This document shows, piece by piece, positions 1 through 64,000 of a DNA stretch of 64,000 nt. Position 1 is the first letter of the stretch; each line of letters begins with the position of its first letter. The notes beneath the pieces were generated by a model. It did no database searches. It was not told where the DNA came from and worked only from the letters and a program-made list of their open reading frames with translations. The position numbers were made by a program, and so were the translations under genes. Source of the stretch: Sphagnum magellanicum (taxonomy: Eukaryota > Streptophyta > Sphagnopsida > Sphagnales > Sphagnaceae); contig CM038908.1 in assembly GCA_021904315.1 (NCBI GenBank), positions 35,082,001 to 35,146,000 of the forward strand, given 5' to 3'.

Positions 1-1720
1 AAGATATGAAAGATGTATTTTATTTATTCATGTATTAACCACAAAGGTTTTTCCATTTACAAATCATGCGTTTGAATATGTTTTTCCAAAAAATGGTCAT
101 TGAAATGTTATTCAATAACAAAATTCAAATAATTTTCTTTCAAAATGAATTAAAATTTTCTTAAGAAAATTATATATTTATGTACATTACTGAAGGAAAT
201 TTATGAATAAATTTTCAATGCTTTCATTTCAATAAATTATCAATAAGATATGAATGATCAATTTTGAAATTTTGTGTAATGTTTATATGAAATATGGTCT
301 AAATAGAATAAATAGTAGACTATTTACACAACAAGTGGGATAATTTGGGCGTGAAGGAATTGAACTCCATCCTTGGGGTTCAAGTATCAAAGTTCACAAA
401 TGACATTCATTGTGATCAACATTGGAATATTGATCATATATTCTATACCTACTTAAATTACATAAGTTAGGTGGTGATACATGTCAACAATTAATAGGAT
501 GGAAATTAATGAAATTAAAAAAATTGACATAAAAATATATCATATTATTTAATAATATATAATAAATATATAATAATAAATTTTAAAAATGATGTTCACA
601 AGTTTTTGGGTCCAATTTGTAATAATAATAATAATTAATCAATGACTAAATTATCACTAATGATTTCGCATATGTTTTTTATGGATGATATCTTCAACAT
701 CATTGTGCCACATCATGTCCTAAATGATTATTTTCTTAAACAACTTGTCCATTATGACTTTAAATGACACACCCCCAAACTCTTCAAAAGACCCAAAGTT
801 GGGTCCCAGAACAAAACAACAGAAGAAGAGAATTGGGGCTTGCTTTTAACTCACAACACTTTGAGAGTAGGAGTGCATGCTAGAGGTCTGAGATGGGACT
901 AGGATGAACTCATAAGCGAGAGTTCAAGATGAAATCAACTTGCATATCCAAGAAAAAAGGCGATTAATGCAAGTTGAATGGAAGTGGTGCAGCAGACTTA
1001 GTAGGGACAACCTCAAACATAAGTTTTACATAGCCCAAACCTTTGGGAGGAAGCAGCACTCTCCTTCCTATAGTATACTCTATGCCTCTCTATGGGGACT
1101 ACTTCCAAATGTCACTTTCCTTGGGACTCCCAAGTGGGAGTCCCCAAACTGGGACTCTTGTTGTCTCAAAACTTTGAACGTTCATATCTTTCTCAAATCA
1201 AGTTTGTTTTGAGAATGTGAGGACAATATCTTGTAGCCTTTGAAAATATCTTTCTAACAATGTATAGCGCACTTTAATTGGACCTCATTTGACCCTTGCT
1301 TTCAAGGGATTTTTGGTCAGGATTTTCTAGCCCTTTCTTTTGCTCATAACTTATGCAAATTAGGTCTAAATGAACAATGTGAGGGCACTTTAAGCATCTA
1401 TGCTTCAAAACCTTTTTAATGGTGTCCTAGGGACCCAATTTAATGTTTGTTTACCTTTCCAACCAAGGCTTTGAACATCCACAACTCTTGCACAAATGCA
1501 ACTCCCAAAATGGGAGTGCACTTGGGAGTCATTAGGCTTCATTCATTACATTCTCCCCATTTGTAAGAGTGTTTTTCACACCTAAACACACTCTCGGCCT
1601 CATGGTCCCTTGCACTTCACACTTAGTTGTGAACCCAATGTTAAGGTTGTGACATTAGAGCTATTAATCATTTTTGTCATTTATAACTACAATACTAGCT
1701 ATAAATTCAATTATATATTT
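1..1720. other. AT-rich spacer without a recognisable gene
   Basis: No gene or known element is recognised. The first 700 bases are very AT-rich. From about 780 to 1660 the composition is more balanced, but the only longer reading frame (940-1212, 90 residues) has no recognisable motif and no plausible exon context. A short near-palindrome lies at 1124-1143: arms GGACTCCCA and TGGGAGTCC around two bases. Confidence 0.6.
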
Positions 1721-1737
1721 GAAGATTTTTACTAGTG
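1721..1737 (-). mobile_element. Possible CACTA-type transposon terminus
   Basis: Read on the minus strand from 1737, the sequence is CACTAGTAAAAATCTTC. It begins with the CACTA signature of CACTA (En/Spm) terminal inverted repeats. It matches 16 of 17 bases of a plus-strand motif at 27135. The two face away from each other, so they cannot bound one element. No 3-bp target duplication or second terminus could be assigned, so this is only a candidate relic. Confidence 0.25.
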
Positions 1738-1739
1738 AA

Positions 1740-1870
1740 ATGTACTACCTATTTACATACTACCACTTACCCACCTACTTAATCAATGTACTACTTAACT
1801 ACTTACTTACCTACCTATCCACCCACCTATAACCTACCTACCTACCCACCCACCTTTTTACCTATATGTA
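1740..1870. repeat. ACCTACC-rich simple tract
   Basis: The tract is dominated by irregular CTACC, CCACC and ACTTACC units. Similar tracts occur at 14638-14805 and, as regular tandem repeats, just inside the left end of the MULE at 41171-41268; the inverse complement lies inside its right end near 53397-53530. It may be a relic of a related element's subterminal region, but no terminus is visible next to it. Confidence 0.5.
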
Positions 1871-2160
1871 TTACATTAAGTACTTATTGAAAACCTAACT
1901 ATTTAGTATTCTAGATATACATTTATTAAATTTTTAACTACAAATTAAGTGAGTGACTATTTAGGTACTAGGTATTTAATAAGTACATAATATTTCAAAA
2001 AATAATTATTTAATATCAAATTAATTAATCAATTCACAAATTAATCATTAATTTTTTTAGTGTATCTAATTATTTGGCAATTACTTATAAAATAACATAA
2101 TTTTCTATTTATTCAATAATTTTTTGCTTATAAAACTTATTCAAAAAATAATTTTGTTTT

Positions 2161-4270
2161 GATGTTGACTGGTCACCAAAAGGTGTTAGAGCCATCTTGT
2201 CACAGAAGGATAGAAAGCTTGAAAAGGTGGTGGCTTATGCCAATAAGAGTTTAACAGAGGCCCAAAGAAAGTTTCACCCCATGGAGGGGGAATGCTACGC
2301 ACTGATATGGGGCATTATGCAATTCAGGTAGTACTTGCATAGGAACCAATTCATTTTGCAAACAAATCACAAACCACTTGAATGGTTAGCAACAATATCA
2401 GATATGGGGCAAGAGAGGTAGGTGGATCGACATGTTATAAGACTTTAGTTTCAGAATAGTACATTGACCAGGGTTCAAACATACGAATGTTGATGCATTG
2501 AGTAGGAATCCAGTGGGACTAGCCACGAATGATGATGACTTTAGTCAAGAAATCCAGGATATTGGAAGTACACAAACTAACACACCTGGGGCAAAAGGTG
2601 AGATCTTTTATGTTTAGACTAGCAAGAAAACAAAATGGCTCAGTTTTAGGAAATAAAAGAAGGGGCTTTTACAACATCATGAATGTTATTTTGGCATCAA
2701 CCACTGGTGGTATGCTAGAAGCCATCAGTTCTATATGGTCGATGTTGTACTAGAGGAGGATCAACACAAGGAACTTATTCCACATGTTAAAAAAAATGAG
2801 GCAATAGATGCAAAAGGGAGTGAGATTTTACAAGACAGTGATGTGAGACATGCGTTGAAGAGAAAAAGACCTTAGTACTATGATAAACAACATCAATTAG
2901 AGCTAGTATCCGTAGCCTAAGAACTATTTAGATTTGGTGAGCATGACTTGATTTCTATAGACTCTAATGAAAAGGAGAAGTGTTGGACAGACACAAGGGA
3001 CAGTGATATATGGAAGGACATAACTTGCTTGAAATTGTTGCATGAAGGAACATTACTGGACACAATTGAACTTGAGGAATGTAAGAGAGTAAGGAAGAGG
3101 ATATTGAACAATCATTGGCAGGATCAATCATTTTACTTTAAAGGGTTGTTTGTGCCAAGACCAGAAGACCAAATGGGATTGGTAATCCAAATGCATAAAA
3201 ATTTGGGGCATTTTGGAGAAGAGAGGACATTGGCTGAAATTGGCAAAAGGTATTTCTAGCATAATAGGACATAGGATGTAAAACAGTTATAAAGTTATGC
3301 CAATAGTGCCAAATGGTGAGGAAGATGGGGAGTATACGTTCTGAAGATGAAGAATTGAAAATTATAGTTGTTTGTGATCTATTTTATAAAATTGTTATGG
3401 ACATTGTAGGACCATTACCTGAAACCAAGTCAGGAAACAAATACATTTTGGTGGCCATTAAACATTACTCAAAATGGTGCGAGGCAAAGGCAATTGCTAA
3501 TCATGGGGCCAAGACTATAGCCAGATTTTTGGGGGATGATATAATATGTAGATATGGAGTTCCCAAATTTGTACTAACTAATAATGGAGGAGAATGGGCA
3601 GCAGAGTTTGATGTCATGTGCAAAGATTATGGGATTCACCATCAGCATACAACACTTCAATGGCCATAATGCAACGGGATGGCTAAACGTTTAATCAAAA
3701 TTATTAAGCATGGCATCATGGTGCTATTTGTAACACTTGAAAATGCAGACTATTGGGATGAGCAATTGGCTAAGGTTATGTTTGGGTATAGATGCGGGAT
3801 TTAGATTAGCATTAAGTTTTTCCCTTTTATGATATTGATTGGGCGCACACCATGCCTTAGGGTTAACAACTACTTACATTCCTTGACTGTTGTGGTTAAT
3901 GGCAGTGTTAATGTAGGAATCACTGTAGAACAATTTCTACAAAAAAAAAAGTTGATAACAAGCGTCCATGAGAATGTTCTATTCAATGTAGAATAGGCAC
4001 AACAAAAACAAAAGAAGACTAGAAAAGGGAAACAAACCTTTGAAGGGTTGGTTGTTAGATAAACAATGATTAAGATGAAAAAACTAGGAAAGAAAAAGGC
4101 TTTAACTTCTAGTTAGGAAGGTCCATACCAGTTTGTTACGCATGCAAATGGATTTGGAAATCCCGATTTTGAAGAAGGTAGCAGTATATGCATAATTCAA
4201 GATGCTAATGGAAACCAATGGGAAAGATTCCGTAGGGATCTACAAATCTATCATGTTTTACATGATTGAA
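2161..4270 (+). pseudogene. Degenerate Ty3/gypsy pol (RNase H and integrase), 5' truncated
   Basis: Homology begins abruptly at 2161 inside the RNase H domain (DVDWSPKG, VAYANKSLTEAQRKFHP, ECYALIWGIMQF). Frame-shifted pieces follow: VDALSRNP near 2490, then the integrase zinc-binding region at 2948-3258 with HKNLGHFGEERTLAEI. The integrase core runs from 3313 with DIVGPLPETKSGNKYILVA and continues past a stop at 3667 to about 3900. A post-integrase part with NQWERFRRDLQIYHV ends near 4269. In-frame stops include TAG at 2329 and 2419 and TAA at 3667. In the core, the usual catalytic Asp of LTDNGGE is Asn (LTNNGGEW) and the catalytic Glu of NGMAER is Lys (NGMAKRL). Reverse transcriptase, protease and gag are absent. 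The copy cannot be active. Confidence 0.92.
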
Positions 4271-6600
4271 AGAAGTTGAGGAACTTAACTTTTTAAGGAA
4301 GTGAGGGTTACATTTGTGACCAGACAGGAAGTCACTTGGATTTCCATTGTGTGAACAGAAGTTCGTTTTAAGGTTTAGGTTTTGTTTTGAGCCGCCGTCA
4401 ACTTTCTTTGTGTAAGCGGCAAGGTTTATTTCGTTACTGTCTGTTTGTGGCTGTGAGTAGGAAGTTTTGTTGTTTGTGTGTTATGTGAAACAGGTTGGCA
4501 ATAGATGGGTGGCTAAGGGTGCTTCAAGCATGCAAGGGAAAGGATAAATAGATGCAGTTAGACCAGGGTAAAAAGGGGAGCTTGAAGGCGAAAAGGACAG
4601 GTTTGTGGTTTTTGGTGTGCATCTATTATAGATCGTGTAGAATTAAGGCACTACAAAAGTGAGTAGTTGTTGTTTTGATTTCCGCTACGCTAGTAACTAC
4701 ATCATGGTAAGCGATTGTGTTGTTGCTATTGTTAAATTATATAAGGGATTGATGTTGAAGTATGATGATGCACAAAAGGGGTCCGAGTTGTAAAATCAAG
4801 AGCATGTAGAGGGATGCATTCATATGGGATTTTGGTGGAAGCATTCTTGAAATAGTACATTTGTGATGAGTTAAAGCTAGACACTTTAACGGGTATCCTT
4901 AGGTTGGGCAGAATGTGGGAATAAAATGGGAGAGATTACAAAAAATACCCATAGATCCATATTTTGACTAGAGTTCTGTTTTCCCAAGTTGTTGCATGGC
5001 AACTTGGCATTCTGTTGTTGATCCTTAGTTCGGACCAAAAAACATCTTATTTGTGGAATCAAGCAAACATTTTTTTGCATTATGTCATGGGGTAGAGGTC
5101 TAGTTTAGCAACTCATAAAGGACCGAATGAACAGAGAGGGCACTGACTTCAAGCCTAGATCCCACTAGTTTGTGTATTCATGTTATTAGGAATTGTTCTT
5201 GTTAGTAGTTAGACAAACACTACATAGAAGCCCAGAAAGGATTGACAGGTCTGTAGTGTTTGGAGTCTCATTCGAGTATAAAATTTTGTGCTTTGGTGGA
5301 ATAGTAGCACCAATGTGTTGTACCAGTCCTTGAATGGTAGGATATAAGTTGTAGAAGTCCTAGGTATAGAGTTTGGATTTGTAATGAAGAGGTGTTCTTC
5401 ATACCCCTTTCTTTTTGGTTACAGGCCCATATGCCTTTCAAGGTGAAAGATTGTTCTTGAAACTACCTTTCACATGAAGGATTGACCATTAAAGTACCTT
5501 CACAATTTGAAGACTTCTTAGAAGTTTGTGCTTCATGAAAATAAAATAAAAAAGATTGCCCTTGTTCTTGAAATATATTGACCTTTAAATGCCGTAATCT
5601 AGAAATGATTTAAGTTTTTTTTTTTTTTTTTTTTAATTATTTTGCAATTTCAAATGGATGTGAGTGATGAAAATTTAAATATTTGTTAGTTTTCTTTCGG
5701 GGTTGTATTGGGTTTTCTAATAGGTTTCAAATTGTCTATTGTTGGGGGATTCCTACATAGATTTGGGTGAAGTTATGATCAAATAAGTGCATGCATGGCC
5801 ATGTACTTGATTAGCCTGGGAACCCAACTATGAGCATGTAGGATTGCACCAATGAGAGTGGAGGGAATCATAGGTGGAAAACTTTGGAAACTCAAATTTA
5901 TTACACTCAAGTTTTAACATTTGGATCCCTTTGAACTTGTTGCCCATTAATTTCCAAGGATCCTCAAATTCACATTCCAAAAATTGGAAGGTTTCATTTG
6001 TACTTGAAAATTCACATTTTTGCTTGAATTTTGTCTTATGAGTACTTTCCTTCGTCATTTTGAATGCCATATTAAGATGCATGCATTATTATCATGTCAA
6101 AAATTTGTGTTTGGTTGGCAAAACTTTAGATCCAACCTCAAGTAGCACTAGCTTGGAGCTCAATCTAGCTTTGCTATGTCATCAGCCCTTGCTTGATTTT
6201 GATTGAATTTTTTTATCAATTGTAATCACATTTATAAATGAGTAGATTGGACCAAATTTCTAATGAAGTCTTGGAATAGAGATGAAAATGGTTTTGGAAA
6301 AGGCTTCAACTCTTGAGGGTTACAAGCTCATCAGAAGTTACAAATTTTCTAAGCCCTTCCTTGATAACAGAATTAATACATATGAAAAAGCTACATATTT
6401 TGAAAAAGCTATAGTTTTCTTGGGCATAGAAAAATATTGACTATTAGCTTACATATCTTTTAGGACCTTCTTGTCTTTCACATCTTTTCATACAGAAGTA
6501 TATTTTCTCCCAATCCAATTATTGGCCCAAGCCCCGTAAATGATAATGCATGCTATAAAACAACAAAGTGTAATCAATCTCAATTAACATCTCTTGATTT
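4271..6600. other. Downstream of gypsy pol: possible LTR remnant and spacer
   Basis: A purine-rich stretch (AAGGAAGTGAGGG, about 4296-4308) follows pol and could be a polypurine tract with a decayed 3' LTR after it. A second LTR was not found, so the LTR boundary cannot be set. A 20-base T run lies at 5615-5634. No gene is recognised. Short reading frames at 4886-5080 and 5828-6082 (minus) show no motif and are probably chance. Confidence 0.4.
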
Positions 6601-7044
6601 TCTTATGAAATTTTTTGTGAAGTTCTGTTTTCCTGGATTTCCACCCTTCAGGACACACTTCCCATCATCACGGCTGACCTATTGTAGGTCATCGATTTTT
6701 GACATGGAGAAAAATATGGTCGACCTATTACAGGTGGCCAGTTCTGGACATGGAGAGATTTTGACATCTACTTCAAGCCAGCTTGACGTCCTGTAATTTC
6801 TCCTTTTTCTTTTTTCTTACCCCTTTATACATTTTCGTAATCTAGGGTGTGTTTTTTAATAAAGCTTTGCAGGGTTTCTGCCCTTTTTTTTTTCCCAACA
6901 AGTGCCCTTCACATTGAAAGAGTGAACAAAATGTTGGACTTCACATGTGACAAAGAGTCCTACAACTTTTTGCCCTTGACTGGAAGGGCTAGATGCCATT
7001 TGAAGGGCATCGAAGGCTCCAAATGTAAGGCTTACCAGGAAAGA
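6601..7044. other. Spacer with two short open frames, unrecognised
   Basis: Plus-strand frames at 6605-6796 (63 codons) and 6847-7116 (89 codons) are open. I see no domain, signal peptide or splice context that would support them. The second one runs into the 95-bp tandem repeat that follows, which argues against a conserved protein. Confidence 0.4.
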
Positions 7045-7295
7045 ACCAGGAGGGCCAACAACCAGTCAAAAGGAAAGAGTGTCAATCTACAGAATGTCCA
7101 AGTTGCACAAGGCTAGTAGTAGTTGTTTCGGGTGAAAGGACCAGGAGGGCCAACAATCAGCCAAAAGGAAAGAGTCTCAATCTACAGAATGTCCACGTTA
7201 CATAAGGCTAGTCGTAGTTGTTTCGGGTGAAAGGACCCAAGGGGGCAGAACAGCCAAAAGTCAAAGAATTAAAAAGAATCTCAATCTACATGATG
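7045..7295 (+). repeat. 95-bp tandem repeat, about 2.6 copies
   Basis: Copies start at 7045, 7140 and 7235 with the word ACCAGGAGGGCC or ACCCAAGGGGGC. The first two are nearly identical over the full 95 bp, sharing AAGGAAAGAGT, CAATCTACAGAATGTCCA and GTTGTTTCGGGTGAAAGG. The third is partial and more diverged. No function is evident. Confidence 0.85.
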
Positions 7296-7567
7296 ATGTT
7301 GTGTGCAACTTTTAGTGGTTAAAACTCAAAAGTTTTGAGCCTTTTTATGTGAAAGGAAGGTGTACCCATCTGAGCATTTAGTACATTCTATAGCAATAAT
7401 CTCTAAGAGTAGTAGAGGAGTCACTCAATCATCACTTCTCAGCCGCCTACTACCAAACACACCCCAACTACCTATCCTTCTTTTACAGTTGAGACTTGGG
7501 ACCTGCTTGACACACAAAAAGAAAGGCCAAAAAACAGTTTTGTAAGTTTTTAAAGTGTTAGAGAAAT

Positions 7568-7768
7568 ATGGCTCTAAGACACATAGTGAAGGTGGCAAAG
7601 AAGGAGGATGCATCAATTTGTGTGGAAGAGCTCAAGAAAATGCACGAGTCTCTCAAGCCTCATGTGCCCATACTGTCTTTCATAATCTCCGAGAACATAG
7701 GTTTTATTCCCTCCCTTTTGCTCATATCATTTCTGTCCACAACTGAATTTGTCTCATTGGGAAAATGA
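7568..7768 (+). CDS. Small hypothetical ORF (66 aa), doubtful
   Basis: This frame encodes MALRHIVKVAKKEDASICVE and continues into a hydrophobic second half (PILSFIISENIGFIPSLLLI) that could span a membrane once. The start is in a reasonable context (AAATATGGC). I do not recognise the protein. It overlaps other open frames on both strands and ends just before the 70-bp tandem repeat. It could be a first exon, a relic or chance; transcript data would decide. Confidence 0.2.
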   Translation: MALRHIVKVAKKEDASICVEELKKMHESLKPHVPILSFIISENIGFIPSLLLISFLSTTEFVSLGK

Positions 7769-7781
7769 GACAAATTTGTCG

Positions 7782-8053
7782 CTTTCTTCTTTGGTAGAGT
7801 TGGAGGAGATGTTTGGAGTTCTGTGGTTGTCGAGTTTCCAGAGTGTTTTCTTTCTCCTTTGGTAGACTCAGAGGAGAGGTTTTAAGTTCTGTAACTATAG
7901 GTTTCCAGAGTGCTGTCTTTCTTCTTTGGTAGAATTGGAAGAGAGGTTTGAAATTCTGTGATTGTAGTTTTCCAGAGTTTCTTTTTCCCTTTCTTCTCTG
8001 GTAGAATAGAGGAGAGGTTTGAAGTTTCTGTGATTAAAGTTTTCCAGAGTGTT
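7782..8053. repeat. About 70-bp tandem repeat, four copies
   Basis: Diverged copies start at 7782, 7850, 7917 and 7989 (spacings 68, 67 and 72). Each begins CTTTCTTCTTTGGTAGA or a variant and ends with TTTCCAGAGT. The minus-strand open frame at 7882-8334 covers three of these copies. Its repeated peptide (LWKT, ITE, SSILP) simply reflects the DNA repeat, so I do not call it a gene. Confidence 0.85.
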
Positions 8054-9500
8054 TTTGAGCTCAGTGACTTTTTGGGGTTTTGAGCTTGACAATTGTGCCC
8101 AAAACTCTTTCTAAAAGTTCTATTTTTGTCTCTCGACATGATTTTCTTTTTGACTAGTTCCAGTTCCATGCTTAGTTCATCAGGCCATAGGACAGAGCAA
8201 AATAAGCCTTCCATGTCACCATAGGATATCTTTTTTGTCTTTGTCATATCAGGCTGATGGTGTGATGCATTATGGGCAGGCACATATGGATCAGCAGATG
8301 TGGCGCTGATTGTTGACTTCCCTGATGCAGCCACTCTGAAGCTTTACCAAGAGCATCCCTCCATTTGACAGTCGTTCAAAACAACAGATCCATTGCTACA
8401 GAATGGCTTTCTATTCAAATCCCTCTCTCACTTTTGAATAAGCCAGTTGCACAAGTCATGTGAATGTGGAGCTGTCAGTTTCTTCAACTCACTCACTCAC
8501 TCAGAAAATTTGAACAAAGAAGGGGTTAGGTGTTTGCCAGGTTTGGCCTAGAATTTGAAATCTGGATGTATGCTTGACTCAGGGAGGATACTACAGAGGT
8601 ACTTGGCACAACTCTTGGAAGTTCAAGAGTTGCTCATATATAAAAGGATTTGAGAGTGGCTCATGTATACAAAGAAGGATTTGCACAAAGAAGAAATGGC
8701 AGTTTTGCTTCAGGTCACTCAGTGGTTATCAATGGAAAGCCTCAAACAATAGCTACCAGTAAATAATGGAAACAGGCTTTGAACTCTTTGAAAAACGTAA
8801 ATATGCAGTCTGCTGTCACTCCTACGCAAGCTCCACAACAAAAAACAGAATGAAGAAAGGTCTTCAGGTTTTTAGACTGTTGCTGGGTGAGGATGGTTTT
8901 GCTTGTTGCATGATGCAAAAGAAAAAATCTCAGTTGCACTGCATGCTCCTTCAATATGCAGCTCCCACTAGACTGTGGTCTTTGTATCAAAGGTCTTCAC
9001 CAATACTGGGTGTTGACTACTTCACAACCACAGCCACCTGAGTACATCTCCTCTTAAGCCTTTCATCACCTCCATCATCAATCTCTAATGAATCGCTAAA
9101 TCTCTAGACATCCTAAATTGTTGTCTCCAGCACCGCGGAATTTGATGGAGACAACCTAGAATCACCAAACGTTCTGAGAATTCTTCCCAAAATGCTGAGT
9201 AACTCACCCAAGAAAAACTGAAGTCACCAACTACACAATGCTGAAAATCAAAATGAAATCCAGGAAAAAAAAAAAAAAAGCAGAGAAAATCATACTTAGC
9301 TTGAAGTCCAGTAGCCTTTTTGTAGTTGCATCGCCCTCTACCAGCTTCCAGCCCGCACCATTCTCCTCCATACAAAGTAAAACAACAAACATAGAGTTTT
9401 GTCAACATGTCTTACACAATACACGTGATTTATATCCAGACCAAACAGCATCCACTTTACAGCATCGTGGAGAAAACCAACTCTCGCTAAGGAACTTGGA
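8054..9500. other. Spacer, no recognisable gene
   Basis: Several short open frames lie here on both strands, including 8574-8762 and 8766-9041 on the plus strand. None shows a recognisable domain or splice structure. An A-run with G interruptions lies near 9263-9278. From about 9300 the GC content rises towards the disabled reading frame that follows. Confidence 0.45.
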
Positions 9501-9809
9501 ATGGCCCCGAGCAGATCCTGCCTATGTCTGCCAGCGGCAGCTCTGGCATTATGCGCTTCAAGAGCAGATGGCAACTTCTTCTTGGTTCCTCTCGGCGTCC
9601 ACAACTACAAGAGGTGATATTACGCCACACCTACCGATACGGGCGTGGCGATTCACGCCGAATACTACAACGCCGATTCCCCGAGATATGAGATGTTGTG
9701 GAAGCAGTTGGCCGAACTCGACAAGACTACGTTCACGGGCGTTCAGATCGAGGTTCATTACTACAAGGAGGACGACCATACCCTTTGGGTCAGAATCGCC
9801 ATCAACTAA
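9501..9809 (+). pseudogene. Small secreted-type protein frame broken by one TGA
   Basis: Reading from ATG 9501, a 102-codon frame ends at TAA 9807-9809 and is interrupted only by TGA at 9615-9617 (codon 39). The first about 23 residues look like a signal peptide: MAPSR, then a hydrophobic stretch ALALCAS before RADGN. The rest is compact and rich in Tyr, Trp and acidic residues, for example AIHAEYYNADSPRYEMLWKQ and a C-terminal WVRIAIN. The high third-position GC differs from the surrounding AT-rich spacer. I do not recognise the family. The TGA may be a disabling mutation, a sequencing error, or part of a small intron, since GTGATA at the break resembles a donor. A longer overlapping frame (9238-9903) is low-complexity and looks like its shadow. 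Confidence 0.5.
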
Positions 9810-12800
9810 ACGTAATAGTTTCTCTCTGTCATGCTTGCCTTGGTCTTCGTCCTCTGCTGTTCTTCATCTTCGTTCAGATAATACGAGTTGCTTTACTTGT
9901 TGAATGTAGCACGTGCGTGGTGTTTGTCCAAATAGAAAATTGTAAGTCTGTAACTTAGGTTTCGGTACGTGAGTGCTGGCAGCTAAGTAGAGTCGAGATG
10001 GTGACAACAGAGGATTTGGCAAGATGTCAGTACAACAAGTGTGTTGAGTGTCGTATGAGAGAAGCTCAATAATCAAGAGATAATAAAATATATGTTATGT
10101 ATGTCTGATTGTACATCTACGTTGAAACATTCTCAAGTTTAGATGCAAAGTTTGGCCGTTGGAGTGTGTGAAACTGGAATCTCTTGTAGCTGACTTCCAC
10201 CCAGGCATTGACCATTTTCCAAATGAGGGGCATCTTCTTCAGGAGAAAGTTCTAATAGACGTGACCATAGTACGAGGTCATAGCTGAGTACTGATTGGCC
10301 AATTTTCTGAGTACCATCGTCCACCACTGGTCATTACGCATTACGCTTTGTCTTTTTGAGCAATTCTAAGATTACACACGTTTTCTAACAACTCGTGAAA
10401 ACCAAATTGGCAATCTGATGATAGGATTTCGTTATAACCTCCCTGAACCGTTTAATGGATTTTGTGGTGATATGTGGACCTTTTCCAATATTTCATGCAC
10501 CTCGTTGTGTACACCATTCTATAATCTGACCTCTCTTATGCCCATGTACTTCGTGATCATCAGTCTCTGGATGTCAGATTCAAACGTTCAAGTGCTGGCA
10601 ACCCATAATTAATTAAGGACGTGAATTAGAAGGTGTGTTGAGATCATGTCCGCCAACCCAAAGGATGAGGATGAGAACTTTGTCCCTGTAGTAGTCTTCC
10701 ATGCATTTAATCCTAGCTCACCTCCAACTCGGTAATAGCCATGCCACAAAACAACAGAACAGTTAAAACCCCCCCCACTGATGGGCAAGGGCCGTGTTGG
10801 CGGGAGGCGGCATGGGACAATATCAAACATGAAAATTGGGTGCCCTGTACACACATTGTGTTTTATGTGGTGACGTGGGTTGAATTTTGGGTTGAAAATG
10901 AGATGCAGGATGACATGTACATAGTATATTGAAAGTTTTGAGGGAGGTAGAGAAGGGAGATTTTAGCTATATATATTTGAGGTCTTAGTTTTTTTTTTGT
11001 TCAAGAACGTGAAGCAAAAAAACGAATCATTAGATTAAAATTTTACATCCTCGTAGCTTTTTGATATATAAGAAATTCAATCAAAATCAAGCAAAGGATG
11101 ATGAGATAGCAAAGGTAGAGTTAGGTTCTACAATTTTGAACTAATGTTGGCAGATTGAATTTGAAGCTTTACTGGCCCTAAAAGAAATATTAACATGAAA
11201 GTTTTTGAATGAGAAGGTGAATATGAGGATCCTTGTCTAATGGGCAGCAAATTACAAAAGATCTCACTATTAGAACTCCTTGGTCAGATTTAGTAATGAG
11301 TTTGTACAATCAACCCAACAGAATAGGAAGATTGTTTTGAGGGTAGGGTTTGGCAGCCTCCTTCACACATGGGAAAGTGACTACAAGATTTTTTTTTGAC
11401 AAACTCCCCCTTCCTTGCCCCCCTCTAAATCTACTTGGGTTTGCCCAAAGTAGAAATGACCAGAAAGATACTGAATTTGTGCACATACCTGAGAAGAAGA
11501 ATATCCAAAATATGTTTATTTTTTGTTGTGAAGACTCAGTCAAAATGTGAAAAAAAAAAAGGCAACAATGGCATTATTTAAGTATTTAGGGATCAATGAT
11601 TCCATCTCAATAGGGAAACGTGCGGTGAAATTCTCCAAAAATAGAACACATATAAATAAAAAACCTGTTGTATCCATTTATGCATCATAGTTTGAAAATT
11701 GCTGGTTCAGGACCATGGCATATATTTGAACTTCTGTCATATGCACATAGAGAATTATTGTGGTTGTGTCCATGTGGCTTAGGGAACTTAAAACCACCAA
11801 AGCGATAAGCACATTGGGAACTTGGGGAACATCATTATGTGGGAACACATAAATTAAAGTATTCTATGCCCACATTCCCCGCCTACTCCACACAATGAGT
11901 CCTCATGAGTGCATGTTTAGCTGCCTCATTGGTTGGTTACATGCAATTTTTTGGGGTTATCTCATCATTTTTGGCCTAAACTGCAAGAGTAGCACCTTAG
12001 CAACTTTGACACATTGTATGTTGAATAGATAACTAATTTTGAAATTTTCATTATGATTAATAAAATATTCTTGAAGATTCAATATTTTCCTTCACAAAAT
12101 CTTGTTCTTTGCAAATTACAACTTTTTGAAATTTTTAACATTTCTGAAAGTAGTATAATTAATGTGGAAGCTGCAAAGGTACTATGGTAATACCGCTTTG
12201 GAAAAGGGTGGGTATCTATTGTAGGATATCCCACTATTTTAAATATTACAAATATCCCATGCTAAGACTAAATCAAGTTCTTTGAATTCAAATCTAACAT
12301 TTTTGGCATGTGATATGCCCACTGATAGGCCTCACTCGGCATGATGGAGGTTCCAACTTGGGTGCTGGTTCAAGGTGGCCATGGGTGCTTCCCCCTTCAC
12401 TCCCCGCTGCTGCACATCTCGGAGATTCCTACAGAGCAACAAATGTCAGTCGCCCCTAACTGACCTCGAAAACCTTTTGGACAAGTGCAGAAGTATCCAG
12501 ACCTGGTCCTGAATGCATTAACTCTCTACAACTGCAACTGCCATGGTGTGGGTGGAACCAAAAAAAAGGAAGGTACACCAAATACACAGAGTACCTGATT
12601 CTCTCTTACGAACTGAAATTGTTCAATACTTAAAAAAACATTAGGTCTTGATAAAGAGGAAACACACTCCTTAATTCACTTCTTGTAGTGATTTTGAATT
12701 GGACATTAATCTAAGACTGATGTTGGATCAGCCCATTCTGGATTTCCTTTCTTGGGCTATCATGATGGTTGCAGATTCCAAACAATAGACTTGAAACCCT

Positions 12801-13311
12801 TTGACTTACTTCACTGTCAGAACATTGGTAAGCTTTGAAGAGGATTCTTTACAAACAAGTGTTGCTCATCAGGAGGCTCTCCGAAATTCTTCAACTGACC
12901 ACTGCCTTCCCATGGGTAACAAATGTCTGGAGCTCTCAATATCCTGGCTACTCAATTGATCATTGACTCAAATATACTGAATTTGAGTATGAATCTCACA
13001 ACTGACCAGGGGGCTGAAATTTGAAAAAAAATTCATCTCAAGAAATAATAGGGGATATTATATCATAAGTTCTTGGTTTAAAAAAACCACCAAATTTTTT
13101 AGAAATTTTGGGGGGAGGGGGGGAATTTCATCACATTTTAAGTTTTGGAGTGGTTCATGCAAGTTTTTTTATACCATTTTGACATTAAGAAAAAAAGTTG
13201 TTGCCAATTAATGTTATATCTTTTTCATGACAATCACAAACAATGCTAGGATAAACATATCCATCATTGAACATAAGTTGATAACCTAACACATATTCAT
13301 ATTTGTATTTA
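9810..13311. other. Long spacer, no recognisable gene or element
   Basis: I see no gene, RNA or transposon domain here. The open frames present (for example 10418-10612 plus, 10609-10854 minus, 11310-11543 minus) are short, mutually overlapping and without motifs. A homopolymer-rich G tract lies near 13113-13129. This stretch may hold old, unrecognisable transposon sequence. Confidence 0.5.
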
Positions 13312-13720
13312 TCATTTTCTGTCTTATTTTAAGTGATCTTCATGATTATGAGTATATCAAGTGGAGCTCAAACAATGTATTTTTGAATTGGCAAGACAAT
13401 TGAGCTATCCAAAAAAACAAAATGCTTGAAAACAATGCATTAAACATTTTACTTTTAGATCTCATATATTTCTCATTTCTTACTTGTTTTGAGTGATTTG
13501 AAAAACATGAGTGCATCAATTCAAGCTTTACAATCTTCTTTTAGCTCCAAGTGCAATTGAGTTACGTCTAAACGTTATTTTCGAACCACATATCTCATTT
13601 TTTGTCCATTTTGAGCAATCATTACCACGATCGGTGCATCAAGTGAAGGTCCACAATACCTCTTTTAAGCCCAAACACAATCAAGATATGTTTAAAGATT
13701 TTGAGCTTTTTGAATATTGA
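13312..13720. repeat. Degenerate tandem repeat, three copies
   Basis: Three diverged copies start at 13312, 13473 and 13595 with TCATTT(T/C)nTnnC. Each continues with TTTTGAGTGAT-like and GTGCATCAAGT-like blocks, then a CAAnACAAT-type block. Spacings are 161 and 122 bp. The plus-strand open frame 13511-13720 spans copies two and three and is probably a by-product of the repeat. Confidence 0.55.
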
Positions 13721-14174
13721 AATGTTCAAACACCAACCTATCTACCCTCCCTCCAAAAACTAAAAAAAAAAACACTATTGAATGGGCTATATGGTACATG
13801 TTAATGCAACTACACCCTAAACCAACAGTATTTTGGATTTCCCCATATGATTTTTGGGATATTCATTTATTATTATTATTATTAATTTGAACTTGTGATA
13901 AAGGGTTGACCTTTTCTTTATTAAATGTTGTTGTGTTTGAACTTGGAACTTGTCATAAGCGGGCAAACCCATTCCATATATTTGAAGCTCATTATTTGGT
14001 GGTATGTGATACATGTGATTCATGAAATTCATACTTTGGGGAATTTCATGGAACATTTCATATTTTATCTATCATTGGTTTGAATGAGTGTTGGTTCATG
14101 TTTTTCTTTTAAACTAATTTACGCATAATAATCCTTTGAATAGGGTGTTTATGAAATTTTTTTATGACATGAAG
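13721..14174. other. AT-rich spacer, nothing recognised
   Basis: There is a short ATT microsatellite near 13866-13882 and no gene. The minus-strand frame 13817-14056 has no recognisable motif. Confidence 0.5.
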
Positions 14175-14260
14175 CACTGCAAGAAAACATTGATTTTTGA
14201 TTGGTCTCTGCAACTAAATTGTAGTTACAAATGACATTTGTGACAAAAAATTTGTTAGTT
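14175..14260 (+). mobile_element. CACTA-like 5' terminus
   Basis: The sequence CACTGCAAGAAAACATTG at 14175 closely resembles the plant CACTA terminal repeat CACTACAAGAAAA. It is followed by typical subterminal wording (GTCTCTGCAACTAAATTG, TTTGTTAGTTG). The interior words about GCAACTAA and GCGACTAA recur near 16810-16950. No matching right terminus (TTTTCTTGnAGTG) was found, so this is a candidate end of an old element that includes or abuts copy A of the duplicated block. Confidence 0.35.
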
Positions 14261-14637
14261 GATTTAAACAAGTCACATGCAATATTAGTCGCAAACAAGA
14301 AAGGGATATTGAACAAAAGAAAAAATCAACAAATACAAGTTCATCCTTTGACTCTATTGTATACGTATTGTCACATGTGATTAAAATGTTACAATTTTGG
14401 TCACTATTGAGGCCAAATGATGTGTTGCCATGTATCCCAATATTTAATTATTTAAAATAAATATTATTATTATTTTGAAATAATCTAGAATGTTCAATTC
14501 ACATGCTTGGATTATTTAAATTATAACATGTGGTCCAATGTAAATATGCGATGTGGCATTTTAAAAAATGAATTTAATAAAAACTATTAATATTATGTTG
14601 GTAGGTATTTAGGTAGATACATAAATAGGTGTTTACA

Positions 14638-14805
14638 AACTTAGGCTACATACCTACCTACCTACCTACTTAGGTAAAAAAGTAGGCAAGTAGGTCTTTA
14701 AATTAAATAATTACTCATATAAATACTTACCTACATAGGTCAACCTAGGTGGGTAAGTCAAACTAAGCACCTACATAACTAAGTAAATAAATAGGTTGGG
14801 GAGGT
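14638..14805. repeat. ACCTACC-rich tract before copy A
   Basis: CTACCTACCTACC and its complement TAGGTAGG alternate through this stretch, which ends exactly where homology between copies A and B begins. Copy B is preceded by a similar but sparser tract (about 28870-28910) that sits inside a MULE terminus. This suggests, without proving, that copy A was also flanked by such an element. Confidence 0.5.
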
Positions 14806-17800
14806 AGGTAGTTTAAAATTGTGCTTAATTTTTTATTTCGTTTTTGGATTAAGCTTTTTAAGTGCCTCATCCCATTTGCACACATTTTTTTAATGTGAAA
14901 TTGAATGACCACACCCCTTGTTTATATAATGTTTAAACTAAAAATGAAGAACAAACAATATGGGATTAGTTTTGAAGTTACAATTTCCTCACAAAGGAAG
15001 TTGCAACTTGAAAATTTTCTTCATGTTTTTTGTTCTTAATTTCTTAATTTCTAAACAATTCAAGTATAATTCACCAGATAATTAGATCATGATTTAATTA
15101 ATAATGACCAAACTAAACATATATTTAAAATATAAAATATACAATACAAATATCAAGTATTCATTATCAACTATTTAAATAACTAATAACTTCTTAATAT
15201 TTAACTAACGAGCTATTTAGTTATTCACAAGTTCTCAATACATAACAATAAATTAAAAAATAATTAAAATATTTTAAATTATTTCCTTACTTTTAAAAAT
15301 CTGGTTGAATTCTAGATAATACAATTAATATTTTAAAATTTTATTATTATAATAGAAAATAATTATTAGAAATAGTTATAATTATTATTTTCAAATTAAG
15401 AATAATGAACTAACAAATGTTATAAGAAAATAAATTCCTACACAAATTATGTATTTTAAAAGTAACATTAAACTAATTACTATGCTTACAATATAATTAC
15501 ATTTATTATTGTAAAAATTGTTATTGATCAAGTAATTTTCATTCTAATTGGTAATTAATAACTATAAATACACTAATCCGTTGAACATAGATTAATATTT
15601 TTAATTATTGTAATATTACTATAAAAGGACTTGTCATCTATAAGTAGCTACAGAATTAAAAAAATAAAAATAAAAATCATTTTATAATAATTCTTACAAT
15701 TACAATCATTACAATAAATTTATTATTTTAGAATCCATGTAGTTATTGTCATATCATTAATTATTTTAATCTAATTATGATTATTTTAGAAAATTAAATA
15801 AGAATTAAATCTATAAATTATAAATTATTATAATAACGTTTAACTATAAGTTAATTATGCAAGTATTGTAATTCTAACTTACAAATAAATGAAGTAATTA
15901 CAATGATTTAATATTACTATAAAATAATTATTATTAATATAAAATTTTATGTCTATCTAATTAAAATTTTACTGGAAATACGTAAATAATGAGTAATACA
16001 TAAAATTATTAGTGTATCTTTTTTAAAATATAGAATAATTACATAAAATTTTGTTATTTAAGATTATTATAAAAAATTTAAATAAAAATTTCAATTATAG
16101 GACAATGATAACTTCTCAATTATGGATATGAAACTTAGTTATTTTCATTAAAATAAAATGTTTTATGACTGGCAAGTATCATTTTAAATAATGTGCAAAT
16201 TTATGTTGCACTAATATTTAATCATTTAAAATAAGCAATTAAAAATAATAATAAAAATAATATATTATAATTATTTTAAATATTTTAAAATTTTATGATG
16301 TAGTATATATTGTATATATACACAATGTATAACAATTATATATTGTAAGTACATAACTAAATATTCTAATATACTGGAATGTAATTCTTACACTTAATAG
16401 TGGCAATATTTTAATTTTTAAGAATATTTAAAAATTAAATCTATGAATAATGAAGTTGAATTATAAATTATGGGTTTATTACAATTAATGTAAAGGTAAA
16501 GAAATTATTTTGATTTTATAATAATCATACATTAATTGCACTAATTTTATTGTTATTAAAAAACATAAAAATATTTCGTATAATAATTTATGTTGGAATA
16601 TATTTAACTTATTTGAAATTGTAAGTAATTGAATGTAATGAAATTAATATAATTACAATAATCATATCAATGACTTACATTAAAAATATTATGAAAATTT
16701 TGAATACTAATTTGAAATATAAATTAAAAGTTATGTATATTAAGTTTAGTTATAAATCAAATAATTATTGTAATTAATGTATATAAACAGATGTTGACTT
16801 CGACTAAATATTGTTTCACTTGCGACTAATGCGACTTTAAAAAGCTAAGGATAAATCCAACTCATATATAGATGTAAAATAATTTAGTCGTAAGCTAATT
16901 GTAAGTGCTTTAGATGATGTCAGCACAATGTTACACTAAATGTAGAAGGAAAAACTTTAGTTGGAAAACTAAATAATTGTAGGTACTTGTAAATGTGTTG
17001 GCACATATTGGTTTTTTTCTTCAAATGCATTAATAATTATAACCATTATTTATTTTTGTGTGTTTCAAATTGTGAAAAGAAAACTAAAAATGGACATATT
17101 TTTATACAATGTTATTGTCAATATGTTGGTATACATATCTAAAAAATTTAGAATCACTCTAATGAATAAAAAAATACATAAAACACAATTTTAATTTTTT
17201 TTAAATGACATAACTTTGGAATTTTAAAATATAAAACTTAACATAATAGTATTATAAAAAATTTAGATTAAAAAAAGAGTAAAATGATATATTGAAAATA
17301 TTCAAAAATATTCTTCAAGAAAAAAATGAAAAAAACATACATTTCATTGCGTGAGTGCACGCAACTTCTATTAGCATGAATGGATCTTTAATATTCACCT
17401 TTCAACATACAAGCCTAGTCCTTGTGTCATGTGTTAATGTTTAGTTCCAAGATTAAATCTAGCTTGATTAAGCCTGATCCTAATTAATTAGGGTAATCTA
17501 ATTTAATAGGTAATTTAGTTGTGACTAGTTCCAATGTGAATAGCTTCAAATTTTCTCACATTTTGGATGTAATCCTTTGTTGTGGGATCTCAAATCTTTT
17601 TTGGTGATTTGAGATTTTAAGACATTATTTTGTTGTTTTGCAAGTTTTTTGTGTGTGCACATTTGGTGTGGTTTCTTTTGTTTTTGTGTTTTGGGTTTGG
17701 ATACCTATGTGATTGCAAGCGAGTTCTTTTGATTTGGGTTGATGCGCCATTTTAGGTATTATGTTGTCATTTTGTTTCTATGTATGGACAACAATAGGTG

Positions 17801-20800
17801 TAGGTGTGGATATGGTAGCACACAACACTAATAATAGGCAAAAGCATGGTTAGATGTTTCAAAAGTGGCATTTGAAGGTCCATAATCTAACATTAGAGAT
17901 TCTTTTGTAGTTTTAACAATTATGAAACCGTGTTATATCAATGGTAACTTGGTATATGTTTGGACAATAAAAGAATAAGTTATGAATGTTGTGGAAGACT
18001 CCATTTAAATGATTGTATTACATTGAATGCCTAGTAGGTGGCAACTCACATTTACTAATGCCTCTTCCCATGCAAAGTTTTGGAAATGCAACTAAATGAA
18101 ATCGTGAGATCCATTCATATATCACAAAAGGCTTTTGTTTGTTAGTGCTCACACCATACACTAACCCTCTCAAATCGTGGGCCTTATGCTATGACCAAAG
18201 AACTTTCAATAAGGCAATGTGCTTGTTTAACAATTTTCATACCAATAGAGCAAAACTTATTGAATTTATACAATATTTGTCTACAAAAATTAGTTCAATT
18301 TTGAAACAATTTTAAGCTTGGGCTTGGTGACCTTATAGGAGGTTTAGTTTATACTTGGCCATTACCACAAAGGTTTGAGCTAATTTTAATGCAATCACAA
18401 TGAAAATAATCATGATGTTGCCCATTATATGGCCTAACAAAAAAATTCCTTTGTCATCAACACTATTGGTTTTAATAAATTGTGATTTTATTGATTTCAT
18501 GTATAATAGTAATATTTTTCTATTTTTTTGAGACATTTAAATTCTCTATTTTGTTTTAAATATAATATAACACATACCAAAATCACTTGTAACTTTAAGG
18601 TCATGTAATAAAAATTGAATGCTTACTATTTTTAATATTATAAAGATTAAAAAAATCATTAAGCAACATCATTACACTTGATAATTTGATGTAGAAACAT
18701 TTATTGTCATCTTACATTATAAAGTTTTTGATGTTTTAATTTATACATATATATTTTTTTAATATGTCAAAACTAATAAAATCAAATTTACTTCCAAGAA
18801 GCACATTTGAGGCATAATAAAATAATTTAATATGTTGAAAAAATTAGCACCTAAATTATTGGATTCATGGTAGATTTTTAAAATTTCAAAACAATGTTTA
18901 TACATTCATACCACTTCACCAAGTGTTATTTGTGAACATAGTTTCATCTTTCTTTGAATAAAAAACTTGACAAGTCATACCTTATTGTTAAATATCTTGA
19001 TATACATCTTTTAAAATTTTGATATATCAATTACAAGAAATTTTCCAATGTTTGGTTTTCAAAAAATCGAGAAAAAATAACCATTAACGCTTTGGAAGCA
19101 TGGGTATTGACCATTCTATAAAACATCGGAAAATTTCAAGAGTGTCTCTAGAGGGCACTTTACATCAATCAATAACCCTCCTAGAAAAGAAAAAAGGTAT
19201 TAACAATAGGAAGGAGACTATGCCTATTGATAGGCATATCCATTCTTCAAAAGTAGTTGTAAATCCCCACCCACTTCTCATGGCTCATGGTCTATGTATG
19301 TTTATGTATAGAGGATCGACATGGAAATAAGATATTCGCTCTGTGGAAAGCATGGGAAACAAACAATAAGTCCTATTCGTCATGGTGTACATATGGTTAT
19401 GTAGAGAAGAATGGTAGGGCAATAAGGTATTTGCTTGGTGGAAGGCATGGGAAACAAGTAATAACATGAGTTCCCTATGTTGTTAAACAAATGAATATTC
19501 TACCTTTCCCATATATAAACAAAGGATGCAAGGAATATGCCAAAACCTTGTCTATTAATTGAAGGAACATTGCATGTAAGCAATCCAGCCCTTTAAAACC
19601 TTATCTTTGTGCAAAATGAAAACAAATGAATTAATCAATATTTTATGTATATTTTTGTAATGCAATGGACGAAACCATAAAGATTATCTCATACATGTGT
19701 CAAAAATAATCAACTAACATTGGATGGGTGTCACCTTGGGTACATCAAACAATTGAAAAAATAAAAATCATTCATTATATTTATATTGTTAAATTAAAGG
19801 GTTTAAGTTCATTTATTCTTGTGAATTTCACTCATGTTGACACCCTTTTGCAAGAGCTAGCATAAAAATTTAACCATTGAGAGTGAAAGCATGCTAAAGT
19901 ACACAATTGAATGTCCTTGATTCAAAATGGAATAAAAAATAGATCATTTTGACCAAAAACATAAGAAAGTAGATTCAGATTTTATTTAAATTTCATTTTG
20001 AAACCATGGTGTTTTTTATTGGGTTTACATTAAGTTGAGTAAAAAATTTGAGAAATTTTGAAATAATAAAAGTAATGAACAAACACTTTTGAATTTGATT
20101 GGTGAATATGGTGTTCAAAATTACTTTTTCATTAGAAATTTTAATGAATTATGAATAAATGTCATATAGTTTGAAATTCATAGAATTGGAATTTTTTTTG
20201 GAAATTGTATTCGCATTCAAATTCTTTTCAATATGTCATAAAAAAGGCATTTGTGGCAACTTCCATTGAACAATGATTACTTATTATTCCTTTCATGAAA
20301 TTCTCACCATTTTTCTTTTGTTTTGAATCATATGTATGTTAACTATTTGAACAAACCTAATGGAAGTAGGGAGAATTTTGCATCTTTGACAAGATGAGTC
20401 AAAAGCGGGGAATCCTTTCAACATTTGATAACTTACTATTCAAAGACTTAAAAACCAAAATAAAAATTGGGACCAGAAATTTATTGCATGTAGAGTTTAC
20501 CTTTTATGGTACATTCAAACTTGAAACAAAAAATTCCCTTATTGGAACAACATTTACATGTATGTTTTTTTTTAATGAAACATGGCAATCTAAAATATGC
20601 ACATAGTATTTCAAATGTCATTCAAATGATGGGTAGTTAAAAACATAATTGTGCAATCATTGACATTCAAAACTTGATTGAAAAATACATTAAAATAACT
20701 CACCTTATTTACGAGGGTGTTAAGACACATTGAAGATTATATGTTGGAGTTTTTCTTTTTGTAATTTAGGGTTAAATGCAATGTGAAGCATGAAAACAAA

Positions 20801-21061
20801 TTATTAATTCATATAGTATTATCATATAACTATGCAAAATGATTGAAATGCTTTTAATTCACATTAGAACAATATGAACTCAACAAATTAAATGTGTACA
20901 AACACAGGTATTTGATATCATAAGAAGTGTTTCACATAACAATACATCACAATAATTTTTAAACCTTGATTATTTCGTATCACATCCAAAACAACATTTG
21001 ATGATGTATCAATGCTGTGGGTATTATGTAAAATTCATCACTAAAATGAGCAAAATTAATT

Positions 21062-22393
21062 TTAACCTAGGAAAGGTAAGTTGTGTATCACAGAAGGGGT
21101 GCGACTATCAAACTTGTCAGTCTGCCAATTCAGTATGGTGGCCACAATGGATACAACTATCCCACCAAAACTAATCATCAAACTCCCAATCAATAACAAA
21201 CCACCCCATGCTGACATATTCAAATTTCTGGCTATGTCGATAATTGGAAGTAGTTGGGGGATAAAAGAAAGAAAAAAGAGGATGGGTCCGATTGCATCCA
21301 ACGAACTTATTCTCAACACATGCCATTCAACAAGTATAGTGAATGCCACCACCACGCTCCCGACCACCACCGTTCCCACGATCGCCACATTTTCACGATT
21401 TACTGTGTCCACATTTGACCATCGAGTAGATTTACATTTATCGGAGATTTCTTGTTCTTGTGTAGGGTTCAAGTATATGACAAGAGGATTTTGACAAAAC
21501 ACTCCCACACTATGAACAAGAGAATGAACAATGACCAACATGCTAAAAGCAAACCCTATGGCTTCTATAGGACTCACTGGCAAATGATGAATTGCTCTGT
21601 AAACAGTAGATGTAACATATCCTACTGCTTGGACACCAATTATAACTGTTGCTATACCACTCCTACCATCTAGAAACCGAAGTTGCTTATAATTAGGAAG
21701 AATACTACTTTCCAATAATGCCAATCTCCCTGGATCATTTAGTAGCATCAAGCATGAATTTTCAGCCGTCTTATGCCCAAGGGTCAAAGCATCGGCCATA
21801 TTATCCTCCTTTACTGGACTATCTTTTGTATCGATATGTGTAGATGGTAACGTGGTTGAATCACTCATTCCTAGCACAATGGCAGTATTTGATACTATTC
21901 TTGTACTCTTCAAGAAACCTGGTGGTTGGTTGATCCCAAACAATATAACAAGGATGTCGTCTATGACCCTCCTTAACTTATTAGACATAGACATGGTATC
22001 AGGTCCTAGTTCAGGATTGGTTGAACTTCTAAGGATTTGGCGAAACCTCAAGGTGGCGAACATCTGTCTTAAAATGACACCAATTCCACACAACGGAGCC
22101 ACTGGTGCAATTATAAGGAAGGTCAACAACCTGTTGCTCAAAGAATACACCTCAGACGACGACGAGGCGTATGCTTTAGCGGCAGGCCATGCATCGGCCA
22201 TCAAGCTGAAGAACGCGAAAGCGGCACCCCACAGAGTGGTCGCTAGCGCTCGCGAACATAAGGATGACGATGATGATGATGCAGACGGGGACGACGCCGA
22301 TGGCTCGGGTGCCAACTGACGAGCAGCTACAAAAGTGGACAAACAAGTAGCCACAATGACGCCTTGCGTCAGCAGCAGCGCTTTCAAATCCAT
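21062..22393 (-). CDS. Multi-pass membrane protein, copy A (443 aa)
   Basis: This is an intronless frame of 443 codons. I start it at ATG 22393 (MDLKALLLTQG) because the longer frame upstream begins with TTG, not ATG, and a TATA box lies about 50 bp ahead. I count eight hydrophobic segments at roughly residues 5-24, 48-68, 88-108, 246-268, 275-299, 335-358, 366-386 and 395-422. A Ser/Pro-rich loop (residues 29-46) and a hydrophilic central region (about 112-245, with LRFRQILRSS and NKLRRVIDDI) separate the first three from the last five. It ends TPSVIHNLPFLG. I do not recognise the family and assign no function; a role in a membrane is inferred from hydrophobicity only. Copies B (broken) and C (intact) lie in the same window. 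Intact copies after duplication suggest the gene is used. Confidence 0.75.
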   Translation of the reverse strand: MDLKALLLTQGVIVATCLSTFVAARQLAPEPSASSPSASSSSSSLCSRALATTLWGAAFAFFSLMADAWPAAKAYASSSSEVYSLSNRLLTFLIIAPVAPLCGIGVILRQMFATLRFRQILRSSTNPELGPDTMSMSNKLRRVIDDILVILFGINQPPGFLKSTRIVSNTAIVLGMSDSTTLPSTHIDTKDSPVKEDNMADALTLGHKTAENSCLMLLNDPGRLALLESSILPNYKQLRFLDGRSGIATVIIGVQAVGYVTSTVYRAIHHLPVSPIEAIGFAFSMLVIVHSLVHSVGVFCQNPLVIYLNPTQEQEISDKCKSTRWSNVDTVNRENVAIVGTVVVGSVVVAFTILVEWHVLRISSLDAIGPILFFLSFIPQLLPIIDIARNLNMSAWGGLLLIGSLMISFGGIVVSIVATILNWQTDKFDSRTPSVIHNLPFLG

Positions 22394-22441
22394 GTTCTTA
22401 GAGCTGATCACGCGGGGATTGCACGAAGGTGAAGTCAACCC

Positions 22442-22450
22442 GATTTATAG
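22442..22450 (-). promoter_or_regulatory. TATA box of membrane-protein gene, copy A
   Basis: On the minus strand the sequence reads CTATAAATC, about 50 bp upstream of ATG 22393. A start of transcription some 25-30 bp downstream would leave a very short 5' leader. The same box stands at the same distance in copy C. Copy B lost this stretch by deletion. Confidence 0.65.
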
Positions 22451-22526
22451 TCACTGATCACTCTTCTTCCGCACAAATCCACACCTCCGTTTCTAATCTT
22501 AGTTGAAACAAGCGCAAAGAGTGAGC

Positions 22527-22538
22527 GAGGACGTCCTC
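22527..22538. promoter_or_regulatory. Perfect 12-bp palindrome with ACGT core upstream of copy A
   Basis: GAGGACGTCCTC is its own reverse complement and lies about 77 bp upstream of the TATA box. ACGT-core palindromes are the classic binding site of plant bZIP factors. It is identical in copy C (60044-60055) and lies within the deletion of copy B. Function is inferred from motif and position. Confidence 0.4.
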
Positions 22539-25500
22539 TCAGAAATGATCTGCACGGAAAAGAAGAATTGAACACCCAGCAATGAACCAGCCCAATTCAA
22601 TGATCATGCTTTCTCTCTCAGGCAACTACAGCGTGCTCCGTTTCTCGGCTTGAAACAAACACAAAATTCGAGCAAAGGAGTCCGCTCGGCAATCAGGCAG
22701 GAAAAGCAAACACCCAATAATAAGCACTGCCCCTCCTCCAGTGCAGAGAGCGACTTTCAGTCAGAAAATAGCCGCTTCCTCGAACTCGCCCAAGACAGAC
22801 TAGGTCGTGAACCGACGGTGAAGAAGGTACCCGCGGGTTGCGGTGATGAGGAAGACCTGCCGTGTTTCATCTGGACTATTGGCGGTGCAATCTCATACAC
22901 CACCGTCGTTGACAATCAATTTCCGGTCCATCCCCACTGCCTCGTCATGTACGCATCTTTCTGTCTCCGGTCCCATGGGAACTTCCTGGTAATGTGCGTA
23001 TCTTTCCTAGGCCTCTAAGATGTGCTTATTGGGCCTGAATTCCGGGATTCGATCGATCTCGTCTAATACACCTCGCGAAACCAACGACTCTAAGGGATCA
23101 GCAATTGGAGTCGATGGTCGGAAAGTGTGAGGGATTGAGTGTTTACGTTCTGGCCTTAAAGCTAGCGGTCACTTCCGGAGCCCTTGGTAACTCCATCTGA
23201 GGCCTACGATGCTGGCTCTTTCTCGCGAATGTTATCACAACACGATTTGGCAAGTACTTTCTACCAACTTCTTTCTGTGAAAGATGGACGGTGATCAACG
23301 AAGTGTTCGTGAGGTGCCACAGTCCGTTTCTTTGAGTGCAGGGCGAAACTCCACATTTTGGCGATTGTTGTTTCCGGCTAACATGGAGATAGCAAGTGGA
23401 ATCAGGAAGTTCTCACCTGACTGGCTTTCGGACTGTAATGAATTCGGATGGGTTTCTCCAAGTCACCAAACTGGTCGCACTCATATGTCATGGACTGCCT
23501 GAAGAATGAAGAAAGGAGAATCATCCCACCTGAACCATTGTTTCTGCTTCTAGGAGAGGTTTCGTCACAATTTTCTTCTCTTGCTCGAGAACTTTGGCTC
23601 TGGAGGTGATGCAATACCCTTTCCCCATGTCATTTTTTGAAGAATTCTGTTGTATTGCAGTGCCTGGATCCCTTTGCAGTTTCAGCTCCTTTGCTGCTCT
23701 GAACACAAGCTCTTACAGCTAGTTGCATCAAAAAATTCCAAGGTATATAATTCCTCTCATGCTGGGATGCAACATTGTAAATTAGGGTTTGGCTGTTCTT
23801 ACCATGTCAGTACAGAAAAAGTGGCTCTCATAGTGATCATTGGCTGAGGAAAACTTGATGAAAACAAAATTTGGAGTTATTGGGTTTACATTTTGCTCTG
23901 ATTGAAACTCTCGTGGGGACATTTCAGACATTGTGTTTCCATGAACCTTAAGCACCTTGTAAATTGGCCATCAGCATTTTCAACATCTATTTGCATGCCC
24001 TAATGAGAATGACTGGAAGCTTTTACTTGGAGGGACTAACCTCTGCACTGGAGGTCATTCTCCTTGTAAGAAACAGGGACTGAGAGATTCTCAAGATGAG
24101 AGACAGCCTGTTCATTTTCAACCTAAATTTCTTCATTGCGATTGCAAAGTGCTAGTCTACAGTTCCAGGAAGCCACCAACAAACAGACAGTTTGTGGAAT
24201 GCTGGGGAAGGCAACTAAGCTCAAGCAGCCTCCTGGTGTAGCATAAATTACCACTCTGCCTTTCTCAGTTCGGCATCTGAAGTTTTGAGTGTATTGGCAG
24301 CCAAGGTATTGATGCTCAGCTGTGAAGATCAGCTAACAATTGCAAGTTGTGATTTCTGTAATATATGATCTATCCAACTCAAATGAAGGCAACCTTGCTA
24401 ATGATAGTTCACAATCATTCTCAGAATATGACTTTTGCATCATATGAAATCTGGCACAAAACAGATCTGAAACATGCCCCACTTTGCAATTTTAGAAGTT
24501 GAATTGGTTTGATTAATGGCAATTTACCTCTTATATATGTAGCTGTTTCCACCAAGTTCAACCTTAGGATACTCATTACTACGTGTCATATCTGTCAACA
24601 AGCCCACCCAAAAAATTCTGGCTTGTCAAGTACATTTTAAATGTGGCTCAGCCACTACTAGAAAATGTGTGATTAACATGGTGAACTTTTTCTATCAGTT
24701 TGCAAGTGTTGCATTGCACTTTCTCTGAAGGACCACTATAGATTGGCTACTCATTACACTGTCTGGTATTGTGATGCCTATTTTTGTTTGGACAAGGTCT
24801 GAGGCAACAACTGGACTCAGGGTATTTCAAATATGGTATTGTGGTGGGGATCTTTGTTTGTCTACAGGTGCGGAGTCAAGTGCACTTGTGAAAATCTTCT
24901 GCATTCTTCATGGTTGAGGTAGGGTATTTGCCAAGCCTGATCTCTTTCTGTATTACCTCTACAGGTTTTTGTCACTGTTAAGTGTAGGAAAACCTGATTT
25001 CTTTTACAAAAACCCATGGTGGTTTTTGTTTATGCCCTAAACCCAAATTCCTTCCTTCCTGCATACTGTGAGCACACATCACAGTGTCCACCTCAGAAAT
25101 GCATCTGCCAGCAACTTTGATCATACAAGGGACCATGCATGTTAAGGCTGTCATTTGACAAGAACAGGTATGTGAACATTGTGAGTAGGGTTGCCTACTA
25201 ATTGTACAGGAAACTATTTCCCCACCATAGATATGACATTCTCCCAGCGGGACTGCCAAATTGTATGACATGTGCGAAAAACAACTCCTGGACAGAAACT
25301 GTCTGGGGAACCAGGGAATTTCCAGATATTTATGAGATAGGTGTTTTTCAAGAGAAAAAATGGCTGGGGAAGTTTCAGTAGTCAAGCTTTTGGAACCACA
25401 AAAAGTTCTGGGTCTGGAAATGGCTTTGAAAGTAAGACAAAGCTCTTGGTCCTCAGGTGCTTTTACCTTTGGAGTGGAAAAGAAGGCAAGAGAAGGGATA

Positions 25501-25640
25501 CCAAAACTGCAATGCAGCTAGACATCCTTTGTCCCAAGAACATGAAGCAAGGAGGAAATTTTGTCCATTATTCATATCTGGAGGAATTGCCCACTCTGTA
25601 GCCACTGGGTTGGAGATTATTGTATCAACACGAACAACAA

Positions 25641-27124
25641 ATCTTATAATTATCCCCTATGTTTTTAATCATAAATATTGAGGGTTCTGACCTCAAACTA
25701 TACCTCAATAGATTTTAGACTTTTGAATATATGTTTTATATATGTGGTTCAAACTATTTGTTGCCATTATAACAAGTTATGGAGCAAATCACCATGTGTG
25801 TACTAGTTGGCAATTGACACATAGAACATTGAACTTTGTTCCAACAGTTCAATAACTCCAATGGAATTTCTGGTAGCACTGGGTCTCTAACCTTGGTAAT
25901 GTAATTTGTTGGAATTGATGGTGTTTAGATTTTGAAGAGTTGTGTTTCTACTATGAGTTACTCCTACACAAGAGATTCTTCTTTCTACACCCTTCTTTTG
26001 GTTACACTATTCTATATAACTCAAGTCTAACATACACTTCGCATTAGGAGATTTTGACCTTTTTCTCACAAGCTATCATGGCCTATCATAATTGTTTCAC
26101 AACAAAACAATCCTTTCCACATTCAATTTTGGTTTCATAAAATAAGGTTCCCTTATTATATTCCACAAAAAATAAAACATCATACTTTTCCCATTTGCAT
26201 ATGCTCCCATAAATCCCACTAGATCTTAATTGTTCTTGCCAAGCATTTTGGTAAAAAAGTTGTAAAACCCCAATCTTCGCTTTTCCGAGGAAGTTCAAAC
26301 AAGTAAAAGAAAAACTTTCATATAAAGTTTTGCAATATAAAATTCTCTCTTGGAAATTTTCAAGAACCCCACATTCAAGCTATGCAACTCTTGAAGTTCC
26401 CAAAATAATAAATCTTATTTCTTGTTCATTACCAAATCACCAAAAAAAAAATCAAAATATTCTTAAATACAGAAATCTTAAGGTTGTGAAGCAAATTTAA
26501 GTTAACTTTCAAACTCCCTAAAGACATCCATCATTTCCAAATGTGCCTCTATTTTGAAACATCTAACTAGCTGGTTATGTCCAACCTAATCTTCAATACA
26601 CACTAAAGGAATTTTCGAAAACTTCAAACCTAAATATAAGGTTTTGCCATCATCCTCCTACACAAAGAAAAACCTTAAATTGTTGAAACTTCAAAAGAAA
26701 TGTGCTTAGGTTTCCAAAACTTGAACCCTAATAAATCTTGAACTTGTTTTGCTTAAATCCTCTTTGTTGCACCTTGGTAACCTTCACATTAAATTGCATT
26801 CAACAAACAACACACACCCAAAGGCTGAAGATTTACTTCATGAAATATAAACCAACAAATACATAAAGTAGCACTAACATACATCATTACAAACTCCTTG
26901 AAAAAGGACAAACAATGAAAATCACATGCAACAAACAATAAATACAATATAATACAAAGAAAACATTGACATTATAGATAAGTTCAACTAAACCCTCATG
27001 CTTCACATGATCACCAACCAATGAAAGTTTTAACACTTTATGCCCATCTTCATGATGTGTAGCCCGTCATTCATTAGGTTAAACTTTCATCAAACATATT
27101 TCAAATGCAATTTGACACAACACC
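25641..27124. other. Spacer between copies A and B, nothing recognised
   Basis: This is AT-rich sequence without a recognisable gene or element. The minus-strand frame 26086-26298 shows no motif. Confidence 0.5.
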
Positions 27125-27555
27125 ATCTTTCAATCACTAGTAAAAATCGTCATTTGCAACCAATCATTAGGCAAAGTTAATTAAGTTGTGATTAAATTAA
27201 CAAAATGAATTTAACCATGACGGTTAGTTTAGTCATGGTTATGTAGTCAAAATCAATCTGAACCATGTAAAAAATAGTTAAAGTTAATTTTATCATAATT
27301 AATTTAATCATGCTTAATTTAGTTAAATTAGTTAAGCCATGGTTATTTTAGCAAAATTGATTTGACTATTGTTAAATTAATTAGAAATAATTTAATCATA
27401 ATTAATTTAAACATGGTTAGTTGAAACAAAATTAATTGAGTTATAATTAGTTTAACTTTATGATTAGTTTAGCCCTAATTAATCTAACTAAAGCTAATTC
27501 AACCATAGTTAATTTAGTCAAGATTTAATTTAAATTGAATTAATATGAGTTTTAA
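27125..27555. repeat. Imperfect AT-rich repeat of GTTAATTTAA words; CACTA-like motif at its start
   Basis: Words such as GTTAATTTAATCATG, GGTTAGTTTAG and their complements recur at irregular 15-35 bp spacing for about 430 bp. Many are self-complementary, so the tract could fold. At 27135 it opens with CACTAGTAAAAATCGTC, which matches the motif at 1737 (opposite orientation) at 16 of 17 positions and resembles a CACTA terminus. Confidence 0.55.
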
Positions 27556-28300
27556 CTTAAGTTTATCCCATGTTTTGTTGCCCATCAACTTTTAAATCAA
27601 ACCTCTTATTTCGAGTTTTGGTTCTTAGTTTCTCTTACTTTATGAATAACCATTTACTATGTATAAGACTAGGGATAAGAGGGAGATAGAGGATGAAATT
27701 GGACTAATTTTATGAATTTTTTTATTATGTAAACTTCATTTTGGACAAGTAGAAGTTGTGGAGAAAGGAGGTTGGCAAAAAAAATAAGTTTTTGAATTAA
27801 TTATGTGAACTTGAACTTAACCTTCCAACTAGGATCCGAAGTTCACTTTAATAAAGTGGGAGATTGAGTTTGTTTGAAAATCTTCTTTAATTACTAATTA
27901 CTATTTTTTTAATATTTTTTTATAAAAAATTATTGATGGTGCTTTTTTTTTTTAACAATGAGGATAAAGAGCCTGTGGTGATGCAGATACTTGCTCACTT
28001 TCTAATTTCCTTGAACAACTAGTGACGCAATCAAGAGGCATTTGAAGGAACCAAGAAGGCCCAAAAACAAGGCGAGTTTGAGGATAATTTTTTAAACAGC
28101 AACAATGGTGCAAGTTTTTATCAATAAAATCCAAAGACCTAGATTTGTGTTTCCTTTGATTTCGTACCATTTTGAATATTTCCATTACAGAGAAATCAAT
28201 GTATGCAAGTCAAAGAGTGAAAAAATAATATCACAAAATTTTTCAAAAAAATAGTTTATGGTTTTTTTGTCATAGTAGCCTATTCTCACAACCTTTTTTT
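27556..28300. other. Spacer, nothing recognised
   Basis: AT-rich sequence with T runs near 27904-27951. The minus-strand frame 27952-28185 has no motif. No gene is supported. Confidence 0.5.
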
Positions 28301-28356
28301 GTGTCGAATCCCATGAGCAAAGTGTGCTGGATGCTCTACCAACGGTTAGATAAGGG
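28301..28356 (-). other. tRNA-like relic (possible SINE head)
   Basis: Read on the minus strand, the D-arm-like sequence GTTGGTAGAGCATCC is followed about 20 bases later by GGGATTCGAC, which resembles an RNA polymerase III B box. A run of A (T on the plus strand, 28294-28300) follows. The left arm is too diverged for a working tRNA cloverleaf. A tRNA-derived SINE remnant is the best reading; chance similarity is not excluded. Confidence 0.3.
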
Positions 28357-28726
28357 ATGACAGTAAATCAGGTGTAGCCTTGATTGCAGGCAATACAGAA
28401 GTAGTGTTTACTTCTTCTTCTTCTTTTCCCGCACTGCCCAAAAAAGATGTGTCTATCACTGGCGGTGACTACACACATCTTGGTACCCTTAGGGTAGGTG
28501 TGATGTACCTTTCAAGATAATGCACAGTACGTGCCCATTGCGAGCTCAAAACGTGTATAACACGAATGCAAAGTGTGTGTCAGGGCGCGGTGGCATCATG
28601 AATCTATTTTCAGAAGGAGATATATCGGGCGAAGTGCAAATGAGGAAAAAAGCAGCAGACACACTTTTTTACTGCCTCCAGTAAAGACCTGCTCCTGAGT
28701 TTTAAAGAGAAGAAGAAGATAAGGAG

Positions 28727-28763
28727 GGCTGGAGTGAACCAGCAGCCACCAATGCACCAGTTG
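28727..28763 (+). mobile_element. MULE-family terminal inverted repeat, orphan
   Basis: The 37 bases match the left terminus of the complete MULE at 41027-41063 at about 34 positions (GGCTGGAGTGAA start, CACCAATGCACCAGTTG end). As in that element, a stretch ending in CCCCAAAATTTT and CTACC-type words follows (28850-28910). The opposite terminus was not found in the window. Copy B of the duplicated block starts only about 250 bp inside this terminus. Confidence 0.75.
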
Positions 28764-29009
28764 AGGATGTGGCCATTGAAGCCGTTTTAGGATGAACCAA
28801 AAACACATCCTGCCCTACCCAAGGTTATTGGTTTTTTCAGCCTCTTCTTTGCCCCAAAATTTTTCCCTCCTACGTAACCTCCCCAACCTACTTATTTTCC
28901 TACTTGAATAAGTGCCTAATGTTGTAACCTTAACTTTGGGCTCGCAACCAAGGTTCGTAACCAAGGCAAGGGCTTGTAAAAGTGTAGGACAAAAGGGAGG
29001 CCCGGGCCC

Positions 29010-32000
29010 AGGTAGTTTAAAATTGTGCTTAATTTTTTTTTTGGTTTTGAATTAAACCTATTGACCACCTCATCCCATTTGGACACATTTTTTAATGTGA
29101 AATTGGATGACCACACCTTTTGTTTATACAATGTTCAAACGAGGATTGAAAACAAACAATATGGGATAAGTTTTGAAGTTCCAACTTCCTCACATTATAA
29201 ATTTTCCAAAATTCTAATTTGAATTTAAAGTTATAAATTACACATTGTGGATAATTATGTTCAATTAAAAAATAATTATGAATATAATATAATAAATTCT
29301 TATCTGAAATAATTAAAATGATTTAAAGTAATGTAACATTAATTGGTGTAATTAATTATTTTACTATAAAAATATAAATTTTATTTCAAAAAATCTAAAT
29401 TGTACCATTAATTATTTATTGTAACCTATAATTCATAATTATAATCATTTATAATTATTTATAAAAGTGATATATTATGGACAAATAGTTAGAATAATTA
29501 AATATTTTAATATATTATTTTAGAATCCATGTAGTTATTGTCATAACATTAATTGTTTTAATGAAATTATGATTATTGTAGAAACTTAAATAAGAACTAA
29601 ATTTATAATTTATAAATTATAGATTATTATAATAAAGTTTAATTATAAGTTAATTATGCAAGTATTGTAATTCTAACTTTCAAATAAATGAAGTAATTAC
29701 AATGATTTTACAATGATTCTATGTTACTATAAAATAATTAACATTAATATTAAATTTTCATTTTTTATATGAAAAATTTATTGTAAATAAGTAAATAATG
29801 AGTAATACATAAAATCATTTAGTGTCTATCTTTTTTTAAATATAATAATTACATCAACTTTTCTTATTATTTTAAGATTATTATAAGATTTTGAAATAAA
29901 AATCTCAATTATAGGACAATGATAACTTCTCAATTATGGATATTAAATTTTGTTATTATCAATAAAATATAATATTTTATGATTGACAAGTATCATTTGA
30001 AATATTGTGAAAATTTATGCTGTATTAATGTTTATTCATTTAAAATAAGCAGTAATAAATAATAAGTAAAATAATTTATTATAATTATTTTAAATTTTCA
30101 ATAGAATATTTTAAATTTTTTTGATGTAGTAACAATTATATATTTTAAGTACATAATCAAATATTCTAGTATACTAGAATGTACTTCATAAAATTATAGA
30201 AATTATTCTAGTATGTTGGAATATAATTCTTACAATTAATAATGGCAATATTTTATTTTTAAAAATATTCAAAAATTAAAATTATGAATAATTAAGCTGA
30301 ATTATAAATTATGTGTCTATTACAATTAATGTAGTGGTAAATAATTTATTGTGATTTTCTAATAATCATACATTAATTGTAGTACTTTTATTGTTACGAA
30401 AAAATATAAAAATATTTCATATAATAATCTGTATTGGAATATATTTATTTTATTTGTAATTGTAAGTGATTTCATGTAATGAAATTAACATAATTACAAT
30501 AATCATATCAATGACTTTACTACATTAAAAATACTATGAATATTTTGAATACTAATGTGAAATATAAATTAAAAGTTATGAATGTTAAATTTAGATGTCA
30601 ATCAATTAATTATTTTTATTAATGTATATAGACATATGTTGGCTTCAACTAAGCATCCTTTCACTTGTGACTAATGGGACTTTAGATGGTTATTTTTAGA
30701 TGATAAATTCAACTTGTATATAAATGTAAAACAATTTAGTTGTAAACTAATCAAAAGTTAATCATAAGTGATTTAGATGATGTCAGCACAATGTTACACT
30801 AGTTGGAGAAGGCAAAATTTTAGTTGCAAAACCAAATAATTGTAGGTAGTTGTAAATGTGTTGGTCACATATTGGCCTTTTCCTTTTAATGCAATAATAA
30901 TTATAAGCATTGATTAATTTTTTCTATTTCAAATTGTAAAAAAATACTAAAAATGGACATATTTTTATACAATGTTATTGTCAATATGTTGGTATACATA
31001 TCCAAAAAAATTAGAATCAATCTAATGAATAAAAAAACATATAAAACATTTTTAATTTTTTTTTAAATAACATGATTTTGGAATTTAAAAATATAAAACT
31101 TAACATAATATTATTTTTAAAATTAAAATAAAATAAAATAAAATGACATATTGAAAATATTTATAAAACATTCTTTAAGAAAAAATTGCAAAAAACATAG
31201 GTTTCAGGGCATGGGTACATGTAATTTTTACTAGCATGAATGGACCCTTAATATTGATTTTTCAACATAATAGTCTAGTCTTTGTGTCATGTGTTAATGT
31301 TTAGCTCCAAGATTAAATCTAGATTGATTAAGCCTAATCCTATTTAATTAGGGTAATCTAATTTAGTAGGTAATTTAGCTACAACTAGTTCCAAGGTTTG
31401 AATTTTGTCACATTTTGGATGTAATCCCTTGTTGTGGGATCTCAAATCTCTTTTGGTGATTTGAGATTTTAGGACATTATTTTGTTGTTTTGCAAGTTTT
31501 TCGTGTGCACATTTGGTGTGGTTTCTTGTGTTTTGGGCTTGGATACCTTCCTAGTTGCAAGTGAGTTCTTTTGATTTGGGTTGATGAGCGATTTTAGGTA
31601 TTATGTTGTCATTTTGTTTCTATGTATGGACAACAATAGGTGTAGGTGTGGATATGGTAGCACACAACACTAATAATAGGGAAAAGCATGGTTAGGTGTT
31701 TCAAAAGTGGCATTTGAAGGTCCATAATCTAACATTAGAGATTCTTTTGTAGTTTTAACAATTATGAAACCGTGTTATATCAATGGTAACTTGGTATATG
31801 TTTGGACAATAAAAGAATAAGTTATGAATGTTGTGGAAGACTCCATTTAAATGATTGTATCACACTGAATGCCTAGTAGGTGGCAACTCACATTTACCAA
31901 TGCCTCTTGCCATGGAAAGTTTTGGAAATGCAACTACACAAAATTGTGAGATCCATTCATATATCACAAAAGGCTTTTGTTTGTTTATGATCACACCATA

Positions 32001-35000
32001 CACTAACCCTCTTAAATCATCGGCCCTATGCTATGCTTTTGGTATGACCGAAGAACTTTCAATAAGGCAATGTGCTTATTTAGTAATTTTCAGACCAATA
32101 GAGCAAAAATTATTGAATTTATACAATATTTGTCTATGAAAATTAGTTCAATTTTGAAAAATGATTTTGCTATAATAATTCTAAGACGACACCCACTTCA
32201 ACCAAAATAGTATTAAGCTTGGTGACCTTATAAGAGGTTTAGTTTATACTTGGCCATTACCATAAAGGTTTGAACTAATTTTAATGCAATCACAATGAAA
32301 ATAATCATTATGCTGGACATTATATGGTCTAACAAAAAAAATCCTTTGTCGTGAACACTATTGGTTTTCATAAATTGTGATTTTATTGATTTCATGTATG
32401 GATAGTAATATTTTTCTATTTTTTGAGACATTTCAATTCTCTATTTAGTTGTAAATATAATATAACACGTACCAAAATCACATCTAGATTTGAGGTCATA
32501 TCATAAAAGTTTAATGGTTACTATTTTAAATATTATGAAGATTAAAAAGATCAGTAAACAACATCATTACATTTGATAATTTGATGTAGGAACATTTATT
32601 GTCATCTTACATTATAAATTTTTTAATGTTTTAATTAATAAATTATTTTATTTTCATATATCAAAACTAATAAAATCCAATTTATTTACAAGAAGCACAT
32701 TTGAGACATAACAATCTAATTTAATATGTTAAAAAACTTAGCACCTAAATTATTGGATTCATGTTAGATTTATAAAATTTCAAACTAATGTCTATACATT
32801 CATACCATTTCACCAAGTGTTATTTGTGAACATAGTTTCATCTTGCTTTGAATAAAAAATTGTCAAGTCATACCTTTTCCATAAATATCTTGATATACAT
32901 CCTCTTAAATTTTGATATATCAATTACAACAAAATTTCCAAAGTTTGATTTTTAAAAATCAAGAAAAAATAACCTTTAGAAGCATGGGTATTGACCATTC
33001 TATAAAACATGGGAAAATTTCAAAAGTGTCTTTAGAGGGCACCTTACATCAATCAATAACCCTCCTAGGAAAGAAAAAAGGTATTAACGATAGGAAGGAG
33101 ACTATGCCTATTGATAGGCATATCCACTCTTCAAATGTAGTTGTAAATCCTCACCCACTTCTCATGGCTCATGGTTTATGTATGTTTATGTATAGAGGAT
33201 TGACATCACAATATGGTATTCGCTCAATGGAAAGCATGGGAAACAAACAATAATTCCTAATTGTCATGGTTTACATATGGTTATGTATAGAAGAATGGTA
33301 GGGTAATAAGGTATTTGCTTGGTGGAAGGCATGGGAAATAAGCAATAACATGAGTTCCCTGTGCCGTTAAACAATGAATATTCTACCTTTCCCCTACATA
33401 AACAAAGGATGCAAGGAATGTGCCAAAACCTTGTCTATTAATAGGAGGAACATTGCATGTAAGCAATCTAACCCTTTAAAACCTTATCTTCCTGCAAAAT
33501 GAAAACAAGCGAGTTAATCAATGTTTTATGTATATTTTTGTAGTGCAATGGATGAAACCATAACAATTATCCCATACATCTGTCAAAAATAATCAACTAA
33601 CATTGGATGGGTGTCACCTTGGGTACATTAAACAATTGGAAAAAAAACAATCATTCATTTTGTTTGCAACATTAAATGAAAGGGTTTAAGTTCATGTGTT
33701 CTTGTGAATTTCACCCAAGTTGACACCCTTTTGCGAAAACTAGCATAAGAATTGAACCATGGAGGGTGAAGACATGCTAAAATACCCAATTAAATGTCCT
33801 TGATTTAGAATGGAATAAAAAAAAATCATTTTGGCCAAAAACAAAAGAAAGTAGATTCAAATTTTATTTAAATTTCATTTTGAAACCATGGTGCTTTCTA
33901 TTGGGTTTATATTAAATTGAATACAAAATTTGAGAAATTTTGAAATAATAAAAGTAATGAACAAATATTTTTGAATTTGGACTGGTCAATATGGTGTTCA
34001 AAATTACTTTTTCATTAGAAATTTAAATGAATTATGCATAAATGACATATAGTTTGAAATTAATAAAATTGGATATGTTTTTTTTGCAATTGTATTCACA
34101 TTCAAATTCTTTTCCATATGTCATAAAAAAGGGCATTTGTGACAACTTCCATTGAACAATGATTACTTATTATTCCTTTCATGAAATTAACACCATTTTT
34201 CTTTTGTTTTGAATCATATGTATGTCAACTATTTGAACAAACTCAATGGAAGTAGGGAGAGTTTTACATCTTTGACAAGATTAGTCAAAAGGGTGGAATC
34301 CTTTTAACATTTCATAACTTACAATTCAAGGACTTAAAAACTAAAATAAAAATTGGAACCAGCAATTTATTGCATGTAAAGTTTACCTTTTATGGTACGT
34401 TCAAACTGGAAACAAAAAATTCCCTTATTGGAACTACATTTACATGCATGTTTTTCTTAATGAAACATGGCAATCTATCATATGCCCCTAGTATTTAAAA
34501 TGTCATTCAAATGATGGGTAAGGTTGAAAATATAATTGTGCAATCATTGACATTCAAGACTTGATTGAAAAAATCCATAAAAATAACTCACCTTATTTAT
34601 GAGGGCATTAAGACGCATTGAAGATTATATGTTGGAGTTTTTCTTTTTGAAATTTCAGGTTAAATGCAATGTGAAGCATGAAACCAACTTATTAATTCAT
34701 ATAATATTATCAAACTAGGCAAAATGAATGAAATGTTTTTTATTCACATTAGAACAATATGAACTCAACAACTTAAATGTGTACAAACATAGGTATTTGA
34801 TATCATACGAAGTGTTTCACATGACAATAATTTTAAAACCTTGTTTATTTTGTATCACATCCAAAATAACATTTGACGATGTATCAATGTTGTGGGTATT
34901 ATGTAAATATTCATCACTAAAATGAGCAAAATTACTTTTAACCTAGGAAAGGTAAGTTGTGTATCACAGAAGGGGTGTGAATATCAAACTTGTTGGTCTG

Positions 35001-38000
35001 CCAATTCAGTATGGTGGCCACAACGGATACAACTATCCCACCAAAACTAATCATCATACATGGAACAAATGAAAATAATGTCCATGTTGATGTAACCCAA
35101 TATTTCGCTAATATGATAAGTAAAAATAACTGGATGATAAGAGAAAGAAAAAAGAGAAGGGGCCCGATTGCATCCAACCAACTTATTCTTAACACATGCC
35201 ATTCAACAAGTACTGCGAATGCCACCACCACACTCGCCACCACCAGCGTTCCCACCATCGCCTTATTTTGACATTTTTCGCCATCCCCATTTGACCATCG
35301 AGTAGACCTACATTTATCTAACATTTCTTGTTCTTGTGCAGGGTTCAAGTATATGACAAGAGGATTTTGACAAATCACTCCCAAACTATGAACAAGAGAA
35401 TGAACAATGACCAACATGCTAAAAGCAAACCCTATGGCTTCTATAGGACTCACTGGCAAATGATGAATTGCTCTATAAACAATAGATGTAACATATCCAA
35501 TAATAAGCACTGCTCCTCCTCCAGTGCAGAGAGCTACTTTCAGTCAGAAAATAGCCGCTTCCTCGAACTCGCCCAAGACAGACTAGGTCGTGAACCGACG
35601 GTGAAGAAGGTACCCGGGGGTTGCGGTGATGAGGAAGACCTGCCGTGTTTCGTCTGGACTATGGGCGGTGCAATCTCATATACCACCGTCGTTGAGCATC
35701 AATTTCCGGTCCATCAGCACTCCCTCGTCATGTGCGCATCTTTCTTTCTCCGGTCCAATGAGAACTTCCTGGTAATGTGCGCATCTTTCCTAGTCCTCCA
35801 AGATGTGCTTATTGGGCCTGAATTGCGGGATTCGATCGATCTCGTCTAATACTCCTCGCGAAACCAACGACTCTAAGGGATCAGCAATTGGAGTCGATGC
35901 TCGGAAAGTGCGAGGGATTGAGTGTTCTACGTTCTGGCCTTAAAGCTAGCGGTCACTTCCCGAGCCCTTGGTAACTCCATCTAAGGGCTACGATGCTGGC
36001 TCTTTCTCGCGAATCTTATCACAACACGATTTCGCAACTACTTTCTACCGACTTCTTTCTGTGAAAGATGGACGGTGATCGACAAAAGGTTCGTGAGGTG
36101 CCACAGTCCGTTTCTTGGAGTGCAGGGCGAACTGCACATTTTGGCGATTGTTGTTTCCGGCTAACATGGAGATAGCAAGTGGAATCAGGAAGTTCTCGCC
36201 TGACTGGCTATTGGGCTGTAATGGATTCGGACGGGTTTCTCCAAATCACCAAACTGGTCGCACTCATATGTCATGGACTGCCTGAAGAATGAAGAAAGGA
36301 GAATCATCCCACCTGAACCATTGTTTCTGCTTCTAGGAGAGGTTTCGTCACAATTGTCTTCTCTTGCTCGAGAATTTTGGCTCTCTGGAGGTGATGCAAT
36401 ACCCTTTCCCCATGTCAGTTTTCAAAGAATTCTGTTATATTGCAGTGCCTGGATCCCTTTGCAGTTTCAGCTCTTTTGCTGCTCTGAACACAAGCTCTTG
36501 AAGCTGGTTGCATCAAAAAATTCCAAGGTATATAATTCCTCTCATGCTGGATGCAACAATGTAAATTAGGGTTTGGGTGTTCTTACGATGTCAGTACAGA
36601 AATTTTGGCTCTCATAGTGATCATTGGATGAGGAAAACTTGATGAAAGCAAAATTTGGAGTTATTGGGTTTACATTTTGTTCTGATTGAAACTCTTGTGG
36701 GGACATTTCAGACATTGTGTTTCCATGAACCTTAAGCACCATGTAAATTGGCCATCAGCATTTTCTACATCTATTTTCATACCTTAATGACAATGACCGG
36801 AAGCTGGTAGTTGGAGAGACTAACCTCTGCACTGGAGGTCATTCTCCTCATGAGAAACAGGGACTGAGAGATTCTCAAGATGAGAGACAGCCTGTTCATT
36901 TTCAACCTAAATTTCTTCATTGTGATTGCAAAGTGCTAGTCTACAGTTCCAGGAAGCCACCAACAAACAGACAGTTTGTGGAATGCTGGGGAAGGCAACT
37001 AAACTCAAGCAGCCTCCTGGTGTAACATAAATTACTACTCTGGCTTTCTCAGTTTGGCATCTGAAGTTATGGAGGACTTTTTATTGTATTGGCAGCCAAG
37101 GTATTGATGCTCAGCTGTGAAGATCAGCTAACAATTGCAAGTTGTGATCTCTGTAATAGATGATCTATCCAACTCAAATGAAGGCAGCCTTGCTGATGAT
37201 AGTTCACAATCAATCTCAGAATATGACTTTTGCCTCATATGAAATCTGGCAGGAAACAGATCTGAAACATGCCCCACTTTGCAATTTTAGAAGTTGAATT
37301 GGTTTGATTAATGGCAATTTACCTCTTATATAGGTAGCTGTTTCCACCAAGTTCAACCTTAGGATACTCATTAGTATGTGTCATATCTGTCAACAAGCCC
37401 ACCCAAAAAATTCTGGCTCATCAAGCACATTTTAAATGTGGCTCAGGCATTAGTAGAAAATGTGTGACTAACATGGTGAACTTTTTCTATCAGTTTGCAA
37501 GAGTTGCATTGCACTTTCTTTGAAGGAGCACTATAGATTGCCTACTCATTGCACTGTCGGGTGTTGTGATGCCTATCTTTGTTTGGACGAGGTCTGAGGC
37601 AACAACCGCACTCAGGGTATTTCAAATATGGTATTGTGGTGGGGATCTTTGTTTGTCTACAGGTGCTGAGTCAAGTGCACTTGTGAAAATCTTCTGCATT
37701 CTTCATGGTTGAGGTAGGGCTTTTGCGAAGCCTGATCTCTTTCCATATTACCTATACAGTTTTTTGTCACTGTTAGTGTAGGAAAACCTAATTTCTTTTA
37801 CAAAAACCCAGTGGTTTTTGTTTATGCCCTAAACCAAAATTCCTTCTTCCTGCCACTGTGAGCACACATCACAGTGTCTCCCTCAGAAATGCATCTGCCA
37901 GCAACTTTGATCATACAAGGGACCATGAATGTTAAGCCTGTCATTTGACAAGAACAGGTATGTGAACATTGTGAGTAGGGTTGCCTACTAATTGTACAGG

Positions 38001-38425
38001 AAACTATTTCCCTGCCATAGATATGACATTCTCCCAGCGGGACTGCCAAATTGTATGGCATGTGCAAAAAACAACTCCTGGACAGAAACTGTCTTGGGAA
38101 CCAGGGAATTTCCGGAAATTTATGAGATAGGTGTTTTTCAAGAGAAAAAATGGCTGGGGAACTTTCAGTAGTCAAGCTTTTGGAAGCACAAAAAATTCTG
38201 GGTCTGGAAATGGCTTTGAAATTAAGACAAAGCTCTTGGTCCTCAGGTGCTTTTACCATTGGAGTGGAAAACAAGGCAAGAGAAGGGATACCAAAACTGT
38301 AATGCAGCTAGACATCCTTTGTCCCAAGAACATGGAGCAAGGAGGAAATTTTGTCCATCACTCAAATCTGGAGGAATTGCCCACTCTGCAGGCACTGGGT
38401 TGGAGCTTATTGTATCAAGAAGAAC
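29010..38425. repeat. Segmental duplication copy B (9.4 kb)
   Basis: Direct, collinear copy of 14806-25640. Relative to A it lacks roughly 400 bp in the AT-rich left part and 1,093 bp across the gene's 5' half. The left edge starts at AGGTAGTTTAAAATTGTGC, directly after a GGCCCGGGCCC palindrome near 28999-29009. The right edge is at the divergence after TTGTATCAA (about 38425 versus 25640). Apart from the gene remnant I see no supportable coding sequence in 29010-34937 or 35511-38425. Confidence 0.93.
34938..35510 (-). pseudogene. Membrane-protein gene copy B, 5' truncated
   Basis: The frame retains the C-terminal part equivalent to residues about 259-443 of copies A and C (IGYVTS onward) and the same last residues, HNLPFLG. 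The first about 258 codons, the TATA box and the upstream palindrome are missing. The break coincides with CCAAT at 35497-35501. Copy C has CCAAT at both corresponding breakpoints (59138-59142 and 60231-60235). The open frame starts with three codons from beyond the junction. It retains five hydrophobic segments but no known promoter, so it is best treated as a dead copy. Confidence 0.88.
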
Positions 38426-39218
38426 AGCAAGTCCAAAATGCGATTCAGGAACTTTGTTGGAGTACACAACTGCAGATCATTAGCAAAGGTTCAACTTGTA
38501 GTGTATCTGGTACTCTCTTTTGCCTGTCTTGTGATGCTGTTCTACATGCTTGCCAACATGGCAGCTGATTGCTCTTGTCATTCCAAGTGAGAAGCTCTCG
38601 AACATGCTTTGGCCTCCTCGTACCATGGCTGGTGTATCTCTCCTTCCATTGGGAAATCTCAGTGGCAGCTTTTGAACGTTTGAAGACAAGTGATTGGCAT
38701 TAAGGGAAAATGGTTTGTTGGGTAAACTAAATGTATGGGTACACTACGGTTCCTCTCTCTCTCTCTGTGTCAACATCTTCTGAGCTGAGGCATGGCTCCT
38801 GGTTTGAAGTTTGAACCTAGTTTTTATTTGAATCTTGATTTCCTGGATGTTGGATGGTCATGGTGATGGAAGAGAGGTAGAAAGATTAGGCCCTATTGGA
38901 GAGTTATGAAGACCAGAAATGAGGTTGCTGCAAGCTGTAAAATTAGGGACCAATTCTGTTTATGGACCTTTCGGGCTTCGCACTGTTAACTTTGAAAGTT
39001 TGCGACACGCTTATCACCAATTCTCTTCTACTACTAAATCGAAGGTTTCTCTTGTTCTGCTCGGAGAGCCGAGCAGTAAATTCAGCGTAGAACATTCTGA
39101 CTTTCTTTTTCTTGGGGATCAGAGTTTTGGGGAACTAACTTGTTGGGTAGGAGGTCAGGGGGCTACAACACTGTCAATTTGATGGAGGACTGGCGGTGGC
39201 TTAATAAGTGTTAGTGTA
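38426..39218. other. Unique spacer right of copy B
   Basis: No gene recognised. Overlapping frames cross the right edge of copy B (38131-38568, 38351-38590) and a plus frame lies at 38919-39182. A short CT microsatellite is at about 38753-38766. Confidence 0.45.
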
Positions 39219-39592
39219 GAGTATCTCCAGTGGTGCTGAGTATGTGACCCTGCGAAAATATTTTTCACACCCAAGTTTAGTTCTGTACTCTTCAGCAACC
39301 CCACCCATAAAACTGAAACTAGGACAGCAAATAGGTGGGGGAAGACTAATGGCAAACCACCTGGACCAATTATTATGATGGGCCAATCAGAAACACTGAG
39401 CAGCAGTTAGATCATATTTATTACACTCTTTTCTGCAGGTGGACACCGTTGCTGCGCCATTTACCAGCCACTGCAACATGCGCAATTATACGGAGCCAAA
39501 ATCATTGTCCTGAGCCAAACCGGTATAGGTTGGATTTTCTTTATCCAATTTTACTGTGCAGGATCACATACCGAGCACCGCTGGAGATTCTC
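39219..39592. mobile_element. 374-bp MITE-like element with 35-bp terminal inverted repeats
   Basis: The left end GAGTATCTCCAGTGGTGC and the reverse complement of the right end GAGAATCTCCAGCGGTGC match, and similarity continues to about 35 bases (TATGTGAnCCTGC). The internal 300 bp has no coding capacity. The start GAGnATCTCCA is typical of plant miniature inverted-repeat elements. Flanking triplets are GTA on the left and TTA on the right, close to but not a perfect 3-bp target duplication of PIF/Harbinger type. Superfamily is therefore inference. Confidence 0.65.
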
Positions 39593-40428
39593 TTACATAG
39601 CACCACTTTCAGGGACTTTATGATGCCATTGGTTGGTCTGAGTAGCCCATTAGTATAGGGTAACGCCCTAGGGCTGGGGCATTCCCAAAATAATTAGCCC
39701 TTGATGCCCAAGCTGAGGGCTGGTCCTTTCAGGAATGTTAGCTGGCTTAAAACTTGACTCACTTTTTGCTTTTTAAACTGTTTTTATTGTGATACTCGGT
39801 GAGAACCAGGAGGTTAAAAAAAGGGAAAAATAATGTGGGCGTTTCAAAAAGCGACATGCTCACCTCTATGAGCATTTTTCTTTCCAAAATGCCCGTTTGT
39901 TGCTGTCATTTGATTACAGCTTATAAAGCCTCCTCCATTTACATAGCAGCAAATTGCAGACGGTTTCAGGAGTGTGAATTGGCCATGACCCACAAGTTAC
40001 ATAGCTATGATACCATAACCTAAATTGATCCCATAAACCTAAATTGCCATCTCACAATTGACATTCTGAATTGTTTCCTGAGAAAAAAGAAGATTACTGG
40101 GAAATTTAAAGAAAAAAGATACCAATCTTGGACCAGGAGTAAATTTGTTTTTTTCTTACACAAAATGCAAAAGGTGACTTAAGGGAATCAAAACCTTTAA
40201 AGCTAGTGGACCAAGTCAAGAGAAGGAAAAAACAGAGAAGAAAACCTTCAACTCTAGGGGACCAAGAAGTCACGAGGAGGAGAGGAGGAGATTTGAGTGG
40301 TGCTGTTGAACACCCAATGTAAAGCTGCGACATGGGGGTAGGCAAGTTAATCCCGTAAAAGAATAGGTGGGGCTAAACCCTAAAGAAGGGCTATTTTCCA
40401 GCCAAATTTAGGAATAGAATTTGCATGC
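39593..40428. other. Spacer, nothing recognised
   Basis: No gene recognised; short frames on both strands lack motifs. Confidence 0.45.
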
Positions 40429-40690
40429 AGCCCATCAAAGGTTCAGCGTGCACTAACGAGGGTCCGGTTTTTTCTTTTTGGGTTATGGGGTTGGGAGGAA
40501 TTTTTTCTTTTTTCTCTTTTAGAGGTGTTGCCATACCATTAGCCCAGGCCAAAAATGGTGCAAACAGTTTTGGAAAATAAAAGTTCCATACAGCCAATGA
40601 AAGGCTGAGCACGGACTCATAAAGGGGTACAGTTTTTTTCTTTTTGGGAAGGAGGGGGAGAGGAATTTTTCTTTTTTCCCATGTTCCCAT
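40429..40690. repeat. Direct repeat, two copies about 162 bp apart
   Basis: Copies near 40429-40520 and 40591-40685 share CAGCCnATnAAAGG, a middle block around GGTnCnGTTTTTTTCTTTTTGGG and an end AGGAATTTTTTCTTTTTTC. They are diverged. No protein coding potential is seen. Confidence 0.6.
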
Positions 40691-40948
40691 CATGTTCCAG
40701 AAAAATTGGCGATGGGCCAATCAATATGGCCTCTTCAAAAAAAACAAAGTGTGAGTGCACCCATTAACTAATTAAATCGTAATATTGGCAAAAGGGAAGG
40801 CGGGCATTTTCGCCTTTTTCTTTCGAAATTTCAAGTTTTCTCTGAAGAAAAGAGGAGGAAAACTTAGAAGTAGGAAGGAAAAAACACTGGACCAGGAGCT
40901 GGAAACAGTGACGACGTGGCTGCCTCTCACGTCAGGGGACGTCCAACA

Positions 40949-41017
40949 CCGACTGGAAAACACTGAACCAGGATAAGTACTGTACTGGAAATATAACTGG
41001 CCCAGTCACCAACCCCC
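40949..41017. repeat. Left flank of duplicated sequence D, before the MULE
   Basis: From ACCGAC onward, this stretch matches 61068-61132 (CACTGAACCAGGATAAG, ATATAACTGG, CAGTCACCAACCCC). It is the left half of the site into which the MULE inserted; the right half resumes at 53750. A related block with GTGACGACGTGGCTGCC also lies just upstream at about 40910-40945, so D contains a local tandem repeat. Confidence 0.85.
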
Positions 41018-41026
41018 CTCCGGCAG
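41018..41026. other. Target-site duplication, left (9 bp)
   Basis: CTCCGGCAG directly before the MULE is repeated exactly at 53750-53758 directly after it, and occurs once at the equivalent place in the empty copy (61133-61141). Nine-base duplications are the rule for Mutator-type elements. Confidence 0.95.
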
Positions 41027-41063
41027 GGCTGGAGTGAATTAGCACCCACCAATGCACCAGTTG
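41027..41063 (+). repeat. MULE left terminal inverted repeat
   Basis: Thirty-seven bases pair with 53713-53749 with two mismatches near the tip (GGCTGG versus GGCCAG). Weaker similarity with gaps continues inward to about 41090 (GGCCGTT, CTGGATGG). Confidence 0.95.
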
Positions 41064-41170
41064 CGGATGAGCCCGTTGAGGCCGTTTTCTGGATGGACGA
41101 AAATCCCATCTCCCTGCCCGATTTTTTTTTTTTTTTTCCACCTCTTCTCTACCCCAAAATTTTCCCCCGT

Positions 41171-41268
41171 CCTACCTACCACCTACCTCCCCCTGTCCTA
41201 CCTACCACCTACCTCCCCCCGTCCTACCTACCACCTACCTCCCCCCTCCTACTTACCACCTACCAACC
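41171..41268 (+). repeat. 26-bp subterminal tandem repeat, about 3.8 copies
   Basis: Units start at 41171, 41197, 41223 and about 41249 with CCTACCTACCACCTACCTCC. The complementary theme (TAGTAGGGTAGGTGG) forms a 33-bp array inside the right end. Subterminal tandem repeats near the termini are common in MULEs and can be transposase binding sites. Confidence 0.85.
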
Positions 41269-41309
41269 CCTCCCCCTCACTCCATCGCCAGAGCTCCTGG
41301 CTCCAAAGA

Positions 41310-42635
41310 CGTTGAGTAGGAGCGAGCTTGGAGCTTGGAGCCGGCTTGGAGCGGGAGCGAGCTTGGAATTTGGAACGAGCTTGGAGCTTGGAGCGACTGC
41401 AGCTGGACCCACGTAGGACCCAGGTAAGCATTTCTCTTTGTGTTGCTTCTTATTTGTGTTGCAAGAAAAGAAGAAGAAGAAGAAGGCGATGGCATCGCCT
41501 TCTTCTTCTTCTTTGTGCCGTGGAGCTTACAACGCAAGCTCTGAACGCAAGCTCCGGAGAGCTTCGGAGCTTCTCCGGAGCTTGCATTTCTTTCATGCAA
41601 CAAGCTCTGAGCCCCGGAGAGCTCCGGAGCTTGCCGAGCTCCAGAGAGCTTCGGAGCTTGCTGCAGCTCCATAGAGCTCTGAGCTCCGAGCAACGCGAGC
41701 TTCGGAGCTTGCTACAGCTCCAGAGAGCTCCGAGCAGCGCGAGCTCCGAGCAACGTGAGCTCCGAGCAACGCGAGCTCCGGAGCTTGCTGCAGCTCCAGA
41801 GAGCTCTGAGCTCCGAGCAACACGAGCTCCGGAGCTTGTTGCAGCTCTAAAGAGCTCCGAGCTCCGAGCAACACGAGCTTCAGAGCTTGCTGCAGCTCCG
41901 GAACTTGCCGAGCTCCAGAGAGCTCCGGAGCTTGCTGCAGCTCCGGAGCTTGCCGAGCTCCAAGCAACGCGAGCTCCGGAGCTTGCTGCAGCTCCAAAGC
42001 TTGTCGAGCTCCAGAGAGCTCCGGAGCTTACTATAGCTCCAAAGAGCTTCGAGCTCCGAACAACGCAAGCTCCGGAACTTGCTGCAGCTCCGGAGCTTGC
42101 CGAGCTCCAGAGAACTCCAAGCTCTAAGCAACGCAAGCTCCGGAGCTTGCTGCAGCTCCTGAGCTTGCCGAGCTCTAGAGAGCTCCGAGCAACGCGAACT
42201 CCGGAGCTTGCTGCAGCTCCGAGCAACGCGAGCTCCAGAGCTTGCTGCAACTCCGGAGCTTGCCGAGCTCTAGAGAGCTCCGGAGCTTGCTGCAGCTCCG
42301 GAGCTTGCCGAACTCCAAAGAGCTCCGAGCTCTGAGCAACGTGAGCTCCGGAGCTTGCTGCAGCTCTGGAGCTTACCGAGCTCCAGAGAGCTCCGGAGCT
42401 TGCTGCAGTTCCAGAGAGCTCCGAGCTCCGAGCAACACGAGCTCCGGAGCTTGCCGAGCTCCAGAGAGCTCCGAGCTCCGAGCAACGCGAGCTCTGGAGC
42501 TTGCTTGCTGCGGCTTGCTTGCTGCTGCAATGCAGCAAGCTCGGGAGCGTGAGAGCTTGCTGCTGCAACACAAACTTCGAAGCTTGCTGCAACTAAACCC
42601 TGCAACGCAGCAAGCTCTGGAGCGTCTCTTGCAAT
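41310..42635. repeat. 1.3-kb GC-rich GAGCTCCGGAGCT array
   Basis: The tract consists almost entirely of the words GAGCTCCGGAGCTTGC, TGCAGCTCC, AGAGAGCTCC and GAGCAACGCGAGCTCC in varying order, with a loose higher unit near 50 bp. AGCTCCGGAGCT is a perfect palindrome, so the tract is dense in self-complementary sites. GC content is far above the rest of the window. Several long open frames on both strands (up to 380 codons, rich in Ala, Ser, Glu, Leu and Arg) exist only because the repeat avoids stops. It precedes the zinc-finger gene and could influence its expression. Confidence 0.95.
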
Positions 42636-42762
42636 AGAAGAAAAAGAAGAACCATGAACCTTTTGCCCCATCCTCTATATTTTTTATTTTGCTTTGGTTT
42701 AGCTGATTAGAATTAACATTTAACAATAATTAGTGGTCTTTTGTTTAGGGTTGGAAGTTGGA

Positions 42763-44188
42763 ATGGGTAAGAGAAGAAGACTCAGGAAAAGCGGTGGTGG
42801 TGAGCTGGAGGTCAATATGCAAGATGTTACATCAGATGAGGCGATTCTTCCAAGTGTTGCTATGGCAGATGTGATGATTCTTTTGCCATATGTTGTTGGA
42901 GGAGATGAGGGAATTATTGAGTCACATGTTGCTGCATCTGATGCAATAATTATTCAGCAAAATGTTGCATCAGATGAAGCAAATAGTGAACAAGATGTTG
43001 CATCAGATGAAGAAATGGGTGAGCAAAATGCTGCTCTATCACAATTGAAATATAAAGATCGCATTAGTATAGATTGTTTTAGAATGTGTGGACATCAGAT
43101 TAAATACAGATTAAAGAAATTGTACAAGTTTTTTTAGGTTTAATTATATCCGCACCTTCCATCATTTGTTGGAAGGTGTGGGATTTTTTTTTGTCAAATT
43201 TTTTTAATGCAATACCTGAAAACAATGATTTGTAATATCTACATTTTGTTTTTTGATCTTTCTTTTTTTGGCTTAGGTCCGGAAGTTGAATCTGATAAGG
43301 CAGCTCTGCCACTTGCACTTTTTTGCCCACCGAATTTGGCTCGGAAAGACAAGGAATGGACGCATGTTGGGTCCAAATGGAGGTGCAAAGTTGGTAATTG
43401 CACTATTGCATATTGTGCAAAATGGCTGTTGACGAAACACTTGAAGGAGGTGCATGGGTTGGTGGCTGAAAAGTCCAAACCTGGGAGGCCTTCAACTGCT
43501 GCAGGAGGTCCTCGACATCAGGACCATGCCAAGATGAATGCTCGCATCTTGGGAAATGCGATGGCTGTGCAGAGGCAGAACGATCAAAAGGTGGCTAGTC
43601 GCGCTCGTGCCAAAACACAACGCGAATGGGAAAACCTGGTAGCTGTTGCAAAACAGTGTCCACCATTCCCAAAACCAGGTTTGGTGAAATTAGCTTCAGA
43701 AAAACTTTTGAAAGTGTTGGGGCTTACTGCTTGGGGTGTGGGCAGTGTGCCTCGAGATGTAGCATCGCGAATGGAGGAAGATGAAGACTTACAAGGGATT
43801 ATTCGATCCACCCGTTGCGCATATGCACGGCAACTCAAGACGGCATGGGATGCCAAATATTGGGATCGAGAGTCCAATAAAACAAGTCGGAGAAAACAGT
43901 TGGTAGCTGTTTTGGATTTTCATGAATCTAGAATGATTCATGGAAGGTAAGAAACAATCATAAGCAATGTTTATTGTTTTTTTATTGCATTTCATCCAAG
44001 GTGTGTTAGGGTTTAACTTGGTGGTTTTTGGGTGTTTATAGGTTCAGGGCCAAACACAGGAAGAGTTTGTGGCAACCGCAGTTCAAGTGGAAATGCAACG
44101 TCGGCATTTATACACTGCTCATCATGCAACAAAGGCTGCAAATGCAGCTGCTGCGTACCGAGTTAAACACGAGATTGTAGATTGCTAG
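42763..44188 (+). CDS. C2H2 zinc-finger protein, MULE accessory gene (3 exons)
   Basis: Exon 1 runs 42763-43018, from ATG (MGKRRRLRKSGGG) to donor G|GTGAGC. Exon 2 starts at 43277 after a T-rich tract and TTAG; both sides are phase 1, giving EEMGPEVESDK. Exon 1 is acidic with four variants of VASDEA. The finger lies at residues about 122-145: C122-x4-C127-x12-H140-x4-H145 (CKVGNC to HLKEVH). A basic stretch follows (KSKPGRPS), then an Ala/Arg/Gln-rich probable helix. The last exon starts at 44042. A consensus donor AG|GTAAGA at 43946 leads to a stop at 44180 (354 aa). A weaker phase-0 donor at 43902 leads to the more protein-like EEFVATAVQVEMQRR ending at 44188 (342 aa). I cannot choose between them. 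It probably binds DNA in the nucleus; a transposition role is inferred from position. Confidence 0.75.
43019..43276 (+). other. Intron 1 of the C2H2 gene
   Basis: 258 bases from GTGAGC to a T-rich tract ending TTAG. It is phase 1 on both sides, and splicing restores one frame through EEMG|PEVES. It contains several in-frame stops. Confidence 0.75.
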
Positions 44189-44525
44189 ACACTGATATGG
44201 GTTAGGGTTTAGGGTTATACAGTTAGTTAGGTTTTATAGCCCTTTTACTTTTTGGACTACCCAATTTTGAACTACCCAATATAATAGCATCTTCTATTCA
44301 CACTTGTTTTATGGTATATGGGCATATGTCTTCTTTGTCATAATTTTTTTAGTACTTGAGATGTAAGAATCAAACCAAAGATCAAAATGAACATTGTGCA
44401 ATACTTACATATAATATAATAGCACTCACATCACTTGAAGAGTTTCAAAACAATATACACATTTTAAACATATAAAATACCTACATCACTTTCTATTATA
44501 AATCTCATAAGGAGATTTTCAAATA

Positions 44526-44863
44526 TGCAATACCCACATCTACGTCCTAAAATAGTCACAGGCATATTACATTCAATGCAATACCCGCATCTAAGTCCCA
44601 TAATAGTCGTTGCAATTTTTGGCATCCCTTGCAATACCCGCATCTAAGTCCCATAATAACCGTTGGTATTTTTGGCATCTCTTGCAATACCCGCATATGG
44701 GCCACCCATAGTTGTTGACATTCGTCATTCGCTGCAATACCCGCATATGGGTCCATGGTTTTCGTTGGGTTTTATAACATTTCTTGCAATACCCGCATAT
44801 AGTTTCCATAATAGCCACTAGTTTTTTTTTGTGTCTCTTGCAATACCCGCATATAGGTCCCAT
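44526..44863 (+). repeat. About 52-bp tandem array of TTGCAATACCCGCAT, seven copies
   Basis: Copies of TGCAATACCC start at 44526, 44577, 44630, 44683, 44733, 44785 and 44839 (spacing 50-54). Each is followed by GCATnTAnGTCCCATAATAG or a variant. The minus-strand frames across it (repeating CGYCK) are a by-product of the repeat. It lies just 3' of the zinc-finger gene. Confidence 0.92.
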
Positions 44864-45021
44864 AATAGTTGCTGGTTTTTTTCATTATTTGCAAAACTTA
44901 CATTTTGTCATAAAATTAATTTAGAATAATAATCAATTTAGGTATATAAAAAGACATATTTTGGGTATCCATAGCACTTATTTGTTATTTTGAAATGACA
45001 TTACATGCAAGTTTTGCATTC

Positions 45022-45056
45022 AGGGTTTAGGGTTTAGGGTTTAGGGTTAGGTTTTC
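45022..45056 (+). repeat. Interstitial telomere-type repeat
   Basis: About four tandem units of the plant telomere motif (GGGTTTA) run from 45022, followed by GGGTTAGG. It is inside the MULE, not at a chromosome end. Confidence 0.85.
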
Positions 45057-45603
45057 ACATAAGGTTTGCTTCTTACCTTTGTGTGATAACTCCAACCTAA
45101 TTTTCCTAATCTCTTTGAAGAAAATATATCGTAAGATTGTTTTAGGTCCCATATGTTTAAACCCAAAAAATTTCCCCCCAATTGAATATAAAATATTTTT
45201 GATAGTACATGAATTATCAACAAATTTTGACATATAATTAAATAATTAATAGACCATTATTTCAGATAATTTAAATGATTAATTATCAAGAATTAGATAA
45301 TCATTTATTTATTTGGAATAATTAACTATTCATTTGGCTTAACTTCATTTATTTGGATAATAAAAAGTTGGATCTAAAAATCAGATTAACTTTATTTGAT
45401 TGCTTAACTTTAATATATTTTTATTTTAATAAGTGATTAAAATCACTATTTAAGATAACTATTCCATGTTATAGATTGCATGTTCAGCTTTTTCATAAAA
45501 AATTCATACACCAAAATAAGTTTGATCACAATTGCCATTATACTATTTGTTCCACAAACAATATAATTTTTTTTCAAATTCATGAAACAAAATAAGAATC
45601 ATG

Positions 45604-45672
45604 GGTTTAGGGTTTAGGGTTTAGGGTTTTAGGGTTTTTTAGGTTTAGGGTAAACCCTAAACCCTAAACTCC
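45604..45672. repeat. Inverted telomere-type repeats (hairpin-forming)
   Basis: GGGTTTAGGGTTTAGGG-type units read in one direction to about 45650 and then switch to TAAACCCTAAACCCTAAAC on the same strand. The two arms are complementary, so this site could form a hairpin or mark a head-to-head join of telomere repeats. Confidence 0.8.
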
Positions 45673-45819
45673 TAATCAACAACCCCAGCCTCACACCTTT
45701 GTTAACATATTATTTTGAAATTAATTAATTATTTTAGAATGACCTGAAATGTAGATATTACATTTAGGGTAGGATCTTCATTTAAAGAAGCTTAAACCCC
45801 AGAACCGTATTTTTATAGT

Positions 45820-47420
45820 GGCCCAAAATGCAGGTATTGCATGTAGGGTAGGATTTTCACTTAAAGAGGGCTTAAACCCCCCATGTGTACTTTCGAGGTG
45901 ACACAAAATGCAGGTATTGCATTTAGGGTTCAGTTTATATCATTATTTATATATTAAGTGTTATGAATAACAATATATTTGGACCAATATTTAAACCAAT
46001 ATTATACATCATGAAAAATAAAGTTTACATAAGGACTTGTGTTATAAATCTATTAAATATAAAATATTTTTGACCCACTATATGAATATTTTAACCAAGA
46101 AAATATTTACTATATATCAGAAAAGTATAAATTAAAATTTCAATTAAACATAGGATTAATATATGGGAGAGATCATTTTTATTATTATGTGAAACGGAAA
46201 AGAAAAAAGTAGAAAATTACGTGCTTTGAATTTTTTTAAAACATAATTTAAAATCTTGTTAAATTAAAGACTTTATATTTTATGTTTTTAGTATGAATAT
46301 ACAACTTTAAAAGGGGAAAAAAAAAATGAACATCTTTGAAAAATATTTAAGCTTGAACTTTTTATTTTTTGATCTTGACAAACTTTGTATTGTATTTAGG
46401 GTTGGGTTTTCACAGAAGGTTTGTTTTTTACCTTTGTGTGATAACTCCAACCTAATTTTCGCAATCTCTTTGAGGAAGATATAGAATGAAATTGGATTGT
46501 TTCACATATGTCTAAACCCTAAAATTTTCCCCCTAATTTAATATAAAATATTTATGATAATTAATGAATTATCAACAAAATTTGTCATATAATTAAATAA
46601 TTAATAGACCATTATTTCAGATAATTTAGATGATTAATTATCAAGAATCAGATAATCATTTATTTATTTAAAATAATTAACTAATCATTTGGCTTAAATT
46701 TATTTACTTGAAAATAAAAAGTTGGATTTAATCAGATTAATTAATTTGATACTTAATTGATTAACTTTAGTATATTTTTGTTTTAATAAGTTTTTGAAAT
46801 CACTATTTAAGATAATTATTCCATGTTATAGATTGCAAGTTCAACTTTTTCATGAAAAGTTTTTACACCAAAATAAGCTTGATCACAATTGTCATTGTAT
46901 TATTTGTTCCACAAACAATAGAACCTCTTTTAAAATTCATGAAAAAAAATAAGAATCATGGATTCCTAATCAACAACCCCAACCTCCATACACACTTTTG
47001 TTAACATATGATTTTGAAATTAACTAATTATTTTAGAGTGACCCTAAATGCAGGTATTACATTTAGGGTAGGATCTTCATATAAAGAACCCTAAACCCAC
47101 ATGCGTACTTTCGGAGTGACCCTAAATGCAGGTATTGCATTTAGGGTGGGATCTTCATATAAAAAAACCCTAAACCCCACATGCATACTTTCGGAGTGAC
47201 CCTAAATGCAGGTATTGCATTTAGGGTGGGATCTTCATATAAAGAAACCTTAAACCCCACATGCGTACTTTCTGAGTGACCCCAAATACAGGTATTACAT
47301 TTAGGGTAGGGTTTTTTCAAAGTGACTTTGCGTCTGCATATTGTGTTTAGGGTTAGGTCTTCACTTAAGGGTATCCAAACCATTTAGATGGGTTTTTTTT
47401 TAACGTGTGGGTATTGCATT
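45820..47420 (-). repeat. GCAATACCTGCAT motif cluster, minus orientation, partly 80-bp tandem
   Basis: ATGCAGGTATTGCATTTAGG or a close variant occurs near 45829, 45907, 47048, 47128, 47208, 47287 and 47405. The group at 47020-47300 is a regular tandem repeat of about 80 bp (GTGACCCTAAATGCAGG, GGATCTTCATATAAAGAA, CACATGCGTACTTTC). A telomere-like GTTTAGGG accompanies nearly every copy. Between 45930 and 47000 lies AT-rich sequence that repeats 45050-45560 (second copy from about 46400). No gene is present. Confidence 0.88.
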
Positions 47421-47590
47421 TAGGCTTGTTTTTCATTTAAACTTGCAATACCCGAACTTATACTTACCTTTACTAACTGGAATGTTGGGGTTTCATTGCA
47501 ATACCTACATCCGTACTTATCTTTACAAATTGGAATTTTGGGGCATGATTGCAATACTTGCATTTGTACTTACTTTTACCAACTGGGATT
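47010..47590. repeat. Internal direct duplication in the MULE, copy 1
   Basis: This segment recurs at 52010-52570 in the same order and orientation: the 80-bp array, CTTCACTTAAGGGTATCC, AACCATTTAGATGGG, then plus-oriented motif copies with TACTTAC and AACTGGAATnTTGGGG. The two copies flank the transposase gene. Confidence 0.88.
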
Positions 47591-47836
47591 TTGGGGCCTA
47601 GTTACAATACCTGCATCTAACACTAATATCATCATTATGCTTATGTTTTTGCATTTCACACTTTTTGTGCTTATTACTTGGAAACAATAATAACCTTTGT
47701 GCCATATTAAACTTCATGTGCGTGTTGAATACATGATGTTCAAAGAATTTGGGGTATGATTTCCTCCATACAAAATTGATTATAAAAGAAAATTCTTAGT
47801 GCTAATGGCAACAATCTTGATTAGTAATTGAAACAT

Positions 47837-50562
47837 TTATTCATGACATCGTTTAGTACGTACATTTGTGTGATTGAGCATTGTTTCATGCCAATCTTTG
47901 AGGCGTTTGACACTATTTCCCAATCCATCTTCTACACGACGTAACACCAATCCTGGATGTGAAATTGCATTTGCTTTTGTGAGGCGTATGTTACGAATAT
48001 TACATGCCAATACTCTCATGTGTGAGGTGGCATGTTCACAAAGTGTCACATCGCCTTCTTTACATTCATTTGTGATCTCTTGCATTGTAATGACCAATTG
48101 TGCAAGAGCCCTTTCCATTGGGGTTGATGAATTTATTGTCTCATTAGACCCTACAATGGCACCCATAGGGAGATCATTTTGCTCCATGTTCATGAGCCCA
48201 TCAAATTTCATGATCCCATCGTCACCTTCAAGATGATCATCTTCGTCATCATCATTGGACTCCATATCATCTGGAATATGTTGCGAGTCTGCAAACATGT
48301 GACGCAACCCTCCACGATGTGATCCATACCATGTTCCACAGTAATGAATGATATCCTCTTGAGAAATGTCTGTGCATGTGAGAATGACCTTAATTTGGTG
48401 TTTACACATGTTCCCTCGCAATGCCCATTCACATGTGCAACAAAACATTTCGGTGAATGGGAATTTCACCATGTAAATAACATTGGGAAGGCGTTGGCTC
48501 CGTACGGCCCAAGCTCCATCACTCTCAAGGGTTGGTTGGTACACATGGCTGAGTGGAATAAGGGTTGCCTTTTCCACACTTCGTGTAATAATGGCCTCCA
48601 CAACCTTGTTTTTTATGAAACCCCTCTTTTTCATTTCCAATGTGTGCATGTAGTGGCGTGCAATGGTTGTTGTTAATCGCCACACCAACCAATCAATCCT
48701 ACGCCCTCTAAAGCCTTTTGTGTCAAGAGCAAGCCAACGTTTCAATGCACCATGATATGATTCAATGCTCGCTTGGGTGTCTTGGTTCGAATGGGGCACT
48801 CTTCGAACACCCACCATCCATAATTCTACAAACATAAACACAATACATAAGGATGAATAACATTATACAAAATAAATTTTGAATGCTGAACCATAATAAA
48901 TATTATCACTTACCAAATTGATGGTAATAAGTCCAGAAATAGTTTGTCCACGCATCACCAGGCTTATGTTTATGAAGGCTTTCTCTCACAGCAACCCTCC
49001 CACGCTCTTTGAAGTCATCAATTGTTTCTCCATGATTGATGGACATGTACATCACATCATGAAGGTCTTGGAGGATTCCACCCAGCACTTCCACATCTTT
49101 GATTTTTTCAATACCACGTAGGCGCCATGCTTTGAGAACATGCCAACAACAAAGGTAGATGGGAACCTTGTCCATACCCCATACGACCCTAATAAGGACA
49201 CATATGCAATAAAATCTCCATGAGTGGATGGGGTTAGTACAACATAAAATGCATTTGAAGTAATCAAGAATTTTATGAAAGATATTAAAAAACATTTAAG
49301 GAATAAACACAAAGTCGATACTAGGTATAGAACTAACCGTAATGCCTTCAATTCTTGAGGTGCATCATCAACGAGAAAACATGATGGTTTCCAATGCGGC
49401 ATGTGTGATAACATCTTCTCTTTTAATGGTTTCAACCATTCGATCAAATCTTGCACTGTTTGCCTACTTGTAATGATCCAGGCTAAAGGGACACCCGTGT
49501 GATGATCATCAAATCCCATCAAGGTGAATAGATGGAATTTCATGTCATTTGTGCCAAATGTTGCATCCATAGAAATGGCACCATTGTGACCATATGATAG
49601 CATGGACTCACATTGAGTTGGTGTTTGAATACCTATGGTGAATGGGACTTGAGTTCCGTTCATTTCACCAACATCTTGGAAAAAGAACACATCTTCTGGA
49701 TGTTGGAGAGCCCAAGACCGAATTGAAATTGCAGGGTTAGTGTGTAAACGCCAACTCCCTTTCTTATGTTTCTGATCCAAATATGCAATGTCTTGAAGCC
49801 GAATGAAATCATCTCGTGTCATGCTTTGACCCACATTCACACGTTCCCACCAAATTGCTTTATGCTTGTCATATATTTGTTTGGTCGTATAACCTAAGCT
49901 TAGTTGGGCCCATATGTGGTCTTTCAATGCTTGTGACATGCGTGGAGCATAACGAGACATACGAGAAATGGACTCTGGGTCATGCTCACCATGTGCGAAT
50001 GACCCATCAATTCGTGTATGGGCCTTATGATAAATTGTGATCTCAGCCACATCAGGTCGTGTGTATAGACGTTTGATTGAGAATGACGCTAAGCATCCTC
50101 GTTTAATAGATCAAGTGTGGGTTGAATTTTCTCGATAGTCCTCTGGTCCATATCCGCATTGATACCTAAACCAAAAAACTTTCAAAACGTAAATGATTAC
50201 ATCTTTGGTATATGAATTAAAGAAATTAAAAAGGTTAATGCCATAAATGTTTACCATGTATGCCCGAGGTGGTTTTTGATAGTTGGTTGCTTGACATCCA
50301 TTTGGCTTGGAATGTTTTTGTGAACATTCCATTCCATAGGGGTGCTTGTATCCCCTCGTTCACCTTCCAAGAATTCCGCGACGCGAGCATATGGAACATA
50401 AGCAAATTGAATGGTCACTTTATTTTGCCCTCCATGGCGTATCCCAGATGTCCACACCAAGTCTCTGTTTGAGAAAGGGGATTTGGTGGGGTTTTGGACA
50501 TGAATGGAATGGGACTTTGGAACCCTTCCCATGATTGAAGGAAGTAGGACAAATTCCTGCAT
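47837..50562 (-). CDS. MULE transposase, four exons, one in-frame stop
   Basis: Exons (minus): 50562-50255, 50165-49338, 49188-48914 and 48825-47837. Introns are 89, 149 and 88 bp, all GT-AG with matching phases, giving exactly 2,400 coding bases. The transposase core is clear: first Asp in SMDATFGTN (D303), second in CFLVDDAPQELKALR (D369 or D370), the C-x2-H signature in YLCCWHVLKAW, and Glu in IESYHGALKRW (E492). A SWIM zinc finger follows (C600-x-C602 to C611-x-H613, CTCEWALRGNMCKH), then an acidic tail. Residues about 106-152 have Cys and His spacing that could form a zinc cluster for DNA binding. The only lesion is TGA at 50111-50113 (codon 121), one C-to-T change from CGA. The ATG at 50562 is the first in frame; an upstream exon is possible since TTGATGCAG also resembles an acceptor. 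It would cut and paste elements bearing these termini in the nucleus. Confidence 0.92.
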
Positions 50563-50612
50563 CAAGAGAATTTATAATTCTCTAAACATTCATCATTGAA
50601 CAAAAACCCAAA

Positions 50613-50985
50613 ATGCAATACATACATGGCTCCTTTAAAATCAATGTTATGACTTGGAATTCCCATTACAACACCCATATCATGATATAAAAAACCTATT
50701 ATTCCAATGTACATAACGTACAATACTTGCATTATGAACCCATATACTAAAACAAATTTTGGCAATACCCACATTGAGCTACTAAACCTCCCATCATTGA
50801 AAATTTTCTCATATGCAATACCCATATTGTACCTTAAACCCATGATGTCTGAAAACCCCATGTAGCAATACCCACATAGTGATAAATTAATGCACACTGT
50901 TTGAGAGGTACAAAATGCAATACCTACATTAAGCCAAAAAACCCACACTAGTTGTGGGTAGTCAATGCATTATTCGCATATGGGT
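50613..50985 (+). repeat. GCAATACCCACAT motif cluster upstream of the transposase
   Basis: About eight copies (for example near 50614, 50762, 50815, 50864 and 50918) spaced roughly 50 bp, in plus orientation like the 44.5-kb array. They lie immediately 5' of the transposase start, where a promoter would be expected. Spacing close to that of the 44.5-kb array suggests common origin. Confidence 0.85.
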
Positions 50986-52009
50986 ATGAAAACATAAACT
51001 ACAAAAAAATATTGAATATGAAATATCCATGAAAAAGTATAAAACCTTTATCTATGCTTGTATACTTAATGAAACTTGATGCCCTTTCTATATCCAACAA
51101 CTAGGAAATGAAAGGAGGTTGAATTGTGAAAATATAAACAAAAAAACAAAAGAAGTTACAAGAGACAAATGCATACCTTTAAGAATAAAAGATGACAACG
51201 TTCCACCAAAGCTTATAATCCCAATTGAAAACACAACCCTAAAAAATCATAACTCGTACAAAAATGGGTTAGAAAATATTAAACTTTAGGAACTATGGAA
51301 CATATGGAAACAAAGGAAATTCAAATTATGGTATAGATTTAAACAAGTGAATAGATCAAAAACCAATACAATGAGCAAAATTTAGAGTATAAACCTTAAG
51401 TTCTGAAATATATGAACCAAATTCTTATACACTACATAATAAAGCATAACCTTAAAAATCCAAATGATATTTTGCCATAAGCCTTATTACAACCCTAATT
51501 ATACAAACCCTAAAAAAAAAAAGTCTTAGTGATATATGTCCTAAACCCAAAAAATATACAAAGTATACAAATTATATAATGCAAAATACGTTAAACTTTG
51601 AAAACAATCAAATAAATTTCATACAAAACCAAAAGAGAAGATATGTTACTTACCTTTGTGTGATCTCTCCAACTTAAATTTTTCCACTCTTTTTGAAGAA
51701 GATATAGAATGCAATTGTATTACTTCACATATGTGTAAACCCTAAAATTTTCCCCCCAAATTGAGCCTACTTTAGATTAATTACTCTATATTTGTGAAAG
51801 ACTTATTAATTAATTTATGTGTCTCAACCCTAAACCTAATGGTTAAGTTAGTAGGGTATGTAATTAATAGAGTAGCTAAGTTAGTAAGGTAGGTGGTTAA
51901 TACAATAGCTAGGTTAGTAGGATAACTAGGTATTAGGGTAGTTGTGTCAGTAGGGGATAATAAATAAGGTACCAAGGTTGGTGTAATACTTATGAGGGTA
52001 GGAAAGTGA
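50986..52009. other. AT-rich part of the MULE, no gene
   Basis: Contains at 51640-51800 one of four copies of a 130-bp block (CTTACCTTTGTGTGAT to AAATTTTCCCCCC); the others are near 45060, 46410 and 52790. TAGTAGGGTAG-type words at 51850-52020 resemble the right subterminal array. No coding sequence is supported. Confidence 0.7.
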
Positions 52010-52570
52010 GCAGGGTAGCTATTCGGAGTGACCCCAAATGCAGGTATTGCATTTAGGGTGGGATCTTCATATAAAGAACCCTAAACCCCACATGCGTACT
52101 TTCGGAATGACCCCAAATGCAGGTATTACATTTAGGGTGGGATCTTCATATAAAGAACCCTAAACCCCACATGCGTACTTTCAAAGTGACCCTAAATGCA
52201 GGTATTGCATTTAGGGTAAGATCTTCATATAAAGAAAGCCTAAACCCTACATGCGTCCTTTCGAAGTGACCCAAAGTGCAGGTATTACATTTAGGGTTGG
52301 GTTATTTCAAAGTGACTTTGCATATGCATATTGTGTTTAGGGTTAGGTCTTCACTTAAGGGTATCCAAACCATTTAGATGGGTTTTTTTGAAACGTGGGT
52401 ATTACATTTAGGTTTGTTTTTTCATTTCAACTTGAAATACCCAAACTGTACTTACCTTTACCAACTAGAATTTTGGGGTTTCGTTGTAATACCTACACCC
52501 GTACTTACTTTTACCAACTGGAATTTTGGGGCATAATTTCAATACTTTCACTTGTACTTACTTTTACCAA
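52010..52570. repeat. Internal direct duplication in the MULE, copy 2
   Basis: Second copy of 47010-47590, with the 80-bp tandem motif array (motif near 52036, 52117, 52197 and 52277) and the same following sequence. The plus-oriented motif copies at 52430-52550 are more decayed than in copy 1. Confidence 0.88.
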
Positions 52571-53160
52571 ACCCTAACAAAAAAAAATCTTAGTGATATA
52601 TGCCCTAAACCTAAAAAATTATACAAGCTATACAAATCATATAATGCAAAATAAACTAATTTAAAAGAACATAGGAAAAAATTAAAAAACCAAAATTCAA
52701 AGGTTTTAAACTATAAATATTTATTAAGTGAAAGAAAATATGTTAATCTTTAAAAATAATCAAATAAATTTCATATAAAACCAAAAGAAAAGATATGTGT
52801 TTTATCTTTGTGTGATCCTTCCAACCTAATTTTTCCACTCTTTTTGAAGAAGATATAAAATGCAATTGTATTACTTCACATATGTGTAAACCCTAAAATT
52901 TTCCCCCCAAATTTAGCCTACTCTAGATTAATTACTATACATTTGTGAAAAACTTATTAATTAATTTGTGTCTCAACCCTAAACCTAAAAATTTCCCCCC
53001 AAATTTAGCTTATTTTAAATTAATTACTATACATTTATGAAAAACTTATCAATTAATTTATGTGTCTCAACCCTAAACCTAATGGTTAAGTTAGTAGGGT
53101 ATGTAATTAATAGAGTAGCTAGGTTAGTAGGGTAGGTGGTTAGTACAGTAGCTTGGTTAG
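52571..53160. other. AT-rich right part of the MULE
   Basis: No gene. Holds the last copy of the 130-bp CTTTGTGTGAT block (about 52800-52925), with part of it (AAATTTCCCCCCAAATTTAG) repeated again near 52985-53010. Confidence 0.65.
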
Positions 53161-53365
53161 TGATGTGACCCAAAATGCAAGTATTGCATTTAAGGTATGA
53201 TCTTTGTATAAAGATGTTTAAACCTCACATGCGTATTTTCGAAATGGCCCAAAATGCAAGTATTGCATTTAGGGTAGGATCTTTGTATAAAGAAAGCTTG
53301 AACCCCACATGCGTACTTTCGAAATGGCCCAAAATGCAGGTATTGCATTTAGGGTAAGGTTTTTA
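53161..53365 (-). repeat. Last GCAATAC motif copies, minus orientation
   Basis: Three copies near 53177, 53254 and 53337 in a repeat of about 80 bp (GCCCAAAATGCAAGTATTGC, GATCTTTGTATAAAG, CACATGCGTACTTTCGAAATG), diverged from the 47-kb and 52-kb arrays. Confidence 0.85.
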
Positions 53366-53389
53366 GGGTAGGGTATGTAATTAATAGTG

Positions 53390-53540
53390 TAGCTAGGTTA
53401 GTAGGGTAGGTGGTGAGTACAGTAGCTAGGTTAGTAGGGTAGGTGATGAGTACAGTAGCTAGGTTAATAGGGTAGGTGGTAAATACAGTAGCTAGGTTAG
53501 TAGGGTTGGTGGTGAATGTAGTAGCTAGGTAGAAAAGTGA
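53390..53540 (-). repeat. 33-bp subterminal tandem repeat, about four copies
   Basis: Units AGTAGCTAGGTTAGTAGGG start at 53421, 53454 and 53487, with partial units on both sides (spacing 33). On the minus strand this gives CTACC words, mirroring 41171-41268 at the other end. Confidence 0.85.
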
Positions 53541-53712
53541 ACAGGGTAGAAAAGTGAACAGGGTAGCTATGTGTGGGGTCAGGTCCAGGGAAAAACGAAC
53601 AGGAACCAAAAAAAAAAAAAGTACAATGGTCAGCAGCAAAAAGAAATGGACTGTCATGAACCCCATCCGGCGCCCAATGAAAAAACGCAACCCATCCAGT
53701 GGACAGAACGGC

Positions 53713-53749
53713 CAACTGGTGCATTGGTGGGTGCTAATTCACTCTGGCC
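53713..53749 (-). repeat. MULE right terminal inverted repeat
   Basis: Reverse complement of 41027-41063 with two mismatches; followed immediately by the 9-bp target duplication. Confidence 0.95.
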
Positions 53750-53758
53750 CTCCGGCAG
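53750..53758. other. Target-site duplication, right (9 bp)
   Basis: CTCCGGCAG, identical to 41018-41026; sequence D resumes directly afterwards with GACCTGGAAA. Confidence 0.95.
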
Positions 53759-54479
53759 GACCTGGAAATTGTGACGACGTGGCTGCCTCCCATGTCGGTA
53801 AACGTCCAGCCCCACTGTGCGCGGCCTTCCCAAAAATTGCCGCCTTTCATACTGCCATGCCGAGAATACAATTACCGACAGCAGTGTTGTTTGTGTTCAT
53901 TGATTACCCTAGCCACAAGTAGAAGATGCACTTGTCTTTCAAACAATGTGAGGTCAGAGAGATTGCCGCGTTCCAGACAGCAGTTTCTCTTTTTTTTCCA
54001 GCTTTTTGATGTCAAAATTTTGGCGAAATTTAACAAAATTTTAGAAAAATCAGTCGAAGTTACAATTTTTTATAAAAAAAACTCCAGAAAATTTCCAATT
54101 TCTTTGTCTAAAAATGGCGAAATTTCGCCAGGAAAAAAAACCATTTGTACACATACCAATAGCAATGATATCGTTGTGCATTCATTTCTAGCCGGAGATA
54201 GAAACTGGACCAATCTTTCAGCCCTGTGATGTTTGAAAAGTGATTGAAGAATTCCAACTTCCAGCTGCGATGGCAACGGTACAACCCCAGGTTCCAACCC
54301 TCATCATGCCCCTGGTCGGACTTTGGAAGAACTATATTCGTTGTTGATATAATCCATAACATCGCAGTCCTAGGGACTCGTACTATTATTAGTTTGAACA
54401 GAGTCTGTGGCATTGTAGTGCCGACTGCGTAGTGGCAAACACTCTTTTACATTATCTCCAGTCTCAGCAGCAAGAACTC

Positions 54480-54516
54480 GGCCAAAGTGAACCAGCCTCC
54501 ATGACTGCACGAGTTA
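54480..54516 (+). mobile_element. Diverged MULE-type terminus in D
   Basis: GGCCAAAGTGAACCAGCC and the following CTGCACnAGTTAGCCGTTCTG resemble the reverse complement of the complete MULE's right end, including the inner GCCGTTCTGTnCAC and GGATGGG. The opposite terminus is not in the window. The same terminus at the same place in E shows that insertion predates the D/E duplication. Confidence 0.65.
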
Positions 54517-54749
54517 GCCGTTCTGTTCACAGGATGGGCTGTGTTTTTTCATCTGCCTCTTCACCCTACATTAACCAACGTTCTGCCACAGTCAATTTTT
54601 TTGCTCACTGACCTTTGACCCTTTTTTCTGGGCCAATTTTTTCTCAACCCTGACCCTCCATACTCCCCTCCCACCTAGTTACCCTACTCTACTGACCTAC
54701 CTCTTAGTCTAAACCTTGAACCCAACCAACTAACAACCAATCCCTTAAC

Positions 54750-55087
54750 TACTTTTTTCTATCTTTTCTTGGCAAAACTTATATTTTTTCCTGGCTAAAC
54801 TTATATCTGTTCTTGGCTAGACTTCTATCTCTTGGCAAAACTTATCTCTCTTTTTCTTGGCAAAAATTATATTTATTCTTGACTAAACTTTTATCTATTG
54901 GCAAAAGTTATATATTTTCTTGGCTAAACTTTTTTCTTTTGGCAAAACTTATATACCTTCTTGATTAAACTTTTCTCTCTTGGCAAAACCTATATCCTTT
55001 CTTGGTTAAACTTTTTTTCTCTTGACAAAACCCATATTCTTTCTTGGTTAAACTTTTCTCTCTTGGCAAAACCTATATCCCTTCTTG
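54750..55087 (+). repeat. About 41-bp TTGGCAAAACTTATAT tandem array in D
   Basis: Units such as TTGGCAAAACCTATATCC followed by TTCTTGGTTAAACTTTTCTC start at 54939, 54980, 55022 and 55063, with more irregular units before. The array stops at 55087 where copy C begins. It lies inside the diverged MULE-type terminus, so it may be that element's subterminal array. Confidence 0.88.
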
Positions 55088-58000
55088 GTGATTTAAGATT
55101 TTAGGACATTATTTTGTTGTTTTGCAAGTTTTTGTGTGTGCACATTTGGTGTGGTTTCTTATGTTTTTGTGTTTTGGGCTTGGATATTTGCGTGGTTGTA
55201 AGTGAGTTCTTTTGATTTGGGTTGATGCGCCATTTTAGGTATCATGTTGTCATTTTGTTTCTATGTATAGACAACAATAAGTGTAGGTGTCGATATGGTA
55301 GCACATGACATTAGTAAGAGGTGAAAGCATGGTTAGGTGTTTCAAAAGTGGCATTTGAAGGTCCATAATCTAACACTAGAGATTTTTTTTTGTTTTAATA
55401 ATGATTAAACCGTGTTATATCAATGGTAGTTTGGTATATGTTTGGACAATAAAAGAATAAGTTATGAATGTTGTTGAAGTCTCCATTTAAATGATTGTAT
55501 CACATTGAATGCTTAGTAGGTGGCAACTCACATTTATGCCTCTTCCCATGCAAAGTTTTGGAAATGCAACTACACGAAATTGTGAGATCCATTCATATAT
55601 TAGAAAAGGCTTTTGTTTGTTTGTGATCACACCATACATTAACCATCTTAAATCATGGGCCCTATGTTGTGCTTTTGGTATGGCCAAAGAACTTTTAATA
55701 AAACAATGTGCTTGTTTAGCAATTTTCATACCAATAGAGAAAAACTTATTGAATTTATACAATATTTGTCTATGAAAATTAGTTAAATTTTGAAAAATGA
55801 TTTTGCTATAATAATTTTAAGATGACACCCACTTCAACTAAAGCAATATTAAGCTTGGTGAACTTATAGGAGGTTTAGTTTATACTTGGCCATTACCACA
55901 AAGGTTTGAGCTAATTTTAATGCAATCACAATGAAAATAATCATGATGTTGCCCATTATATGGTCTAACAAAAAATCTCCTTTATCATGAACATTATTGG
56001 TTTTAATAAATTGTGATTTTACTGATTTCATGTATGAATAGTAATAATTATTTATTTTTTGAAACATTTAAATTCTCTATTTTGTCATAAATATAATATA
56101 AAACATACCAAAATCACTTCTAGATTTAAGGTCATGTCATAAAAGTTGAATGCTTACTACTTTTAATATTATGAAGATTAAAAAGATCATTAAACAACAT
56201 CATTACATTTGATAATTTGATGTAGGAACATTTATTGTCATCTTATATTATAAAGTTTTTAATGTTTTAATTTATACATGTAAAAAAAAATGAAAACTAA
56301 GAAAATCCAATTTACTTCCAAGAAGCACATTTGAGGCATAATAATCTAATTTAATATGTTAAAAAAGTTAGCACCTAAATTATTGGATTCACGTTAGATT
56401 TATAAAATTTCAAAACAATGTTTATACATTCATACCATTTCACCAAGTGTTATTTGTGAACATAGATTCATCTTGCTTTGAATAAAAAACTTGACAAGTC
56501 ATACCTTTTCCTTAAATATCTTGAAATACATCCTCTAAATTTTGATATGTCAATTACAACAAAATTTCCAAAGTTTGATTCTTAAAAAATTAGGAAAAAA
56601 AAACCATTAACCCTTTAGAAGCATGGGTATTGACCATTCTATAACACATCGAAAAATTTCGAAAGTGTGTTTAGAAGGCACCTTACATCAATTAATAACC
56701 TCCCTAAAAAAGAAAAAATATATTAACAATAGGAAGGAGACTATGCCTGTTAATAGGCATATCCACTTTTCAAAAGTAGTTATAAATCCCCACCCACTTT
56801 TCATGGCTCATGGTCTATGTATGTTTAGAGGATTGACATGGCAATAATGTATTCGTTCAGTGGAAAACATGGGAAACCAACAATAATTCCAATTCATCAT
56901 GGTCTACATATGGTTATGTATAGAGGAATGGGAGGGCAATAAGGTATTTGCTTGGTGGAAGGCATGGGAAACAAGCAATAACATGAGTTCCCTATGCCGT
57001 TAAAGAAATGAATATTCTACGTTTCCCCTTCATAAACAAAGGACGCAAGGAATGTGCCAAAACATTGTCTATTAATAGGAGGAACATTGCATGTAAGCAA
57101 TCCAATCCTTTCAAACCTTATCTTCTTGCAAAATGAAAGCATGTGAGTTAATCAATATTTTATGTATATTTTGGTAGTGCAATGGATGAAACCATAAAGA
57201 TTATCTCATACATGTGTCAAAAATCATCAACTAACATTGGATGGGTGTCACCTTGGGTACATCAAACAATTGGGAAAAAAAACAATCATTCATTTTGTTT
57301 GCAATGTTAAATCAAAGGGTGTAAATGTGTTCTTGTGAATTTCACCCAAGTTGACACCCAAGTTGACACCCTTTTGCAGGAGCTAGCATAAGAATTGAAC
57401 AATGGAGGGTGAAAACATGCTAAAATACACAATTAAATGTCCTTGATTTCGAATGTAATAAAAAAAAATCATTTTGGCCATAAATAGAAGAGAGTAAATT
57501 CAGATTTTATTTAAATTCATTTGGAAACCATGGTGCTTTCTATTGAGTTTATATGAAATTGAATAGAAAATTTGAGAAATTTTGGTATAGTAAAAGTAAT
57601 GAACAAATACTTTTGAATTTGATTGGTCAATATGGTTTTCAAAATGACTTTTTCATTAGAAATTTCAATGAATTATGCATAAATGTCATATAGTTTGAAA
57701 TTAATAGAATTGGATTTTTTTTTTCCAAACATTCATATTCTTTTCCATATGTCATAAAAATGGCATTTGTGGCAACTTCCATTCAACAATGATTACTTAT
57801 TATTCCTTTCTTGAAATTCTCACCATTTTTCTTTTGTTTTGAATCATATGTATGTTAACTATTTGAACAATCTCAATGGAAATAAGGAGAATTTTAAATC
57901 TTTGACAAGATTAGTCAGAAGGGTGGAATCCTTTCAGCATTTCATAACTAATTGCTCAAGGACTTAAAAACCAAAATAAAAATTGGAACCAGCAATTTAT

Positions 58001-58578
58001 TGCATGTAGAGTTTACCTTTTATGGTACGTTCAAACTTGAAACAAAAAATTCCCTTGTTGTAACTAAATTTACATGCATGCTTTTTTTAATGAAACATGA
58101 CAATCTATAATATGCACATAGTATTTCATATGTCATTCAAATGATGGGTAAAGTTGAAAACATAATTGTGCAATCATTGACATTCAAAACTTGATGGAAA
58201 AATACATTAAAGTAACTCACCTTATTTACAAGGGTGTTAAGACACATTGAACCTTATATGTTGGAGTTTTTCTTTTTGTAATTTAGGGTTAAATGCAATG
58301 TGAAACATGAAAACAACTTATTAATTCATTTAATATTATCATATAACTATGCAAAATGAATGAAATGCTTTTAATTCACATTAGAACAATATGAACTCAA
58401 CAAATTATATGTGTACAAACATAGGTATTTGATATCATAAGAAGTGTTTCACATAAGAATACATGACAGTAATTTTGAAGCCTTGTTTATTTCATATCAT
58501 ATCCGAAACAACATTTGATGATATATCAATGTTGTGGGTATTATGTAAAATTCATCACTAAAATGAGCAAAATTACTT

Positions 58579-59910
58579 TTAACCTAGGAAAGGTAAGTTG
58601 TGTATCACAGAAGGGGTGGGACTATCAAACTTGTTGGTCTGCCAATTCAGTATGGTGGCCACAATGGATACAACTATCCCACCAAAACTAATCAACACAC
58701 CCCCAAACAATAATAAAAATTTCCATGTTGATGGAAGCAAAAATTTTGATACTCTGATATATGAAAGTAACTGGGTGATAAGAGAAAGCAAAAAGAGAAT
58801 GGGCCCGATTGCATCCAACCAACTTATTCTCAACACATGCCATTCCACAAGTATCATGAATGCCACCAAAAAGCTACCCCCCACCACCGTTGCCATGATT
58901 GCGGCAATGTTGCGATTTACTTCATCCACATCTGACCATCGAGTAGACTCACATTTATCTAACATTTCTTGTTCTTGTGTAGGGTTCAAGTATATGACAA
59001 GAGGATTTTGACAAATCACTCCCACGCTATGAACAACAGCACGAATAACGACCAACATGCTAAAAGCAAACCCTATGGCTTCTATAGGACTCACTGGCAA
59101 ATGATGAATTGCTCTATAAACAACAGACGTAACGTATCCAATTGCTTGGACACCAATTATAATTGTTGCTATAGCACTCCTACCATCTACAAACCGAAGT
59201 TGCTTATAATTAGGAAGGATACTACTTTTCAATAAAGCCAATTTCCCTGCTTCATTTAGTTCCATCAAGCATGAATTTTCAGCCGTCTTATGCCCAAGGG
59301 TTAAAGCATCGGCCATATTATCCTCCTTTACTGGACTGCGAGACGTCTGGATATGTGTACGTGGTAACGTGGTTGAATCACTCATTCCTAGCACAATGTA
59401 AGTACTTGCTACTATTCTTGTACTCTTCAAGAAACCTCGTGATTGGTTGATCCCAAACAATACAACAAGGATGTCGTCTATGACCCTCCTGAGCTTATTA
59501 GACATAGACATGGTATCAGGTCCTAGTTCGGGATTGGTTGAACTTCTAAGGATTTGGCGAAACCTCAAGGTGGTGTACGTCTGTTCTAAAATCTTACCAA
59601 TTAAAGCCATTGGAGCCACTGGTGCACTTAAAAGGAAAAACATCAACCTGTTGGACAAAGGATGCCCCTCAGACAACAACGAGGTGGCTGCTTTAGAGGC
59701 AGGCCATGCATCGGCCATCAAGCTGAAGAACGCGAAAGCGGCACCCCACAGCGTGGTCGCGAGCGCTCGTGAACACGAGGATGACGAGGATGATGATGCA
59801 GACGGGGACGACGCCGATGGCTCGGGTGCTAACTGACGAGCAGCTACAAAAGTGGACAAACAAGTAGCCACAATGACGCCTTGGATCAGCAGAAGCGCTT
59901 TCAAATCCAT
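58579..59910 (-). CDS. Multi-pass membrane protein, copy C (443 aa)
   Basis: Same length and layout as copy A, with eight hydrophobic segments and the same end (HNLPFLG). ATG 59910 (MDLKALLLIQG) is preceded in frame only by a TTG-initiated extension. Compared with A, the stretch around residues 116-156 (LRFRQIL to LFGINQ) is almost identical. Residues about 72-114 differ at some 20 positions (for example VYSLSNRLLTFLII against GHPLSNRLMFFLLS), and residues about 330-348 and 380-406 are also strongly changed. There are no stops or frameshifts. Family and function are unknown. Confidence 0.75.
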   Translation of the reverse strand: MDLKALLLIQGVIVATCLSTFVAARQLAPEPSASSPSASSSSSSSCSRALATTLWGAAFAFFSLMADAWPASKAATSLLSEGHPLSNRLMFFLLSAPVAPMALIGKILEQTYTTLRFRQILRSSTNPELGPDTMSMSNKLRRVIDDILVVLFGINQSRGFLKSTRIVASTYIVLGMSDSTTLPRTHIQTSRSPVKEDNMADALTLGHKTAENSCLMELNEAGKLALLKSSILPNYKQLRFVDGRSAIATIIIGVQAIGYVTSVVYRAIHHLPVSPIEAIGFAFSMLVVIRAVVHSVGVICQNPLVIYLNPTQEQEMLDKCESTRWSDVDEVNRNIAAIMATVVGGSFLVAFMILVEWHVLRISWLDAIGPILFLLSLITQLLSYIRVSKFLLPSTWKFLLLFGGVLISFGGIVVSIVATILNWQTNKFDSPTPSVIHNLPFLG

Positions 59911-59959
59911 GTTATTAGAGCTGATCAGCCGGAGATTGCACGAACGTGAAGTCAACCCG

Positions 59960-59968
59960 ATTTATAGT
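59960..59968 (-). promoter_or_regulatory. TATA box of membrane-protein gene, copy C
   Basis: CTATAAATC on the minus strand, 50 bp upstream of ATG 59910, identical in sequence and position to copy A. Confidence 0.65.
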
Positions 59969-60043
59969 CACTGATCACTCTTCTTGCGCACAAATAGACA
60001 GCTCCGTTTCTTGTCTTAATTGAAACAAGCGCAGAGAGTGAGC

Positions 60044-60055
60044 GAGGACGTCCTC
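60044..60055. promoter_or_regulatory. GAGGACGTCCTC palindrome upstream of copy C
   Basis: Perfect 12-bp palindrome with an ACGT core, about 76 bp upstream of the TATA box, conserved with copy A (22527-22538). A bZIP site is plausible but inferred. Confidence 0.4.
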
Positions 60056-61067
60056 TCAGCAATGATCTGCACCGAAAAGAAGAATTGAACAGCCAGCAAT
60101 GAACCAGCCCAATTCAATGATCACGCTTTCTCTCTCAGGCAAATACAGCTTGCTCCGTTTGTCGGCTTGAAACAAACGCAAAATTCGAGCAAAGGAGTGC
60201 TCTCGGCAATGAGCCAGGAAAAGCAAATACCCAATAATAAGCACTGCTCCTCCTGCAGTGCAGAGAGCGACTTTCAGTCAGAAAATAGCCGCTTCCTCGA
60301 ACTCGCCCAAGACAGACTAGGTCGTGAACCGACGGTGAAGAAGGTACCCGGGGGTTGCGGTGATGACGAGAACTTGCCGTGTTTCATCTGGACTACGGTA
60401 CACCACTGTCGTTGAGCATCAATTTCCGGTCCATCCGCACTCCCTCGTCCTGTGCGCATCTTTCTTTCTCGGGTCCCATGAGAACTTCCTGGTAATGTGC
60501 GCATGTTTCCTAGTCCTCTAAGATGTGCTTATTGGGCCTGAATTCCGGGATCCGATCGAGCTCCTCTAATACACCTCGCGAAACCAACGACTCTTAAGGG
60601 ATCGGCAATTGGGAACGATGGTCGGAAAGTGTGAGGGATTGAGTGTTCTACGTTCTGGCCTTAAAGCTAGCGGTCACTTCCCGAGCCCTTGGTAACTCCA
60701 TCTGAGGCCTATGATGCTGGCTCTTTCTCGCGAATGTTATCACAACACGATTTTGCAAGTACTTTCTACCGACTTCTTTCCGTGAAAGATGGACGGTGAT
60801 CGACGAAGTCTTCGTGAGGTGCCACAGTCCGTTTGTTTGAGTGCAGGGCAAAACTCCACATTTTGGCGATTGTTGTTTCCGGCTAACATGGAGATAGCAA
60901 GTGGAATCAGGAAGTTCTCGCCTGACTGGCTTTCGGGCTGTAATGAATTCGGATGGGTTTCTCCAAATCACCAAACTGGTTGCACTCATATGTCATGGAC
61001 TGCCTGAAGAATGAAGAAAGGAGAATCATCCCACCTGAAGCATCGTTTCTGGGTCCAACCAGTTGTT

Positions 61068-62405
61068 ACCGACAGGAAAACACTGAACCAGGATAAGTAC
61101 TGGAAATATAACTGGCTCAGTCACCAACCCCGCTCCGGCAGGACCTGGAAACGGTGACGACGTGGCTGCCTCCCATGTCAGTAAACGTCCAGCCCCACTG
61201 TGCGCGGCCTTCCCAAAAATTCCCGCGTGTCATACTGACATGCCGACAATACAATTACCGACAGCAGTGTTGTTTGTGTTCATTGATTACCCTAGCCACA
61301 AGTAGAAAATGCACTTGTCTTTCAAACAATGTGAGGTCAGAGAGATTGACGCGTTCCAGACAGCAGTTTCTTTTTTTTTCCCAGCTTTTTTATGTCAAAA
61401 TTTTTGCGAAATTTAACAAAATTTTAGAAAAATCAGTCGAAGTTACAATTTTTTATAAAAAAAACTCCAAAAAATTTCCAATTTCTTTGTCTAAAAATGG
61501 CGAAATTTCGCTAGGAAAAAAAACCATTGGTACACATACCAATAGCAATGATATCGTTGTGCATTCATTTCTAGCCAGAGATAGAAACTGGACCAATCTT
61601 TCAGCCCATGTGATGTTTGAAAAGTGATTGAAGAGTTGCAACTTCCAGCTGCGATGGCAACGGTACAACCCCAGGCTCCAACCCTCATCATGCCCCTGGC
61701 CTGACTTTGGAGCAACTATATTAGTTGTTGATATAATCCATAACATCGCAGTCCTAGGGACTCGTACAATTATTAGTTGTGAACAGAGTCTGTGGCATTG
61801 TAGTGCCGACTGCGTAGTGGCAATCACTCTTTTACATTATCTCCAGTCTAAGCAGCAAGAACTCGGCCAAAGTGAACCAGCCTCCATGACTGCACCAGTT
61901 AGCCGTTCTGTCCACAGGATGGGCCGTGTTTTTCATCCGCCTCTTCACCCTACATTAACCAACATTGTACCACAGTCAATTTTTTTGCTCGCTGACCATT
62001 GACCCTTGTCTCTGGGCCAATTTTTTCTCAACCCTGACCCTCCATACTACCCTCCCACCTAATTACCCTACTCTACTGACCTACCTCTTAGTCTAAACCT
62101 TGAACCCAACCAACTGCCAACCAATCCCTTACCTACCCTTTGCTATCTTTTCTTCGCAAAACGTATATTTTTTCCTGGTTAAACCTATATTTAAGCTTGG
62201 CTAGACTTCTATCTCTTGGCAAAACTTATATCTCTTTTTCTTGGCTAAACTTTTTTCTTGACAAAAATTATATTTTGTCTTGGCTAAACTTTTATCTCTT
62301 GGCAAAAGCTATATATTTTCTCAAGTAAACTTTTATCTCTTGATAAAAGTTTTTTTTTTTTTGGCTAAACTTTTTTTTCTTGGCAAAACCTATATCCCTT
62401 CTTGG
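61068..62405. repeat. Duplicated sequence E, uninterrupted relative of D
   Basis: Matches 40949-41026 joined to 53759-55087. At 61133-61141 it has a single CTCCGGCAG where D has the MULE flanked by two copies, so it serves as a related empty site. It also contains the diverged MULE-type terminus at 61865. Copy C lies between D and E. Confidence 0.92.
61865..61901 (+). mobile_element. Diverged MULE-type terminus in E
   Basis: Same terminus as at 54480 (GGCCAAAGTGAACCAGCC, then CTGCACCAGTTAGCC), preceded by the same AGCAGCAAGAACTC. It is slightly closer to the complete MULE ends than the D copy (CACCAGTT retained). Confidence 0.65.
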
Positions 62406-62790
62406 TTAAACTTTTCTCTCGTGACAAAACTTATATCCTTTCTTGGTTAAAGTTTTTTCTCTTTGCAAAACTTTTTTTTTTTTTGGGCAAAACTTATATC
62501 CATTCTTGGGTACACTTCTAACTTTTTTCAAAACTTATATCTCTTTACAGTTGAACTTTTCTTTCTTGAAAAAACTTAAAACCTATATCTATTCTTGGCT
62601 AAATTTTTTTCTCTTGCCAAAACTTACATCTTAACTCTTGAAAAAACCTATATTTCTTTTGACTAAACCTCGACCTCTCAAGAAAACATTTCTATTTGTT
62701 GGTTAAACTTTTTCCTCACAATGATTCTTTTATATCTTTTTGGGTAAACATATACCTTTCAACAAAACCTTTATCTCTTTTTGGTTAAAC
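62145..62790 (+). repeat. TTGGCAAAACTTATAT tandem array in E, long version
   Basis: Same repeat as 54750-55087 but roughly twice as long and more irregular, with T-runs near 62349-62362 and 62469-62484. Frames 62140-62328 and 62443-62634 are by-products of the repeat. Confidence 0.85.
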
Positions 62791-63315
62791 GGACCCTGAC
62801 ATATGACTTGATATCTTTACCAAAGGCTTTGGACTCTTCTTTTGGGCTTTGGTTGAGGAAATACTTGACCACCCTGCCTGATATCAAATTTCAGACTGGT
62901 TGAAGACTTTTCAAATTAAGAATTCAAGGTATCATGCCAAATTTAGGGTTCCAGACCCATGGAGAGTTTCAGACTATGGGACTCTTCCAATTGAGAGTTC
63001 AAGTTTTATTGTGCCGGATTTAGGGTTTTACATGCATGGAGAGTCATATAATCCCTCAGGACTGGAACCAAACAACAGTGATGGAAATGAATTTGAGTCT
63101 TCTGAACGTTGTTCTCTGATGCTTCATACAAAATGCCACAGTAGGTGGGGTAAAAGCTTCCTGAAGAGCATAATAGGGTTTTCTGCAGATTCTTAAATAA
63201 GACTGCAGAATCAATTGGATGCACTACAGAAACTGCACCAAGGCAGTAGACTTTCTCTTTCAACATCTACACTAGTCTCTGACACAAATCGTGCCAAAGT
63301 ATAAGATAAGAAAAG
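62791..63315. other. Spacer with a short internal duplication
   Basis: Two related blocks near 62925-62970 and 62995-63045 share ATTTAGGGTT and CATGGAGAGT. The plus frame 62900-63196 spans both and has no recognisable motif. If the minus-strand gene at the right edge continues leftward, later exons could lie here, but I could not identify any. Confidence 0.4.
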
Positions 63316-63507
63316 TGCTTTCTGGAACTAATGAGGGTTTCAGAAATGCAAAAGCATAAGACAATAAATCAGTTTTCTTGAACTAATTAGGGTTTCAGGA
63401 ATGCAAAAGCATAAGACAACAAATCTGTTATCGAGAACTAATTTGGGTTTCAGAAATGCAAAAGCATAAGACACGAAATCTGTTTTCTGGAACTAATAGG
63501 GTTTCAG
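63316..63507 (+). repeat. 55-bp tandem repeat, about 3.4 copies
   Basis: Units with AACTAATnnGGGTTTCAGAA start at 63326, 63381, 63436 and 63491, exactly 55 bp apart. Each continues with ATGCAAAAGCATAAGACAA. Copies are very similar, so the array is young. Confidence 0.92.
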
Positions 63508-63660
63508 TGCATCTACAACATTCCAACTCCGCCTCCCAAAAATGCCCTGAAGAGACTTGGACTCCAATGTGTATTTCTTAGTGTATATCCACTATCGCTA
63601 TGATATCTAAGAGTAGTAAAGACTGATGTTACTAGTCTAAAGGAAGTGCAAATCGATTAC

Positions 63661-63948
63661 CTTAAGAAGATGGAGGCGAAGGTGACTGGGCGTCACGCCC
63701 TGGCCTATGCATGCCATGGCAAACTGTGAGTAGTGTGTGAGGGCATCTGCCGCCTCTTGCTTCCTCTCCTCCACCTGCAACACAAAACCATTACTCTTCA
63801 ATAGTTTCCTGGAGCAGGTGATGGAAATAGAGGAAGAATATTACGATGGGTCAAGAGGAAAAAACTTCCCCAATCCAAAATTCTGCTTCAGAGCAGGGAT
63901 GAGCACCTCGTAATCGTCGATCGAATTTGGCAAGGAAAAATTATACAT
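63661..63948 (-). CDS. 5' part of an unrecognised plant gene (two exons seen)
   Basis: ATG 63948 opens MYNFSLPNSIDDYEVLIPAL in a CpG-rich context at the window edge. A second exon at 63774-63661 follows TTGTGTTGCAG, ends at AAG|GTAATC and encodes 38 residues in one frame (EERKQEAADALTHYSQFAMA, then a segment ending RLHLLK). The exon 1 donor is uncertain: GAG|GTGCTC in phase 0 (after DDYE) joins both frames, but a later donor may be used. The composition and charge pattern are those of a conserved small protein, but I cannot name the family with certainty. The rest of the gene would lie leftward; further exons were not identified. Confidence 0.55.
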
Positions 63949-64000
63949 GGTTTTCGTCGACGACGAGAGAGTCGATCGTTTTGCGCTTTGCTTTGTTCTG

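Follow-up and report, generated by a model that had tools for sequence, protein, structure and literature searches.

The C2H2 gene that faces the transposase gene in a MULE of Sphagnum magellanicum is, we are nearly certain, the resident second gene of this MULE family. A wider reading, in which the product of this partner gene would be a regulator that binds the motif arrays of the element, is offered tentatively and falls a little short of an even chance. The element was studied in a window of 64,000 nucleotides, the whole stretch of DNA analysed.

Structure of the element and its two genes

The transposase gene on the minus strand and the spliced C2H2 gene on the plus strand converge between the termini, as the earlier note on this DNA had described. 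The span quoted there, 42763-50562, was not the extent of the element, which runs from 41027 to 53749 with the TSD CTCCGGCAG on both sides. A TSD of 8-11 bp adjoining the TIRs, as expected of a MULE, was found for the window element and for a second copy, L084, which has 37-bp TIRs and a 9-bp TSD as in the window. The 27-nt core of the TIR, searched with up to 3 mismatches, gave 808 matches in the genome vs 0 for the reversed pattern.

The MULE domain PF10551 was matched in the transposase with 36.2 bits (cut-off 27.6). For the SWIM finger, common in plant MULEs, a CxC...CxH resembling it was seen by eye, and PF04434 scored 9.8 bits vs a cut-off of 19.6. An in-frame stop occupies 50111-50113; Arg is read there in each of the 5 further copies compared. 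Because of this stop and the shifted register of partner exon 3, the window copy looks non-autonomous.

The exon/intron borders of the partner gene were predicted from the DNA, using splice consensus and comparison of copies. The acidic repeat noticed earlier is present as a tandem peptide in exon 1, in 1 to 4 copies across 30 loci, and the single C-x4-C-x12-H-x4-H finger (WRCKVGNCTIAYCAKWLLTKHLKEVHG), which has the Cys/His spacing of a C2H2 finger, was confirmed. The "basic tail" of the earlier note proved unreliable: the spliced frame was intact and ended in ...VDC/IDC in 12 of the 30 loci (5 were set aside for a splice site outside the search pattern and 1 for a start that was not found), while the last exon of the window copy is in another frame. 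Exon 2 also encodes KPGRPS, which we take to be AT-hook-like. The Pfam search of the partner returned no zinc-finger model and no other domain, DUF1985 (the mark of VANC) included; the one family matched was Vps4_C with an E of 0.07, below cut-off. The PDB sequence search gave no usable domain, phmmer matched TFIIIA fingers at chance level only (E 0.98), and the single-sequence AlphaFold model of exon 2 alone was poor (pLDDT 47).

Features of the window element; positions are those of the window, and a dot marks features given without strand.
Feature	Position	Strand	Basis or remark
Whole MULE, 12,723 bp	41027-53749	.	TIRs and TSD; comparison with L069 (copy on contig C3)
Left TIR, 37 bp, 35/37 matching the right TIR	41027-41063	+	similarity to L069 begins at 41027 too
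Right TIR	53713-53749	-	genome matches of the 27-nt core
Left 9-bp TSD CTCCGGCAG	41018-41026	.	same letters as 53750-53758
Right 9-bp TSD CTCCGGCAG	53750-53758	.	perfect copy of the left TSD
AGCTC minisatellite, GC-rich, upstream of partner gene	41319-42505	.	piecemeal matches from copy to copy
Partner exon 1, acidic tandem peptide; donor ATGG/GTGAG (exon/intron)	42763-43018	+	splice consensus, copy comparison
Degenerate motif copy, 2 mismatches, partner intron 1	43208-43221	+	perfect copy at the matching place in L070
Partner exon 2: C2H2 finger, KPGRPS, remainder without known domain	43277-43946	+	genome copies; dN/dS
Partner exon 3, out of register in the window vs 12 other loci	44042-44188	+	splice consensus, copy comparison
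Motif array a (TGCAATACCCGCAT, ~53-bp period)	44526-44852	+	motif scan, repeat analysis
Motif arrays b, 80-bp period, between the genes	45828-47299	-	motif scan, repeat analysis
Motif array c, 53-bp period, mostly + strand, 3' of transposase	47405-47616	.	motif scan
Transposase gene, several exons, borders approximate	47837-50562	-	MULE domain match 49328-49576
Six degenerate motif copies, 1-2 mismatches, upstream of transposase	50614-50929	+	motif scan
Motif arrays b near right end, upstream of transposase	52038-53347	-	motif scan

Residence and conservation of the partner gene

Searching the genome with partner exon 2 gave 1138 candidates. Only the best 150 of them were scored as copies, so host homologues outside the element lie beyond the view of this search. 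These 150 copies, together with the substitution pattern of the copy L070 (below), rule out a chance ORF.

The earlier note had asked whether homologues lie between MULE termini and whether other copies of the element keep the gene; in this one genome both proved to be the case. On contigs C1-C15, 126 partner copies were checked: a perfect TIR in the right orientation lay at most 6 kb upstream of 63 of the 80 that ranked better and of 4 of the 46 that ranked lower, and none of the 126 had one in the wrong orientation. Among the first 100 listed of the 808 TIR matches, 19 elements were bounded by two perfect TIRs and all 19 contained the partner (18 by coordinates, the one on C15 by reading of the DNA). 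The partner was convergent within 15 kb of 38 of the 147 MULE matches listed, where ~1.5 were expected, and two more pairs had other arrangements. At least 26 of the best 30 transposase copies (L039-L068) have the partner, located by coordinates in 25 and by reading of the DNA in one more. From the 19 two-TIR elements and the 38 convergent pairs we concluded that the partner is resident and not a stray capture.

A transposase match was present in 9 of the 19 two-TIR elements and absent from 10, among the matches listed. L084, which was read whole, has TIRs, TSD and partner, and no transposase was detected in it by tblastn. Such elements would fit a partner that mainly serves transposase-less relatives, for example by repressing the full element or competing with it. 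We consider this quite improbable: the partner is kept in two-gene elements too, and L084, with end points at 47315 and 52022 on window coordinates, could have arisen when the 80-bp repeats on either side of the transposase recombined.

Between the two partner clades the dN/dS of exon 2 was 0.21-0.33 (window vs 13 diverged copies). In the comparison of the window with L070, 58 of 119 differences were nonsynonymous, where 77% would be expected under neutrality (p 1e-11), and dN was 0.07 for residues 26-65 and 0.03 for residues 66-110 vs 0.19 and 0.17 elsewhere. By the alignment, the full set of four finger ligands was kept in 11 of the 13 diverged copies. Judged from these comparisons, the partner has been under long-standing purifying selection between the clades. 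Two findings weigh the other way: 11 of the 13 diverged copies contain stops, and the pooled pN/pS of young copies was no lower than 0.52 in the partner (30 loci) and 0.59 in the transposase (20 of 30 loci).

The two parts of the element differed in their divergence from the window. In five elements the transposase was close to that of the window (dS 0.012-0.080), yet the dS of the partner was 0.40-0.57 (transposase/partner pairs L051/L070, L062/L073, L061/L074, L064/L071 and L067/L072). Likewise, L070 and the window were 98% identical over 45937-48438 vs 77% over 42926-45033. These values show an exchange of the partner module between elements. The large partner divergence combines a raised dS with a low dN/dS, so we rejected adaptive change as its cause; exchange of the module explains it.

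Host genes are frequently acquired by MULEs (PMC6446971), and the partner could be a captured gene or fragment that merely hitchhikes as in a Pack-MULE. Its presence in 19 of 19 two-TIR elements with introns kept, the purifying selection between clades and the spliced frame intact in 12 of 30 loci disfavour this explanation, which we regard as very improbable.

Motif arrays and the proposed role of the partner

With up to 2 mismatches TGCAATACCNGCAT was found at 37 sites in the window, 34 of them inside the element, where ~1.9 (1.88) were expected. The sites occur in both orientations, and within the element all are in non-coding parts, with 0 in coding exons; in L070 one 2-mismatch site lies inside partner exon 3. 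Genome-wide there were 2136 exact matches vs 0 for the reversed pattern. The first 100 listed, all on C1, comprised 71 lying no more than 12 kb from a partner or a MULE match (1.1% for random points), a further 22 grouped in two clusters next to a TIR with one mismatch, and 7 single sites with nothing known nearby. Arrays were also present in relatives where transposase or partner was not found; the partner-less clusters L085 and L086 were each read from a single end. In an unseeded 9-mer scan TGCAATACC ranked next after telomere-like words with 19 occurrences in 8 unlike contexts, and the largest count in 20 shuffles was 3-5.

The arrays consist of tandem repeats, in part homogenised, with periods of 53 and 80 bp, and they might be ordinary minisatellites with no relation to the partner, which would then bind something else or act in another way. 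The flank ATATAGGTCCCATAATAG of array a is also kept between clades, which extends conservation beyond the motif core. In six pairwise comparisons of repeat units, the pairs a-c and b-c were better than all 200 shuffles, while the level of a-d was reached in 2 shuffles, that of a-b in 10, that of c-d in 26 and that of b-d in 46; the similarity between a and c reaches past the motif. Against the minisatellite explanation, one word recurs in 8 unlike contexts and both orientations, and in the part of L070 that is 77% identical it is perfect at 6 of the 11 sites. We hold the explanation to be improbable.

The best reading, drawn by analogy, is a trans-acting protein like VANC (or TNPA of Spm), to which no kinship was detected. 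The partner product would be a sequence-specific DNA-binding protein that works in trans, and its targets would be the TGCAATACCYGCAT arrays, which occupy the first intron of the partner gene, the stretch separating the two genes and the region upstream of the transposase. Binding could then keep the element promoters active despite silencing by the host, the role that VANC has in VANDALs. Protein production, motif binding and counteraction of silencing are all steps that we infer. Binding of TGCAATACCYGCAT by the partner is evenly balanced in our judgement; a single finger and one AT-hook-like stretch are little for a 14-bp site. That the role would be anti-silencing or activation rather than one in transposition itself is somewhat less likely than not.

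The earlier note had offered a second transposition protein as one possibility, which says more than the findings do; they agree somewhat better with a DNA-binding regulator that acts in trans. As a transposition cofactor like TNPA or mudrB, the partner would bind the repeats for excision or insertion, with silencing effects at most secondary. The two-gene convergent layout and the partner in 19 of 19 two-TIR elements would suit such a role, and TNPA, whose targets are subterminal repeats that serve as cis-determinants for transposition, can act on deletion derivatives in trans (PMC2613891). The left-side sites of the Sphagnum element, however, are not subterminal, the first being 2.2 kb from the end, and the intron, the stretch separating the two genes and the region upstream of the transposase all hold arrays. 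We judge the cofactor role unlikely.

A further proposal, in our view rather unlikely as a whole, is that a self-encoded, sequence-specific anti-silencing system for a MULE evolved in a moss lineage independently of Arabidopsis VANC from an unrelated C2H2 protein, with partner and adjacent array exchanged as a cassette. If the main reading is right, self-encoded, motif-directed escape from silencing would be a recurrent MULE strategy and not a peculiarity of Arabidopsis VANDALs, and such a system could be built from a C2H2 protein. The element offers a ready test system of one protein, one predicted site and many genomic copies in a chromosome-scale moss genome, to which natural derivatives without transposase or without partner can be added.

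Comparison with known systems

In maize MuDR the genes mudrA and mudrB converge, and the TIRs are ~200 bp. The likeness is one of layout: two converging genes, a 9-bp TSD and a second gene of unclear function. The Sphagnum element differs in its 37-bp TIRs and its C2H2 partner.

Our literature search, which covered mostly papers available without subscription, found no description of such an element in Sphagnum, and "mule", "mutator" and "transposable" are absent from the main text of the S. divinum genome paper (PMC9946827). For C2H2 proteins in MULEs, the parts of PMC6446971 available to us describe Spectre of aphids, with one C2H2 and one transposase ORF, and Mutyl of Yarrowia, whose second ORF mutB is given a DNA binding role and whose sub-group is tabled as C2H2; the orientation of mutB is given inconsistently there and the C2H2-bearing ORF is not specified. 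The available part of PMC5014426 gives the second Mutyl protein as of unknown function. As described there, both elements resemble ours in having a C2H2 in a MULE with a second ORF, but belong to other hosts and clades, and motif arrays are not mentioned for them in those parts of the two papers.

With TNPA of the CACTA element Spm/En the partner would share, on the available text of PMC2613891, an element-encoded DNA-binding protein, iterated motifs and trans action on deletion derivatives. Spm/En belongs to another superfamily, its sites are subterminal at both ends, and TNPA has another relation to the transposase gene.

VANDAL21/Hiun differs in several respects. VANC carries DUF1985 and DUF287 where the Sphagnum partner has a C2H2 finger ("zinc finger" is absent from the main text of PMC5735166), and the motif is YAGTATTAY vs TGCAATACCYGCAT. 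VANDAL TIRs are missing or short and degenerate (PMC6446971, in the part available) vs 37 bp here, and VANDAL21 has a further gene, vanB, whereas the Sphagnum MULE is described from two genes. The likenesses, as far as the available parts of PMC5735166 go, begin with a MULE that has a transposase and another element-encoded protein. VANC21 binds its motif, which is arrayed in the non-coding DNA of VANDAL21, including introns and upstream of the transposase; non-coding arrays were likewise found in the Sphagnum MULE, with another motif. VANC also contains tandem peptides and is conserved far below the transposase VANA, and in the Sphagnum MULE, too, the second protein has tandem peptides and the transposase is much the better conserved of the two.

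Residence of the partner gene in the element

The element was exactly bounded by a 9-bp duplication, CTCCGGCAG, and ended in 37-bp inverted repeats identical at 35 of 37 positions. In L069, a copy on contig C3, the likeness to the window likewise began at 41027. The 27-nt core of the terminal inverted repeat (TIR) gave 808 genome matches at up to 3 mismatches, its reversed pattern none. Matches between copies were piecemeal over the minisatellite in the 5' part.

Features of the element in the window
Feature	Position	Strand	Remark
MULE	41027-53749		12,723 bp
Minisatellite	41319-42505		long, AGCTC-rich
C2H2 partner gene	42763-43018, 43277-43946, 44042-44188	plus	3 exons
Transposase gene	47837-50562	minus	
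Stop in transposase	50111-50113		in-frame
Motif array a	44526-44852		~53-bp period
Motif array b	45828-47299, 52038-53347		80-bp period
Motif array c	47405-47616		
Telomere-like words	44230-47800, 50570-53600		9-mer scan; e.g. 45022-45048, 45603-45675

The MULE domain of the window transposase scored over the Pfam cut-off, and the exon borders of the partner (ATGG/GTGAG, TTAG/GT, GAAG/GTAAG, ATAG/G) were all plausible. C-terminal of its finger comes KPGRPS, an AT-hook-like core. In 12 of 30 partner loci the spliced frame was intact and coded for 357 to 417 residues, the length differing mostly by the copy number (1 to 4) of the peptide ELEVNMQDVASDEAILPSVA. Among the other 18, 12 stop early or differently (the window included), 5 were without a splice site by the search patterns used and 1 was without a start.

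The earlier note had named absence of the gene from other element copies as one of the findings that would refute its reading. Pairing among the 100 zero-mismatch TIR matches listed gave 19 elements with two perfect TIRs, and the partner was present in all of them. By coordinates 8 held both genes, the C15 element held a transposase match and a partner with a frame break (found by reading its DNA), and 10 held a partner but no transposase among the MULE matches listed; none was transposase-only. One of these 10, L084 (G000:C11:19862400-19870800), was read whole and showed TIRs, the target site duplication (TSD) TCCTTTGTG and no transposase; for the remaining 9 the absence is among the MULE matches listed. 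Two copies of the 80-bp motif repeat, at window 47315 and 52022, flank the part that L084 lacks, which suggests that the arrays may favour loss of the transposase. Another of the 10 (G000:C5:3615459-3627948) had two facing partner copies between its two perfect TIRs, with no transposase among the matches listed.

On contigs C1-C15 a perfect, correctly oriented TIR stood upstream of 63 of the 80 partner copies of better rank and of 4 of the 46 of lower rank, and a wrongly oriented one at 0 of 126, which bears out the residence of partner homologues between MULE termini. The few TIRs at lower-ranked copies fit old, decayed elements. For 38 of the 147 MULE matches listed the nearest partner was convergent and within 15 kb, in 35 cases at 3.6-5.9 kb; 2 pairs were arranged otherwise, and about 1.5 were expected in any arrangement. 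A second MULE group (L001-L008 and the 20 best MULE matches), with much higher PF10551 scores of 63-81 bits and no partner within 15 kb among the scored partner matches, represents another family of this genome.

Decay, selection and module exchange

The window copy is probably non-autonomous now, because its transposase carries a stop and the register of its last partner exon differs from other copies; copies open at these positions are present elsewhere in the genome. Its TSD is perfect, however, which points to a fairly recent insertion.

Partner exon 2, compared with 13 diverged copies, gave dS of 0.37-0.57 and dN/dS of 0.21-0.33, a ratio raised by decay because 11 of the 13 contain stops. 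Between the window and the stop-free partner of copy L070, 58 of 119 changes were nonsynonymous (expected 77%; p 1e-11). Pooled pN/pS in young copies was 0.52 for the partner and 0.59 for the transposase, indicating little recent constraint on either.

In five elements with diverged partners the transposase dS to the window was only 0.012-0.080. L070 was 98% identical to the window over 45937-48438 and 77% over 42926-45033, which places an exchange border within the 0.9 kb between them and indicates that array a travels with the partner.

Motif sites in the non-coding DNA

At up to 2 mismatches TGCAATACCNGCAT had 37 sites in the window against 1.88 expected. Inside the element lay 34, none in its coding exons; they occupied the arrays of 53- and 80-bp period, partner intron 1 and the region upstream of the transposase. 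L070 had one 2-mismatch site within partner exon 3, and L084 had 23 sites in all. In a scan not seeded with the motif, covering the two main non-coding stretches, the 9-mer TGCAATACC ranked next below telomere-like words: it occurred 19 times, in 8 contexts unlike one another. Across 20 mononucleotide shuffles the most frequent 9-mer reached a count of 3-5. Against the motif, its flanking bases in array a are also conserved, and only 2 of 6 repeat-unit comparisons exceeded all 200 shuffles. Among the 9-mers of the element's non-coding DNA the telomere-like AAACCCTAAA words were the commonest (AACCCTAAA 26 times); host telo-box proteins could bind them.

Genome-wide, TGCAATACCYGCAT occurred exactly 2136 times and its reversed pattern never. 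Of the first 100 matches, all on C1, 71 had a partner or MULE match no more than 12 kb away (random points 1.1%), 22 formed two clusters with a one-mismatch TIR but, over the stretch read, no partner, and 7 stood singly. The two clusters, L085 and L086 (G000:C1, ~7.72 and 15.35 Mb), in which motif arrays adjoin the TIR, are probably gene-less derivatives.

Proposed role of the partner and known systems

An element-encoded protein that combines a finger with a GRP stretch, one word filling the element's non-coding DNA, and arrays present in derivatives in which one or the other gene was not found match what would be expected of a trans-acting regulator and its targets; we infer the protein steps. 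Through the arrays the partner would regulate the element's own promoters. A purely subterminal role, like that of the Spm/En DNA-binding protein TNPA, fits less well than such regulation, since motif sites are absent from the left 2.2 kb of the element.

That a MULE may encode a C2H2 or DNA-binding protein in a second, separate ORF is already known, with Spectre and Mutyl as precedents in the excerpts consulted of PMC6446971; our literature search gave no match for a moss MULE in which such an ORF occurs together with densely arrayed motifs, exchange of modules and many elements that carry the partner alone. The closest working analogue of the partner, as far as the excerpts of PMC5735166 and PMC10398659 go, is VANC, the anti-silencing protein of Arabidopsis VANDAL MULEs.
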